Part shown: positions 1 through 56,292 of the stretch, piece after piece
How the letters are laid out: every line of letters begins with the position of its first letter
Numbering within the stretch: position 1 is the first letter of the stretch
From: an uncultured bacterium
Lineage (GTDB): Bacteria; Bacillota; Clostridia; Lachnospirales; Lachnospiraceae
Direction of reading: 5' to 3'
DNA: 56,292 nucleotides
Assembly (NCBI GenBank): GCA_947643145.1
Contig: CANRVD010000010.1
Coordinates: 1-56,292 of the forward strand
Program-made: the position numbers and the translations under genes
The notes under the pieces: generated by a model
What the model was told of the DNA's origin: nothing
Database searches by the model: none
The model's input: the letters and a program-made list of their open reading frames with translations, nothing else

Positions 1-46
1 GAAAAATATTCTGCGTCAAACTATCCAAAACTTAATTTTCGTTGTA

Positions 47-1063
47 CTAGTTAAAACCATAAATGCGATTAAAGAAATGATAACCTGATATAATTACCTT
101 TTTACCAAGAGATGATTTAAACTGTAAAGGCAAACCAAATTTCTGAGTTCTTATTAATGTATATACTTGTTTGTCGCTGTTTTTTAAATATTTCCAAAGT
201 TCATCACGTTTGGCCAAATTCTCCGGGGAACCTTCATTTACCAGTAAAGCAGAACTGACAATCATCATCATGGATAGATATTGCAGCATATAGCTTTTCA
301 TTTTCTTAGAAGAAATGGATTTCAGGTCCAAAGAATCAATCATTATTTTTGTGATTTTAATTTGCTGGTCAATCCGTTTAGTCATAACAGTTTCGTTAAC
401 AGACTGGTCTTCCCGTCCAATATAATAACGATATAAATCCACATTTAAATAATACATTCTTTTTACATTAGGAAGTGGACAAAATGCAAAAATATTATCT
501 ACATAGAAAGTATGCTCAGGAAGCTGTAAATTACAATCTTTTAATAATTTTGTTTTATACATAATTGAATGCATTAAAAGATTTTGTGTCATTTTAAAAT
601 GCTTTACATCATCCCATGTAAAAAATTTATTACATGGAAACGCACTTTTGTAGTTGATAGATTTGCGTTTGTGAAGACTAGGTTTTTCATATACATAGTT
701 ACTTATAATCATATCCAATGGAATGGATTCCTTCACCACATATTTGATTAAATGAAGAATTTTCTTTAAGCTTGTCTCATCAAACCAGTCATCACTATCA
801 AGTACTTTGAAAAAAATACCTGTTGCATTTTTCATTCCGGTATTTACTGCTGAGCCATGACCACCATTTTCTTTATGAATAGCGCGAATAATGTTTGGAT
901 ACTTTTCCTGATAAGCACTGGCTATCGAAAGTGTATTATCCGAGGAACCATCGTCAACAATTAGTATCTCAACATCCTCGCCGCCTGCCAGGGCACTATC
1001 AATTGCATGGCTCATATATTCCTGCGAATTATAACATGGTATTGTAACAGTTAAAAGTTTCAT
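47..1063 (-). CDS. Family 2 glycosyltransferase
   Basis: A 338-aa cytoplasmic enzyme expected to transfer a sugar from a nucleotide-sugar donor to a cell-surface glycan. The N-terminal half is a GT-A fold of family 2: it begins LLTVTIPCYNS, has the donor-binding DDGSSDNT near residue 37, GGHGSAVNTG near residue 67 and the metal-binding DSDDW near residue 88. The C-terminal half is helical with no membrane segment, so a soluble or peripheral enzyme is likely. The start is preceded by a GGGGG tract. It stands alone on the minus strand, divergent from the deo operon, so the acceptor cannot be read from context. The family call is firm; the substrate is unknown. Confidence 0.9.
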   Translation of the reverse strand: MKLLTVTIPCYNSQEYMSHAIDSALAGGEDVEILIVDDGSSDNTLSIASAYQEKYPNIIRAIHKENGGHGSAVNTGMKNATGIFFKVLDSDDWFDETSLKKILHLIKYVVKESIPLDMIISNYVYEKPSLHKRKSINYKSAFPCNKFFTWDDVKHFKMTQNLLMHSIMYKTKLLKDCNLQLPEHTFYVDNIFAFCPLPNVKRMYYLNVDLYRYYIGREDQSVNETVMTKRIDQQIKITKIMIDSLDLKSISSKKMKSYMLQYLSMMMIVSSALLVNEGSPENLAKRDELWKYLKNSDKQVYTLIRTQKFGLPLQFKSSLGKKVIISGYHFFNRIYGFN

Positions 1064-1187
1064 AAAACCCCCATTCTCAAATGTTGTAATAATACATTTG
1101 ATTAAAATATTTGTGGATAAATAAATATATCCATCCTTATTATAATATGAAATTGCTTTTAGGGAAAGTGATTTATGACATAAAATA

Positions 1188-1196
1188 TGTTATAAT
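1188..1196 (+). promoter_or_regulatory. Candidate extended -10 promoter for the deo operon
   Basis: TGTTATAAT is a perfect extended -10 element (TGn plus TATAAT) with no convincing -35. It would start transcription about 350 bases before deoC. The long leader (roughly 1203-1555) contains a weak GTTAC/GTAAC hairpin, a 9-bp hairpin AACGTATTG/CAATACGTT at 1236-1259, and the dispersed repeat at 1302-1391. I see no recognisable riboswitch or protein gene in this 490-base gap. Confidence 0.45.
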
Positions 1197-1301
1197 TTAT
1201 AACAAAGGTTACTGTTCACTCCGTGCCCGGTAACAAACGTATTGTATTTGCAATACGTTGTGTTTATCAGCACTGAATACACACATTTTGCAAAAAATAT
1301 G

Positions 1302-1391
1302 AAAAAGTGCACCGACTTCGCTGGTGCGCTAGCAAAAATTCTGAAGGAATTTTTGTTGGCGTACTGCTACATTTTGAGCAGTTTTCTATCC
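1302..1391 (-). repeat. 90-bp dispersed repeat, copy 1 (inverted)
   Basis: Read on the minus strand this runs GGATAGAAAA, then TACGCCAACAAAAA, a hairpin with CAAAAATTC/GAATTTTTG arms, then GCACCAGCGAAGTCGGTGCA followed by TTTTT. The same order is found at 40891-40980 and 46242-46339. This copy is the most diverged. It sits in the deo leader with its terminator-like end pointing away from deoC. Confidence 0.75.
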
Positions 1392-1555
1392 AAAAAAAAA
1401 TGGTGCTGCAAAACTTTTACTTAGTGTATCAAAAAAGTAAGAATATTTTATTTCTAATAAATAAAAAAACAAGAAACTTTCTGAAATTAGTTGTGAATTG
1501 CAGTACACTTATTTATTAATTCCGAAGTAATAAATAATATAAAAAGGAGACAGAT

Positions 1556-2206
1556 ATGAATCAACAGGAAATTTTAGCAAAGGTAGACCATACTTTATTA
1601 GCACAGACAGCAATATGGGAGGAAGTAAAACAAATATGTGATGATGCAATTTATTACAAAACAGCTTCGGTTTGTATTCCGCCTTCTTTTGTTAAACGGG
1701 CAAAGGAATATGTAAAAGATGCGATGCAGATTTGTACAGTTATAGGTTTTCCAAATGGATATATGACAAAGGAAACAAAAAAATTTGAAACAAAAGATGC
1801 ACTAACAAATGGTGCAGATGAAATTGATATGGTTATTTCGATTGGAAATCTGAAAGAAAAGAAATATGAAGAAATTAAACAAGAAATCGGAGAGTTAAAA
1901 GAAATATGTGGAAATAAAATTCTAAAAGTGATTATCGAAACCTGTCTTTTGGCAGAAGAGGAAAAAGTTAAAATGTGTGAAATTGTAACAGAGGCAGGAG
2001 CAGATTTTATAAAAACTTCTACTGGATTTTCAACAGCAGGGGCTACATTTGAAGATGTCAAACTGTTCCAAAAGTATGTAGGAAAAGATGTGAAAATTAA
2101 AGCAGCAGGAGGAATTTCTTCTTTTGCCGATGCAGAAAAATTTATAGAGCTTGGAGCATCGAGGCTTGGTACCAGCCGTTTGATTAAAATAATGAAAGGA
2201 AATTAG
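1556..2206 (+). CDS. deoC: Deoxyribose-phosphate aldolase
   Basis: 216 aa, normal length for the bacterial DeoC family. It cleaves 2-deoxyribose-5-phosphate to glyceraldehyde-3-phosphate and acetaldehyde. The N-terminal DHTLL motif, the Schiff-base lysine in DFIKTSTGF near residue 151 and the second active-site lysine in KIKAAGGI near residue 180 are all present, followed by the phosphate-binding GASRLGTSR. The start has the ribosome-binding site AAAGGAG 7 bases upstream. It is the first gene of an operon with cdd (4-base gap) and pdp (4-base gap), which together convert deoxycytidine and thymidine/deoxyuridine to central metabolites. Confidence 0.97.
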
Positions 2207-2210
2207 AAGG

Positions 2211-2633
2211 ATGGAAGAAGAAAATAAGAAAATGATAGAAATGGCAATAGATGCAAGAAAAAACTCTTATGTGCCATATTCAAATTTTCGTGTGGGAGCC
2301 TGTTTACAAACAAAGTCTGGTGAATTTTATACAGGATGCAATATTGAAAATGCAGGATATACTGCAACAAATTGTGCAGAAAGAACCGCTTTTTTTAAGG
2401 CGGTCAGTGAAGGAAAAAGGGAGTTTCAAAAGATTGCAATTATGGGTGGATATCAGAATGGGGAATTAGATTTTTGTCCGCCATGTGGAGTCTGTTTGCA
2501 GGTTATGATGGAATTTTGTAATTCAGAAACATTTCAAATTATTTTGGGAAATTCAAATGGAGATTGTAAAGTATTTTTATTAAAGGAATTGTTACCAATG
2601 GGATTTGGTCCAAAAAGCTTAAAATGGAGATGA
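2211..2633 (+). CDS. cdd: Cytidine deaminase
   Basis: 140 aa, the short tetrameric type. It hydrolyses (deoxy)cytidine to (deoxy)uridine with zinc. The zinc and proton-shuttle motifs are CAERTA near residue 55 (Cys ligand and catalytic Glu) and PPCGVC near residue 90 (two Cys ligands), giving the three-Cys site of Bacillus-type Cdd. The substrate-binding SNFRVGAC lies near residue 24. It is the second gene of the deoC-cdd-pdp operon, and its product feeds pyrimidine-nucleoside phosphorylase. Its last codons carry the GGAG ribosome-binding site for pdp, so the two genes are probably translationally coupled. Confidence 0.96.
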   Translation: MEEENKKMIEMAIDARKNSYVPYSNFRVGACLQTKSGEFYTGCNIENAGYTATNCAERTAFFKAVSEGKREFQKIAIMGGYQNGELDFCPPCGVCLQVMMEFCNSETFQIILGNSNGDCKVFLLKELLPMGFGPKSLKWR

Positions 2634-2637
2634 TATT

Positions 2638-3969
2638 ATGAGAATGTATGATGTAATTGAAAAGAAAAAAAGGGGTTTTGCATTAACAAAGCAGGAAATT
2701 TATGATGTAATCAATGGATATGTTGCAGATGAGATACCAGATTATCAGATGTCCGCTCTTTTGATGGCAATTTATTATATGGGGATGACAGATGAAGAGT
2801 TGTTATATATGACAGAGTGTATGGCACATTCGGGTGATATGGTAGATTTATCCGAAATATCTGGGATTAAGGTGGATAAGCATAGTACCGGAGGCGTTGG
2901 AGATAAAACGACTTTGGTGGTTGCTCCAATTGTAGCAGCGTGTGGCGGTAAAGTTGCTAAAATGAGCGGAAGAGGTCTTGGTTTTACAGGAGGAACAATT
3001 GATAAATTGGAGGCAATTCCTGGAATGCGGACAGCAATTGATGAAAAAAGATTTTTTGATATCGTAAACAGACTGGGATTATCAGTGATTGGTCAATCTG
3101 CTAATATTGCACCAGCTGATAAAAAATTATATGCACTCCGGGATGTAACAGCTACAGTAGATAGTATCCCTTTAATTGCTGCATCGATTATGAGTAAAAA
3201 ACTTGCAGCAGGCAGTGATAAAATTGTTTTAGACGTGACTGTGGGAAGCGGGGCATTTATGAAATCGGTAGATGATGCGATTGTTCTTGCAAAGAAAATG
3301 GTTGCGATTGGAGAAGGGGCCGGACGTCAGACAATCGCCATATTAACAAATATGGACGTGCCACTGGGAGTTGCAGTAGGAAATACAATTGAAGTGATAG
3401 AGGCAATCGATACATTGAAAGGAAATGGTCCAAGGGATTTTCAGGAAATTTGTGAAATATTTGCTACAAGTATGCTTGTATTGGGTGAAAAAGGCTCAGA
3501 AGAAGAATGCGCTAATATGGTAAAAAAAGCGATTCAGAGCGGAAGCGGTTTAGATAAATTTGCAGAAATGATTCGGGAACAGGGTGGCGATGAATCATAT
3601 ATTTATCACACAGAGAAATTTCAAAAAGCTCTTTGTGAAAGGAAAATATTTGCTGGTGAGACAGGATATATCAGCAGCATGAATACAGAAATGTGCGGAA
3701 AGACGGCTGTTATACTTGGAGCGGGAAGAGAGACAAAGGAAAGTAGTATTGACAATACGGCAGGAATACACTTCTATAAGAAAACAGGAGAGCAGGTAGG
3801 GAAAGGAGAAGTAATTGCAACTCTTTACAGCTCAGAAGAGAAGAAGTTAAATGATGCTGCCAGTTATCTTGAAAAAGGCTATACCTATAGTAAGGAACAG
3901 CCAAAAAAAATGGATAATGTGATTGCAAGAGTATCAAAAGACGGAGTTGTTAGGAATCCTGATTTGTAA
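2638..3969 (+). CDS. pdp: Pyrimidine-nucleoside phosphorylase
   Basis: 443 aa, full length for the thymidine/pyrimidine-nucleoside phosphorylase family. It phosphorolyses uridine, deoxyuridine or thymidine to base plus (deoxy)ribose-1-phosphate. The family signature SGRGLGFTGGTIDKLE lies near residue 117, and the phosphate-binding KHSTGGVGDKTT near residue 81. The start follows GGAG at the end of cdd. It closes the salvage operon. A phosphopentomutase would be needed to reach the DeoC substrate, and none lies nearby. Its 3' end overlaps the convergent gene by 20 bases (3950-3969). deoA is the alternative name for strictly thymidine-specific relatives. Confidence 0.95.
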   Translation: MRMYDVIEKKKRGFALTKQEIYDVINGYVADEIPDYQMSALLMAIYYMGMTDEELLYMTECMAHSGDMVDLSEISGIKVDKHSTGGVGDKTTLVVAPIVAACGGKVAKMSGRGLGFTGGTIDKLEAIPGMRTAIDEKRFFDIVNRLGLSVIGQSANIAPADKKLYALRDVTATVDSIPLIAASIMSKKLAAGSDKIVLDVTVGSGAFMKSVDDAIVLAKKMVAIGEGAGRQTIAILTNMDVPLGVAVGNTIEVIEAIDTLKGNGPRDFQEICEIFATSMLVLGEKGSEEECANMVKKAIQSGSGLDKFAEMIREQGGDESYIYHTEKFQKALCERKIFAGETGYISSMNTEMCGKTAVILGAGRETKESSIDNTAGIHFYKKTGEQVGKGEVIATLYSSEEKKLNDAASYLEKGYTYSKEQPKKMDNVIARVSKDGVVRNPDL

Positions 3970-5953
3970 TCAGGATTTCTTTATTGGTATAAATATCAAT
4001 AATATTTGATGTGGTAGTCTGGATAACTTTTTGATTATCTGCTGGTGGAATGGTTAATGTTGTGGTTAGTAATTTTCCATTTTTTAAATAAACTGCAATC
4101 ACTGAATTGGGATAGTTTTGGCTGGAGCGGATAAAGTCTTTCGAGATGGTATGAGAAGTGTGATATTTTATTTTAATACTATTGGAAGAAAAATCTTCCA
4201 AAAAATCGGAATTAGCATGATTTGTAGCAATACAGTGAATTTGTAATAGTGGAGTATTGGAATAATTAGCATTTTCTTTGGACAGGAAAGTATTTTGAAA
4301 CGTAGCAGAAAAAGATAAAAGTTCTTTGGAAGAAATATCTTCGGAGGCAGGGAGCAGAAAATAATTTTGGTATGGCAAAAGATTAGAAAAAAGAAGGTCA
4401 GCCGTAATAAAATCATTTACATTTTTTGTAAAAGGTGTTGTAGAAAAGGTATCTATAAAAAAATAATTATTCTCGTATTTTTGATATAGTTGAAAAGAAA
4501 CTTTATATGGAAAATGTTCTGTAAAATCTCCATATATAAGTGCTCTTGCATATCTTGGACGATATAGGGAAATAGTTCCGGAAGAAAGGCAGGAATTTTG
4601 AATTGTTACTGGTAAAACAGAGGATTTGGCCAGTATCATACCATCTTCTGTCAGAGCATTTACAGATAAAAAATAGGTATTATCAGGCAGTGTAATAGGG
4701 AGATAAGAAGAAATGGTTATCTTGTTATTTTCAATTTGAAAAAATCTATTATCAACCGTATATTGATAAAAGGAAGATTGGTGTTCTGGATGATAGAAAT
4801 ACAGAGTAATAGCATGGCAGTGGGAAAGAGGATTTTCATAGTTAAGAGTTAGATTTTTAATCTGTGTATTGTCACATTTTCTAAGTTTGATATGAAGGAA
4901 AGCCTGATTGGTAATTAGGTTGCAAAAGGAAAATTGTATTTTTTGCGTTGCATAGGCAGAACTGGGATTTTCCATTGAAAACTTGTTAACATAAATGGTG
5001 TAATTATCCACTGTATTGAGGACAGAAGAAGGAAGTATTTTGGTATTTGCAGAAGAAAGGTTAGAAGAAGCAGTATAAGAAAGTACAGCGTTTTCCTGAA
5101 TTGTAAGATTGGAGCAGGATGCGCTAGAAAGATTGGTACGATTGGATAAAAGGAGTGTACCAGAAGCATCTGTTTTATCAGAGAATAAAAGGTTATTTTT
5201 GTTAAACGAATCTGTTGATTCAAAATGGGTACTTTCATGTATTTTCTTATCTTCAAAAATCTGAATCGAAGCATCCGGCAATGGATTATTATTTATATCT
5301 GTTACAAGAAATTTTAGATTGACGGAAGATTCTGATAAAGAACGTAATATGATATTTTCACAGGTTGTTCCTTTTTCGGAAATCGTGGGATTTTGAAGCA
5401 CTGTTGTTTGATATCCATCTTTTTCAACTGTCAGGAAGTCACCTTCAAAAACGCTGCGAAGTTTATAATGGCCATTTTGGTTGGTATAACATTTTTTAGT
5501 AGTAACAGTTCCTTTTTTTAGTGAAATCAATGCATTTTTTACTGGATTTCCATCTGTGTGAAAAACAAAGCCGGAGAGGGTATTTTGTGGAAGGCGTTCT
5601 TCATATGTCAGGGCAAGTTTTTTAGAAAAACAGGTGGATTCTAATGTATAATTTCCATCCATAGAAAAGTTACCAGGACAGAGTTTTTTCTGACTGGAAG
5701 AATTTAAGGTATAAGTTACTTCCTTGCCGTCTTTGGAAAGTTTTGAAAAAGCAGCATTCAGGATAGGAGCGTTTTTTCCTTTTGGAAGAATTGTTAATGT
5801 ATCAGACTGAATTTCTTTCTTTAAAAGAATTCGATTGCAGGAAAGTGAAATGGTAAAGTTATATGGGTTGATAGACTTTTTAAGCTTAAAAACGGCATTT
5901 GGTAAAATATTTTTCTTAGTGGTTATCGTAACCCTGTTGGTAAGTGTTTTAAT
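3950..5953 (-). CDS. Secreted Big2/carboxypeptidase-regulatory-like protein, downstream part after a -1 frameshift
   Basis: The reading frame is open from 5953 down to 3950 (667 codons) and continues, after a single -1 shift at the A7 run 5953-5959, the protein begun at 6291. The first in-frame ATG is at 5662, but about 97 codons upstream of it read as good protein (for example LPNAVFKLKKSINPYNF), so a start at 5662 would cut a domain. Around protein residues 230-320 of the joined product a carboxypeptidase-regulatory-like fold is suggested by LSGFVFHTDGNPVKNALISL and GHYKLRSVFEGDFLTVEKDGY; a second such unit begins LKFLVTDINNNPLPDASIQI. The remainder is Ser/Asn-rich beta sequence with no catalytic motif seen. 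Joined length is 780 aa. Function is unknown; a surface adhesin or stalk is plausible. Confidence 0.6.
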   Translation of the reverse strand: MKTLTNRVTITTKKNILPNAVFKLKKSINPYNFTISLSCNRILLKKEIQSDTLTILPKGKNAPILNAAFSKLSKDGKEVTYTLNSSSQKKLCPGNFSMDGNYTLESTCFSKKLALTYEERLPQNTLSGFVFHTDGNPVKNALISLKKGTVTTKKCYTNQNGHYKLRSVFEGDFLTVEKDGYQTTVLQNPTISEKGTTCENIILRSLSESSVNLKFLVTDINNNPLPDASIQIFEDKKIHESTHFESTDSFNKNNLLFSDKTDASGTLLLSNRTNLSSASCSNLTIQENAVLSYTASSNLSSANTKILPSSVLNTVDNYTIYVNKFSMENPSSAYATQKIQFSFCNLITNQAFLHIKLRKCDNTQIKNLTLNYENPLSHCHAITLYFYHPEHQSSFYQYTVDNRFFQIENNKITISSYLPITLPDNTYFLSVNALTEDGMILAKSSVLPVTIQNSCLSSGTISLYRPRYARALIYGDFTEHFPYKVSFQLYQKYENNYFFIDTFSTTPFTKNVNDFITADLLFSNLLPYQNYFLLPASEDISSKELLSFSATFQNTFLSKENANYSNTPLLQIHCIATNHANSDFLEDFSSNSIKIKYHTSHTISKDFIRSSQNYPNSVIAVYLKNGKLLTTTLTIPPADNQKVIQTTTSNIIDIYTNKEILITNQDS
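3955..3977. terminator. Terminator hairpin inside overlapping convergent gene ends
   Basis: AATCCTGAT, a 5-base loop, then ATCAGGATT, followed on the plus strand by TCTTT. The hairpin spans the stop codon of pdp and the last codons of the convergent secreted-protein gene, so it can serve both strands while being coding for both. Confidence 0.6.
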
Positions 5954-6291
5954 TTTTTTGTGTTTTTTGTATAAATTATGGCTTTTACCATTATGTTTCC
6001 GGCTTTCTTTGGTGTTAAGATTCCTGTTTTTTTTGTAATATGGGCGAGTGAAGAATTGGATATGGTATAAGAAACAGAATACTCATTTTTCAAATGTTTT
6101 ATTTGATACTGAATTTTTTGATTAACAAACAGAGTATGATATTTGATGACAAAGCATGGAGAAGAAGCCGCTTTCGATGTCTTTGCATAAGTTGGAAAGG
6201 GGCAGAACAGTGATAAGAAAATAGATAAAAGAATTGTGATAATTAAGAAAAAGGTAAAGTTTTTCGTAGGTTTTTTGTTTAAATGTGTCAT
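5923..6291 (-). CDS. Secreted Big2-like protein, upstream part before the frameshift
   Basis: 122 codons read from an ATG 5 bases downstream of AAGGAGG. Residues 12-35 are a signal peptide (hydrophobic FFLIITILLSIFLSLF, then TYAKTSKA). Residues 45-110 look like a Big2 immunoglobulin-type domain, with SNSSLAHITKKTGILTPKKA and then a VKAII strand. Reading in frame stops with LKHLPTGLR just after the A7 heptamer, in the middle of the domain. A -1 shift continues it as TLTNRVTITTKKN. It is the last gene of the four-gene minus-strand surface cluster, 78 bases from the kinase-LRR gene. It may be a pseudogene, a phase-variable gene or a gene with programmed frameshifting. Confidence 0.6.
   Translation of the reverse strand: MTHLNKKPTKNFTFFLIITILLSIFLSLFCPFPTYAKTSKAASSPCFVIKYHTLFVNQKIQYQIKHLKNEYSVSYTISNSSLAHITKKTGILTPKKAGNIMVKAIIYTKNTKKLKHLPTGLR
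5953..5959 (-). other. A AAA AAA slippery heptamer at the frameshift
   Basis: On the minus strand the zero-frame codons are ACA AAA AAA TTA, so the seven A bases form a canonical X XXY YYZ slip site in the correct phase. A -1 slip gives AAA AAA ATT AAA ACA and enters the long downstream frame. A second site of the same form, A AAA AAC, lies a few bases upstream at 5963-5969. Confidence 0.55.
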
Positions 6292-6368
6292 AGTGATTCC
6301 TCCTTTTCACGTTGGATATTTGGTCTAATAGTATTACTAAAGCAATCTGATATTGGTATGTAACTGTC

Positions 6369-7958
6369 TTAGTAATAAATAATACAATCTGGTAATTTTT
6401 TCTGTAGATAAGCAATTTCTTTTTGTGTTGTGTTGGTATTTGTAAGAATCAGTGTTTGAAGATTTGTTATAGCAGCTAAAGTATTGATGTGTTTTAAATG
6501 ATGATTGTGGGACAAATCAAGTGTTGTAAGAGAAGTGAGTTCTGCTAATGGAGACAGGTCTGTGATTTGATTTTTGGAAAGAACTAGTATTTTAAGTTTG
6601 GTAAGTTTTTTTAATCCCTTAGGAATTTTAATCTTGTTATCAAATAAATACAATTCTTCCAGATTTTCTAAATTGGAAAAAAAGGTAGCATCTGTTAGAC
6701 TACAGTTGTTTGCAAAAAGTATTTTTACAAAAGGTTTGCGGGTTATTTCCATTTGAAAGGACTTGTTCTGACAGTGGGTTTTAGAAAGATTGAGAATGGA
6801 ATCCAATGTGCTTTTTGTTGGGAGAGGTGATGATGCAGGCGGTTTTGTTGTGGCAGCAGGGGAAGCTGTGGGTGGAGAAGAATATTCTATATAGGTTAAA
6901 TGATTGGAAGAAATCAAAGTAGTGTTTCTATTGTTACTTTTTGATATATAGCGGTAAATAGAAAAAATCAGTATAAAACTACATACAAGCAGCAGCCAGT
7001 AAAATGGAGCAGGAACGGAAAATATGTGTTTGGTAAGAGGATGAATTCTTTTTTTGATTTGCATTTTGTTATTAATGGAAGGAATGTTTTCTAAAGTGGA
7101 TGCAGAAAGGAAATCCAAAGTGTTACTATCGATTTGAAAATGATATTCTTTGCAGGCAGAATCATTACCACAGATGGTAAACAGGCTCTTTACTTCTTCT
7201 ATCCATTCATTTATCAGATTTTGGTGAATAGAATCGGGTTTTTTTGTGCTTTTTTCTAAAAAGAAAAGAAGAGAATCGAAGGGAGAAAAACTGTTTTCCT
7301 TGTTGTCTGGAAGATTGCCGTAATTACATAACATATAGAGAAGAAGGGCAAAACTGTAACAGTCATTCCAGTAAGAAATCTCTGTATTTTCTGTCAGAGG
7401 AGGTGCAAAAGCAGGAGTACTTCCTGTCCGGGAATAGCGATAAAAGGATAGAAGAGATATTTTTTTGATAAGCTGCGAAGAAGAAAAGTCTCCTAAATAA
7501 AAGTGCCCTTCTTTATCCATAAATATATTATCTGGAGTAATATCAAGGTGAAGAATCTGATGGCTGTGTAATGTGCTGACAGCTCTTCCTATATCGGATA
7601 TAAGGTTTTGTACCATAAAATAATTTATGCCATTTGTATATAGAACTTCCGGTAAAGGAAGCATTTGCGGATAAAGTGAACAGATAGAAACAGAGTCAGA
7701 AATAAAGATTATTGGCAATAATAAATAAGAATCTGATAGTGCAAATATTTTTTGGTAAAGGGATTTATGATAATATTCCCTGTCAAGAATTTTTAATATA
7801 CAGGTTTGATTCGTAGCTTTTTCTTCTACAGCAAAGATAACATTGTGATGTTTAATGGAAATAACAGACTGTATAGAATAATAATCCGTAATCCCTTTTG
7901 GTAAGGATGAAAGAAAGGCTTTTGTTGAAGATAATTGCATGTTCTTTTTTCTATTCAT
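6369..7958 (-). CDS. Transmembrane protein-kinase-like receptor with extracellular leucine-rich repeats
   Basis: 529 aa. Residues 30-235 are a Ser/Thr-kinase fold: ATP-anchoring Lys56 in CILKIL, catalytic loop HLDITPDN (Asp139, Asn144), metal-binding Asp157 in a variant DFS instead of DFG, and the F-helix DCYSFALLLY. The glycine loop and the C-helix Glu are not evident, and the usual catalytic-loop Lys is Thr, so activity is uncertain. Residues 320-336 are one membrane helix, 361-383 a Pro/Thr/Ser linker, and 385-528 hold about five leucine-rich repeats (LEELYLFDNKI, LKILVLSKNQI, LTTLDLSHNHH). The predicted topology is kinase inside and LRR outside. The start follows AAAGGAGG. It lies in the surface-protein cluster between a Big2-like and a Big2/CarboxypepD-like gene. 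Domain calls are firm; the ligand and targets are unknown. Confidence 0.8.
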   Translation of the reverse strand: MNRKKNMQLSSTKAFLSSLPKGITDYYSIQSVISIKHHNVIFAVEEKATNQTCILKILDREYYHKSLYQKIFALSDSYLLLPIIFISDSVSICSLYPQMLPLPEVLYTNGINYFMVQNLISDIGRAVSTLHSHQILHLDITPDNIFMDKEGHFYLGDFSSSQLIKKISLLSFYRYSRTGSTPAFAPPLTENTEISYWNDCYSFALLLYMLCNYGNLPDNKENSFSPFDSLLFFLEKSTKKPDSIHQNLINEWIEEVKSLFTICGNDSACKEYHFQIDSNTLDFLSASTLENIPSINNKMQIKKRIHPLTKHIFSVPAPFYWLLLVCSFILIFSIYRYISKSNNRNTTLISSNHLTYIEYSSPPTASPAATTKPPASSPLPTKSTLDSILNLSKTHCQNKSFQMEITRKPFVKILFANNCSLTDATFFSNLENLEELYLFDNKIKIPKGLKKLTKLKILVLSKNQITDLSPLAELTSLTTLDLSHNHHLKHINTLAAITNLQTLILTNTNTTQKEIAYLQKKLPDCIIYY

Positions 7959-8031
7959 GTTGTAAGCCTCCTTTGTAGGCGTTAATATATAAAAAAGGAA
8001 AGTTCCTTTGCAGTTGGTGATTGCCGCGTGG

Positions 8032-8065
8032 TCAAATATCCCGCAGCCTGCGGCGGGATATTTGA
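8032..8065. repeat. Perfect 13-bp inverted repeat between surface genes
   Basis: TCAAATATCCCGC, an 8-base loop, then GCGGGATATTTGA. It ends 2 bases from the stop of the 296-aa gene, so on the minus strand it is the first structure after that gene. No T tract follows, so it could be an mRNA stabiliser or repeat rather than a simple terminator. Confidence 0.55.
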
Positions 8066-8067
8066 GG

Positions 8068-8958
8068 TTAGGTATAAAGAATCCGTAGATAACAGGAGCT
8101 TGTCATTGCAGAATTCCTTTTATCAGAGATATAGAGTATAGCAGTTCCTTCCCTGTGAGCGAGTACCTTTCCATGTTTGACGGAAGCAATCGAAGGATTG
8201 CTGCTTAATATTGTATAGTCAGAAAGTTTACAGTTTCTCTGGCCTTTTTTAATTGATAATTTGTATTTGGACGAAGGAGTTAATAGTAAAAACTGTGGAT
8301 AGAGAATTGCTTTTTTGATTTGAGGTGTGGGCGGGTTTTGTTTTGGATTTGATGTGGTATTACTTTGTCTGGGTTCTTTTGTTGTTTGATTATTATTTTC
8401 TGCAGGATTACTTTTTTTCGCTATGGAAAAATCTTTTGGTTTTGTTTTTTTCTTTTCCTTCTTTTTATTTTCTTTAGCTAAAATCTTTTTTTCTGTGTTT
8501 TGTCCCACTCGGATAAAAAGAGAACAGTTGGCAGAGGATTGATTGGTAACACATAGAAAAATTCTTGTAGATTGGATAGAAGAATTTTTAGCGGGAGATA
8601 TGGTACAGGTTTTTTTTGAAAATGCAGTCTGACAAGGAAGCTTTTTTCCTATATCGGTAAAAAGGCTTATTTTTAAATTTTGTATTGCATTTGAGGTAAT
8701 GGTAAAATGAATTTCTCCGTAATAGGAAATACAGCCATAGAAGGAATTGTAGGCAGGCAGCTTTACCTGATATGTCTGGTTTCGAGAAAAAATGTGTGCA
8801 TCTGACAAGGTTTGATGGGTATCCGGTGCAATTTCTTTGGCCAGCACTTTAGCCGAAAAGTCATGAAATAAATAAGAGTCTGGTTGTGGGTAAGTAAATA
8901 ATGCCAGTATACAGAGAATACATAAAAATATAGAAAAAATGGAGTAAAATGCTTTCAT
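8068..8958 (-). CDS. Secreted or membrane-anchored protein with C-terminal Big2-like domain
   Basis: 296 aa. Residues 5-24 form a signal peptide or anchor (hydrophobic FSIFLCILCILALF). Residues 45-160 are a Cys-containing beta-rich domain without a family I recognise. Residues 160-215 are a Lys/Asn/Pro/Thr-rich linker (KEKKKTKPK and similar), typical of wall-spanning segments. Residues 218-296 resemble a Big2 domain: LTPSSKYKLSIKKG, then SSNPSIASVKHGKVLAHREG. The start has AAAGGA upstream. It is the second gene of the minus-strand surface cluster, before the kinase-LRR gene. Extracellular location is likely; the role is unknown. Confidence 0.65.
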   Translation of the reverse strand: MKAFYSIFSIFLCILCILALFTYPQPDSYLFHDFSAKVLAKEIAPDTHQTLSDAHIFSRNQTYQVKLPAYNSFYGCISYYGEIHFTITSNAIQNLKISLFTDIGKKLPCQTAFSKKTCTISPAKNSSIQSTRIFLCVTNQSSANCSLFIRVGQNTEKKILAKENKKKEKKKTKPKDFSIAKKSNPAENNNQTTKEPRQSNTTSNPKQNPPTPQIKKAILYPQFLLLTPSSKYKLSIKKGQRNCKLSDYTILSSNPSIASVKHGKVLAHREGTAILYISDKRNSAMTSSCYLRILYT

Positions 8959-9070
8959 AAAGGTCCTTTCTCCACTTTCAAATCCATTTTTATTTTAACC
9001 TGCCAAATAGAAAAAAGCTATTGACAATATGATAAAAAATAGAAAATTAAAAAAAATGCAGAATATACAA

Positions 9071-9106
9071 AATAGACAAATAAGCATAAAAACTTATTTG
9101 TCTATT
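9071..9106 (-). terminator. Hairpin downstream of the 838-aa gene
   Basis: AATAGACAAATAAG, an 8-base loop, then CTTATTTGTCTATT: a perfect 14-bp stem. On the minus strand it is followed by TTGTATATT. It lies about 110 bases past the stop of the 838-aa gene and before the next gene, so it may terminate or attenuate the cluster. Confidence 0.55.
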
Positions 9107-9178
9107 GTTATAATTATATATTTTGTCTTATAAAATTTGTGACATTTTTCTGGAGTGTGAAACAGAACATAATTTATG

Positions 9179-9213
9179 ACAATAGGTTTTCTGGCGCAAC
9201 TGTAATCTTTTGT
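9179..9213 (-). repeat. Degenerate copy of the ACAATAGGTTT hairpin repeat
   Basis: ACAATAGGTTTTCTGGCG, then TGTAATCTTTTGT, matches the intact hairpin repeat at 53929-53964 over about 45 bases including the flanking AATTTRTG. It abuts the stop codon of the 838-aa gene. The stem is partly eroded here. Confidence 0.6.
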
Positions 9214-11730
9214 TTAGTTAGAAATATAACTTACAAATCTATATCCTGCATCTTTAAACATTTGTTCCGCGCGGTTTATAGAAACAGTACGTTTACTGCG
9301 TGTGACAGAATCCATCCATGTTACGGTAGAGGATGTATATTCCGTTATTAATACAGCATGGTTAGAATCTAGCATTCCAATTACTGGTTTTTCGCCGCTG
9401 ACAAAATACAGGATTTCATCTACGGTACATCCGGTCAGGCTAACAGGCTGCTCCAGATATTTTTTAAGCATGGACAGAATAGAGTTACCTTTTAACTGTG
9501 AAGTGGATGTAGTAACCTGCGCTGCCTGAAGGAGCATCTGGGTACATGCTTTAATACTGGAAGAAGTATCATCTGGATAATTAATATTAGAAAGCTGTTT
9601 ACTAATAAATTTCCCACCGCGTTCCCAAACGATATGAGAGTTGCTGTCCATGACGACACCCATTTGTTCATCTGCCAAAGTAATTGCTTTCTGTGCACTT
9701 GTTGTTGAGCTGATAATCTCACCATTCGCATAAATGTAGTATTTGACAGAATCTGTTTCTTCACCGGATAAGTGCAAAGTAGTATTTTCAGTGACCATAA
9801 CACATTTGGTAGAAATTAAACTTGGTTTAGTTTCCATAATAAAACCAGCAGGCAGAGAAACATATTTTTCCGTAAGCATTCTTTGTGTAATACGGGTAGT
9901 TAAATCAAAAGATTGGGAAGAAGTGTTTTTTTGGTTCATAATCGTATCATTGGAAGCATTAACAAATTTCCCGTTTTTTTTCTGTACCCGTTTCAGATGA
10001 ATAACATTATCTTCTACAAAAGCATTTACAACATACCGGTTTTTTACTTTATATTTTCGTAAAATGTCTCCCTGGCAATTTGATATAATCAGGGGACTTG
10101 CCGGTTTGATAATATCACCCGTAGTAGATTCATGAATATCACTATTTTTTACAAAGCCATATACAATATTAGAATCAATTGTTCCAAGAACGACAATGCT
10201 TTTTCCAGCAGGAGATTTTACGGTCAGTTCTTTGGAGGTATCCAAATCTAAAATAGTAATATTGTCTGTCTGCCCGTTTTCATTGAGGTTGGACCATACA
10301 AAACATTTTGCTTCTTTCAGCATGGTAAAATGGTCGCGTGAAGCATTTTCTGTTAATATGTCATACCGTTTTGAAAACATATTATAGGCATACACCTTAT
10401 CATTTAAGGAGAAATAAAAAATATTTTTATCATTTACATATGAAAAATCTCCTAAATCTTCTTTTAACTGCTGGTACGTATTCGTTAAAGGAATATATAC
10501 ACGCTCAGTAATCCGGTTATCTTTTGCACTGTAGTCATATAAAAGGATTCCTACTCTTCCTTCATAATCACCGCAGTTCATATAACCATATAAAATAAAA
10601 CTGATATTGCCATTGTCATCTACTTTGATAATTTTAATGTCATGCTGGTCATAAAGTTCTCTCAGATAATCCTTTGAGTTCTGTGCAAAGGAAAATACAG
10701 AGGTTAATTTATTGGTTTTTAAATCATAATACCAAAGGCTTCCATTTCGGACAAAAGCGAACTTCTTATTGGAATCACTGGAAGTAATATTTAAATCATC
10801 CTGATTTGAAATACCAATTTTAAATTCACTTCTTTTTAAAGATACCAAATCCGGGTCAAAGACAGATTCCATTTTTCTGTTAAATGCAAGAAGATAGATA
10901 TGGTTGTTAGAATAGCGGACACGGTAAAATTCTTTTACATGATATGTCTCTAAACCGATATCTGTTTTTGCCTGTGCATAGTAATCCAGTACAATAGCGG
11001 CCGTTTCTATATTAATCTCTTTAATCGTTGGAATGATATCAGAGAGCTTTTTCGGTTCTAATTTCTTCCAGGTAATCAGACTTTTGTTGGAGTGGATATC
11101 TACATTGGCAAAGGTAGAATCATCGTTTGTATTTGCCTCCAGATAAGGAGAAATATTAAAGGATTTCTCTTTGTCAAAGGTAGCATTGTGAAAGTTATTT
11201 ACAAAGTCTAATTTTTCTTTTAAGAAAAAGTCATTACTATAATATTTTATGCGGGTATAGAAATGTATTTTCTTACTGTAGCTGGTAGTAAGCTTAATTT
11301 GAAGACCATATTCCGTACTGGTATCCAGTGCCTGATTTATTTTAATCGTAGTCGTGCGGTATCCTTCTTTGGAATCAAATGCAGACAAGGTATCTGTTTC
11401 GATTACTTTGTTATTAGCAATATCACGTAGTTCATATTCCAGTTTTTTTATTTTCGATTCATTCTGTTGAATTTTAACTGTAAAGCTTTTTTCAATATCT
11501 AAAGGTGTAATGGATTCTCTTACTTTTCCACTATCCATTTCGCTGCTATATCCATGCAGGGTATTAATTGTGTATGCACCAGTCTGTAAATAGATAATAG
11601 GAAAAGTTGATGCCTGCAGGCTGGTAGCAGTTGTTGTTACTACGGCAATTTCCGGAATGTTTCTTCCAAAGAAAAAAACAGAAGCAATAAAAAGAAAAAA
11701 CAATATAAGGGCTTTATATATATATTTCAA
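9214..11730 (-). CDS. Membrane-anchored protein with propeller-like region and C39-peptidase-like C-terminus
   Basis: 838 aa. A TTG start is chosen because AAGGAGG lies 6 bases upstream and no ATG fits. Residues 6-20 are a signal anchor (ALILFFLFIASVFFF). Residues 70-330 are beta-rich. Residues 330-600 contain short repeats of the kind FAFVRNGSLWYYDLKTNKL, typical of a beta-propeller. Residues 723-838 resemble a C39-like papain fold: Cys729 in ACTQMLL, GEKPVIGMLDSNHAVLITEY with His791, and WMDSVT with Asp807, a plausible Cys-His-Asp triad. It is the first gene of the minus-strand surface cluster. It could process or tether exported proteins; proteolytic activity is inference from spacing only. 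Confidence 0.65.
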   Translation of the reverse strand: MKYIYKALILFFLFIASVFFFGRNIPEIAVVTTTATSLQASTFPIIYLQTGAYTINTLHGYSSEMDSGKVRESITPLDIEKSFTVKIQQNESKIKKLEYELRDIANNKVIETDTLSAFDSKEGYRTTTIKINQALDTSTEYGLQIKLTTSYSKKIHFYTRIKYYSNDFFLKEKLDFVNNFHNATFDKEKSFNISPYLEANTNDDSTFANVDIHSNKSLITWKKLEPKKLSDIIPTIKEINIETAAIVLDYYAQAKTDIGLETYHVKEFYRVRYSNNHIYLLAFNRKMESVFDPDLVSLKRSEFKIGISNQDDLNITSSDSNKKFAFVRNGSLWYYDLKTNKLTSVFSFAQNSKDYLRELYDQHDIKIIKVDDNGNISFILYGYMNCGDYEGRVGILLYDYSAKDNRITERVYIPLTNTYQQLKEDLGDFSYVNDKNIFYFSLNDKVYAYNMFSKRYDILTENASRDHFTMLKEAKCFVWSNLNENGQTDNITILDLDTSKELTVKSPAGKSIVVLGTIDSNIVYGFVKNSDIHESTTGDIIKPASPLIISNCQGDILRKYKVKNRYVVNAFVEDNVIHLKRVQKKNGKFVNASNDTIMNQKNTSSQSFDLTTRITQRMLTEKYVSLPAGFIMETKPSLISTKCVMVTENTTLHLSGEETDSVKYYIYANGEIISSTTSAQKAITLADEQMGVVMDSNSHIVWERGGKFISKQLSNINYPDDTSSSIKACTQMLLQAAQVTTSTSQLKGNSILSMLKKYLEQPVSLTGCTVDEILYFVSGEKPVIGMLDSNHAVLITEYTSSTVTWMDSVTRSKRTVSINRAEQMFKDAGYRFVSYISN

Positions 11731-11797
11731 AATAATCCTCCTTAGGAAGCTGCCACAATGCAGCTTTGTTTCTTAAATATTTCCAGTTTAGTATTTC

Positions 11798-11820
11798 ATT
11801 ACTTCGGTTGCTGAAGTAAT
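11798..11820. repeat. Short ATTACTTC/GAAGTAAT hairpin
   Basis: ATTACTTC, a 7-base loop, then GAAGTAAT. These arms equal the ends of the 70-bp palindrome at 40352-40421, so this may be a minimal or decayed copy. It sits in the 220-base gap between two divergent genes, upstream of the 838-aa gene. Nothing else is recognised in that gap. Confidence 0.5.
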
Positions 11821-11951
11821 ATATTCGAAAGTCTAAAATATAGTATAGTGTTTTCCTGGTAAAAAGGCAACGCATGAAGGAACTTTTTTGGAAAAATATC
11901 ATAAATTAATTTATCAGGTTAATTTTATTTTATAGAAATGAGGGATATTCT

Positions 11952-12326
11952 ATGAACCAAAATTTATATCCAAGGGGGAATTTTATGACTTTTCCTCTTA
12001 AATTAGCACAGTTAGAGACGGAAGATTATCCTATGGAGAATAAGTATTTATATCCATTTGAAGTAGGGGAATTGCAAATGGCAGTTGAGGAAGAATGTGA
12101 CAAAATGGAATATGATGGAAGTATGATGTATGATGAATTTCCTGATAAAGTATGCGTTGAGGCAATGGCAAATAATATCTGCCAGAGGACAGGTTGCAAA
12201 TATCAGGAGGAAATCAGTAACCGCTGGATGAAGGCGCTGGTTCAGATGATGCTTTGCAAGGAAATGTCATATCGCAAAGAAAGACGTAAATGCCATAAGA
12301 GAAACATGGGGATTATGTTTGATTAG
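11952..12326 (+). CDS. Small acidic protein of unknown function
   Basis: 124 aa, soluble, with no signal peptide or membrane helix. The core is acidic and Met-rich (VEEECDKMEYDGSMMYDEFPDK), followed by a Cys-containing helix and a basic tail (KERRKCHKR). I recall related sequences in other clostridia but cannot name a family. The first ATG has GAGGG 7 bases upstream. A second ATG at 11985, 11 codons in, has a stronger AAGGGGG site and may be the true start. It is a lone plus-strand gene facing the 148-aa minus-strand gene. It may be sporulation-linked, which is a weak inference. Confidence 0.6.
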   Translation: MNQNLYPRGNFMTFPLKLAQLETEDYPMENKYLYPFEVGELQMAVEEECDKMEYDGSMMYDEFPDKVCVEAMANNICQRTGCKYQEEISNRWMKALVQMMLCKEMSYRKERRKCHKRNMGIMFD

Positions 12327-12363
12327 TGCATGGCATTGAAAAGGATTAGGAAGAAAGTGGGAA

Positions 12364-12810
12364 TTAGAAGTCGTAGTTTAAGAAAGGTGTTCCAAAATAA
12401 ATAGCAGATTTTGTGACCGCAACCTGCAGGTTAAAATTTCTATTACTGGTTTCTTTCTTATTTTGTTGGAGGATAGGGCTGTAAAAATATAAGTCTGTAT
12501 AGTTTTTCTCATTGTGGCAGGCGACCAGCTCAATCTTTTTATCATATTGTTTTAAAAAAGTATAGATTGTATTTTTATTTGGTAGTTTTTTTGGGGATGT
12601 TGTAGAAAAAGCAGAGACAGGATAAGCAATCATGGATGAGTCAGAGGAAGCAGTATTTGAAATGGTCTGAAATGCCGGAATTACCTTTTGTGCCGGAGTC
12701 AGTAAGAGGCTTGCAACGATTTGTGCAAAGAAAAATATCCAGCAAATAAATGCAAAACATAACATGATATATATAACAGGCTGTTTTTTTGAGGAAAATA
12801 TTTTTTTCAT
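12364..12810 (-). CDS. Single-pass membrane protein of unknown function
   Basis: 148 aa. Residues 10-36 are one strong membrane helix (YIMLCFAFICWIFFFAQIV), and the remaining ~110 residues should lie outside the cell. The outer part is Ser/Thr-rich then beta-like, ending VAVTKSAIYFGTPFLNYDF. The start is supported by AAAGGAG. It is transcribed on the minus strand, 127 bases beyond rsmI and in the same direction, so it could be the last gene of that operon. No family is recognised. Confidence 0.55.
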   Translation of the reverse strand: MKKIFSSKKQPVIYIMLCFAFICWIFFFAQIVASLLLTPAQKVIPAFQTISNTASSDSSMIAYPVSAFSTTSPKKLPNKNTIYTFLKQYDKKIELVACHNEKNYTDLYFYSPILQQNKKETSNRNFNLQVAVTKSAIYFGTPFLNYDF

Positions 12811-12937
12811 AATGACATCTCCTTTCTAAACTGATATGCTGTTTTTTGCAGCATCATCAAAGATAAAAGCTGATTGCTTTGTTCTTTTACAGTAATATAA
12901 GATGGTTTTGTCATTATATTTGCCAAATTTAGAAAAA

Positions 12938-13783
12938 TTATTCATCCTCCAATAATTTTTGGTAAATTTCTCTTTTTGGGACACCTCTGTCTTTTGCAAC
13001 TTCTTTCATTGCTTCTTTTTTGCTTAATCCTTTTTGAAGATATATTTCTAAATGTTCTGCAATAGACAGGCTTTCCCATTTTGCAAATTCTCTGGCATCC
13101 AGTTCTTTTTGCTTAATCCCTTCTAAAACCAGAACATATTCACCTTTTGGCTCATTCTGCTGATAATATTCTATCGCAGAGGAAAGTGTAAATTGTTCAA
13201 CCGTTTCGTGGATTTTTGTCAGTTCGCGGCATAGTGTAATATTCCGTTCACCCAATGTGTCATATAATTCCTTTATGGTTGCTTTCAGATGATGTGGCGC
13301 TTCGTATAAAATAGTGGTACGTGTTTCTGTTTTCAGGGAATTTAAAACAGTCCGTCGCTCCTTTTTGTCATGTGGAAGAAAAGCTTCAAAAGAGAAACGT
13401 CTGGTTGGAAGGCCGGAAAGTGTTAACGCTGTTATACATGCACACGCGCCAGGCAGTGAGGTGACACAAATTCCTGCTGCATATGCCTGACGTACAATTT
13501 CTTCGCCGGGATCAGAAATCCCGGGTGTACCTGCATCTGTCACCAATGCAATATTTGTACCTTCTTCCATTTTTTGTACCAGAAAAGAAGCTTTTTCTAT
13601 TTTGTTATATTCATGATAACTTGTCATGGGAGTTTTTATTTCAAAATGATTCAGAAGCTTGATAGTGTTGCGGGTATCCTCAGCGGCAATCAAATCAACT
13701 TCCTTTAAGATACGGATTACCCGCAAAGTAATATCTTCTAAATTTCCAATAGGGGTAGCACATAAGTATAAGGTTCCTGCCAT
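12938..13783 (-). CDS. rsmI: 16S rRNA (cytidine-1402 2'-O)-methyltransferase
   Basis: 281 aa. It methylates the 2'-O of C1402 in the decoding centre of 16S rRNA using S-adenosylmethionine. It is a tetrapyrrole-methylase fold: N-terminal GTLYLCATPIGNLEDIT, then AAEDTRNTIKLL, VTDAGTPGISDPG (the SAM-binding loop) and SLPGACACITAL. The start is placed at 13783, with CGGAG 8 bases upstream; an in-frame extension to 13831 has no ribosome-binding site and no family similarity. It is in the same order as B. subtilis yabC after trmN6. The C-terminus is the usual helical module (GLSKKEAMKEVAKDRGVPKREIY). Confidence 0.95.
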   Translation of the reverse strand: MAGTLYLCATPIGNLEDITLRVIRILKEVDLIAAEDTRNTIKLLNHFEIKTPMTSYHEYNKIEKASFLVQKMEEGTNIALVTDAGTPGISDPGEEIVRQAYAAGICVTSLPGACACITALTLSGLPTRRFSFEAFLPHDKKERRTVLNSLKTETRTTILYEAPHHLKATIKELYDTLGERNITLCRELTKIHETVEQFTLSSAIEYYQQNEPKGEYVLVLEGIKQKELDAREFAKWESLSIAEHLEIYLQKGLSKKEAMKEVAKDRGVPKREIYQKLLEDE

Positions 13784-13862
13784 TGTTTTGCTCCGTTTCT
13801 CATACAGCATCCACTTAATAATTTTTGTCAATAAGTTTACTGGCTAAGTTTGTAATCTACTG

Positions 13863-14606
13863 TTAGTATTTATAAATATCCAAGAGTTGTTTTGTATATA
13901 TATTAGGTTTTTCATAAACAATAATAGGCGGTTCAATTTTAATCATGGGATTTCCACCCAAAGTTGCCTCTAAAAGCACCATGTTTGGTTCTTTGTGTAA
14001 ATAGGGATGTACAAGGCACATCCTTTTTGGCTCCAGATGGTATTTCATCATTTTTTGAAAGATTTCTGCCAATCGGAAAGGACGGTGTACCATAAAAAGG
14101 CTTTTGCCCGGTTTTAGAACGTTTGCACTTTCTCTGATAACATCCTCTAATGTACAAAGTATTTCGTGGCGTGCAATCGCTTTTGGAATATCTGGATTTT
14201 TAAGGCCATGATTATCATTCATATAGGGAGGATTTGTAACAACTGCATCAAAAGAATGTTTTCCAAAAATGGAAGAGGCATCCTTGATATTTCCTATGGT
14301 TATATGGATTTTTTCCTGAAGTCTGTTATATACCACGCTTCGTTTTGCCATATCTGCAGAATCTTCCTGTATTTCGATGGCTTCAAATACGCCTGCTTCT
14401 GTTGTTGCTGCCAGAAGAATAGGAAGGACACCGGTTCCGGTACCTAAATCTAAAACAGAATCTCCTTTTTTCAGGGAAGCAAAATGAGATAAAAGGACAG
14501 CATCCATTCCAAAGCAGAATTTCTTTGGATTTTGAATGATTTTGTAACCATTTCGCTGTAAATCATCAAGCCGTTCGCCTTCACGCAGATAATCCTGTGA
14601 TTCCAT
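13863..14606 (-). CDS. trmN6: tRNA1(Val) (adenine-37 N6)-methyltransferase-like protein
   Basis: 247 aa. A SAM-dependent methyltransferase of the YfiC/YabB family that modifies A37 next to the anticodon. The fold is marked by FGMDAVLLSHF, the SAM loop VLDLGTGTGVLPILLA, and the N6-adenine catalytic motif NPPYM preceded by FDAVVT. The start at 14606 has AAGGAGAAT 7 bases upstream. The frame is open another 152 codons upstream, but those overlap the ricT gene and are low-complexity antisense artefacts, so they are rejected. It lies between rsmI and ricT as in Bacillus. The exact tRNA substrate is inferred from the family. Confidence 0.9.
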   Translation of the reverse strand: MESQDYLREGERLDDLQRNGYKIIQNPKKFCFGMDAVLLSHFASLKKGDSVLDLGTGTGVLPILLAATTEAGVFEAIEIQEDSADMAKRSVVYNRLQEKIHITIGNIKDASSIFGKHSFDAVVTNPPYMNDNHGLKNPDIPKAIARHEILCTLEDVIRESANVLKPGKSLFMVHRPFRLAEIFQKMMKYHLEPKRMCLVHPYLHKEPNMVLLEATLGGNPMIKIEPPIIVYEKPNIYTKQLLDIYKY

Positions 14607-14627
14607 GTAATTGATTCTCCTTAACTT

Positions 14628-14673
14628 ATTACTTCGACGGCTAAATATCACAGTTTTTACTCTCCGGAGTAAT
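14628..14673. repeat. Short copy of the ATTACTTCG palindromic repeat
   Basis: ATTACTTCG starts the element, followed by TAAATATCACA and TTTTTACT, and it ends CCGGAGTAAT. It matches the left half and outer right end of the 70-bp element at 40352-40421, with the centre deleted. It fills the gap between ricT and trmN6. Confidence 0.65.
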
Positions 14674-14700
14674 AGTACAGCGTCCACTAAATTACTGCCT

Positions 14701-15975
14701 TTAGTGGCTGCTGTAACCGCCTCCATGTCCATAATTACGGCTATTGCCACGGTAACTGTTTTTATTGCTTTGGTTATTGCGGCTGTAGTGGGAATTGCCG
14801 CGATAATTTGTACCGCCAGTGTTCTGGTTGTGGTGATTATTATATACTTTTTTGTGATATTTTTTTGGTTCCTCGTCGTCAGCCTGCATTTGGTTACGGG
14901 AATTATATTTTGTATTTTCATTACGAGGTTTGTAATTATCCTGTTTATTATCATTATTGTGATAAGTACGGGAATAATTTTTATTATAGTTATTACGCTT
15001 TTTATGATAGTCGTACTGTGGTTTACTGCTTGTCTGCTCTTCTTCAATACTATTTTCTTCAAGGTCTTTTTTCTCTAAGGCTTCTAATTCACGAAGAGTA
15101 TTTTCATCCAGCTCCTCATCGGGAAAAGCTGGGGCAAGAGCCGTATTTGCCGGACGGTTTCTATTTTCGAAAGTCAAATCACTGACCTGATATTCGCGCA
15201 CTTCCTTTTCATCATTATCATGTATTATAAGTACTTTTACGCGCTGTTTTAATACGCTGACACTCTGTACTTCGCCATGATAGCCTTCAACGGTTGTAAC
15301 GGCAGCTCCTATATGTGGAAGTGTGCTGTTAAGATATTCATAAGCTTCCTCCTCATTTTTAAGACAGCACATCAGACGTCCGCAGACACCGGAGATTTTT
15401 GCCGGATTCAGTGACAAATTCTGCTCCTTAGCCATTTTGATGGATACCGGTACAAAATCAGATAAATAAGAGTGGCAGCAGAGCGGACGTCCGCAAATTG
15501 CAATACCGCCAATCATTTTCGTTTCATCACGCACACCTATCTGGCGAAGTTCAATACGGGTACGGAATACGGAAGCTAAGTCTTTTACAAGTTCCCGGAA
15601 ATCAATTCTGCCATCTGCTGTAAAATAGAAAAGAAGTTTATTCTTGTCAAAAGTATATTCTGAATCAATTAATTTCATATCCAGTTCATGTTTTGCAATT
15701 TTTTCCAGACAAATCTGAAAGGCTTCTTTTTCTTTCACTTCATTTTCTGCACTGATTTTATCATCTTCCAAAGTAGCAACCCGAATTACGGGTTTTAATG
15801 GCTGAACCACTTTATCATCTGTAACTTCCTTTGGAGCCAAAACTACTGTTCCATATTCAATACCGCGGGCAGTTTCAACAATAACATGATCTCCTTTTTT
15901 AATATCCATACCGGCAGGAGAGAAATAATAAACCTTTCCGGGCTTTCTAAAACGAACTCCTATAATAAGCTGCAT
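14701..15975 (-). CDS. ricT: PSP1-domain regulator RicT (YaaT) with long low-complexity tail
   Basis: 424 aa. In B. subtilis RicT forms the Y-complex with RicA and RicF, binding Fe-S clusters and guiding RNase Y-dependent mRNA processing and Spo0A phosphorylation. Here the PSP1 core (residues 1-290) is intact, with the cluster-ligand cysteines Cys161, Cys166, Cys167 (CGRPLCC) and Cys198, Cys203, Cys204 (CGRLMCC). After an acidic stretch near residue 285, residues 310-424 are an Asn/Tyr/Arg/His/Gly-rich tail with repeats like YNKNYSRTY and YRGNSHYSR, ending GHGGGYSSH. That tail is longer than I would expect for the family. Located between holB and trmN6, as in Bacillus apart from the missing yabA. 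Confidence 0.92.
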   Translation of the reverse strand: MQLIIGVRFRKPGKVYYFSPAGMDIKKGDHVIVETARGIEYGTVVLAPKEVTDDKVVQPLKPVIRVATLEDDKISAENEVKEKEAFQICLEKIAKHELDMKLIDSEYTFDKNKLLFYFTADGRIDFRELVKDLASVFRTRIELRQIGVRDETKMIGGIAICGRPLCCHSYLSDFVPVSIKMAKEQNLSLNPAKISGVCGRLMCCLKNEEEAYEYLNSTLPHIGAAVTTVEGYHGEVQSVSVLKQRVKVLIIHDNDEKEVREYQVSDLTFENRNRPANTALAPAFPDEELDENTLRELEALEKKDLEENSIEEEQTSSKPQYDYHKKRNNYNKNYSRTYHNNDNKQDNYKPRNENTKYNSRNQMQADDEEPKKYHKKVYNNHHNQNTGGTNYRGNSHYSRNNQSNKNSYRGNSRNYGHGGGYSSH

Positions 15976-16028
15976 AATTTAATAAATCCTTTCTGTGTAA
16001 TGATATATTACACAATTTATAGAATATT

Positions 16029-17018
16029 TTAATCTTTAATGGTTAAGAGAAGTAACTCGATTGCAGTTTCAAAATTGACATTGGCACTCAGACGAATTTT
16101 GGCCTTGTCAATTGCTTTAATAATTTTTTCAATATCTGCATAATTCCTTACACTTGCCTGCTTGGAAATTGCTTTAAATTCATCTCTGTAAAGAAGAAGG
16201 TTTGCATCTTTTGTTACTTTAAACATCAACACATCTCTATACCATAAAAGCATTAAATCCAAATATTCATTTATTTTTCCTTTACGCAGGGAAAGTTCTT
16301 TTATGATAGATACAATGTCAGTAATTTCCATAGCATCAATCCGTTTTAAAAGCTGAAGAGTATCGTTTTTCACCTCCTGAAAATCTTCAGAAGAAGCAAA
16401 GCGAATGGCTTTTCCAACATTTCCCTGACAGAATCCGGCTGCAATCTTAGCCTGCTCTGGCTCCATTTGCAGATTCCGAATCAGGTACTGTGCAATTTCT
16501 TCCTGTTTCAGAGGTTCTGTATTTAGTGTAATGCAGCGGGAAGAAATAGTCTGTAAAAGATTCTCTGCATTTTCTGTCAGAAGAAGAATGGTTGCATAAG
16601 AAGGAGGCTCTTCAATCGTTTTTAAGAGCGCATTCTGTGCCTGTTCCGTCATCTTATTGGAATCTGGAATGATATATACTTTGTGATTGCTGCTATAAGG
16701 TTTAATGGTGATATCATTAATTAACTGCTCACGGATATCATCGATACCGATGCTTGCTTTTTCATGCGTTACAAAACGGACATCAGGATGGTTGTTGGAA
16801 TCTGTCTGTATACAGGATTTGCAGATACCACATGCATCCCCTTCTTCTGTTCTGTTTTCGCAGAGAAGCGCTTTTGTAAGCGCAGAGGCAAGCAAACGTC
16901 TGCCAGAGCCTGTTTCGCCATTTATAATATAAGCATGGGAAAGATTTCTTTTTTTTATACCTTCTAAAAGGTGTTTTTTTATTTGTTCCTGTCCAATAAT
17001 ATCTTTGAAATTTGCCAT
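16029..17018 (-). CDS. holB: DNA polymerase III delta' subunit (clamp-loader ATPase)
   Basis: 329 aa. Part of the clamp loader that places the beta sliding clamp on DNA. The N-terminus ANFKDIIGQEQIKKHL is followed by a Walker A NGETGSGRRLLA with Arg in place of the usual Lys (GSGRR), consistent with a delta' that does not hydrolyse ATP. A four-Cys zinc module (CENRT..CGICKSC) lies near residue 55, and the SRC motif in ISSRCITL follows. The start at 17018 has CGAGG 7 bases upstream; the open frame extends nine codons further to a GTG with no support. Its ribosome-binding site belongs to a repeat-like leader (17025-17038). The gene lies between yaaR and ricT. Confidence 0.93.
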   Translation of the reverse strand: MANFKDIIGQEQIKKHLLEGIKKRNLSHAYIINGETGSGRRLLASALTKALLCENRTEEGDACGICKSCIQTDSNNHPDVRFVTHEKASIGIDDIREQLINDITIKPYSSNHKVYIIPDSNKMTEQAQNALLKTIEEPPSYATILLLTENAENLLQTISSRCITLNTEPLKQEEIAQYLIRNLQMEPEQAKIAAGFCQGNVGKAIRFASSEDFQEVKNDTLQLLKRIDAMEITDIVSIIKELSLRKGKINEYLDLMLLWYRDVLMFKVTKDANLLLYRDEFKAISKQASVRNYADIEKIIKAIDKAKIRLSANVNFETAIELLLLTIKD

Positions 17019-17024
17019 ATGAAT

Positions 17025-17038
17025 CCTCGTTTCTGCGC
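17025..17038 (-). repeat. GCGCAGA-type leader core carrying the holB ribosome-binding site
   Basis: Read on the minus strand this is GCGCAGAAACGAGG, 6 bases before the holB ATG. Near-identical cores precede the 114-aa gene (23303-23316) and addA (34455-34468). Upstream, TTTTTCACT is shared with the addA leader. Confidence 0.5.
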
Positions 17039-17079
17039 AAGACACGCTGGTGCGGTTTTAACAAGTGAAAAAGTAACAA

Positions 17080-17520
17080 TCAGGTAAAAATATCTAAAAT
17101 TAATCCCCGGATTTCATCTATCTTACTTAAGATAGCAATATGGTCTTTTTCTTCACGTAGTAATTCTTCAGCAAGTTCATCCAGTGTCTGGTTAATTTGT
17201 TTGACAATACCATATACACGGTGGCGTCCTTTCCGGTCAAGAAAATTTTCACGGCTGAATTCATGGGAATGAGCAGTAATTTCATTCATAAATTCCTGAA
17301 TTAATTTACGGTACTGCTTCATATCGCGGATATCCATCCGTTTCCCAAGACGTTTGCCTTGTTGAATAATATCTTCCATCATAAGAGAAAGCTGTGACTG
17401 TAATTCTTTTTCTTCCAGACTGCTGAGAAGAGCAAAACGGAAAGAACCGTCTGTTTCTGTAACTGTTGCTTTCTGTCCTGTCTGCTGAAGCTGCTGTAAA
17501 TTGTTAACCTTTAACTCCAT
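17080..17520 (-). CDS. yaaR: YaaR-family protein (DUF327)
   Basis: 146 aa, helical and soluble, normal length for YaaR. The core includes LMMEDIIQQGKRLGKRMDIR, the HEFSRENFLDRKGRHRVYG stretch and DELAEELLREEKDHIAIL. The molecular function is not established. In Bacillus it precedes holB, as here. The ATG at 17520 is preferred because a GGGGGG tract lies 8 bases upstream; a GTG at 17526 overlaps the stop of the preceding gene and is too close to that tract. The start nearly overlaps the J-domain gene's stop, indicating translational coupling. Confidence 0.88.
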   Translation of the reverse strand: MELKVNNLQQLQQTGQKATVTETDGSFRFALLSSLEEKELQSQLSLMMEDIIQQGKRLGKRMDIRDMKQYRKLIQEFMNEITAHSHEFSRENFLDRKGRHRVYGIVKQINQTLDELAEELLREEKDHIAILSKIDEIRGLILDIFT

Positions 17521-17522
17521 TG

Positions 17523-18692
17523 TCACAACCCCCCTTCCCTTTGATTAATAAAGATAGAATTTCCTCTGCGGCTAGCGTCTGAGCAGGCTGCAAAAACAGC
17601 ATCCTCAATCGCATTCATGCCTTTAAATTGAATAACACCGGCATTTAATGTAAATTCTTCTGTCTGCCTTTGTTTGATATTGGAAACAAATTTCTGGGCA
17701 GCAAGAACTGCCTGGGATTCTGTTGTTTCTGCAAGAAGGCAGATAATTTGGTTATTGCCAAAGCGTGCAACAATATCTGTAATCCTGCTTGAAGCTTTAA
17801 TGATGCTGGCACAATGGCACAGGCAGGGAATTTCTCTGGTATTGTCCTTACAGTGAACCTGAAAGGCAATCAGGGAAAATGGATTGTTATATCTTTTATG
17901 CCGTTCTACCTCTTTAAATGCTTCGTCATAAAACCCACTTTCGCTTAACAGACCGGTTAATGGGTCATGTTTTGCAACAGCACTTTGATAAAGTGCAACA
18001 GGGTCATAATTTTTACGGCGCTGTGCCATTAGTTTAAATTTTAAAGTTGCGTGTTTTACGGATTTCAGACCAAGGCAGACTTTCCATGAGGTTCCGTCAA
18101 ATACCGCATACTTGTGGGTAGTAGACTGGGAAACCTTTGATGTCTGTAAGTCTAAATCATTTATAATAACAGCATATTCCGCTACCTGTTCATATACAAC
18201 TTCTCCAATCCGGCAATGGTTATAAGAACGGTACTTCTGAATCCGGTAATCCTGCATCTCAAAGCAGTCACTGACCGCTTCACGCCATGCCTGAAATTGT
18301 CCCATAGTAACGCGCAACTGGTCTTCAATCGTCAGACAGGAGTAAGCGCTTGTCCAGTTTTTGGTATAAAGTGCATGAAAAAATACATCTAGTACATTTT
18401 GGGCAGAGTCATGCTGTGTACCATAAGGTGGATGTACCACAGAATAGACATGCTTATTGCGATTAGTAAAATGTTCCAGCCACTGGCGGTGATATGCAGC
18501 ACGTTTATCAGAATCACTTAACGTATGATAAGCTTCGTTAATATCTACCATCCGGGACATTTCGTTTTCATTGTGGCTGGTATCAGGATGATATAATGTA
18601 CAGAGTTTACGATAAGCAGCCTTAATTACATCAGGAGAAGCATCATGATGTACCTGTAAAATATGATAATAATCTTTAAAAGTAGAAGGCAA
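17523..18692 (-). CDS. J-domain, NTF2-like and degenerate GGDEF fusion protein
   Basis: 389 aa. Residues 5-70 are a DnaJ J-domain with intact HPD at 35-37, so interaction with DnaK is plausible. Residues 98-208 resemble an NTF2-like domain (NVLDVFFHALYTKNW, then YAVFDGTSWKVCLG). Residues 240-385 are a GGDEF fold: DPLTGL at 243-248 is kept, but the GGDEF loop is FGNNQI at 311-316, so diguanylate cyclase activity and GTP binding are unlikely. There are no membrane segments. A good promoter lies at 18810-18838, making this the first gene of the yaaR-holB-ricT transcript. A chaperone-linked regulator is an inference; the architecture is unusual to me. Confidence 0.8.
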   Translation of the reverse strand: MPSTFKDYYHILQVHHDASPDVIKAAYRKLCTLYHPDTSHNENEMSRMVDINEAYHTLSDSDKRAAYHRQWLEHFTNRNKHVYSVVHPPYGTQHDSAQNVLDVFFHALYTKNWTSAYSCLTIEDQLRVTMGQFQAWREAVSDCFEMQDYRIQKYRSYNHCRIGEVVYEQVAEYAVIINDLDLQTSKVSQSTTHKYAVFDGTSWKVCLGLKSVKHATLKFKLMAQRRKNYDPVALYQSAVAKHDPLTGLLSESGFYDEAFKEVERHKRYNNPFSLIAFQVHCKDNTREIPCLCHCASIIKASSRITDIVARFGNNQIICLLAETTESQAVLAAQKFVSNIKQRQTEEFTLNAGVIQFKGMNAIEDAVFAACSDASRRGNSIFINQREGGL

Positions 18693-18809
18693 TCAGAGCA
18701 CCTCCTTTCTGCAAAAAATATGATTGTAATGTATAAATTTTAAGGTGTCAGTTAAGCCTCAAAGAAGCTTTTGCCTCCAATAATTTCCTAAATGTCAACA
18801 GTTAATATA

Positions 18810-18838
18810 ATTATACGCTTTTTTTGGGATATTTGCAA
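18810..18838 (-). promoter_or_regulatory. Sigma-A promoter of the J-domain/yaaR/holB/ricT operon
   Basis: On the minus strand TTGCAA (18833-18838), a 17-base spacer, then TATAAT (18810-18815), about 115 bases before the first gene. A perfect -10 and correct spacing make this one of the clearest promoters in the window. Confidence 0.7.
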
Positions 18839-18870
18839 ATTAAAGAAGCAGCTTTCATGATAGAAAGAGT

Positions 18871-18897
18871 AAAAAAGGAATGCATTATGCATTCCCT
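18871..18897 (-). terminator. Rho-independent terminator of murA
   Basis: On the minus strand GGAATGCAT, a 1-base loop, then ATGCATTCC followed by TTTTTT, starting 5 bases after the murA stop codon. Confidence 0.85.
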
Positions 18898-18902
18898 TAA
18901 GT

Positions 18903-20204
18903 TTATCCGATTTTCAATTTGAATTTTTGGACGGCACGTTCATCGTCTACAGGAATTTTTTCTATAGAAGCGCCCAATGCACATAACTTCTTTTCGAAGC
19001 ATTCATATCCACGTTCAATGTATTTAATGGAATCTATAGTAGTATAGCCTTCTGCAACCAGACCAGCAACAACTAATGCAGCACCGGCACGTAAGTCAGG
19101 AGCACTAATTGTAGCACCTGTAAAACCATGAACTCCTTCAATAATCGCAACATTTCCTTCTACTTTGATGGAAGCACCCATACGGGAGAGTTCATCTACG
19201 TATTTGAAACGGTTCTCAAATATGCTTTCTGTTACAATACTTGTTCCTTCGGATAAGGCGAGAAGTGTTGCAATCTGAGGCTGCATATCTGTCGGAAATC
19301 CCGGATACGGCAGAGTTTTGATTTGGGAATGCCCCAGTCTGTGTCCGGCGGAAACGCGGACCGCATCATCAAATTCCTCAACCGTTGCACCGATTTCTAT
19401 TAACTTTACAGAAATTGCTTCCAAATGCTTTGGAATTACATTTTTTATCAGGACATCTCCCTTTGTGGCAGCAGCAGCTATCATAAAGGTTCCGGCTTCT
19501 ATCTGGTCAGGAATAATGGAATATTCACTGCCATGAAGCTTTTCAACACCGCTGATACGAATTTTATCTGTTCCGGCACCTTTAATGTCAGCGCCCATAC
19601 TGTTCAAAAAGTTTGCCACATCAACGATATGTGGTTCTTTTGCGGCGTTTTCAATTACAGTTCTACCTTCTGCCATGCAGGCAGCAAGCATAATATTTAT
19701 GGTTGCACCGACTGAAACGACATCAAGGAAAATATGATTTCCTACAAGTTTTTCTGCCTGTGTGTGTATCATACCATACTCAATATTTACCGTTGCACCT
19801 AAAGCACGAAATCCCTTGAGATGCTGGTCGATGGGACGGCTTCCAATATCACAACCGCCCGGAAGCACTACCTGTGCTTTGTGGTACTTTCCTAAAAGAG
19901 CACCTAATAAATAATAGGAAGCACGCATTTTACGAACGGAATCATAATCAATGGTATTATCTTTAATTGTACTGCCGTTAATTTCTACAACGTGAGGTTC
20001 GCGGCGTTTTACGGTAGCGCCAATTCCCTGTATAGCATCTAATAAAACATTAATATCCCTTACGTCAGGTAAATTATCTATAACAACAGTATCATTGGTC
20101 ATCAATGCGGCAGCAAGAATGCCAAGAGCCGCATTTTTGGCGCCACCGATGGTCACTTCTCCATGAAGAGGAGTACCACCTTTGATAATATATTGGTTTT
20201 CCAT
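18903..20204 (-). CDS. murA: UDP-N-acetylglucosamine 1-carboxyvinyltransferase
   Basis: 433 aa. It performs the first committed step of peptidoglycan synthesis, transferring enolpyruvate from phosphoenolpyruvate to UDP-GlcNAc. Visible motifs are IKGGTPLHGEVTIGGAKNAA at the N-terminus, the active-site cysteine in PGGCDIGSRPIDQHL (the fosfomycin target, Cys retained), and GYPGFPTDMQPQ-like LPYPGFPTDMQPQ. The start at 20204 has GAGG 7 bases upstream; the open frame to 20237 has no support. A promoter (20340-20367) and a terminator (18871-18897) make it a single-gene transcript. Firmicutes often have two MurA copies, and which one this is cannot be told. Confidence 0.97.
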   Translation of the reverse strand: MENQYIIKGGTPLHGEVTIGGAKNAALGILAAALMTNDTVVIDNLPDVRDINVLLDAIQGIGATVKRREPHVVEINGSTIKDNTIDYDSVRKMRASYYLLGALLGKYHKAQVVLPGGCDIGSRPIDQHLKGFRALGATVNIEYGMIHTQAEKLVGNHIFLDVVSVGATINIMLAACMAEGRTVIENAAKEPHIVDVANFLNSMGADIKGAGTDKIRISGVEKLHGSEYSIIPDQIEAGTFMIAAAATKGDVLIKNVIPKHLEAISVKLIEIGATVEEFDDAVRVSAGHRLGHSQIKTLPYPGFPTDMQPQIATLLALSEGTSIVTESIFENRFKYVDELSRMGASIKVEGNVAIIEGVHGFTGATISAPDLRAGAALVVAGLVAEGYTTIDSIKYIERGYECFEKKLCALGASIEKIPVDDERAVQKFKLKIG

Positions 20205-20339
20205 TTCGCACCTCATTATATCAAAATATTCTGTCAACTTATTCCGTCTATATTAAGTAAATTAGTCATATGCCATTTTGTCGACGTTTGTAGAACCAAA
20301 GAATATCGGAATTCTTTGGAAAAGTCAACACTTATCAAT

Positions 20340-20367
20340 ATTATAAACAAAACGAATAATATGTCAA
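20340..20367 (-). promoter_or_regulatory. Sigma-A promoter of murA
   Basis: On the minus strand TTGACA (20362-20367), a 16-base spacer, then TATAAT (20340-20345). Both hexamers are perfect. It gives a leader of about 130 bases that includes a CCAAAGAAT/ATTCTTTGG hairpin at 20296-20319. Confidence 0.75.
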
Positions 20368-20394
20368 TAAGAAAACATAGTAAACGCCATGTTT

Positions 20395-20442
20395 TTGACA
20401 TAATTACCATATTTTGGCCTGGTATGTCTAATATTATGTCAA
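20395..20442. repeat. Nested inverted repeat upstream of murA
   Basis: TTGACATAAT (20395-20404) and ATTATGTCAA (20433-20442) are perfect 10-bp arms, enclosing a smaller TACCA/TGGTA pair. It lies between the end of the OLD-nuclease gene (14 bases) and the murA promoter. It could be the OLD-gene terminator, though no T tract is seen, or an operator for murA. Confidence 0.5.
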
Positions 20443-20455
20443 TTTTAGCAAGAAT

Positions 20456-22315
20456 CTATTTTTTGCGATTCTCAAAATAGACGAATGAGTCAATGGCATC
20501 AAAAATATCCTGAAAAGTTTCTCTTGATGCTGCATCAATATACTTTTTAAGGATATTCTGTTCTTCTGTTCCGTGGTATTTTCCATAGAAAATATCAAAA
20601 AGGTTATGTCCCCTGACATAGATTTTAATATCCTCCAGATTATCTTTAATATCCTGCTTACTGCGAATCCGTATGTTTTTTGTGCGGAGCAGCCGTTTCA
20701 TGCTGCTGAGCCGGAAAAGATAATCCTTGTATTTCTTATATAAAATATTATAAAAGTCTTCTTCGGATTTGATGACACCAATTTTGGCCATAATCTTTGG
20801 CTCCAAAAAATAATTTTCAAAAGAATAGTATTTTAGAATTAATACATTCTTTGGCTCTACTTTAGGAAGATTGCCAATATCCTCTTTGGAGCGCTGGTCG
20901 TAGTAACTGCAAAGCTGCTTTTTCAGATACTTTGGATTTTTGCCGTCACTGTCGCGAATCATCAAAAACTGGTCTTTTAAATACAATTTATTAATATATT
21001 TTAAATTGGCATAGGTTTTGATATTTGTACAGCTATTGGTAGGAATAATGGTAATCCGCTGCAATTTCCCGTTTTCATCATAGATTTCAGAATAATATTT
21101 TTCTAAAAGCAGAGGCAGGCGGTTGCTGTCCTGTTTGCCTTCTACGATAAATACGAAGCTGACATTCATCAAATCATTTGCCGTATAGCCAAGGTCATCA
21201 AGAATGGTATCAACATTAGTGTTTTCTTTGACTATGGTATAATATTCTTCATCTAACACCACCTCTTTTATCTGTTTCGTGGAAAAATTGAAAATCAGAT
21301 TTGGTGAATGTGTGGAGAAAATCACCTGGTTTTTTTTGGAAAGACGGAAGAGAATTTCACTTGCCATTTTTTGAAGCTGCGGATGCAGATATATTTCCGG
21401 GTCTTCCATCATAATAATACAAGGGAGGGTATCATCCTCTTCCACGTATGTTTCCAAAAGGGAGAGGGCATAGATACTGCGTATGCCCTCACTGAGCAGA
21501 TTGATTGGGCCGACAGCACCATCGCGGACTTTGTTTCGGACAATAGTATCGATGTGCAATAGGCCCTCTAAATCGTAATTTAGGGAATACTGAATTTCCT
21601 GTGATGGACTTCCATTTGCCTGAAAGTGCTCATTAACTTTTCTGGCAAATTCATTCAAATCGGTATGAAATAATTTATATTGTAAGAGGCGTGCAGTTTC
21701 ATAAAGGGTTAGTTCCTCTGGTGTTTTCTTATTAATCAGGCCAACACACTGAAAACAAAGATTACAGTGTTTAGCCTTATCAAAGGTACACTGGTTATCC
21801 TTTAGTTTTTGGAAGGATTCCTTATCATAGAAACTAAATACATCATTCTGCAATGCCTCGAGATTTCGGTTTTGGTCAATATGGTATATTTTGGGAAAGA
21901 TATCTTTTATATGAGGATTATCTTTTTGAAAACCGTCGTAATACCGTATGGACTGGGCAGGGTTGATAATGCAGGTAAAAGAAATAATACCATCCTGAAA
22001 AGATGGAAAGACTGCTTTGAAGTTTTCAAACCATGCTTTATAGTCATGCGTTTTACTGACGATGCCTTTGGCATGAAAGTCACTTAAATCACTTTCTGTA
22101 AAGGCAATCTGCAGGGAAATTTTTGTAGAGCGGTTCCTGTCTAAATATTCATAGGATTCCATCTTCCTCATACCGGCGGCAATAAGAAGGGCATCAATAA
22201 CAGCGGTTTTTCCTGTATTATTTTTACCAACCAGAATCAAGGAATTTTCTACATTTTTGATTTCCAGTTCACGAATGGACTTGAAGTTTTTTATTTTCAG
22301 ATAACATATTTTCAT
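20456..22315 (-). CDS. OLD-family ATPase with TOPRIM nuclease domain
   Basis: 619 aa. The N-terminus KIKNFKSIRELEIKN leads to Walker A GKNNTGKT (residues 30-37); the ABC-type half ends with MMEDPEIYLHPQLQ (Walker B) and FSTHSPNLI. A C-terminal TOPRIM domain shows FIVEGKQDSNRL and MIRDSDGK, the acidic metal sites of OLD nucleases. An inserted Cys cluster CTFDKAKHCNLCFQC near residue 175 may bind zinc. OLD proteins are ATP-dependent nucleases in phage defence and DNA repair. No UvrD-like gajB partner or reverse transcriptase is adjacent, so this looks like a stand-alone enzyme. It is probably co-transcribed with the upstream flavin reductase (48-base gap). The start has GGGGGAG. Family firm, role inferred. 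Confidence 0.88.
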   Translation of the reverse strand: MKICYLKIKNFKSIRELEIKNVENSLILVGKNNTGKTAVIDALLIAAGMRKMESYEYLDRNRSTKISLQIAFTESDLSDFHAKGIVSKTHDYKAWFENFKAVFPSFQDGIISFTCIINPAQSIRYYDGFQKDNPHIKDIFPKIYHIDQNRNLEALQNDVFSFYDKESFQKLKDNQCTFDKAKHCNLCFQCVGLINKKTPEELTLYETARLLQYKLFHTDLNEFARKVNEHFQANGSPSQEIQYSLNYDLEGLLHIDTIVRNKVRDGAVGPINLLSEGIRSIYALSLLETYVEEDDTLPCIIMMEDPEIYLHPQLQKMASEILFRLSKKNQVIFSTHSPNLIFNFSTKQIKEVVLDEEYYTIVKENTNVDTILDDLGYTANDLMNVSFVFIVEGKQDSNRLPLLLEKYYSEIYDENGKLQRITIIPTNSCTNIKTYANLKYINKLYLKDQFLMIRDSDGKNPKYLKKQLCSYYDQRSKEDIGNLPKVEPKNVLILKYYSFENYFLEPKIMAKIGVIKSEEDFYNILYKKYKDYLFRLSSMKRLLRTKNIRIRSKQDIKDNLEDIKIYVRGHNLFDIFYGKYHGTEEQNILKKYIDAASRETFQDIFDAIDSFVYFENRKK

Positions 22316-22363
22316 AAAGAACTCCCCCTTTATAGTAATGTATGAATAAATTGCCGAATGGTG

Positions 22364-22969
22364 CTATTTCTTGTGGGATTTTTCCCTTGTACTTTTGGAA
22401 GTTTTCTTTCTTTTCTTTCGGACAGAGTAACCAAAGCTTCCAAGGGAATCGCCAAGGGTAAAATATGTTCCATGTGAATATGCCAGCAAATCACTGTCAT
22501 TTAGATGAAAGGTTTTCTTTTCATCCATATAGTGGTCATCAACATGAACTGCAGTAACTTTAGCTATAAACATGTGATGTGAGCCAAGTTCTTTGATTTC
22601 TGTCACTTGGCATTCGATATTGACTGGTGATTCTGCAACCAGAGGACAGGAGACAGTATTCGCAGGAGCTGGTGTCAAATTGCATTCCTTCCATTTGTTT
22701 ACATCTCTACCAGAACGGACACCACAATAATCTGTGGCATTTGCAAGTGCGCTGGTAGTCAGGTTAATGACAAATTCACCGGATTCTTTGATTATGGAAT
22801 AGGAATAACGTTCTGGTTTCACCGAAATGGATACCATTGGTGGGTTTGTACAAACGGTTCCTGCCCATGCAATTGTGATAAGATTTGTTTTTTCGCCGTG
22901 TGCACAGCTCACTAAGACAACAGGAAGCGGATAAAGCATGTTTCCCGGTTTAAAATCTATTTTTGCCAT
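22364..22969 (-). CDS. Flavin reductase-like FMN-binding protein
   Basis: 201 aa. The flavin-reductase fold binds FMN and typically reduces free flavin or acts as a small oxidoreductase. Support: N-terminal PLPVVLVSCAHGEKTNLITIAWAG, NPPMVSISVKPERYSYSIIKESGEFVINL and CGVRSGRDVNKW, all characteristic of the family. A Lys/Arg/Ser-rich tail (KKRKKTSKSTREKSHKK) is unusual and may be a nucleic-acid or surface contact. The start has AGGAGATATTT upstream. It leads a probable two-gene unit with the OLD nuclease. The natural partner is unknown. Confidence 0.9.
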   Translation of the reverse strand: MAKIDFKPGNMLYPLPVVLVSCAHGEKTNLITIAWAGTVCTNPPMVSISVKPERYSYSIIKESGEFVINLTTSALANATDYCGVRSGRDVNKWKECNLTPAPANTVSCPLVAESPVNIECQVTEIKELGSHHMFIAKVTAVHVDDHYMDEKKTFHLNDSDLLAYSHGTYFTLGDSLGSFGYSVRKKRKKTSKSTREKSHKK

Positions 22970-23011
22970 AAATATCTCCTATTCTCTATGTGTTAGAAAA
23001 GTTTTTAGTAT

Positions 23012-23051
23012 ATTCCAAGGTGAAGAACGTTGATTTTACGTTCTTCTTAGG
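23012..23051 (-). repeat. GAAGAACG hairpin repeat, copy 1
   Basis: On the minus strand: CCTAA, GAAGAACGT, a 7-base loop, ACGTTCTTC, then ACCTTGGAATA. The second copy at 47860-47900 has the same layout with the closing pair changed from T-A to C-G. The surrounding 350-base gap (22970-23322) also holds a 14-bp palindrome CGAATATATATTCG near 23234 and the leader repeat below; no gene was seen. Confidence 0.65.
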
Positions 23052-23266
23052 GTCAAAGCAGTAGTTTTGCATGGTGGGATATTATTTACTTGCAAATACT
23101 TTGCACTTTTATAATAAGTATAACATAACTTGGAAGTTTTTTTATAAGAAAAAATATATATTTTAAATTCAGAAAAAACTACACAAAATACTTCAATTAT
23201 GATATCATTAAAGCTAGGTAGTAGAGAGGAAAGCGAATATATATTCGTCTTGCACTTTGTGTCTGT

Positions 23267-23316
23267 GCGCTGCCTGACATAAAGTTAGAGTCTATAAAAG
23301 CAGCGCAGAAATGGGG
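23267..23316 (+). repeat. Leader hairpin with ribosome-binding core before the 114-aa gene
   Basis: GCGCTGC (23267-23273) pairs with GCAGCGC (23300-23306), and the second arm runs into GCGCAGAAATGGGG (23303-23316), which supplies the ribosome-binding site. The same core occurs before holB and addA. Confidence 0.5.
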
Positions 23317-23322
23317 AGTATC

Positions 23323-23667
23323 ATGGCAAATTATTTGGCATTTGAATCAATGACAGAAGGTTTGGAATCAAAAGTTAGACAGGATTTAAAGTTTAAAACC
23401 GGAAATTTTCTATGGAAGGTTAAATTCAATATACCACTTGATCCTAAGACGGTAAACAGCGTGAACTTATACGTGACAACGCTTTCTATGTCGCCGCTTA
23501 AGACAGCAATCCGGTATAATTCTTTGGAAAATGAAATTGAGATAGAACCACTTGAGCCATATGCACAGAATGAGTCTTACATATTGAACATTACTACAAA
23601 GGTAACATCACTAAGCGGTAAGCCACTGAAACAGCCATTGCAGGTGCAGTTTAAGATTGACGGCTGA
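23323..23667 (+). CDS. Single-domain Ig-like (Big_5-like) protein
   Basis: 114 aa, no signal peptide, no membrane helix. The sequence reads like a lone bacterial Ig-like domain of the SbsA type: KVKFNIPLDPKTVNSVNLYV, then LEPYAQNESYILNI and VTSLSGKPLKQPLQVQFKI, the last being the usual closing strand. Such domains normally sit in large surface proteins, so a stand-alone copy without export signal is odd. The ATG at 23323 is chosen because GGGGAG lies 4 bases upstream; the upstream ATG at 23311 overlaps that site. It has its own strong terminator. Role unknown. Confidence 0.65.
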   Translation: MANYLAFESMTEGLESKVRQDLKFKTGNFLWKVKFNIPLDPKTVNSVNLYVTTLSMSPLKTAIRYNSLENEIEIEPLEPYAQNESYILNITTKVTSLSGKPLKQPLQVQFKIDG

Positions 23668-23724
23668 CCGGGAAGATATAGAAAAGGGAAAATGAATAAA
23701 ATTGGATGGAATATACGCTTTCGG

Positions 23725-23767
23725 GAAAGAATGCTTCCTATTATAATAGGAAGCATTCTTTCTTTTT
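23725..23767 (+). terminator. Strong Rho-independent terminator
   Basis: GAAAGAATGCTTCCTAT, loop TATA, then ATAGGAAGCATTCTTTC followed by TTTTT: a 17-bp perfect stem ending the 114-aa gene transcript. The rest of the 340-base gap to 24008 is AT-rich and contains only the promoter below. Confidence 0.88.
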
Positions 23768-23924
23768 CTAATTTCAGGGAAACAGATAACTGTGTTTGTG
23801 AATAATATATAAAAATGTGCGGAAAATAGAGAAAAGGGGAAGCATATTTATAAAATATATCTTGAAAAGCAGACATTTTACCATGAATTCTTAATTTTTA
23901 TGCAAAAAAGTGAAAAAAATGAGG

Positions 23925-23952
23925 TTACTTTTGTGAAAATTTATGGTATACT
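23925..23952 (+). promoter_or_regulatory. Promoter of the surface-protein/ABC importer region
   Basis: TTACTT (23925-23930), 16 bases, then TATACT (23947-23952) with an extended TGG just before the -10. It lies 55 bases before the start of the 291-aa gene. Confidence 0.5.
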
Positions 23953-24007
23953 TTGCTAGGTACACGTGGGCAAATGTAATTTTTTTTTAAAAGAGGAGGA
24001 ACAAATA

Positions 24008-24883
24008 ATGAGAAAAACATTGAAAAAAATTGCAATGACAATATCTGCATCTGTCATGCTTATGGCGGTAGCTGTTACGGCAGTGCCGAATATAGCGGAT
24101 GCAGTAACACCTGTCAGCAAAGCGGGTAAGAAAGCAGGAAAGGCAAAGTTTGACCCGGAGGGCACTTACCATGCTTATTTTGGACTACAGCAGACACAAA
24201 CATGGATTTTCCGCGACCCTTGGTATTCAGAAACCTTGGGAATAGATGGAACATCTTTTGAAGGTACTGACTGCACGTTCAATGACTTTTTACAGTCAGG
24301 CACAGATGGGCTTGTGAAACTGGATGCTACAGTTACAGATGCCGAGATTACAGGAAATGGTTTTTATACGGTAAGTCTTGAGAATATCAATAATGGGCTT
24401 GCCTCAACAGACCCGAATGCAGCGCTTGCCATGGTTTATGTTGATACGGATATTCCAGTATCTGCAAAAGATACGGTACAGATTTCAGATGTAAAATTAT
24501 ACATGGATGATATGCCGATTACTCTTCCGGAAGAGGTTTTTTATAACTGGGAAGAGGAAGATGCGTCAAAATTACTTCGTTTTGATGTAGTAAACAGTTA
24601 TCAGAAAGACCAGGGATATTATGAATCTCCAAGTGTAGTAGCACCGTCTGATTCTATTAAGATAACTTTTAAGATTTCAGGTATGGCTAATGACAATCCA
24701 GATGCGGTAGAGCCAACCCCGACTCCTGAACCTGAAAAAGATGATGCAGCAACAGATGATAATAAAGATGATGACAGCAGTTCCAGTTCTGGTGGCATGT
24801 CTCCGGCACTAATCGGCGGTATTGTTGTTGTTATTTTAGTAGTGATTGGTGGAGTTGTAGTAATAACAAAGAAGAAAAAGTAA
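24008..24883 (+). CDS. Exported membrane-anchored protein of unknown function
   Basis: 291 aa. The start at 24008 has AGGAGG 8 bases upstream; an open extension to 23966 has no support. Residues 1-32 are a signal peptide (SASVMLMAVAVTAVPNIADA). The mature domain (about residues 45-220) is acidic and aromatic-rich with no family recognised. It is followed by a Pro/Thr/Glu then Asp/Ser spacer (PTPTPEPEKDD, DDDSSSSSGG), one membrane helix (IGGIVVVILVVIGGVVVI) and a KKKK stop-transfer, so the protein is tethered on the outer face. It directly precedes a sugar ABC importer and could be an accessory glycan-binding protein; that is inference. Confidence 0.7.
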   Translation: MRKTLKKIAMTISASVMLMAVAVTAVPNIADAVTPVSKAGKKAGKAKFDPEGTYHAYFGLQQTQTWIFRDPWYSETLGIDGTSFEGTDCTFNDFLQSGTDGLVKLDATVTDAEITGNGFYTVSLENINNGLASTDPNAALAMVYVDTDIPVSAKDTVQISDVKLYMDDMPITLPEEVFYNWEEEDASKLLRFDVVNSYQKDQGYYESPSVVAPSDSIKITFKISGMANDNPDAVEPTPTPEPEKDDAATDDNKDDDSSSSSGGMSPALIGGIVVVILVVIGGVVVITKKKK

Positions 24884-24908
24884 TTCTTCTCAGCGATAAT
24901 TAGTTTGA

Positions 24909-24942
24909 GAGGTGAGGTGGGTTTTGTATCTCATCTCTTTTT
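24909..24942 (+). terminator. Terminator or attenuator before the ABC importer
   Basis: GAGGTGAG pairs with CTCATCTC (one G-U pair) across a 13-base loop and is followed by TTTTT. It separates the surface-protein gene from the permease genes and may let only part of the transcripts through. Confidence 0.6.
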
Positions 24943-24992
24943 CTCTCGGATATCTGAAAACGGGAGAGATGAAAGAATTAAAGGAGGTTGCT

Positions 24993-26453
24993 ATGAAAGA
25001 GGAGATAATAGAGAAGAAAGGGGCGATAGACAATCTTTATGTGGTGCATAGGCTTGTTACTATTATTGCGATTGTCATGATCTTCTTTCCGATTGCTAAT
25101 CCTGCTAAAATATGCGGGTTAATCAGTGATAAAATTTCATTATTTACATCTGCTGTTTCTTACTCAACTCTCACTGAGAATTGTGGAAGGCCGTTCCGTA
25201 TGGGATGGACAGATGAGATGTATTTTATTGTACTTTATATTGGAGCAGTAATTGCCGTTCTTGGTTTGGTTGCAACGGGAGCAGGTGCATGCATGTCCCT
25301 TGGTAACTTAAAGTTTAAGAAGCTTGGTATAAAGTACAGCATTGGGGGGGGACTTGCAGAAATTATTGGTTATGTTGTATGTTTTGTAGCTTACATATTA
25401 GTTCAGGATACAACACGTGCAAATAAGGTAAATCCAGAGATGCCGGTAGGCGTATTTGTTTTTGGCGCCATTGCTTTGATATTAATTATTCTCTCTGTAA
25501 TACTGGGAATAAAGCTGCCAAAACTGACAGAGGAAATGCCTTATGAGATGGAATCAAAATATAAGTTATTCCTAATGTTTCTGCCGTTTGCATTTTTGGC
25601 ATTCTTATTCTGCTATCTGCCGCTTTATGGCTGGAGATATGCATTCTTTGACTATACATCCGGTAGTGCGCTTTCAATGGATAAGTTTGTGGGTTTAAAG
25701 TGGTTTTCCTATTTATTTCAAAATGCAGCTACCCGTGAGGATATTGTTAATGTTATGATTAATACTCTTGGAATCAGCGGGCTGAATATTCTGACGCAGT
25801 GGATTCCAATGGCATTTGCTATTTTGCTCTGCGAAGTTGGCAATATGAGGTTCCGCCGTTTCGTACAAGCATTTACAACAATTCCAAACTTTATAAGCTG
25901 GGTACTTGTATATGCTGTTGCGCTTTCTATTTTCGCATCAGACGGTTTCATCAATACTGTTGGGAAAGAGCTTGGTATGATAGAGCAAAGTGCAGGTGGT
26001 ATCAATTACCTGAAGGGGGATTCCCATACATGGATTAAAATGTGGGGCTGGGGATGCTGGAAAGGTGTAGGCTGGAGCGCTATTATTTATATTGCAGGCA
26101 TATCCGGTATTGACCAGTCGCTTTATGAAGCGGCTACTGTGGACGGTGCCGGACGGTTCCAGAAGATGTTAAATATTACGCTGCCGGGTCTGCTTCCTAC
26201 ATTTTTTGTATTACTTCTGATGGCAATTTCCGGTATCTTAAGTAATGGACTTGACCAGTATCTTGTATTTGCAAATGCGGATAATGAAAAATCCATCCGT
26301 GTATTGGATTTATATGTATACCGACTGGGTATTGGCAGCGGTAGTATACCATTGTCTACTGTAGTCGGAATGTTTAAATCGGTGATTAGTGTTATTTTGC
26401 TGTTTGGGGCAAATGCGATATCAAAACTGCTCCGTGGTGAGAGTATTATATAG
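24993..26453 (+). CDS. Carbohydrate ABC transporter permease (LplB/YteP type) with extra N-terminal membrane domain
   Basis: 486 aa, against about 300-320 for the family. The ATG at 24993 has AAAGGAGG upstream. Residues 1-185 carry four membrane helices not usual in this family (around LVTIIAIVMIFFP, FIVLYIGAVIAVLG, IIGYVVCFVAYILV and VFVFGAIALILIIL). The standard permease begins at FLPFAFLAFLFCYLPLYGW and has the coupling-helix EAA motif EAATVDGAGRFQKMLNITLP. It pairs with the next gene to form the importer channel; no ATPase is encoded nearby, so a shared MsmX-type ATPase is expected. Substrate is an oligosaccharide by family. Confidence 0.88.
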   Translation: MKEEIIEKKGAIDNLYVVHRLVTIIAIVMIFFPIANPAKICGLISDKISLFTSAVSYSTLTENCGRPFRMGWTDEMYFIVLYIGAVIAVLGLVATGAGACMSLGNLKFKKLGIKYSIGGGLAEIIGYVVCFVAYILVQDTTRANKVNPEMPVGVFVFGAIALILIILSVILGIKLPKLTEEMPYEMESKYKLFLMFLPFAFLAFLFCYLPLYGWRYAFFDYTSGSALSMDKFVGLKWFSYLFQNAATREDIVNVMINTLGISGLNILTQWIPMAFAILLCEVGNMRFRRFVQAFTTIPNFISWVLVYAVALSIFASDGFINTVGKELGMIEQSAGGINYLKGDSHTWIKMWGWGCWKGVGWSAIIYIAGISGIDQSLYEAATVDGAGRFQKMLNITLPGLLPTFFVLLLMAISGILSNGLDQYLVFANADNEKSIRVLDLYVYRLGIGSGSIPLSTVVGMFKSVISVILLFGANAISKLLRGESII

Positions 26454-26466
26454 GAGGTGAATACGT

Positions 26467-27432
26467 ATGGCAAAAACAGCACAGGAAAAACTTGATGCAA
26501 AAAGAGAAAAAGAATATTATAAAAAGCATAAAAAAATGTATCGCACAAAGCCAAGCGATATTGTATTTGCAGTATTCAACTACCTGTTTTTCTCGGTATT
26601 TACATTTACTTGTATTTTCCCATTTTATTATCTGTTTATAAATACCATATCAGATAATGAACTGGTAAAAAGAGGTATGATTAACTTTTATCCAAAAGGA
26701 TTTAATATTGATAACTATATTGCATTGAGGGAAGTTGGTGATTTGGGTACTTCTTTCCTGATTACAGTATCAAGAACAATTATCGGTACGGCATTGATGG
26801 TGCTTGCTTCTGCATTTGTTGGATATCTTGTAACAAAGCAGGATATGTGGCACAGAAGTTTCTGGTATCGTTTTCTTGTTATTACAATGTATTTTAACGC
26901 AGGTTTGATTCCTACTTATCTGAATATGGATTTATTAGGACTGACTCAGAATTATCTGGTATATATCCTTCCTGGTATTGTAGCTCCTTACAATATTATT
27001 CTGGTCAAAACGTATATTGAATCCATACCTGCGGAACTGGAGGAAAGCGCCTTTATAGATGGAGCGTCTTACATGACGGTATTTAGTAAGATAATATGGC
27101 CGCTTAGTAAACCAATTCTTGCAACAGTAGCTATCTTTGGTGCAGTAGGACATTGGAACTCTTTTCAGGATTCCCTGATTTATATGCAGGGCAATGACCC
27201 GATGTTTACTTTACAGCACAGATTGTATAATTACCTGAATGCTTCATCTAACCTTCAGACATTGATGAGTCTGGGCGGTTCAGCAGCACAGCAGGCTATG
27301 GATGAGGCATTGAATTCTAAGGTTATTAAATATACAGTTTCCATGGCATCTATTATTCCTATTTTCTGTGTATATCCGTTTATGCAGAGATATTTTGAAA
27401 AGGGTATTATGCTGGGCGCTGTTAAGGGTTAA
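26467..27432 (+). CDS. Carbohydrate ABC transporter permease (YtcP type)
   Basis: 321 aa, normal length. Six membrane helices and the EAA-type loop ELEESAFIDGASYMTVFSKIIWPLSKP define it as the second permease of a CUT1-like importer. The family opening FTFTCIFPFYYLFINTISDNE and the C-terminal FEKGIMLGAVKG are both present. A Lys-rich cytoplasmic N-terminus precedes the first helix. It starts 13 bases after the first permease with AGGAGG, so they are co-expressed. Confidence 0.93.
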   Translation: MAKTAQEKLDAKREKEYYKKHKKMYRTKPSDIVFAVFNYLFFSVFTFTCIFPFYYLFINTISDNELVKRGMINFYPKGFNIDNYIALREVGDLGTSFLITVSRTIIGTALMVLASAFVGYLVTKQDMWHRSFWYRFLVITMYFNAGLIPTYLNMDLLGLTQNYLVYILPGIVAPYNIILVKTYIESIPAELEESAFIDGASYMTVFSKIIWPLSKPILATVAIFGAVGHWNSFQDSLIYMQGNDPMFTLQHRLYNYLNASSNLQTLMSLGGSAAQQAMDEALNSKVIKYTVSMASIIPIFCVYPFMQRYFEKGIMLGAVKG

Positions 27433-27506
27433 TAATATATGTCTGATATTGAGTATTTTGACAGATTATTGTAAATATTAATATAAAATGTAAGGAGGAA
27501 TAAGGA

Positions 27507-29276
27507 ATGCGTAAAAATTTAATGAAGAAACTGACTTCTATGCTGCTTGTTTCCAGTATGGTTGTAAGCCTGTCCGGCTGTGGCGGCGGTAAAAAGGAAG
27601 ATGAGGTAATTACATTGGAAGTATACAGCCAGACAGCAAATTATTCTGGTATGCAGGCTGGATGGATTGCTGATATTTTTAAGGAGAAGCTGAATGTACA
27701 GTTAAATATTATTCCAGATGGAAACGGTGTATATGAGACACGTATGGAAGACGGGGACCTTGGAGATATCATTGTATGGAAAAATGATAGTGACCAGTAT
27801 CCGGATGCTGTAAAGAATAAGATGCTTTATGACTGGAATGAGGATGATGTATTATCTGATTTTGGACCTTATATCAAGGAGCATATGCAGGAGGCATTAA
27901 AAAAGAACCAAAATCTGACTTCTGACATTACAGATGGTGAAAGGGATACTCTATATGGTTTTGGTTATGATGTTGCAACTTCCTATTCAGAACATGCATC
28001 TTTCTTTTATACATGGGATGTACGCTGGGATTTATATAAGCAGTTAGGATATCCGGAAGTAAAAAATTTGGAAGATTTCAAGAAGCTGATGAAAGATATG
28101 ACAGAGCTTTGTCCAGAGGATGATTCCGGAAATAAGACCTATGCGGTTTCTTTATGGCCTGAGTGGGATGATGCTATGGTTATGTATGTAAAAGCTATGG
28201 CAACTGCTTATTATGGATATGAAGAACTGGAGTTAGGTTTAGTGGACCTGCAGACAGGTGAGTACCATGACGCCCTGGAGAAGGATGGTCCATACCTTGA
28301 AATGTTAAAATTCTTTAATGACTTATATCAGGAAGGTATGTTAGACCCTGACTCTATGACACAGAATTATGAGAAAATGATTGCAAAGGTTCAGAATGGT
28401 GGTACCATGTTCTCCATTTTTAACTATTCGGGTCAGCTTGCTTACAATAAGCCGGTTCATTTAGAGGAAGGAAAGATGATGTTTTGTATGCGGCCGGAAG
28501 AAGCTACTCCGATTGCATACGGCATGAACCCACAGGGTGGTGACAGGATTTGGACAATTGGTGCGAAAACAGAATATCCGGAAAAGTGCATGGAGGTTCT
28601 GAACTGGTTATCAACTCCGGAAGGAAAGATGATAGAAACTTATGGACCAAAGGAAATATGCTGGGATTATGATAAAGAGGGTAATCCTTATCTTACAGAG
28701 TTAGGTAAGAATTGTCAGAAGAGCAAGAGTACTACTAAAATGGGAAATGGTTATAAAGGAACATTTCAGGATGGCTCCCTGCAGATTGTAAATACAACAT
28801 GGTCATTAGATGCTAAAAATCCAGAAGCAAATGGTGAAACATACAACTATATTAACTGGAAATCAACCCTTGATGAGAATAAGACAGCAATCGAGGCAGA
28901 CTGGCGTGAAAAGACAGGCTGCACCGGAATCAATGATTACATGGAAAAGAGTAACTATGTATTGAAGCCGGGAACTTCTTATGCAAAGACGCCAAAGGAG
29001 CCGGAGTTTAGAACAACATGGTCCCAGGTAACGAATGAGATTAAGAATGGTTCATGGAAGGCAATGTATGCGGAGTCAGACAAAGAGTTTGATAAGATAG
29101 TCAGTGACATGACTAAGAAGTGTCAGAAATATGGCTACGACAAATGCGTAGAATGGTCTATAAAGGAGGCCAAGAGACTTAAGGCTCTGTGTGACGAATC
29201 TTTGGCTAAAATAGAAGCTGAGGAGAAAGCAGGTGCAGACTCAAATTCCGATGCGAAGAAAGAGGATGCAGAATAA
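27507..29276 (+). CDS. Extracellular solute-binding lipoprotein of the sugar importer
   Basis: 589 aa. The N-terminus is a lipoprotein signal with lipobox LSGC, then GGGKK. The body is an LplA/YtcQ-type family 1 solute-binding fold: EVYSQTANYSGMQAGW, FYTWDVRWDLYKQLGYPEVKNLEDF, and the late TIGAKTEYPEKCMEVLNWLSTPEGKM. It should hand an oligosaccharide to the two permeases just upstream. The C-terminus is helical and charged (SLAKIEAEEKAGADSNSDAKKEDAE). A GGAGGAATAAGGA site precedes the start. Two or three hairpins follow, marking the operon end. In B. subtilis related YtcQ/YteP/YtcP serve rhamnogalacturonan fragments; the same substrate here is a guess. Confidence 0.9.
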   Translation: MRKNLMKKLTSMLLVSSMVVSLSGCGGGKKEDEVITLEVYSQTANYSGMQAGWIADIFKEKLNVQLNIIPDGNGVYETRMEDGDLGDIIVWKNDSDQYPDAVKNKMLYDWNEDDVLSDFGPYIKEHMQEALKKNQNLTSDITDGERDTLYGFGYDVATSYSEHASFFYTWDVRWDLYKQLGYPEVKNLEDFKKLMKDMTELCPEDDSGNKTYAVSLWPEWDDAMVMYVKAMATAYYGYEELELGLVDLQTGEYHDALEKDGPYLEMLKFFNDLYQEGMLDPDSMTQNYEKMIAKVQNGGTMFSIFNYSGQLAYNKPVHLEEGKMMFCMRPEEATPIAYGMNPQGGDRIWTIGAKTEYPEKCMEVLNWLSTPEGKMIETYGPKEICWDYDKEGNPYLTELGKNCQKSKSTTKMGNGYKGTFQDGSLQIVNTTWSLDAKNPEANGETYNYINWKSTLDENKTAIEADWREKTGCTGINDYMEKSNYVLKPGTSYAKTPKEPEFRTTWSQVTNEIKNGSWKAMYAESDKEFDKIVSDMTKKCQKYGYDKCVEWSIKEAKRLKALCDESLAKIEAEEKAGADSNSDAKKEDAE

Positions 29277-29373
29277 TATTTTATAGAAGTTTGGCAGTAC
29301 TGATAGTCAATACGTGCAGCTTGTATAAAAAATATAAGGAACTGCTTCAGGCAATTCCTTTAAAGAAGGGATA

Positions 29374-29402
29374 GGGCTGTTCTTGTGGGAACAGCCCTTT
29401 TT
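29374..29402 (+). terminator. Rho-independent terminator after the importer operon
   Basis: GGGCTGTTC, 6-base loop, GAACAGCCC, then TTTTT. A weaker AAGGAA..TTCCTT hairpin lies just upstream (29336-29361). Confidence 0.88.
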
Positions 29403-29442
29403 CAACTTATAGGAAATTTTGCCACAGCATGGTGATCACCAA

Positions 29443-29468
29443 GGGAATGCGCTGCCATTCCCCTTTTT
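29443..29468 (+). terminator. Second terminator before the YesL-like gene
   Basis: GGGAATG, loop CGCTGC, CATTCCC, then CTTTTT. It ends 39 bases before the next start codon, so it may be an attenuator of that gene or a back-up terminator. Confidence 0.65.
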
Positions 29469-29507
29469 CTTGAAATGTAGCAGTGCAGCGATAAAAAGGA
29501 GAGCGAT

Positions 29508-30242
29508 ATGAGTAATTTTTTTAGTTTGGAGAGTCCGTTTTATAAGTTTATGAGCCGTTTGGCAGATATGCTAAAACTTAATATACTATGGCTTTTTGCA
29601 GGTGGAGTGGCAGAAATGTTTATCATTCAACTTGTTTTGGCTTTTTCAGGTCTTGGTGCATATCAGTTGATAAGTTATATTCCTTTGGTTATGGTAGGAC
29701 CAGCAACGACAGCGGCATTTCATATTACATTAAAAATGGTGGACGAGCAGGAAGGATATATAGCAAAAGCTTATTTTCAGGCGTACCGGGAAAATTTAAA
29801 AAAAGGAACGATTATAGGCATTATTTTTCTAATCGCTGTTTATGCAATCTGGATGGATTTTCAGTTTTTCAATGCCGCAGAGCAATTAAACCAGAGTAGT
29901 ATTGGATATCTAATCGTTGGAATTCTTGCATCGGTATTGGCCTTTATGCATTTGATTTATGCATTTCCGTTACAGGCACGCTATGAAAATACGGTAATTA
30001 ATACATTACGCAATTCTTTTTCAATAACGATACGGTATTTTATTAAGACAATTTTTTTATTTTTTATTTCTGCTCTTTTGGTTGCATTTTTTATATGGAA
30101 TAATGTTACAATGTTTTTGGGGATTTTGATTGGTCCTGCTACCCTGATGTTAGCAATCAGCGGTTTTGCAATACAGGCATTCCGGCTGATTGAATATGCG
30201 AATCGGGAGACAGAAGAACAAGGTCATTCGGAAGAGGAATAG
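29508..30242 (+). CDS. YesL-family membrane protein (DUF624)
   Basis: 244 aa. About five to six membrane helices, with the family opening SPFYKFMSRLADMLKLNILWL and the turn LVMVGPATTAAFHITLKMVDEQEG. The C-terminus is a charged cytoplasmic tail. YesL-like proteins commonly neighbour oligosaccharide ABC importers of the LplB/YtcP type, as here; their function is not known. AAAGGAGAG precedes the start. It is isolated from the importer by terminators but keeps the same orientation. Confidence 0.85.
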   Translation: MSNFFSLESPFYKFMSRLADMLKLNILWLFAGGVAEMFIIQLVLAFSGLGAYQLISYIPLVMVGPATTAAFHITLKMVDEQEGYIAKAYFQAYRENLKKGTIIGIIFLIAVYAIWMDFQFFNAAEQLNQSSIGYLIVGILASVLAFMHLIYAFPLQARYENTVINTLRNSFSITIRYFIKTIFLFFISALLVAFFIWNNVTMFLGILIGPATLMLAISGFAIQAFRLIEYANRETEEQGHSEEE

Positions 30243-30377
30243 CAAATCAGAAAATTACTTTTGCACAGGAAAATGAAAAATGGAATAAATGGTTTTTATG
30301 GCTAATATAATAATAAAAAGAATGGCGGGTGAGCTGTCACCGTCTGGATAGAATGAGTTGTAAACGGAGGGGGAGTT

Positions 30378-30824
30378 ATGGCAGGAACCAGAATTGTTGT
30401 TCTACAGTCAAAAAAAGTCATTTATTCTTTGGTTTTACTTGGTCTTAGTATACTGGCAATCGTATTATTAGTAATAATGCTTTTACCGGGAAAGGATAAA
30501 AACGGGGAGACTGCCTCTGTACCGGATGAGATAGAGCAGGAATATGAGGCAGGCGTTTATACAAAGGAAATCCAGATTGGAGATGCTATGGTAAATCTCC
30601 AGTTGTCTTTGGACGAAGATAATGTAAAGTCTGTAGAACTGGTAAATCTGGATGAAAGTGTTGAGACAATGTATCCACTTATGCAGCCGACAGTAGATAA
30701 AATATCGAAGCAGCTGGCAGCAGGCAAGAGTATGGAAGAAATTGTAATATCAGAGGAATCTCAGTATACAGAGAAACTGATTGTACAGTCTGTAAGTGAA
30801 ATGATGCAGGAACACAAAAAATAG
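30378..30824 (+). CDS. Small membrane-anchored extracellular protein of unknown function
   Basis: 148 aa. Residues 15-36 are a signal anchor (SLVLLGLSILAIVLLVIMLL); the rest lies outside. The outer domain is acidic with a repeated pattern of conserved Leu/Val, for example DAMVNLQLSLDEDNVKSVELVNLDES, and ends in a helical MEEIVISEESQYTEKLIVQSV segment. No enzymatic motif is seen. The start has GGAGGGGGAG just upstream. It lies 78 bases before addB in the same direction and may be co-transcribed. Confidence 0.65.
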   Translation: MAGTRIVVLQSKKVIYSLVLLGLSILAIVLLVIMLLPGKDKNGETASVPDEIEQEYEAGVYTKEIQIGDAMVNLQLSLDEDNVKSVELVNLDESVETMYPLMQPTVDKISKQLAAGKSMEEIVISEESQYTEKLIVQSVSEMMQEHKK

Positions 30825-30902
30825 CTTAAGAATGAATGACTGGTATTCCTGGGAAAAAGTAACCGAATGGTGTGTAGTAAACTACAGAAGGAGGAAATGT
30901 TT

Positions 30903-33900
30903 ATGTCGCTACAATTTGTTTTGGGTGGCTCTGGCAGGGGAAAAACATATTTTATGCAGCATTTGATAACGGAGGATGCAAAAAAGAATCCGAAATGTCA
31001 GTACATATTTTTAGTACCGGAGCAGTTTACAATGCAGACGCAGAAAGAACTGATTGCCATGAGTGATGTAAAGGGTATTATGAACATTGATGTGCAAAGT
31101 TTTCTGCGTCTTGCTTTTCGTGTATTTTCAGAAACAGGTGCGGGTAATACGCCAGTGTTAGACGATATGGGTAAAACCATGATATTGAAAAAAGTTTTAA
31201 TCAATTTGGAGGACCAGCTTGGTTATTTTAGTAAGAATATACATAAAAAAGGATATGTGCAGGAAATTAAGTCCTTTTTATCGGAGCTTTTGCAATATGG
31301 CGCGGATGAGCAGACAATTGATGAAATGATAGAGGCAGCGGGGAAACATCCGGTGCTTGCAAAAAAGCTTGAGGATATTAAGGTTATTTATAAAGGCTTT
31401 ATGGATTACTTAAAGGAGCACTATATTACGTCTGAAGAGATTCTGACAGTGCTGGCAGATGTAACGGAGGAATCTGGTATTTTGCGGGACAGTATTGTCT
31501 GTCTGGATGGGTTTACCGGATTTACGCCAACCCAGTACCGCTTTATGGAGAGGCTGCTGCGGACTGCGGGGAAAGTATACGTTTCTGTTACGATTGACAG
31601 GCGGGAGTCGATTGTGAAAACAGGAGCGCATCATGGGCTTTTTTATATGAGCCAGCAGACGATTTGCAGATTGCGGAAAATCGCGCAGGAGAACAGAGTG
31701 GAGGTCTGTCCGGAAATATGGACAGGCTTAAAAAGACAAGAAACAAGGTTTCAGGATACAGAGGATTTATTTGCATTAGAAAATAATCTGTTCCGTTATC
31801 CATTGAAGAAAACAGAAGGTGAGATAAAGGATATTTCTATTCATGTATTAAAGCAGCCGGAAAAGGAAGTGGAGTTTGCACTGCAGCAGATTCGCAGTTT
31901 GCTGCGTGAAGGAGTTTGCCGTTACCGGGATATTGCTGTTATTACCGGAGATTTGAGCGTTTATGGAATGCTTGCAGGAGAGATTTTTGAACGTGCCGGG
32001 ATTCCGTGTTTTGTGGATCAGAAAAAAAGTATTCTGGCAAATCCTTTTGTACAGATGATAGATAATGCTATTGAGATTTTTTTGTCTGGGTTTCAAATCG
32101 AAAAGGTGCTTTCCTTCGAAAAAAATCTTTTCAGCAGAGTGGCAGGAGAAGAGGTGGATTTACTGGATAATTTTCTGCGTGCCACGGGAATCAGAGGCTT
32201 TAAAAAGTGGAATGAGGTTTGGGAATGTAAGAGAGTTTTTCGTGGGGTAAGTAAAGAGGAATTAGAGAAAATTAATCTGCAGATTGATGAGGTGCGTGTG
32301 GAGTTTTTGGAGCAGATAGAGGAGCTTTATGAAACAGTAGGTACTGGGAAACATACGGTCTATGAATTTGCAAAGGCTTTTTGCGAATGGATGGTACGGG
32401 AGGAGTTTTCTTTTAAGATTGAAGAGCTTATAGAGGAGTTTACGGCAGAGAATGACCTTGCTATGGCAAGGGAGTATGAACAGGTTTATGAAATCGTACT
32501 GGGGGTATTTGACAGGCTGGTAGAGCTGCTAGGGGATGAACGGATGACGCTGCGTGAATTTAAGGAGATACTGGATACCGGATTTAGCGAGGCCAGAATT
32601 GGACTGATTCCGCCGGGGGTTGACCAGGTAGTTGTAGGTGATATTAACCGCACAAGACTTGCGCATGTTAAGTATCTTTTCTTTTTGGGGATGAATGACT
32701 GTAATATTCCAAAGAGCGGAAGCAGGGGCGGTGTGATTTCGGATTCGGAAAGGCTCTTTCTGGCAGACGAGGAGTTTGAACTGGCACCTACGACAAGGGA
32801 AAATATATATACGGAGCAGTTTTATCTTTATCTGAATCTGACAAAGCCTTCCAATCATTTGTATCTGACATATTGTGAATCAGGAAATGATGGAAAACAG
32901 CAGAATCCTTCTTATATTGTGGACAGACTGCAAAAGATTTTTCCAGAGCTTTCAGTCTGTGTAGAAAATAATAGGAAGGATAGTTGTTATCTGTTGCATA
33001 ACAATATGGGAAAGGACTATCTGATTCATGGACTGCGAAACAGGGATTTTCATGAAAAGCAATGGCAGGAGGTTTTTCGCTTTTATAAAGAGAGTGAGGC
33101 GAAAAGAAAGGAGTGCCGGCAGTTAGTTGCTGCGGCTTTTTACAGAGAGGAGGAAACGGCACTTTCAAAAGAGGTGGTAAAAGCGTTATACCATGACATA
33201 TTAACAGGAAGTACTTCGCAGTTTGAGCAGTATGCGGCATGTGCGTTTTCTTATTTTATGCGCTATGGACTGCATTTGAAGGAGCGGGAGGAGCATCAGG
33301 TAGAATTTTTTGATATCGGAAATATTGTGCATGAAGCGCTTGAATTGTATACAAAGGAATTGATTCAGGAGGGGAAGAATTGGAATGAAATCAGTGAGAA
33401 GGAGCAGCATATCAGGGCAAACCAATGCATTAATGCAGTGGTGGAGCGATATAAAAATGGCCTTTTATATAGTACGGAGAGGGATACGTATTTGATAACA
33501 AGGCTTCGCAGGCTTCTTGCAAGAACGGTCTGGGCGATTACGAAGCAGATGGATCTTGGACAGTTTCGTACGATAGACAGCGAAATTTCTTTTGAAATAT
33601 TGCAGCATACCAGAGGAGAAGGGGTGGTGCAGGAGCTTGAGAGAGAGAAAGATGATTTGCTGCGGCTGGTTGGTAGAATTGACAGAATTGACAGCATGAA
33701 AGAGGAAGGGAAAACGTATTTAAAGGTTGTGGATTATAAAACGGGAAAGAAGAATATTTCCCTTTCGGATTTGTATTTTGGTCTACAAATGCAGTTGATG
33801 ATTTACCTGAAGGCCGGGATATCGGAAATAGAGAGTAAGACAAAAACCGTTGTAATTCCGGCGGGAGTGCTGTACTACAATATTGATGACCCTATGGCAG

Positions 33901-34379
33901 AAGGAAAGGCAGATAAGGCAAGTATAGAAAATATTATTTTAAAAGGGTTAAAGATGGACGGGCTTTTGAATGAAGATAATCCGGTCCTTCCGTCTTTGGA
34001 TTCTGGCTTTCTTGGAGAAAATGGCGGACTGGTGGCAAACAGGTCTTCTGATATTCTGCCTTTTGCTACGAATAAAGATGGCAGTTTAAAAAAGATTTCT
34101 AAAACAGTGACGACAAAGGATTTTGCAGATTTAATGGAATATACGGAAAAGAAGCTAATGGATATCAGGGATGAGATTATGGGCGGAAAGATTGCTATAA
34201 ATCCATACCGGAAAACGGATTCTGCGGGTGAGACAGCCTGTGGATATTGTCCATATCACAGTATCTGCCGTTTTGACAGAAAGATAGAGGGAAATGATTA
34301 CCGCACTTTGGAAAAACTTAGCAATGATGATGTAATGTACCGTCTACGAGAGGAATCGAATAACGCAGAGATGGGGTAG
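30903..34379 (+). CDS. addB: ATP-dependent helicase/nuclease subunit B
   Basis: 1158 aa. AddB pairs with AddA to resect double-strand breaks and start recombination, replacing RecBCD in Firmicutes. The N-terminal Walker A GGSGRGKTYF is intact. The C-terminal RecB-type nuclease shows IVHEALELY, RIDRID and VDYKTGKK, followed by the iron-sulphur ligands CGYCPYHSIC near residue 1120, which with an upstream Cys hold a 4Fe-4S cluster. The start at 30903 has AGGAGG 8 bases upstream; a longer frame from 30867 is unsupported. addA follows after a 95-base gap occupied by a repeat. Confidence 0.96.
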   Translation: MSLQFVLGGSGRGKTYFMQHLITEDAKKNPKCQYIFLVPEQFTMQTQKELIAMSDVKGIMNIDVQSFLRLAFRVFSETGAGNTPVLDDMGKTMILKKVLINLEDQLGYFSKNIHKKGYVQEIKSFLSELLQYGADEQTIDEMIEAAGKHPVLAKKLEDIKVIYKGFMDYLKEHYITSEEILTVLADVTEESGILRDSIVCLDGFTGFTPTQYRFMERLLRTAGKVYVSVTIDRRESIVKTGAHHGLFYMSQQTICRLRKIAQENRVEVCPEIWTGLKRQETRFQDTEDLFALENNLFRYPLKKTEGEIKDISIHVLKQPEKEVEFALQQIRSLLREGVCRYRDIAVITGDLSVYGMLAGEIFERAGIPCFVDQKKSILANPFVQMIDNAIEIFLSGFQIEKVLSFEKNLFSRVAGEEVDLLDNFLRATGIRGFKKWNEVWECKRVFRGVSKEELEKINLQIDEVRVEFLEQIEELYETVGTGKHTVYEFAKAFCEWMVREEFSFKIEELIEEFTAENDLAMAREYEQVYEIVLGVFDRLVELLGDERMTLREFKEILDTGFSEARIGLIPPGVDQVVVGDINRTRLAHVKYLFFLGMNDCNIPKSGSRGGVISDSERLFLADEEFELAPTTRENIYTEQFYLYLNLTKPSNHLYLTYCESGNDGKQQNPSYIVDRLQKIFPELSVCVENNRKDSCYLLHNNMGKDYLIHGLRNRDFHEKQWQEVFRFYKESEAKRKECRQLVAAAFYREEETALSKEVVKALYHDILTGSTSQFEQYAACAFSYFMRYGLHLKEREEHQVEFFDIGNIVHEALELYTKELIQEGKNWNEISEKEQHIRANQCINAVVERYKNGLLYSTERDTYLITRLRRLLARTVWAITKQMDLGQFRTIDSEISFEILQHTRGEGVVQELEREKDDLLRLVGRIDRIDSMKEEGKTYLKVVDYKTGKKNISLSDLYFGLQMQLMIYLKAGISEIESKTKTVVIPAGVLYYNIDDPMAEGKADKASIENIILKGLKMDGLLNEDNPVLPSLDSGFLGENGGLVANRSSDILPFATNKDGSLKKISKTVTTKDFADLMEYTEKKLMDIRDEIMGGKIAINPYRKTDSAGETACGYCPYHSICRFDRKIEGNDYRTLEKLSNDDVMYRLREESNNAEMG

Positions 34380-34468
34380 AGAGAAAAATAAATTTTTCAC
34401 TCGGCAAGTTTGTGTTTGCGCTGCGACACAAACATTGTGTTATGCGCAAAGTCAGCGCAGAGATGAGG
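34363..34468 (+). repeat. Insertion-like element between addB and addA flanked by direct repeats
   Basis: CGCAGAGATGGGGTA (in the last codons of addB) and CGCAGAGATGAGGTA (just before addA) are 92 bases apart. Between them lie TTTTTCACT and a hairpin TTTGCGC..ACACAA-ACA-TTGTGT..GCGCAAA at 34415-34450. The downstream copy carries the addA ribosome-binding site. Confidence 0.6.
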
Positions 34469-34474
34469 TAAAAA

Positions 34475-37400
34475 ATGAGCAAAACAATGTGGACAAAGGA
34501 GCAACAGCAGGTAATTGATTTGCGTGACCGGAATATTTTGGTATCGGCAGCAGCAGGTTCAGGAAAGACGGCAGTACTTGTTGAGCGTATTATTTCTGAG
34601 ATTACGGAGGGGAATTCCCCAAAGGATATCGACAGGCTTTTAGTAGTAACGTTTACAAAAGCGGCGGCGGCAGAGATGCGGGCGCGTATCGGGAATGCAT
34701 TGGAAGAAAAACTTTTAGAAGAGCCGGAAAATGAGCATATCCAAAGGCAGGCAAGTCTTTTGCATACTGCACAGATTACAACCATTGACAGTTTTTGCCA
34801 GTGGATTATCAGAAATTATTTTCATGTCATTGATTTGGAGCCGTCCTTTCGTGTAGGTGATGAGACGGATTTGGAATTGATGAAGCAGGAGGTATTAGCG
34901 GAACTTTTGGAAGAAAAGTATCAGCAGGCGAGAGAAAAGAAGGAGGATGGTTTTCTTTCGTTTACTGATATGCTTTCAACGGGAAGAACGGATTCTGCGG
35001 TGGAAGAGATGGTTTTGTCATTATACCGTTTTTCGACCAGTTATCCGTGGCCGGAGGAATGGCTTGCCACGTGTAAGGAATTTTATGATTATAGCAGTAC
35101 CGATGAACTGGAAAAAGGGGAATGGATGAAAAGCCTTTTGAAATATCTGGCAGCCTGCGTGACAGAGTTTTTAGATATGGCAAAGAAAGCGCTGTGTGTC
35201 TGTATGGAGACGGGAGGACCGGAGGCGTATACAGAAGCAATCAGGTCAGATATCCGTTTTTTGGAAAGCTTAAAGGAGAATGGAAGTTATCAGGAATATC
35301 AGGATTCATTTACAGCATATAATCCGGCGCGTTTGAAAGCAATCCGCAGTAAGGAAGTGGACAGTGGAAAGAAGGAATTTGTGAAAAATCTGCGCGAAAG
35401 CTATCAGAAGCAGGGGCTGGAAAAAATTAAGGAGAGGTTCTTTTTTCAAAGTATGGAAGAGATGCTTTCCGATATTCAGGTTATGGCACCGGCTGTCAGA
35501 GAGCTAGTGGATTTGACGCTTGATTTTTCTAAAGCATTTGCAGAGAGAAAGACAGAAGAGGGGATTCTTGATTTTGCCGATATGGAGCGTTTTGCGTTGG
35601 AAATCCTTTTGGAGAAGGATGAAAACGGAGCACATCCAAGTGAAACAGCAAAAGAACTACAGGAGTATTATGAAGAAATTTTGACGGATGAATATCAGGA
35701 CAGCAACTATATTCAGGAGCTTTTGCTGACCAGTCTCTGCCGCGCGCCAGAAAATAAACCATATCTTTTTATGGTTGGCGATGTGAAACAGAGTATTTAT
35801 AAATTCCGTTTGGCAAGGCCGGAGCTTTTTCAGGAAAAACGTGATACTTATACGAAAGAAGAAGGCCCGTATCAGAGAATTGATTTGCACCAAAACTTCC
35901 GAAGCAGGAAGAGTGTATTAGACTCGGCAAATTATATTTTTGAGAAGATTATGAAAAATAGTCTTGGTGGAATTGAATATGATGAGGATGCGAAACTTGC
36001 AGCAGGTGCTTCTTTTGCTTCCCATGAGGGAAGAACTGCGGGTAAAACGGAGATGGTTCTGATTGAGCAGAAAAGTGAAGATGCCTTTTTGCAGAAGAAA
36101 TCTTTAGAGGCAGCAGTGATTGGTGAAAAGATTCGTGATATGGTACAGGGGGAAAATCCGCTTTTTGTCAATGGAAAAAATGGCTACCGCCCTGTAGAGT
36201 ATGGAGATATAGCCATTCTTCTGCGCAGTCTGACCGGATGGTCGGATGAGTTTATAGAAGTGCTGAATGATATGGGAATTCCGGCATATGCAGATACGAA
36301 GACGGGATATTTTACTACTTTGGAGGTAGAGACGATATTAAACCTGCTTCATATTGTGGATAATCCGCGTCAGGATATTCCTTTGGTGGCCGTACTCCGT
36401 TCGTGCCTTGGGGAAATAACGGATGAGGAACTTGCATGGATTGGGACAATGCCAGACGGAGTAAATTACTGGGATAAGGCGGTGTATTTTTTAAAATCCC
36501 GTAAGAAGGAAGATTGTTCCATGGAGGAAGGGGATGCTGTTATTTTAGAGGAAAAGCTGGCAGCTTTTGTGGGACGGCTGGACAATTACAGGCATTATGC
36601 ACTGACACATTCCGTTTATGAGCTGCTTCGCAGAATTTATGAGGAAACAGGCTATTATCATTTGATGGCAGCGATGCCTTCGGGTGAGAAGCGTCAGGCA
36701 AATCTTGATATTCTTTTACAGCAGTCTTTAGAGTTTGCGCAAAATGGGCATCAGGGAATTTATGGATTTACAAGGTACATTGAAAGCCTTAGAAAATCAA
36801 ATGTGGATTTTGGGGAGGCGGCAGTAAATGGTGAGAATACGAATGCAGTCCGTATTATGACGATTCATAAAAGCAAAGGTCTGGAGTTTCCTGTTGTTTT
36901 TGTGGCAGGAATGGGAAAACAGTTTAATTTGATGGATGCCAGAAAGAGTACGATTATAGATGGGGATTACGGTGTGGGATGCGATTTTGTGGATTTGGAG
37001 CTTAGGGTGAAGCAGCCAACGCTTTTGAAACGATTTATGGTAAACCAGATTACACAGAATACTTTGGCGGAGGAAATAAGGATTCTTTATGTAGCGCTTA
37101 CACGTGCCAAGGAACAGCTTATTATTACCGGAACAGTTTCGGGGCTTAATAAAAAACTGACAGGCTGGCTTGGAAAAGCCGCCCATTTGGGATTTTTTCA
37201 GCTTAGCAGTGCACAGACTTATCTTGACTGGATTATGCCTGCACTTTTAAAACGGGACAGCCTTAGTAATGCTTTGGGTGAATATCTTTCGGAAGGAGAG
37301 GAACGGGAAGCTTTTTCTACAGCAGAGAGGGATGAACTTTTTCAGGTAATGTTAACGTTTCCGGAAAATATCATACAGGATGAAAAGGCGGTTCTTGCTG

Positions 37401-38269
37401 ATGCTGCAGAGCAGTACAGGGCATTGGAAAATTGGAATTTGTCCACAGTATATGATGAAAATATGCGTCAGGAGATAGAGCGGCAGTCAGCGTACTGCTA
37501 TCCGTATGAAGCGGATACCACACTGCCTGTGAAGGTATCGGTGACGGAGCTGAAACGCCAGTCAGAGGGAAGATGGCAGCAGATAGAAGAGGATGGAGCA
37601 AGGGAATTGTATGATAATACTTTTATTTGCGAAGCCGATAAGGCTACAAGAGAGGGAGAGCCGATAGATACCGAAGAAAGAGGGGAAGATAAAAGGATTT
37701 TGCAGCCTGCGTTTTTAAAGGAAAATCAGGAGGCAAGCCAGGCAACGAGAGGAACTTTGTATCATTTGGTTATGGAACATTTTCCATATCATTTGATGGA
37801 GGGGAAGGCATGGAAGGCAGAGGATTTTAAGGCATTTCTTAAGAAAATGGTGCAGGATGGCTATATGAGTGAGGACGAGAGCCGTCTTTTAGATGTACAG
37901 AAATTTGCCTCATTTGCAAAAAGCAGAATTGGCAGAAGGATGTCTGCTGCGCAGAAAAAGGGATTTCTGCGTAGAGAACAGCCATTTATGCTTGGACTGA
38001 ATGCAGATGAAGTATACCAGGAAAGTACCAGTAAGGAGATGATTATAGTACAGGGAATTATTGACGCCTTTTTCTTTGAGGAGGATAAAATAATACTGGT
38101 GGATTATAAAACAGATTTTATACGGACCGGGCAGGAAAAGGAACTGGCAGAACGGTACCAGACACAGCTTTCCTATTATGCGGAGGCGTTAGAACGCCTG
38201 ACGGGCCTTCAAGTGGCAGAAAAAGTGATTTATTCTTTCACGCTTGGAAAGGAAATTGTGTTGGAGTAG
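34475..38269 (+). CDS. addA: ATP-dependent helicase/nuclease subunit A
   Basis: 1264 aa, full length. A UvrD-like helicase plus RecB-family nuclease. Visible motifs: Walker A SAAAGSGKTAVLVERI (motif I), VVTFTKAAAAEMRAR (Ia), EYQDSN after LTDEYQDS (motif II DEYQ), VGDVKQSIYKFRLA (III), HKSKGLEFPVVFV (V) and LYVALTRAKEQL (VI). The C-terminal nuclease contains GTLYHLVMEHF and VDYKTDFI. It forms the AddAB complex with the gene upstream and acts in the cytoplasm on DNA ends. Its ribosome-binding site GATGAGG lies in the repeat leader. A long imperfect hairpin follows the stop. Confidence 0.97.
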   Translation: MSKTMWTKEQQQVIDLRDRNILVSAAAGSGKTAVLVERIISEITEGNSPKDIDRLLVVTFTKAAAAEMRARIGNALEEKLLEEPENEHIQRQASLLHTAQITTIDSFCQWIIRNYFHVIDLEPSFRVGDETDLELMKQEVLAELLEEKYQQAREKKEDGFLSFTDMLSTGRTDSAVEEMVLSLYRFSTSYPWPEEWLATCKEFYDYSSTDELEKGEWMKSLLKYLAACVTEFLDMAKKALCVCMETGGPEAYTEAIRSDIRFLESLKENGSYQEYQDSFTAYNPARLKAIRSKEVDSGKKEFVKNLRESYQKQGLEKIKERFFFQSMEEMLSDIQVMAPAVRELVDLTLDFSKAFAERKTEEGILDFADMERFALEILLEKDENGAHPSETAKELQEYYEEILTDEYQDSNYIQELLLTSLCRAPENKPYLFMVGDVKQSIYKFRLARPELFQEKRDTYTKEEGPYQRIDLHQNFRSRKSVLDSANYIFEKIMKNSLGGIEYDEDAKLAAGASFASHEGRTAGKTEMVLIEQKSEDAFLQKKSLEAAVIGEKIRDMVQGENPLFVNGKNGYRPVEYGDIAILLRSLTGWSDEFIEVLNDMGIPAYADTKTGYFTTLEVETILNLLHIVDNPRQDIPLVAVLRSCLGEITDEELAWIGTMPDGVNYWDKAVYFLKSRKKEDCSMEEGDAVILEEKLAAFVGRLDNYRHYALTHSVYELLRRIYEETGYYHLMAAMPSGEKRQANLDILLQQSLEFAQNGHQGIYGFTRYIESLRKSNVDFGEAAVNGENTNAVRIMTIHKSKGLEFPVVFVAGMGKQFNLMDARKSTIIDGDYGVGCDFVDLELRVKQPTLLKRFMVNQITQNTLAEEIRILYVALTRAKEQLIITGTVSGLNKKLTGWLGKAAHLGFFQLSSAQTYLDWIMPALLKRDSLSNALGEYLSEGEEREAFSTAERDELFQVMLTFPENIIQDEKAVLADAAEQYRALENWNLSTVYDENMRQEIERQSAYCYPYEADTTLPVKVSVTELKRQSEGRWQQIEEDGARELYDNTFICEADKATREGEPIDTEERGEDKRILQPAFLKENQEASQATRGTLYHLVMEHFPYHLMEGKAWKAEDFKAFLKKMVQDGYMSEDESRLLDVQKFASFAKSRIGRRMSAAQKKGFLRREQPFMLGLNADEVYQESTSKEMIIVQGIIDAFFFEEDKIILVDYKTDFIRTGQEKELAERYQTQLSYYAEALERLTGLQVAEKVIYSFTLGKEIVLE

Positions 38270-38278
38270 TAAGAAAAT

Positions 38279-38375
38279 GGGGCTGCTAGGAAATAAATTT
38301 TTCGTACTAGATATTGGTATCTATGAGATAATAAAAACCATATCTTGTTGAAATTTCCTATTTCCCGACAGCCCC
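38279..38375. terminator. Long imperfect hairpin between convergent addA and nadE
   Basis: GGGGCTG at 38279-38285 pairs with CAGCCCC at 38369-38375, and the inner GGAAAT/ATTTCC blocks pair with bulges. It almost fills the 111-base gap and is probably a bidirectional terminator, or an eroded palindromic element. Confidence 0.55.
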
Positions 38376-38380
38376 AATGA

Positions 38381-40318
38381 TTAAGGTTGGATTGCTTCTA
38401 AATCCTGCATCCAGATTCTTACGGAAGCATCGCTTGGCATACGCCAGTCTCCACGCGGGGATAGTGCGACGCTCCCTACTTTTGGGCCGTCCGGCAGGCA
38501 GGAGCGTTTAAACTGCTGGGAAAAGAAACGGCGGTAAAAGGTCTGAAGCCATTTATATATTGTGGCTTCATCGTAAGTTCTGGCAAAAGTATGCACAGCC
38601 AGCCGATAGATTTTGGACGGTGTAAAGCCAAAACGCATCATATAATACAGGTAAAAATCGTGTAATTCATATGGTCCGACAATATCCTCTGTTTTTTGGG
38701 AAATTTTTCCGTCCTTTGGCGGTAAAAGTTCCGGACTGACCGGAGTATCTAAAATATCCATCAAAATGTCGTGAAGTTTTTTATTTGTAGTAGTCTCGGC
38801 ATAATAGAGCACAAGATAACGAACCAGTGTCTTAGGTACGGAGCAGTTTACGCCATACATGGACATATGGTCGCCATTATAGGTTGCCCAGCCAAGCGCA
38901 AGTTCAGACATATCACCGGTACCGATTACCATTCCGTTTCTTTGGTTAGCCAAATCCATGAGAATTAATGTTCTCTGTCTTGCCTGTGAATTTTCATAAG
39001 TAATATCGTGTACGGATTTGTCGTGCTCAATATCCCGGAAATGAAGGTCAACTGCTTCATGGATAGGCACTTCTTTTAAGGTAGCACCGAGTGTTTTTGT
39101 CAGTTCACAGGCATTTTGATAGGTGCGGTCTGTTGTACCAAAGCAGGGCATGGTAACAGATAAGATACCGCTTCTGTCAAGACCCAGCATATCAAATGCT
39201 TTTGCTGTGACAAGCAATGCCAGCGTAGAGTCCAGCCCACCGGAAATACCGATTACGGCATTTTGGCAGTGCGTATGTGCCAGACGCCGTTTCAGTCCCA
39301 GTGCCTGAATGCTTAGGATTTCATTACATCTGCGGTCACGGTCTGTTTTGTCCTGTGGGACAAACGGAGTCGGCGCAAAATTTCTTGTAAGCTCTGTATT
39401 TTCTATACTCTGATAGGAAAAGGTTATGATTTGGTAATTATCTACAGGGGTTGTCCCGCCAAAAGTCCCCATACGGCGGCGTTCGCTAATCAGTTTGCCG
39501 AGGTCAATTTCACTGCAAATGATTTCATTGGAAAAACGTGCGCTTTCTTTTAACAGGTTGTCATTTTCTGCAATCAGATTGTGGGCAGCAAACACTAAGT
39601 CGGTGGAAGATTCCCCTTCCCCCGCATCTGCATAGACATATCCACAGATAAGGCGCGCAGACTGGTTGCAGACAAGTTCTCGACGATAGATATCCTTGCC
39701 TGTTGTCTCGTCGCTGGCAGAGAGGTTGGCAATTACGGTTGCGCCCGCCATCGCATGGCTGCAGGAAGGCGGAACAGGCATCCAAAGATCTTCACAGATA
39801 TCTATGCCAAGTACAAATTCCGGCAGATTTGCCGCTTTGAAAAGAAGATTTGTACCAAAAGGAATATCCTTTCCCTGCTCTCCAAGCTCTGGGATTTGAA
39901 TACTCTCGTTTCCAGCGGCTGGTTTTGCAAAGTGGCGTGCCTCGTAAAATTCAGAATAATTCGGAATATTCTGCTTTGGCACAATGCCAAGAAGAATCCC
40001 TTTATGGATGACTGCGGCTATATTGTATAAGGAATTTCGCAGGAAAAAGGGCAGGCCGACTACGGTTACCATATCCATAACAGCAGAGGCGGCTAAAATC
40101 TGTTTCAGTCCGGCTAAACTTTCCTTTAATAAAATGTCCTGTAAAAAAAGGTCATTACAGGTATACCCGGTCAGGCAAAGCTCCGGGAAGACGGCAAGTT
40201 TGGCGCCTGCCTTCTGTGCAGCCTCCATACTTTTTATAATCTGGCTTGTGTTATTTGTGGTATCTCCAACTAAAATATCAGGAGTGATTGCGGCTGCTTT
40301 GATAAATCCATATTTCAT
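38381..40318 (-). CDS. nadE: Glutamine-dependent NAD+ synthase
   Basis: 645 aa, fused two-domain type. The N-terminal nitrilase domain (about 1-290) releases ammonia from glutamine; its catalytic triad is visible as Glu in VFPELCLTGYTC, Lys in PKQNIPNYSEF and Cys in GIDICEDLW. The C-terminal synthetase amidates deamido-NAD, with the ATP pyrophosphatase loop ISGGLDSTLAL and the MVIGTGDMSELALGW stretch. The ATG at 40318 begins MKYGFIKAAAITPDI, the expected N-terminus; a 47-codon extension upstream is rejected because it is repeat-derived. The ribosome-binding site is weak. It is monocistronic and convergent with addA. Confidence 0.96.
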   Translation of the reverse strand: MKYGFIKAAAITPDILVGDTTNNTSQIIKSMEAAQKAGAKLAVFPELCLTGYTCNDLFLQDILLKESLAGLKQILAASAVMDMVTVVGLPFFLRNSLYNIAAVIHKGILLGIVPKQNIPNYSEFYEARHFAKPAAGNESIQIPELGEQGKDIPFGTNLLFKAANLPEFVLGIDICEDLWMPVPPSCSHAMAGATVIANLSASDETTGKDIYRRELVCNQSARLICGYVYADAGEGESSTDLVFAAHNLIAENDNLLKESARFSNEIICSEIDLGKLISERRRMGTFGGTTPVDNYQIITFSYQSIENTELTRNFAPTPFVPQDKTDRDRRCNEILSIQALGLKRRLAHTHCQNAVIGISGGLDSTLALLVTAKAFDMLGLDRSGILSVTMPCFGTTDRTYQNACELTKTLGATLKEVPIHEAVDLHFRDIEHDKSVHDITYENSQARQRTLILMDLANQRNGMVIGTGDMSELALGWATYNGDHMSMYGVNCSVPKTLVRYLVLYYAETTTNKKLHDILMDILDTPVSPELLPPKDGKISQKTEDIVGPYELHDFYLYYMMRFGFTPSKIYRLAVHTFARTYDEATIYKWLQTFYRRFFSQQFKRSCLPDGPKVGSVALSPRGDWRMPSDASVRIWMQDLEAIQP

Positions 40319-40351
40319 AAAATGACCATACCTTTCTTGTGTTATAATGGG

Positions 40352-40421
40352 ATTACTTCGGAAGTTAAATATCACAATTTTTACTTCGCAGAATCTTGCG
40401 ATATTTAACTTCCGAAGTAAT
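40352..40421. repeat. 70-bp near-perfect palindromic repeat (MITE-like)
   Basis: Ends ATTACTTCGGAAGTTAAATA and its reverse complement; arms are 26 bp with one mismatch, around an 18-base centre. Shorter relatives occur at 14628-14673 and 11798-11820, and TTCCGAAGTAAT near 1521. It lies upstream of nadE. The rest of the 500-base gap (40319-40825) holds the promoter and small reading frame below. Confidence 0.75.
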
Positions 40422-40576
40422 ATCAGATAATTTAACTGCCTTAGCAATATATTGTCCAAAGAATAATTTAATTATTGCAACATTCATACTATAGCATGGT
40501 TTTTTTGAAAAAGAAAGCGTGGGGAATAGTTCTTATATGTGAACAGCAACAGAGTAGTTTCAAGAGTATATTTTCA

Positions 40577-40605
40577 TTGTGAAAGTAGCATAATTATGCT
40601 ATAAT
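40577..40605 (+). promoter_or_regulatory. Candidate promoter upstream of the small reading frame
   Basis: TTGTGA (40577-40582), 17 bases, then TATAAT (40600-40605). It could drive the 43-codon frame and the pectinesterase-like gene. Confidence 0.5.
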
Positions 40606-40639
40606 TTATTACAAAAATGGATATAGCGACTTGGTTGTT

Positions 40640-40771
40640 ATGAGTAGTGAATTATATGACAAATTTGCAAAAACGAATCGCATCGACCAAGCTATTTATG
40701 AATCTGAGAAGGAAATATTAAATGGAGCCGAAGCAGTGGATGCGGATATTATAAGAAAAAGCATCAAATGA
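40640..40771 (+). CDS. Possible 43-aa protein or antitoxin remnant
   Basis: A 43-codon frame reading SSELYDKFAKTNRIDQAIYE and then SEKEILNGAEAVDADIIRKS. It is helical and charged, and the spacing of acidic residues resembles the C-terminal part of small Phd/YefM- or RelB-like antitoxins, but no toxin is adjacent. No good ribosome-binding site precedes the ATG. It may be a decayed fragment. Weak call, kept because codon content looks coding. Confidence 0.35.
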   Translation: MSSELYDKFAKTNRIDQAIYESEKEILNGAEAVDADIIRKSIK

Positions 40772-40825
40772 TGAATGTATTATCACTTAGGTAACCCGTA
40801 GGCAGTAAAGAAATGGAGGAATAAT

Positions 40826-43800
40826 ATGAAAGAAGAACGTAAATCAAAACAATTTGCGGGGATAGGAAATGCTTTGGTGTTGTTTTTATGGGATAGAAAA
40901 GTTCTCGGTATATGGAGATACGCCAGCAAAAACACTTTAGCGTTTTTGTTAGGGCACAAGCGAAGTCTGTGCCCTTTTTTATTAGCAGTGGCATGGCTTT
41001 TTCTTTCTACGCCTGTGACAGCGGCAGCACCGTTAAATGAACCACTGGATTCCAACAATCCGGTTTATTTTTATGGCGATACGATTGAATACAAAGGGGA
41101 AAGCATCAAACTTGGTGAAAATGCTATCTACATAGATGGTACGTTAAGTGATGAAATGTGTAAACAATATAAGTATGTATACAATGATTTTGTAACTGCT
41201 TATAATGAGGGTGCAATTACAAGCGGCACACAGGACAAGCCAATGAATGTATATCTTGCGCCCTATGTATACTGGATCGATAATCCCGATGACCCGGAAG
41301 TCAGGGAAGGGGTGAATGGAGATAAGGTACCGTACGGTCTTTGGATGAACTGTAGTTATCTTTCTCTGAATGGTCTGACAGATAATCCTGAAAACGTAGT
41401 CTTTGCGGTAAACCGCGGACAGAATGCGGGAGCGATTGGAAACTTTACTATGTTTTTTATCAATGGAACCGGAACCCATACAGAAAACCTTACTATGGGA
41501 AATTACTGCTGTGTGGATTTGAATTATCCATTGAAGCCGGAACTGGGACGTGAAAAGAGACAGACAGCAATTACCCAGTCACAGCTTATACTGACAAATG
41601 GTTCAAAGATTACGGCAGAGAATTGTAATTTTATCAGCCGTTTAAATTCCTGTCCATTTGTAGGCGGAACAAAAATTCTTTTTCAGGACTGTCATTTTGA
41701 ATGTACAGACGATTCCTTACCAACGAGTGCAGTTTACGTAAAATGTGATTTTGATTTTTACAGCTCAAAGCCTTTTTACAATACTACAGGAACCGGTTCT
41801 GTTATGCTTGGCTGTACATTTAATATCAAGCACAATGCTGACCAGTATCTGACTAAGGTTGGTGGTGTGGTTGCCATTATTGATGGTATATTTAACAGCA
41901 GTAAAAAAGACCAGTACATTGGATGGACACCTGACCCTGCACCGTCCCTTCGCTGCTATGCCGGAAATATTACGGTAAATTATAATTATACAGATGAAAA
42001 TGGAGAAGCAAAGCAGGAAACGGTTTCCAATTACCAAATGGATTCCAGACAGCCGTATGATACGGTAGATATCACAGGAAAAGCAGCAATGGATGCATAC
42101 CGGGTAGAGTATAATAATGAAATTATTTATAATGTATATAATCTGCTTAAAGGTGAGGATAATTATGACCCTATGAATCAGAAAACAATTTTGGAAGCAG
42201 CATCTGCGGCAGCAGGAAAAGATTATACAGCCCTTCCAACTATTTTAAGATGCAGCTCAAGTTCGGTTACGCTTTCAAGTGGTGATACGCTTTCTGTTTC
42301 AACAACACCAGGCGGTTTTACAAATACAGAGGATTCTTCACATGGAAAAATCACATGGGAGGCAGAAGATAGTTTAAAGGATTTTATTACCCTGAAAGAT
42401 AATGGGGATGGAACCTGCATACTTACCTGTAAAAATGAAGGACTGACCATTGCAAAGGGAATGATTTACGCAAGGGAAGAAAACGGGCTTTGCTCCGGCG
42501 TTTATATTACTGCTGCACCAGAAACACAGCCGGCACCAAAATTCGTATCAAAACCTGTTATGACATTGCCGGTGGATGGAGTGGTTAACCTGCAGTATTC
42601 GCTGCCAAATGAAGAATTATTATCAGATTATTCAGATATTAAATGGTACCGTTGCAGCGATGCAAAAGGAAAAGAATGTGCATTAATCTCTGTATCTCCA
42701 GAAAATGCACCAAAGAAGTCATATATGTTAAACTATGGAGATATTGGATATTATATTAAGGCAGTCATTACCCCAAAGCAGTTATGCACATATGCAGGAG
42801 AAGAGGTTACGGTTATTTCAGAAAAAACAGTAGCAGCATCTGACGTAACGGCAAGTCCATTTACATATTCTACTGACTTTTCTGATTTTGGTTATAAAAG
42901 ACAGCCACAGATTATACCGGGATTTTGGACCAGAGATGTATACCGGGCCTGGATGACAGAGGAAGAGGGAAAGACAACTTATGCAGAAGGCTGGACATAT
43001 GGACTGGGTGCAGTTGGTTACGGCTCAGAAAATCTCTACGGACTTATGACAATGGACAGAGGTGCAAGATTATTATATACTCCGCCAAAAGGAACTTATG
43101 GGGATATGGAGCTTACCCTTGTTGTAAATCCAGAGAAAAATGCAGGGCAGGGATTTGGAAGTGCCAAACAGTATATGGATATTTATATTAAGTTTGATAC
43201 AGAAACCCTGACTGGTTATGCACTTCGTTTGGAAAGAATCTCAAATCTGGACTGTGGTGTGCAGGCTGCTCTGATAGCTTATGACAAGGAAAATGTAACA
43301 TATATCAGTGATAAAGTTACGACCTCTGCTTATAATGCAGAATGTACCATAGCGCTTTCCATAAAGAATGGTGTTTTCAGCGCTAATATTTCTACTACGC
43401 ACGAGCAGAGTGAAAAGCAAATCAATGCAGGGTTAAAACACAGCGTAGAACTGAGTGCTTCAATTACAGAAAATGCATATGGCGGAACAGGAATCTTATG
43501 TACCGGGACAGCTCCGGTAGGAAACAGGCAGATGTTTAATGCACTGACAGTGAATTGGGATGTACAGGGCGCTAAACTTGATACTCCGGTTCCGGTGAAG
43601 CTTGGGGAAGATGATTTAGATGATTCAGAGGATGGCAGCAAAACGAAGCTGAAAAAGGGTGCGACATTTACTTCTGGAAATGTTAAATTTAAAGTTACCA
43701 ACAATGCCGTAAACGGCAAAGGAACCATTATGGCAGTTGGAATAACGAAAAAGAGTTTAACATCTGTTAAGCTTGCCAATACTATCACTTACAAGGGCGT

Positions 43801-44023
43801 TAAGTACACCGTTACGGGAATTGGAAAAAATGCATTTGCAAAGTGCAGCAAAATGAAGAAAATTACAATTGCCATCACGAAGTTAAAGACTGTACAGAAA
43901 AATGCGTTCAAAGGAATTCATAAAAATTGTGTGATTAAGGTTCCAAAAAAACAGTTTAGCAGTTATAAAAAACTATTGAAAAACAAAGGACAAAAGAGTA
44001 CAGTAAAGATTAAAAAAATGTAA
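40826..44023 (+). CDS. Large secreted pectinesterase-like protein with Ig-like and LRR_5-type domains
   Basis: 1065 aa, exported. The N-terminus (about 1-70) is a signal peptide interrupted by a 31-codon repeat-derived stretch (see 40891-40980). Residues 70-430 look like a right-handed beta-helix related to pectinesterase/pectate-lyase folds: MNVYLAPYVYWIDNPDDPE, LSLNGLTDNPENVVFAVNR, then ILTNGSKITAENCNFIS and ILFQDCHFECTDDSL. Ig-like domains follow (around 480-640), then a concanavalin-like segment (690-920). The C-terminus (960-1065) is a BspA-type LRR_5 stretch: YKGVKYTVTGIGKNAFAKCS and KKITIAITKLKTVQKNAFKG. GGAGG lies 8 bases before the ATG. Likely surface-bound or secreted pectin-active enzyme; catalytic residues were not confirmed. 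Confidence 0.75.
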   Translation: MKEERKSKQFAGIGNALVLFLWDRKVLGIWRYASKNTLAFLLGHKRSLCPFLLAVAWLFLSTPVTAAAPLNEPLDSNNPVYFYGDTIEYKGESIKLGENAIYIDGTLSDEMCKQYKYVYNDFVTAYNEGAITSGTQDKPMNVYLAPYVYWIDNPDDPEVREGVNGDKVPYGLWMNCSYLSLNGLTDNPENVVFAVNRGQNAGAIGNFTMFFINGTGTHTENLTMGNYCCVDLNYPLKPELGREKRQTAITQSQLILTNGSKITAENCNFISRLNSCPFVGGTKILFQDCHFECTDDSLPTSAVYVKCDFDFYSSKPFYNTTGTGSVMLGCTFNIKHNADQYLTKVGGVVAIIDGIFNSSKKDQYIGWTPDPAPSLRCYAGNITVNYNYTDENGEAKQETVSNYQMDSRQPYDTVDITGKAAMDAYRVEYNNEIIYNVYNLLKGEDNYDPMNQKTILEAASAAAGKDYTALPTILRCSSSSVTLSSGDTLSVSTTPGGFTNTEDSSHGKITWEAEDSLKDFITLKDNGDGTCILTCKNEGLTIAKGMIYAREENGLCSGVYITAAPETQPAPKFVSKPVMTLPVDGVVNLQYSLPNEELLSDYSDIKWYRCSDAKGKECALISVSPENAPKKSYMLNYGDIGYYIKAVITPKQLCTYAGEEVTVISEKTVAASDVTASPFTYSTDFSDFGYKRQPQIIPGFWTRDVYRAWMTEEEGKTTYAEGWTYGLGAVGYGSENLYGLMTMDRGARLLYTPPKGTYGDMELTLVVNPEKNAGQGFGSAKQYMDIYIKFDTETLTGYALRLERISNLDCGVQAALIAYDKENVTYISDKVTTSAYNAECTIALSIKNGVFSANISTTHEQSEKQINAGLKHSVELSASITENAYGGTGILCTGTAPVGNRQMFNALTVNWDVQGAKLDTPVPVKLGEDDLDDSEDGSKTKLKKGATFTSGNVKFKVTNNAVNGKGTIMAVGITKKSLTSVKLANTITYKGVKYTVTGIGKNAFAKCSKMKKITIAITKLKTVQKNAFKGIHKNCVIKVPKKQFSSYKKLLKNKGQKSTVKIKKM
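40891..40980 (+). repeat. 90-bp dispersed repeat, copy 2, inside a coding region
   Basis: GGATAGAAAA, TACGCCAGCAAAAAC, hairpin arms CAAAAAC/GTTTTTG, then GGGCACA-9-base loop-TGTGCCC and TTTTTT. It shares 30 identical bases with 46310-46339. It is flanked by TTTTTA direct repeats at 40883 and 40976, and adds 93 bases (31 codons) in frame to the signal peptide of the pectinesterase-like protein. Confidence 0.8.
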
Positions 44024-44097
44024 GAAGAATGCCTGTGTCGGCGAAACAGGCATGATTGGAAAAGTGAAAGAAAAAAAAGAAGAAAATGGAGAGAAAA

Positions 44098-46209
44098 ATG
44101 GACTGGTTATACCGGATTTTTTATACTGTATTTTCACTTGGAATTCTTATGGTCTTACTGCTGCCTTTTGTGGCAGCAGTAAGATTTCTCTTGAGAAATT
44201 TTAGAAAAAAGTATACCGTTTGGATTTGGTGGATTTTTCTTTTAAGGAGTATCTGCCCGGTTTCCCTTTCCAGCGCATTATGCATTGTACCGTCATGGAA
44301 CAGATTATATCACCGGATTCTAAATCAGATGGGGCTTACGATTAGAGACGGAAAAGGAATTATGCGAAGCTGGATAGCGGTATTTAAAAATGAGATAGCT
44401 GCTGCAGATACTTTTATGATTTGCAGCATTATTTGGGTGGCTGGTGTAATAGGAATTTTACTTTTTGCCCTGATAAATACCCATAGGATAAAAAAAGATT
44501 TACAGTCTGCGGAAATGCTTGTAGAAGGCATTTATGAAACAAATCAGGCTGCAGTGCCGATTCAGTTAGGATTTTTTCGAAGGAAGCTTTACGTGCCGGA
44601 TGGCTATCTTGCAAAAGAAATGAAATGGATTCTGCGTCATTTTGAAATGCATTGTATGGATGGAGCAGCTCGTTTTTTTATGCTTATTGTGATGGCAGTA
44701 CACTGGTTCAATCCAGTAATGTGGATTTATTATTACTGGTGGAATCAGGACATGGAGATGGCAGCAGATGACAGAACAGTCAGAGGAGAAGCTGCATCAG
44801 GGAGAAAAGCATATGCACAGGGATTGATTAATTTTGCAAAGGAAAAGAAACCGGTACGTGGTATGGCAATTACAAGTGGGCCGTTTTTTGTAGGAATCCG
44901 CGAAGAGAATATGAGTAAAAGGGCTTACCGTATAATGTATCAGGGCGGGGTGAAAAATTCGGACACCCTTTTTGCATTTCTGATTTTTTCATTGGTAATT
45001 GTTTTCTGTTTCCTTCTAAGACCAATGCAGATTGCCTGGAACGGTGGTACCTGGGGAAATGGCAGGCAGGAGAAAAAAGAGGAGAAATTGTTTCCCGAAA
45101 AGGATGACAATGTAATAACAAAGATGAATACAACGTCTCCAGAGGGACTGGATATCGTGATTCAGTTGGAAATGGAGGATGGCGAAGAAAGGGAACAGGG
45201 TTATCAGGGAGATTTTGTTTTAAAGATGTATGATAAGCTGGAAAATGAAATCACTTCCCGCAAGGTAGGAAATATTTTCCCGGATTTGGAAGAGGGAAAA
45301 CAGTATTTTTCAAAAGATGTCACACTTTGTATCAGTGATTATAATAATGATGGGGTACAGGAGCTTGTACTTGGACAGAGGGTAGAGGATGCTTCTGCCA
45401 TGGAAGAGGGAAGTGAAACAGAATACCAGACCTATTCCTATGTTCTTTTAAACCTTGAAAATAAGTCCTTTGAGATTTTGTGCAGGGATATTAGTGCGGC
45501 AGGGGATGCGACAGTTCTTAGTGAGTCTGTTCCATTTGAAAAGCCGGAGGGAATTGATACGATTTTTATGGTGCCAAATAAGGAAGAAACGGATTATTAT
45601 GTCTGGAATGATATAAAAAAGACATATGAGAAACGGGAAATGACAGAAGAGGATTTAAAGACATATCAGGAGAAAGCAGAAGCAGGGACAAACAGTGGGG
45701 AAGTACAGGAACATACTTTGGAGGATACAGCAGGCAATACGGTTATGCTGGTTTCTGCAAAGCCTGATAGTACTGGGAGTGAGGTGATTCAGTCCGTTGT
45801 TCTTTTTCCAAGAGGAGACTCTAAAAAATTTGAAGATATTCAGGGCTATTATTGTGATTTGAAATGGATTTCTTCTGAGAAGGAAAAAGACCGTTATGCG
45901 CAGTTAATATATAATGGAACAAAATCCCAGACTTTTATTGTATACGATACAAAAAGGAAAACGGTTTATTACCGTCATGAGGATGGCGCGGATATGTTAG
46001 GGAATATATTTAAGCAGTATAAGGAAACGGAGATTACATTTAATGACACCGATGCTGTTATTTATGAATTAGCAGACAAGAAAGAAGATGTTTTGACAAT
46101 CAGCTTTGTGGCAAGTGCGGATGGCGATATTACAGTCAAGGGCAGTTATGATTATGATATTCTAAAAAAGAAGGCCTCTAATCTTGCTTTTTCAAGAATA
46201 GAGGAGTAA
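44098..46209 (+). CDS. M56-family (BlaR1/MecR1-like) membrane protein with altered zinc motif
   Basis: 703 aa. The N-terminal membrane half resembles M56 sensor peptidases: several helices, then ILRHFEMH (His181-His185) and the family segment VHWFNPVMWIYYYWWNQDMEMAADD. The usual HExxH is HFEMH here: both His are present but Glu is at the third position, so zinc-protease activity is doubtful. After the last helix (FAFLIFSLVIVFCFLL) comes an extracellular ~370-residue domain with an EF-like DYNNDGVQEL and no family I know. No BlaI repressor gene lies next to it. ATG 44098 is preferred for its GGAG 6 bases upstream; 44086 is possible. Confidence 0.75.
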   Translation: MDWLYRIFYTVFSLGILMVLLLPFVAAVRFLLRNFRKKYTVWIWWIFLLRSICPVSLSSALCIVPSWNRLYHRILNQMGLTIRDGKGIMRSWIAVFKNEIAAADTFMICSIIWVAGVIGILLFALINTHRIKKDLQSAEMLVEGIYETNQAAVPIQLGFFRRKLYVPDGYLAKEMKWILRHFEMHCMDGAARFFMLIVMAVHWFNPVMWIYYYWWNQDMEMAADDRTVRGEAASGRKAYAQGLINFAKEKKPVRGMAITSGPFFVGIREENMSKRAYRIMYQGGVKNSDTLFAFLIFSLVIVFCFLLRPMQIAWNGGTWGNGRQEKKEEKLFPEKDDNVITKMNTTSPEGLDIVIQLEMEDGEEREQGYQGDFVLKMYDKLENEITSRKVGNIFPDLEEGKQYFSKDVTLCISDYNNDGVQELVLGQRVEDASAMEEGSETEYQTYSYVLLNLENKSFEILCRDISAAGDATVLSESVPFEKPEGIDTIFMVPNKEETDYYVWNDIKKTYEKREMTEEDLKTYQEKAEAGTNSGEVQEHTLEDTAGNTVMLVSAKPDSTGSEVIQSVVLFPRGDSKKFEDIQGYYCDLKWISSEKEKDRYAQLIYNGTKSQTFIVYDTKRKTVYYRHEDGADMLGNIFKQYKETEITFNDTDAVIYELADKKEDVLTISFVASADGDITVKGSYDYDILKKKASNLAFSRIEE

Positions 46210-46241
46210 CTTTATAATTTCATCTTTTCACATATTTCATC

Positions 46242-46339
46242 GTATAGGAAATTTTTTGGTATGTGGAGGTAGGCCAACAAGAATTGCGAAGCAATTTTCA
46301 AACACGCTCTAGGGCACAAGCGAAGTCTGTGCCCTTTTT
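46242..46339 (+). repeat. 90-bp-type dispersed repeat, copy 3, ending in a terminator
   Basis: GTATAGGAAA, GGTATGTGGAGGTAGGCCAA, hairpin AGAATTGC-GAA-GCAATTTT, then GGGCACA-loop-TGTGCCC (46312-46334) and TTTTT. It follows the M56-like gene by 32 bases and probably acts as its terminator. Confidence 0.8.
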
Positions 46340-46361
46340 ATAATAAGGGGGAGAAAAAGGC

Positions 46362-46706
46362 ATGATAGTATTACAAAATATCAGTAAGTATTATTATACG
46401 GATACGCCTGTTACACTTGCTTTGCGCAAAGTTCATCTGGAATTTTGCAAAGCGAGTTTGTGGCAATTACAGGGGAGAGTGGCAGTGGAAAGTCTACGCT
46501 GTTAAATGTAATCAGCGGTATAGCAGGTGATGATGAAGAGGACTTAATTTATGGAAGAATGCCGGAAAAAGCTTGGGAAATTGTAGGTATTTGGAATTGC
46601 GAAAGGAAGCATTATTCAGGCATATCTTCTGAATCTGCTGATTAGTTTTATTCCGGTCTGCCGGACTTTGTCTAAACCACCTGCAACCTTGGCAGCAAAG
46701 GAGTAG
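46362..46706 (+). pseudogene. Remnant of an ABC exporter: frameshifted ATPase start joined to permease end
   Basis: The first frame reads IVLQNISKYYYTDTP then LRKVHLEF, the usual start of a MacB-type ATPase. At about 46444 one base is missing and the next frame continues EFVAITGESGSGKSTLLNVI with Walker A. The Q-loop, signature and Walker B are gone. From 46614 a third frame reads IQAYLLNLLISFIP and ends KPPATLAAKE-stop, like the C-terminus of an FtsX-type permease. So a large internal deletion has joined the ATPase start to the permease end. A ribosome-binding site (GGGGGAG) survives. It probably once worked with the M56-like gene upstream. Confidence 0.75.
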
Positions 46707-46878
46707 AAAGCCGCGTCTGTTGCTTTCAGCTTATGCTTTTAAGAAAATGTCCTGTGTAAACCGGGCAAAAAACTAATGAGAATTAATTGAAATTGAACGT
46801 TGCACTAGAATTTTTCAAGGCTATGTCGTATAATAGGAGTATTGAAAATATTAGAATGCGGATTGGAGGAAAGGAATC

Positions 46879-47796
46879 ATGAGATTGATTACACGTTCAG
46901 ATTTTGATGGATTAGCCTGTGCGGCTCTGTTAAAAGAAGCTGGTATTATTGACCATTGGAAATTTGCACATCCGAAGGATTTACAGGATGGTCTGGTAGA
47001 GGTAACGGAAGATGACTGTTTGGCAAATGTTCCATTTGTAGAAGGCTGTGGACTTTGGTTTGACCACCATAGCAGTGAGCAGGAAAGACAGCAGTTAGAG
47101 GGGAAATATAAGGGAGAGAGTCGTATTACTCCGTCTTGTGCACGTATTATTTATGAATATTACGGTGGCAGGGAGAAATTTCCGCAGTTTGACGATATGA
47201 TGGAAGCTGTGGATAAGGTGGACTCTGCAAATTTAACAATTGATGAGATTCTCCATCCAACAGGCTGGATTTTGGTTGGATTTATTATGGACCCGCGTAC
47301 CGGGCTTGGACGTTGGAGAAATTTCCGGATTCCTAACTATCAGCTTATGGAGGAATTGATTGATGCCTGCCGTACAAAAACCACAGAAGAAATTCTTTTG
47401 ATGCCGGATGTGTTGGAACGTATTGATACATACAATGAGCAGAGCGAAAAGTTTCAGGAGATGGTGAAGGCACATACGCGTGTAGATGGAAAGGTTATTA
47501 TTTCTGATTTACGTGGAGTTGACCCGATTTATTCCGGTAATCGCTTTATGATTTACAGCATGTATCCTGAGCAGAATATTTCTGCATGGATTGTGTCAGG
47601 AAAAGGCGGAAAGGGATGTTCAGCAGCGGTAGGATACAGTATCTTAAACCGTACATCTGATGTAAATGTAGGAAGCCTGATGTTAAAGTATGGTGGCGGC
47701 GGACATAAAGCAGTTGGAACCTGCCAGTTTACTGACGAGAATATGGATACCGAGCTTCCTAAAATGTTAAATGAACTGATTGCTATGAGCAAATAA
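46879..47796 (+). CDS. DHH/DHHA1-family phosphoesterase
   Basis: 305 aa. The DHH superfamily hydrolyses phosphoesters in cyclic dinucleotides, nanoRNA or polyphosphate with manganese. Motif I is TRSDFDGLACAALLK, the DHH signature is LWFDHHSSE near residue 60, MEAVDKVDSANL is motif IV, and the DHHA1 GGGGHKAVGTC is near the end. No PAS, GGDEF or membrane part is present, so it is a short cytoplasmic form. The exact substrate cannot be told. GGAGG lies upstream and a TATAAT-like box near 46833. Monocistronic. Confidence 0.9.
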   Translation: MRLITRSDFDGLACAALLKEAGIIDHWKFAHPKDLQDGLVEVTEDDCLANVPFVEGCGLWFDHHSSEQERQQLEGKYKGESRITPSCARIIYEYYGGREKFPQFDDMMEAVDKVDSANLTIDEILHPTGWILVGFIMDPRTGLGRWRNFRIPNYQLMEELIDACRTKTTEEILLMPDVLERIDTYNEQSEKFQEMVKAHTRVDGKVIISDLRGVDPIYSGNRFMIYSMYPEQNISAWIVSGKGGKGCSAAVGYSILNRTSDVNVGSLMLKYGGGGHKAVGTCQFTDENMDTELPKMLNELIAMSK

Positions 47797-47859
47797 TGAA
47801 AAAGGTTTGAAAGTTCCATTAATGCATGAAAGAACCATACTAAGTGGAACTAATTTAAA

Positions 47860-47900
47860 CCTAAGAAGAACGCAAAAGCAGCGTTCTTCACGTTGGATAT
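47860..47900 (+). repeat. GAAGAACG hairpin repeat, copy 2
   Basis: CCTAA, GAAGAACGC, 7-base loop, GCGTTCTTC, then ACGTTGGATAT. It matches 23012-23051 with a compensatory change in the closing pair. A 14-base match to its right end, TTCACGTTGGATAT, also occurs near 6306. It is in the gap before the chemotaxis receptor gene. Confidence 0.65.
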
Positions 47901-47960
47901 GCCGGGAGATTTCCTGATAAGATAATGGCAGGCAGTTCAGTGAGAAAGGAGGCGTGCTGT

Positions 47961-49808
47961 ATGAAACATATAAAAGGCAAGAGGGATATGGCTAGAAAAA
48001 ATAAAAAGGCAAGAGGGAAAGCAGGAAAAAAGCGTAAAAAAGAAGAGAAAGAATATGTAGTATCGAATCATTTGAAATTCTTAAAAAATATGAGTGTGCG
48101 CTTAAAAATCATGATTCCAATTGCTTTGTTAGCAATCCTTCTGGTTGGCTCCTGTGCTGTCAGCATTTATGAATTAGGGAGGATGATGTCTGCAAGTTCA
48201 AAAATATCTGATTATTTTAATAAAGATATTTCAAATTTGGAACGTGTTTACTCAGATTTTGAGTCAATGCAGAAACTGGCATTTGCACATTGTATTGCGG
48301 AGGAAGAGGAAGCAATGGCTGCGTTAGAGGATGAGTACCAGACTCTGCGGCTGGAGATTAACTCAATCAGTGCAAAGCTTGGAATGCATATGGATGACAA
48401 AAAAGAGCTGGATATCTATAGCAATTTTAAGCGGAGATATAATTTATACATAGAAGATTATAACAATCTGATTACCTATAGCAGTGCAAATTATAAAAAG
48501 CAGGCGATTGAAATTGCAAATACAACGCTGACGGATGCAGGTAAAGAGATTCACGGGCAGATTACAGCAATCGTTGAGCAGAAGCAGGCTGCCAGAGACA
48601 GTGCTGTTCAGTCGCAGAAGAAGGTATATTCTGCGGCAATCGTGATTGCAATTGTAATTATGGTAATTGCCATTGTTGTTGTATTGTTTTCAATAGCAGT
48701 CTGCTGGGCTGAGATTACAAGACCGATTATGGCTATTAACAGGAAGCTTCGTGCGGTTATTACGAGCATTAAAAATGAGCAGGGAGATTTGTCATTGCGT
48801 GTGCCTGTACGTGGTACGGATGAAATTGGCGAGATGGCAAATGGAATTAATATATTTATAGAAACTCTTCAAAATATTTTGCATCAGATTTCCGGAAATT
48901 CCAGTAAGCTGGAAGAAACGGTTGGAGTAGTAGTTCAGAGAGTTGCTACAGCAAATGATAATTCTAATGATATTTCTTCTGTTTTGGATGAATTGTCTGC
49001 TTCTATGGAAGAAATTTCTTCTACCCTTACAACAATCAGTGCAAGTGCTGATAACGTTGATGATAATGTGATAAACCTTGCAAATTCCTCCAAGACCTTG
49101 GTTGAATATGTTGTTGATATGCAGAAACGTGCTGAGAATCTGGAAGGAACAGCGGTTGAAAATAAGCAGAATACCAGTGTCGTTGTAAATGATATTATAG
49201 ATAATGTCAAACAGGCTATTGAAGACAGCCGCCGTGTTGACAGAATCAATGATTTGACGGATGAGATTTTGAGCATATCCAGTCAGACGAATTTATTGGC
49301 ATTGAATGCTTCTATTGAAGCAGCAAGGGCTGGTGGGGCAGGAAGAGGTTTTGCGGTGGTGGCGGATGAGATTCGCCAGCTTGCAGATTCCAGCCGTGAA
49401 ACGGCAAATAATATTCAGAGTATTAACAATATGGTTATTATAGCTGTAAAAGATTTGATTGCCAGTTCCGATTCTATTGTAAAATATATTAATGAAAATA
49501 TTCTTCCTGATTATGATGGATTTGTTAATGCAGGTAAACAGTACAGCAAAGATGCAGAGCATATTAATGAGGTAGTAATCTGGTTTAATGGTATGGCCGA
49601 AGAATTGCAGCGACTGGTTGAAAATATCAATTACTCAATTAATGGTATTGCTACAGCCGTTGATGAGAGTACAAAGGGAGTTAGCGAAGTTGCTATGAAT
49701 ACGAATGATTTGGTTCGTGAAATTACGCAGGTAACGGAAGCTATGGATGACAACAAGAAGATTGCCATATCATTAAATTCACAGACAGAAAATTTTATTA
49801 ATCTTTAG
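47961..49808 (+). CDS. Methyl-accepting chemotaxis protein
   Basis: 615 aa. A receptor that controls CheA and so flagellar rotation. A basic N-terminal tail (about residues 1-45, rich in Lys/Arg) precedes TM1 ([18 protein letters not shown]). A helical four-helix-bundle-type sensor (about 70-220) follows, then TM2 ([21 protein letters not shown]) and HAMP ([15 protein letters not shown] to [10 protein letters not shown]). The signalling domain has the canonical hairpin [19 protein letters not shown] and [15 protein letters not shown]. The ATG at 47961 is chosen for AGGAGG 9 bases upstream; the open frame to 47925 is not supported. No che genes are nearby. A strong hairpin terminator follows. 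Confidence 0.94.
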
Positions 49809-49815
49809 AATAGAT

Positions 49816-49861
49816 CAAAGGGTGGATACAAGAAGTTTCAACTTCTTGTATCCACCCTTTG
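49816..49861. terminator. Perfect 22-bp terminator hairpin
   Basis: CAAAGGGTGGATACAAGAAG begins the left arm; the two 22-base arms are perfectly complementary across a 2-base loop. It sits between the convergent receptor and lipoprotein genes and can serve both. Confidence 0.8.
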
Positions 49862-49909
49862 ACTGTTTCATTTAGCATGGCCTTATATGCGAAAGTGAAA
49901 CTTCAAACT

Positions 49910-50506
49910 TTATTTAAAGGAATACAAGAGATAATCGGATTCTGTACCAATTCTCAAGGTTAAACTTTTTTTAGCTTTTGCAACTTTCTTTGGAACTGCA
50001 AAAGCAATAATCCCACTTTTAGAAGTTAGAGGATTGACAGAAGTAGCGACTAAGTCTTTATCATAACTAAAAAGCTCCAATGGTTGATATTCATACTTAT
50101 CCTTATAATAAAGCGTTGCAGTAAGCATTTTGTCTTTGTAACCTACCTTTGGAAGAAAGGTGTCTTTCTTTTTGCCATTATTACGGACAGTAGCTGTAAT
50201 ACAGATAAACTGGTCTCCTTTGTCTGGCTTAAAGACACGATATGCGCCATTTTTAATTTGCGCTTTCTTCTCTGCTTTCTTCACGCAGATTTTCCAATCA
50301 CCTGTCGTCCCTTTTTTACCAAGTTTTAGAACGGTTTCTTTTGGGGCAGGTGTGGCAGAAACCACAGGAGTTGGTGTCGCATCATCTTTAGAAGTTGATG
50401 GAATGTTTTCTGTTACGTTTTTCACTGTTTTTGAGATGTTTTTGGCGGAACAGCCTGTCAGTACCAGACAAAAGCAGGTTCCAAGTAATAGTAAAGCCTT
50501 TTTCAT
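49910..50506 (-). CDS. Lipoprotein with DUF4352/DUF5067-like immunoglobulin fold
   Basis: 198 aa. Lipobox LTGC after a short hydrophobic signal (ALLLLGTCFCLVL), so it is tethered to the outer face of the membrane. A Ser/Thr/Pro linker (TPTPVVSATPAPKE) precedes a beta-sandwich with GDQFICITATVRNNGKK and SKSGIIAFAVPKK, the pattern of DUF4352-type domains. The ATG at 50506 has GGAGG 7 bases upstream; 38 earlier codons in the open frame are not supported. It is followed by the 862-aa permease gene's end 77 bases away, in the same orientation. Function unknown. Confidence 0.75.
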   Translation of the reverse strand: MKKALLLLGTCFCLVLTGCSAKNISKTVKNVTENIPSTSKDDATPTPVVSATPAPKETVLKLGKKGTTGDWKICVKKAEKKAQIKNGAYRVFKPDKGDQFICITATVRNNGKKKDTFLPKVGYKDKMLTATLYYKDKYEYQPLELFSYDKDLVATSVNPLTSKSGIIAFAVPKKVAKAKKSLTLRIGTESDYLLYSFK

Positions 50507-50582
50507 TTCTTCCTCCGTTCTTTGGTGTTTTGTACCAAAAATATTATTTCCTACAATAGGATAAAGGAAGATAATGGAAAAA

Positions 50583-53171
50583 TCAAGTTTTTTGCTTGAT
50601 TTCATCAACAATATTTGCATGCAATAATTCTCGGCATGACAGTAACATAATCAGTACACAAACTATAACATTAATGAAAATCATTATAAGGAATGGAAGT
50701 ATTGGAACATTATTGTTTACTATAATATAGCGAACAACGTGCTGCATAATACCTGCCAGTATTTTTTGGCAAATAACAGTCAGCACTATCATAGAGATAC
50801 TGGTTGCCATACCATAAAAGAATCCTTCTTTTATCAGCATTTTGCGAAATCCCGTCTCTGTAATCCCCATTGCGCGAAGAATTCCTAATTCATAGCGCCT
50901 GGACTGGATTTGGTGTTTCATGCTGTTTATTGTGTGCAGCAAACTGATAAAAAACAGTATAATGGCTATTCCATGAAAAAAATATACTTTTTGCATTAAA
51001 ACAGCATTTTTCTTATCAATGTTAATGGTATTATCATTTATTACACATCGGTTCAGACTGGAGAAAAAAGGTCTGAGTTCTTCTATAACATCTTTACTGT
51101 CTGCGGATTCCTGCAAATTTATATTTACATTATTATAATCTGTAATATCATAGTTGGATTTCATCATCTGCTGCGGCATAATAATACTTACGATATCAGT
51201 GCCAGCTCCGATAAACTCGTCTGTTTCTCCCATGCATCGGCTTACGATAGCAGATACAACAAAATCTTTTTCAATATAATTATCATCATCGGACTGAAAC
51301 TTTAACAGCTCCGTATCATCATGTACAGTGTTTTTAGGGACTTTCAGGGCTATATGGTCACCGGGATGAATATCAATTCCGTCATAGTACCCGGCGCCAT
51401 CCATAAGTGTTTTTAAAATTACATGATTATTTTGCGTCATGGTATCAGGTTCAATACTTCCTTCTAACAAATATTCAGACAAGTCGGATAGCTGCTGTTC
51501 CTCATATCCATATACATTTACTTTAAGTTTATAATTAAGCTCGCTTTGCTTGGTGATAATTCCGTTGTATTTTTCCATAATATCCCTATCCGGTGCTGCG
51601 TCAGAATCGTTAGATACCTCTGGATAAAATTCTGTCCATTGGAATATTCCATTTGTTAAGGGTACCTCGCCTAATGTATAGGATACAGGAAATAAATCTT
51701 TTATTCCTTCTATCTTTGTTTCTTTTATATGATTGATAATATCTTTTGGGATTACCTTACCTAAATCATCATCTTCAATGGAAACATTAATATCCGTGTA
51801 AAGTCCATCATCTGTCTGCATGGCATGTATATTATTTTGTTTCGCATTATCTGCAACATAAGTAGTGCAGATAAACAGAACCCCTCCTAGTGAAAGGGAA
51901 ATAATAATTCCGATAAAGGTAGAACTTTTTGCCAAAATAAATCTTTTGCTAAGAACGCCCATGAGGTTATGTCTTTTCAGGCAGATAATTTTACGGTTTT
52001 GCTTGCCGGAATAATTTCTTATTTTTTCTGTTTGTGTATCTTTACGCATATTGCGGGTGGTTATCATACAGCATAACAATAAAAAGATAAAAAACAAAAT
52101 AAATCCCAAACACAGAGAACTGGTATCAACTTTAAATTCTCCGTTATAAAGTGCTTTGGCTATCATAATTCCCAAAATGCTTCCAATAAAGTAGGCAGGA
52201 AAAAACAGGAGTAGTAGTTCTGCCAGTATCATAGCGAACATATTTTTTTCTTCGATACCTAATACTTCCAGTATTCCGTATTGGCCTATTCTTTTTTCAA
52301 CAGTAACCTGAAGGATGCTGTGAATAATAAATATACCAAATATAAAAATTACGGCAAAAACCATCTTTTGTAAAATATTTGAATTGTTATCTAATGTTCC
52401 CAGAAAAAAAATGAGTTTTCCCTCTTTTAACTGTGATGCGGTACGGATAATATCTACGAAGGTCTCTTTTGGCTCCGCTCCGATATATGTGGCAATCCCA
52501 TCATTCATTTCCCAGTCTGCCAGATGGATTTGATTTGTCTGTAAAAATGTTTGGAATTGCTCATAAGCGCGCTTTTTATCTGAAAACTCCAGATAAAAGA
52601 AGCTGTTTGCGCCCATTTTTATGATTGTATTTTGAGTCGAAAATACCATGATGGAATTGTCATCTGTTTTTGCACCTTCTGAAATAATCCCTGTTAAAAT
52701 ATACGTGTTATCTCCCAGTTTTAATGTGTTCCCTAATGTATAATCCATATCCAGATTGTGAAGTGCATAGTAGTCCAGTGCGATTTCATTTGGTTTTTCA
52801 GGATATTTTCCTTCCAGCAAGGTCCTTCCTGTCATTTTAAAATAGGCGTTATCCCCATAGCAAAAGGTTATATTTTGATTATCATTTTCATACTGCTTTG
52901 AGCAATATAAACCTATCTGTTTTAAATTAAAAGTATCATCGGAATATTTGATGCCATTTTCTTTTGCCAGATTTTCAGAAACCGATATTGCATAATTCCA
53001 ACTGCCATATTCTTTTTTGGCATTTGTGTAATCTGCATTATGGTTGCTGTATATCAGAGAAGCGATTCCGTTCAGTAATAGAACCGACATAGAAATTCCC
53101 AAAAATAAAATAACCGTCTGTTTCTTATAGTAACGTATATAGGAAATTGCCAGCTTTATCGTGTTAGGCAT
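50583..53171 (-). CDS. FtsX-like ABC transporter permease
   Basis: 862 aa, a MacB/FtsX-type permease with two copies of the FtsX membrane unit. TM1 follows TIKLAISYIRYYKKQTVILFL; three central helices are near VIFIFGIFIIHSILQ to FILFFIFLLLCCMITT; a second unit begins GIIISLSLGGVLFIC, and the C-terminus has IAIILFFISLLHTINSM and three helices ending before SCRELLHANIVDEIKQKT. Large outer domains lie between. It overlaps the ATPase gene by 8 bases (ATG inside the last ATPase codons), so translation is coupled. The ATPase, this permease and the truncated kinase form one operon. Substrate unknown; peptide or antimicrobial export is typical. Confidence 0.9.
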   Translation of the reverse strand: MPNTIKLAISYIRYYKKQTVILFLGISMSVLLLNGIASLIYSNHNADYTNAKKEYGSWNYAISVSENLAKENGIKYSDDTFNLKQIGLYCSKQYENDNQNITFCYGDNAYFKMTGRTLLEGKYPEKPNEIALDYYALHNLDMDYTLGNTLKLGDNTYILTGIISEGAKTDDNSIMVFSTQNTIIKMGANSFFYLEFSDKKRAYEQFQTFLQTNQIHLADWEMNDGIATYIGAEPKETFVDIIRTASQLKEGKLIFFLGTLDNNSNILQKMVFAVIFIFGIFIIHSILQVTVEKRIGQYGILEVLGIEEKNMFAMILAELLLLFFPAYFIGSILGIMIAKALYNGEFKVDTSSLCLGFILFFIFLLLCCMITTRNMRKDTQTEKIRNYSGKQNRKIICLKRHNLMGVLSKRFILAKSSTFIGIIISLSLGGVLFICTTYVADNAKQNNIHAMQTDDGLYTDINVSIEDDDLGKVIPKDIINHIKETKIEGIKDLFPVSYTLGEVPLTNGIFQWTEFYPEVSNDSDAAPDRDIMEKYNGIITKQSELNYKLKVNVYGYEEQQLSDLSEYLLEGSIEPDTMTQNNHVILKTLMDGAGYYDGIDIHPGDHIALKVPKNTVHDDTELLKFQSDDDNYIEKDFVVSAIVSRCMGETDEFIGAGTDIVSIIMPQQMMKSNYDITDYNNVNINLQESADSKDVIEELRPFFSSLNRCVINDNTINIDKKNAVLMQKVYFFHGIAIILFFISLLHTINSMKHQIQSRRYELGILRAMGITETGFRKMLIKEGFFYGMATSISMIVLTVICQKILAGIMQHVVRYIIVNNNVPILPFLIMIFINVIVCVLIMLLSCRELLHANIVDEIKQKT

Positions 53172-53859
53172 AAAATCCACCATCCTTTCCGTTTTCCAAA
53201 AGGAATCCGTCCTCAATGCGGATAATTCTGTCACAGCTTTGTGCGATAATTTCATTATGTGTTACCATAAGAATTGTTTGATTGTACTGTTTTCCGCTTG
53301 TTTTCAAAAGGCTGATTACATCATTTGTAGTCTTGGAATCAAGGTTTCCGGTCGGTTCATCAGCAAGGATAAGAGAAGGTTTATTGGCCAAAGCCCTTGC
53401 GATTGCAACCCTCTGCTGTTGTCCGCCAGATAATTCACTGGGATATTTCGTTCGTTTGTCCCATATTTTCAGATCCTGTAGTAATTGCTTAATATATGCA
53501 TGGTCAATATGCCGTCCCCTGTCAAAGGAAACAGGCAGCGCAACATTATCATATACATTTAATACCGGCATTAAACTATAATTCTGAAAAACAAAACCAA
53601 TATTTCTTCTGCGGAAAATTGCCAGCTCTTTCGCTTTGAGTTTTGCAATATTTTTTCCCTGAATCTTAATTTCACCTTTGGCTGCAGTATCTAGTCCACC
53701 AATAATATTAAGCAGTGTACTTTTTCCAGAGCCGGAAGTGCCTAATAATGCGACAAACTCACCCTGATTAATTTGAAATTCAATATGTTTCAGCGCTTTT
53801 ACCTGATTTTCGCCTTTGCCATAATTTTTGCTTAGATTTCTTATCTCTAAAATTGCCAT
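53164..53859 (-). CDS. ABC transporter ATP-binding protein (MacB/LolD type)
   Basis: 231 aa. Powers the adjacent FtsX-like permease from the cytoplasmic side. All ATPase motifs are intact: Walker A GTSGSGKSTLLN, Q-loop FVFQNYSLMP, signature LSGGQQQRVAIARAL, Walker B SLILADEPTGNLDS and the H-loop ILMVTHN. The start has GGAGA upstream. It lies between the truncated histidine kinase and the permease in the same direction, a frequent order for peptide-sensing exporters. Confidence 0.95.
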   Translation of the reverse strand: MAILEIRNLSKNYGKGENQVKALKHIEFQINQGEFVALLGTSGSGKSTLLNIIGGLDTAAKGEIKIQGKNIAKLKAKELAIFRRRNIGFVFQNYSLMPVLNVYDNVALPVSFDRGRHIDHAYIKQLLQDLKIWDKRTKYPSELSGGQQQRVAIARALANKPSLILADEPTGNLDSKTTNDVISLLKTSGKQYNQTILMVTHNEIIAQSCDRIIRIEDGFLLENGKDGGFYA

Positions 53860-53928
53860 ATGATTGTCTCCTTTGCTATTTTTTTATAATAAAGCTAAAT
53901 ATTAATAGATTCGCCTTATCAATTTGTG

Positions 53929-53964
53929 ACAATAGGTTTGCTGGCGAAGCCTGCAATCTATTGT
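53929..53964. repeat. ACAATAG hairpin repeat
   Basis: ACAATAG, inner TTGC..GGC-GAA-GCC..GCAA, then CTATTGT. It is the intact form of the repeat at 9179-9213, in the gap between the histidine kinase and the ATPase genes. Confidence 0.65.
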
Positions 53965-54016
53965 TTTCATAATAGCCGATGTTCTTTACAGAAATCCTAC
54001 AGGGAGCAAAAAGATT

Positions 54017-54940
54017 CTAACAATTTTGTAGGAATACTGAAAAAACACTTCCCTTTCCGATTTCTGATTTGACAGTCATATAACCTTTTTCTTTTTCCAG
54101 TATTATTTTTGATAAATATAAACCTATCCCGGAGCCTTCGATTTCATTTACCTTCTCACTGCGATAGAAGCGGTTGAATATATATGGAATATCTTCTTTT
54201 GAAATTCCTATTCCATTGTCTTTTACATGTATCATGCTGTAAGTTTCCAGACATTCTACGGATATTTCAATGGAACCGGAATCAGCCGTATATTTCATTG
54301 CATTTTCTAACAGGTTTTCAAATACTTCGGAAGTCCATTTTGGATTGTGTAATAACACAATATCCTCAAAGTCTGCAACATGAATTTCAATCTTCTTTTT
54401 TTCTGCTTTTTCATAGACAGCATTAACTGCATTTCGGATTGTAGTTTTTATTCCTGTTTCTGTTATATCAAATTCGATTACATTTTGTTCCAGTTTTGAC
54501 ATTTTAAACAGAGATTCTAACAGCCAGTTTATTTTCTCTGATTGTGCTTTTAACTTTTTCATAAAGTCTGCCCGCTTTGCTTCTGACAAATCATTACTAT
54601 CCAGCAATTCTTCATACATCATTACATTTGCCAAAGGTGTTTTAAGTTGATGCGACATATTGGAAATAAGCTGTTTAATCTGCTCTTTTTCTGAATCCGC
54701 CCTGCCAATTTCAAAATCTAATTTATTCGATATTGTTTTTAACTGATTGGAAAGTAATGATAATTCGCTTTCATTAAATGGAATTTCTGTTATACTTTTG
54801 CCATCAATTATTTTTTCTAATGTTTCATTTAATTTTCTATATGTAATTTTATTTTTTACAATGAGTAAAAGCAGCAGAATTGTTGTGGTAATTGCCCAAA
54901 TACAAATTAAAATCATTCTGTGAAGTAGATCGAAGCACAC
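54017..54940 (-). CDS. Sensor histidine kinase, 5'-truncated
   Basis: 307 codons. HisKA: ISNMSHQLKTPLANVMMYEELL with the phospho-accepting His; HATPase_c: NLLENAMKYT (N box), VKDNGIGISKEDI (G1) and GSGIGLYLSKII (G2). All are intact. The N-terminus has a single membrane helix (ICIWAITTTILLLLLIV); this kinase type normally has two helices around a short loop. The first eight residues (MCFDLLHR) look foreign and no ribosome-binding site is seen, so the gene appears cut at about 54916 and joined to other DNA. No response regulator lies in the window. It is followed by the MacB/FtsX operon it likely once controlled. Confidence 0.75.
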   Translation of the reverse strand: MCFDLLHRMILICIWAITTTILLLLLIVKNKITYRKLNETLEKIIDGKSITEIPFNESELSLLSNQLKTISNKLDFEIGRADSEKEQIKQLISNMSHQLKTPLANVMMYEELLDSNDLSEAKRADFMKKLKAQSEKINWLLESLFKMSKLEQNVIEFDITETGIKTTIRNAVNAVYEKAEKKKIEIHVADFEDIVLLHNPKWTSEVFENLLENAMKYTADSGSIEISVECLETYSMIHVKDNGIGISKEDIPYIFNRFYRSEKVNEIEGSGIGLYLSKIILEKEKGYMTVKSEIGKGSVFSVFLQNC

Positions 54941-54951
54941 AATTTCATTAT

Positions 54952-56292
54952 ATGAATATGTGCGAGAAAGATATTAACAATAAAAGCACAACTTTTATCG
55001 ATATAGTTAATTTTTTGAATAAAAGAATTGAGCAAGAAAATCTTAATCAACAAATCATTTTTATGATTTCTAGTATTTGCATTTTTACAGGCAGTTTTAC
55101 AAAAGAACAGTTAGCAAGACATATTTCAAGTAAAAAAGAAAAACTATTACTTGATTTTATTTTAAGCGAATTACACTCTTGTGGTTTTGTTGATCGTTCT
55201 CCTTACGGATTTGGTAAAATTTATATTTTTAATTCTCAGGTAGCAAAGCATTATTTTAAATTAGGATATATGTCAAAAAAATTTAAAAATACAGCTTTTA
55301 ATATTATTAAGCAACAATATGAATATAATCTAAACGAAAATTTTCGACTTGCTTTTTTATATGGTTGTTTTTTTACCGATAAAAAAGCTCGGCAGTCTGA
55401 AATATTTGACTCTATTGCCATAAACACAAATTTTAGAGTATTGCTAAATGAGATGAATTACATTGAATCAGTTGAAAAGGGCATTGTTTCCATTTATAAA
55501 AGAGAAATCGGAATTCTTTGTGACCGTGCGGGTGAACTTATAAAATCTCGAAGATTGTTTAAATCCCTACTCATAGATGCCAAAAAGGAGAATAATATTA
55601 ATCTTGCATTAGAGAGTTTTTACCACCTTTTGCAAATCGACCATACTGAATATTCGAAAAATATCAAATTAAAGGATTATTATTCAGATTCACCTTATTT
55701 AAAATTGCAAAAAAAATACTGGAGATTGCATATTGATATGCACAAGGGAAAGTTTGCTTTTTCGGATTTTCTTGATGTGCTCAAAGACACAAAAAGCATC
55801 TGCGATAAGGTGAGTTATGACAATCTGCATTTGGCTAGACGAATCTATTTTGATGTATATAGATTATATTATTTGGATGGTTCTAACGATGCAGATAAGT
55901 TATTAAAAATCAAAAAAAACGGTGCATTTATTCAAAAATATTTGAGTGCACATCTTGAGGAATTTAATCTGTACTATCAAAAATTTACAATTCTTTTTCT
56001 TTTGAGTAAAGAGGCATTATATAATCTGGTTGTCTATGATAGTGTAGTTGATTATGAGATCTTTAAGCAATTTATTAAAGAGTTTAGTATTCCATATGAA
56101 AGTATGAGTAATAGAAATACATTATTAGAAACTTGTATAAATCTATGCAAAGAATTGGAGGAGGGTTTTGAAAAAATAGGGGATAAAACTTTTAATTTTA
56201 TACGATATTACCGGACAGAACTGTTAATCATTCAAAATGATCCTTCAAGCAAGTCGCTTATAAAACAATATAGGGATTTTGGGACAAATGAA
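54952..56292 (+). CDS. Partial helical-repeat protein of unknown function, runs off the window
   Basis: At least 447 codons, open to the window end, read from ATG 54952; there is no ribosome-binding site and the frame is open back to 54892, inside the complement of the kinase gene. Residues 35-115 resemble a winged-helix region (TKEQLARHIS, FILSELHSCGFVDRSPYG). The rest is a chain of amphipathic helices of TPR-like appearance (for example LALESFYHLLQIDH and YFDVYRLYYLDG). This could be the C-terminal half of a STAND-type or AAA+ NTPase whose ATPase domain has been lost upstream, which is inference. Base content is distinctly more AT-rich than its neighbours. Confidence 0.6.
   Translation, partial: MNMCEKDINNKSTTFIDIVNFLNKRIEQENLNQQIIFMISSICIFTGSFTKEQLARHISSKKEKLLLDFILSELHSCGFVDRSPYGFGKIYIFNSQVAKHYFKLGYMSKKFKNTAFNIIKQQYEYNLNENFRLAFLYGCFFTDKKARQSEIFDSIAINTNFRVLLNEMNYIESVEKGIVSIYKREIGILCDRAGELIKSRRLFKSLLIDAKKENNINLALESFYHLLQIDHTEYSKNIKLKDYYSDSPYLKLQKKYWRLHIDMHKGKFAFSDFLDVLKDTKSICDKVSYDNLHLARRIYFDVYRLYYLDGSNDADKLLKIKKNGAFIQKYLSAHLEEFNLYYQKFTILFLLSKEALYNLVVYDSVVDYEIFKQFIKEFSIPYESMSNRNTLLETCINLCKELEEGFEKIGDKTFNFIRYYRTELLIIQNDPSSKSLIKQYRDFGTNE

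Follow-up and report, generated by a model that had tools for sequence, protein, structure and literature searches.

The window analysed here, a stretch of 56,292 nucleotides from contig CANRVD010000010.1 of an uncultured bacterium of the Lachnospiraceae, carries a gene for a secreted protein of 1065 amino acids whose signal peptide is interrupted by a copy of a short dispersed repeat. The gene begins with an ATG downstream of GGAGGA (40815–40820), and the C-terminus of its product has a weak match to LRR_5 that stays below the cut-off. The features of the locus, together with two further copies of the repeat in the window, are as follows.

40826..44023, forward strand: open reading frame of the 1065-aa secreted protein, with no stop through the insert, which lies near the N-terminus.
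40883..40888, forward strand: left TTTTTA, read as Phe-Leu codons, the presumed target tract.
40889..40975, forward strand: body of the element, 87 nt, TGGGATAG...GTGCCCT.
40893..40980, forward strand: covariance-model match in the insert, 104.2 bits.
40894..40900, forward strand: core TAGAAAA (TARRAAA in the family), complementary to TTTTTTA counting G-U pairs.
40925..40950, forward strand: first hairpin, predicted by folding, with covariation in the family.
40951..40975, forward strand: terminator hairpin predicted by folding, with an 8-bp outer stem, -13.4 kcal/mol.
40976..40981, forward strand: right TTTTTA, presumed duplicate of the target; with the T at 40975 it gives a T6 tail.
1301..1389, reverse strand: further copy of the repeat, found with the covariance model, 87.4 bits.
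46244..46340, forward strand: further copy, 62.1 bits, 3′ of an M56-peptidase gene; the second terminator copy of an earlier note on this DNA.

The two tracts are spaced 93 nt apart, so the insertion amounts to exactly 31 added in-frame codons. The earlier note had described TTTTTA direct repeats on both sides of an element at 40891–40980. Both repeats are present (40883–40888 and 40976–40981) and the in-frame insert is real; its limits are better drawn as the 87 nt between the tracts (TGGGATAGAAAAG...TGTGCCCT, 40889–40975) plus one presumably duplicated TTTTTA. Upstream of the gene, a 43-aa open frame (MSSELYDKFAKTNRIDQ...) occupies 40640–40771 on the forward strand, and 5′ of this frame there is a promoter-like site at 40577–40605 that scores not above chance.

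That the insert is a dispersed repeat, as had been claimed, is borne out by a DNA search (40 of 52 candidates scored) of the window's own genome, G000, a draft that is 84% complete: 45 matches at E ≤ 1 were found, the query included, and the nine that follow the window copy share 81–89% identity with it across 86–99 nt. At E ≤ 0.1, a covariance model made from 32 copies gave 104 hits for G000 and 129 for a second genome, G004, with 150 candidates scored in each (150 of 1726 in G000) and with some copies entering twice, once per strand. One of the 38 rows of an earlier set, L006 (2985–3093), is not a real copy and was excluded from the model. Three contigs of G000 end inside copies (C7 and C106 at their start, C35 at its end); the repeat thus breaks the assembly, and its copies are probably undercounted. 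Among 41 genomes (the window's own, 24 of the genus and 16 of the order), a DNA match at E ≤ 1e-3 occurs in seven, all of them within the genus, and in a sample of 200 genomes from the whole family, screened under stricter filters at 22 scored candidates each, matches at E ≤ 1e-6 occur in two, G000 and G046, the latter from another genus. No match to the repeat was found in the 'plasmids' and 'phages' sets, the 28-base terminator pattern has no exact match in viral_contigs, and an Rfam scan of the window returned no family at the gathering cut-off. Unless stated otherwise, copies are counted below as 51 from G000 and 38 from G004, 89 in total, drawn from 77 and 87 rows; duplicates of one place, echoes on the opposite strand, rows that were cut or weak, and every row of G008, G011, G020, G021 and G024 were excluded.

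Copies of the repeat share one layout: a left T-tract, a few variable bases, the conserved core TARRAAA, the first hairpin, the terminator hairpin and a second T-tract. The hairpins vary among copies with their pairing kept, and at least one two-sided change is seen in 5 of the 15 predicted pairs. In 80 of the 89 copies the core pairs fully with TTTTTTA, G-U counted; its partner could be either the left tract or the U-tail. The same core also heads other modules in G000, which contain different hairpins (AAGAACGC..GCGTTCTTC; AGGTTTG..CAAACC) and again a T-tract (L167–L169 and L171, the last cut by a contig end), and the repeat is therefore a member of a modular family. Terminal inverted repeats are absent: of 15 bases, 4 agree between the two ends of the window copy and a mean of 3.2 over 88 copies, against about 3.75 by chance, so that this mark of a MITE in the strict sense is missing.

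The terminator form attributed to the window copy is present, with a G+C-rich hairpin, AGGGCACA..TGTGCCCT, and a run of T6 directly after it (40951–40980); at -13.4 kcal/mol its strength equals the median of 88 copies. For the whole 103 nt at this copy the folding z is -2.76, with 5 of 200 shuffles equally good. A simple terminator scan did not list the hairpin because its loop limit was 3–8 nt, and the 8-bp stem encloses 9 nt.

Two of the 89 copies examined are real in-gene copies, the one in the window and a second, L137, at 66867–66951 of contig C4 of G000 on the reverse strand. The gene that holds L137 encodes an ApbE-like lipoprotein, which matches NF007774 with 119.5 bits against a cut-off of 498. 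Its product reads MRHRTGKKRMFL, then 31 repeat codons, then LLFAILVTGVLGC, with a lipobox 3′ of the insert, and the copy sits where the core of the signal peptide begins. The tracts, TTTTTG on the left and TTTTTA on the right, are again 93 nt apart, and the reading phase is that of the window copy, with the T-tract read as Phe-Leu. Identity to the nearest other copy is 87.8% for the window copy (rank 26 of 51 counting from the most diverged) and 81.7% for L137 (rank 7 of 51); the open frames through both suggest use, without amounting to evidence of selection. A long frame had been flagged for five of the 89 rows, of which the three false ones belong to L015 (two rows) and L099, whose genes start 3′ of the copy; these genes are presumably lon and an ABC transporter. 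A peptide search of 28 genomes of the genus gave at least six matches with an open frame of more than 150 aa. Those in the window and L137 hold, and the other four listed fail: L015 and L099, G004:C127, whose gene starts 3′ of the copy, and G011:C232, which has a stop directly 5′ of the copy.

Orthologues of both proteins show what the leaders look like elsewhere. Among 397 family genomes, 10, its own included, match the window protein at E ≤ 1e-8, and an additional orthologue, L095, came from genome_contigs, its best segment being 56% identical. L095 and L086 have ordinary signal peptides and L085 a plain hydrophobic leader, all without the insert; no clear leader could be read in L087–L092, and the covariance model found no copy of the repeat where the gene begins in the ten orthologue loci of this protein. 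For the ApbE-like protein, matches at E ≤ 1e-40 occur in 42 of 61 genomes, its own included, and 20 loci were read (L189–L208, L189 being the gene itself); the insert is absent from the leaders of all 19 others, among which a lipobox is not found throughout and long n-regions occur in some (L196, L206). Across the 31 orthologue loci of both proteins, full copies were found in the two own loci alone; a weak covariance match in L202 (139–207, 32.6 bits) lies about 1.3 kb off the ApbE-like gene. The comparison that the earlier note had proposed thus gives uninterrupted leaders wherever these are readable for the window protein (L095, L086 and L085), and the picture that would have spoken against an insertion, namely the same residues in all orthologues and no similar repeat elsewhere, is not what is found.

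These comparisons also bear on a trivial origin, in which assembly joined unrelated pieces at the repeat. Such joins are conceivable in a draft with contigs that begin or end in copies (C7, C35 and C106), but in both genes the 5′ flank supplies the start of a signal peptide and a ribosome-binding-like site, the 3′ flank continues the hydrophobic core in frame, and the joined flanks give ordinary, orthologue-like leaders. An artefact is accordingly very improbable.

Removal of the 31 codons restores an ordinary signal peptide in the window protein, as the earlier note had expected, in that the joined flanks resemble the leaders of the orthologues. Averaged over the best 12 residues, hydropathy is 2.97 when the flanks are joined, against 2.38 in the presence of the insert (and 2.41 in L095); in the L137 protein it is 2.95 with and without the insert. 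With the insert, 48 residues rather than 17 precede the core in the window protein, at a charge of +7 instead of +2; in the L137 protein the figures are 42 rather than 11 residues and +13 instead of +5. The insert chiefly extends the n-region, and in the window protein the core is also shortened. The earlier note had expected the insertion to change export. Since the insert leaves a hydrophobic core on its 3′ side, export may instead persist, with an n-region that is longer and more basic.

The T-tracts on either side of a copy offer a view of how the repeat is inserted. In 88 of the 89 copies (50 from G000 and 38 from G004), the left and right tracts of the same copy agree at a mean of 6.273 of 8 positions, against 6.024 (sd 0.063) in 20 000 permutations; the p-value of 5e-5 is a guide only, the copies being related and partly tandem. 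Each genome taken alone gives agreement as well (G000, p = 0.005; G004, p = 0.011). The base that follows the T-run could be read on both sides in 79 copies, with left and right in agreement as A/A in 57, G/G in 4 and C/C in 4, and in disagreement in 14 (C/A 5, A/G 4, G/A 2, A/C 2 and G/C 1); tract agreement is absent or doubtful in 15 to 18 of these 79. L137 itself, with TTTTTG on one side and TTTTTA on the other, speaks against exact duplication. Because tracts of the same copy match above chance, the repeat probably duplicates a T-tract target, and the duplicate would supply the U-tail of the repeat's own terminator. No empty site was seen at the DNA level for any copy.

The same tracts could instead be a recognition motif, the element landing 3′ of TTTTTA and carrying its own right TTTTTTA in the manner of IS200/IS605. 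Single-strand transposons of this kind carry their cleavage sites in such a manner, and the TTTTTA found at either end of most copies, the hairpins close to the ends, the complementarity of core and tract in 80 of the 89 copies and the absence of terminal inverted repeats would all suit them. An invariant right end, however, would not predict tracts that co-vary within copies, and no Y1 transposase, by which an IS200/IS605-derived (REP/RAYT-like) repeat would be recognized, was found in G000 (84% complete), G008 or G021. We therefore regard the recognition motif as unlikely and duplication of the tract as the better reading. The single Y1 transposase of G004 was considered as a source and rejected, with no convincing core at its locus. 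Ten further regions of G000 held no longer relatives with the same ends, consisting of other short core-headed modules and unrelated sequence; in the parts examined, neither a transposase (searched for as the Y1 family) nor a larger same-ended relative was found.

The position of the copies is also distinctive. Of 69 copies with a left tract of at least T4, 19 tandem-like ones were removed with a motif filter, and in 22 of the remaining 50 a hairpin with a folding energy of -10 kcal/mol or lower stands directly 5′ of the left tract. The background in the same loci is 56 of 1031 tracts, to which the tandem filter was not applied, and 18 of 134 for filtered intergenic tracts that follow a same-strand ORF within 200 nt (Fisher p = 2e-5 against 22 of 50). 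This seat behind resident hairpins may reflect targeting or mere survival. Neither in-gene copy has a strong hairpin before its left tract (-4.7 and 0.0). Group IIC introns likewise insert behind terminator hairpins; they differ from the present repeat, which is only about 90 nt long and, in the window, matches no Rfam family at gathering cut-offs. Judged by eye, a hairpin-like stretch and a T-tract also precede the G046 copies L219 and L220. The two arms of a long inverted repeat flank L161 (G004:C34), which seems to sit within a resident hairpin.

The account that we propose begins with a repeat of about 87 nt, ending in a terminator hairpin, that is presumably mobile and non-autonomous. T-tracts are where its copies are found, for the most part outside genes and in many cases right behind a resident terminator-like hairpin, and insertion would probably duplicate the tract, the statistics of the tracts arguing that the duplicate becomes the U-tail of the repeat's own terminator. 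In two genes the tract was TTT TTA or TTT TTG (Phe-Leu) within a signal peptide, and in both the insert is 93 nt long, in frame and open. The peptide encoded by the insert contains many Lys and Arg residues and stops right before the re-created Phe-Leu, so that it would work as an extended basic n-region ahead of the retained core. Taken as a whole, from a short mobile terminator-ended repeat through T-tract duplication and in-frame insertion to a basic n-region and lowered expression, this account is one that we consider probable. A bolder version, which we put forward tentatively and rate somewhat below even chances, sees a transposable terminator that seeks out the T-tracts of resident terminators, copies the tract and so does almost no harm; as Phe-Leu codons where signal-peptide cores begin would mimic that target, signal peptides would become a recurrent entry, in one fixed frame and with a ready-made basic n-region, as in the two cases described here.

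Parts of this picture have precedents. RPE, as the cited account describes them, are short repeats found in frame within host genes, of about 150 bp and in ten families, with many metabolic genes among the hosts and 44 integrations in R. conorii (PMC10969869). The repeat described here is similarly read in frame inside host genes, but frequent insertion of this kind is not seen (2 of 89 copies); both cases are signal peptides and a terminator stands at the end, which sets it apart from RPE as there described. An ERIC/RU-2 repeat forms part of a signal peptide in YPO1552, where by the published description it supplies the protein start, residues 1–30 (PMC2759123); here, by contrast, a leader is interrupted, both of its halves are kept and two loci are affected. 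SPRITE of Streptococcus pneumoniae resemble our repeat as dispersed repeats of terminator form that often lie by the 3′ ends of genes; they are described with an 18-bp stem and a longer T-rich tract, and no duplication of their target could be established (PMC3049150). The long stem and long U-rich tract of SPRITE, so described, are not found here, where the outer stem has 8–10 pairs, the tract is usually T5–T7, a conserved core and a first hairpin precede the terminator, and the T-tracts of the same copy agree. In open-licence papers nothing specific to this repeat was found, also under other names. What is new is the combination of a T-tract target with signs of duplication, a frequent seat behind hairpins, and two in-frame signal-peptide insertions of equal length and the same phase.

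The predicted terminator of the window copy, which lies about 125–155 nt into the gene, should cut expression by a fixed share. The earlier note had gone further and read it as a translation-dependent attenuator, which transcription would pass only with a ribosome close behind. The placement of a hairpin and T6 in a translated stretch 125–155 nt past the start codon fits such a device, yet the same terminator occurs in intergenic copies without a leader peptide, and Bacillota are classed, at phylum level, as runaway transcribers in a 2026 study (PMC13323073). If that holds here, the predicted terminator would act largely regardless of translation. At -7.2 kcal/mol (rank 83 of 88), the L137 terminator is also unlike a kept regulator, its stem having been weakened by two changes relative to its nearest copy, L109, perhaps through selection. 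We thus think an attenuator improbable and a plain, unregulated terminator more likely. In either case, the window offers a natural example, in a Lachnospiraceae host, of an intact terminator-form sequence inside a gene that is still open, and transcription–translation coupling in this host is directly testable there.

If correct, the proposed account would illustrate a way for a small mobile repeat to spread at low harm, by landing on terminators and adding one of its own. It would also give a simple rule for the entry of such DNA into proteins, the T-tract target being equivalent to the Phe-Leu pairs of signal peptides. In 20 of the 83 copies with both tracts, the spacing is divisible by three and the frame in the Phe-Leu phase is open; with so many copies already compatible, a chance in-frame fusion is not hard to obtain. 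On the sense strand of the genes in the window, TTTTT[AG] occurs 32, 43 and 13 times in the three phases, and 5 of the 32 belong to the first 40 codons of a gene, with two of the 5 in the 1065-aa reading frame itself.
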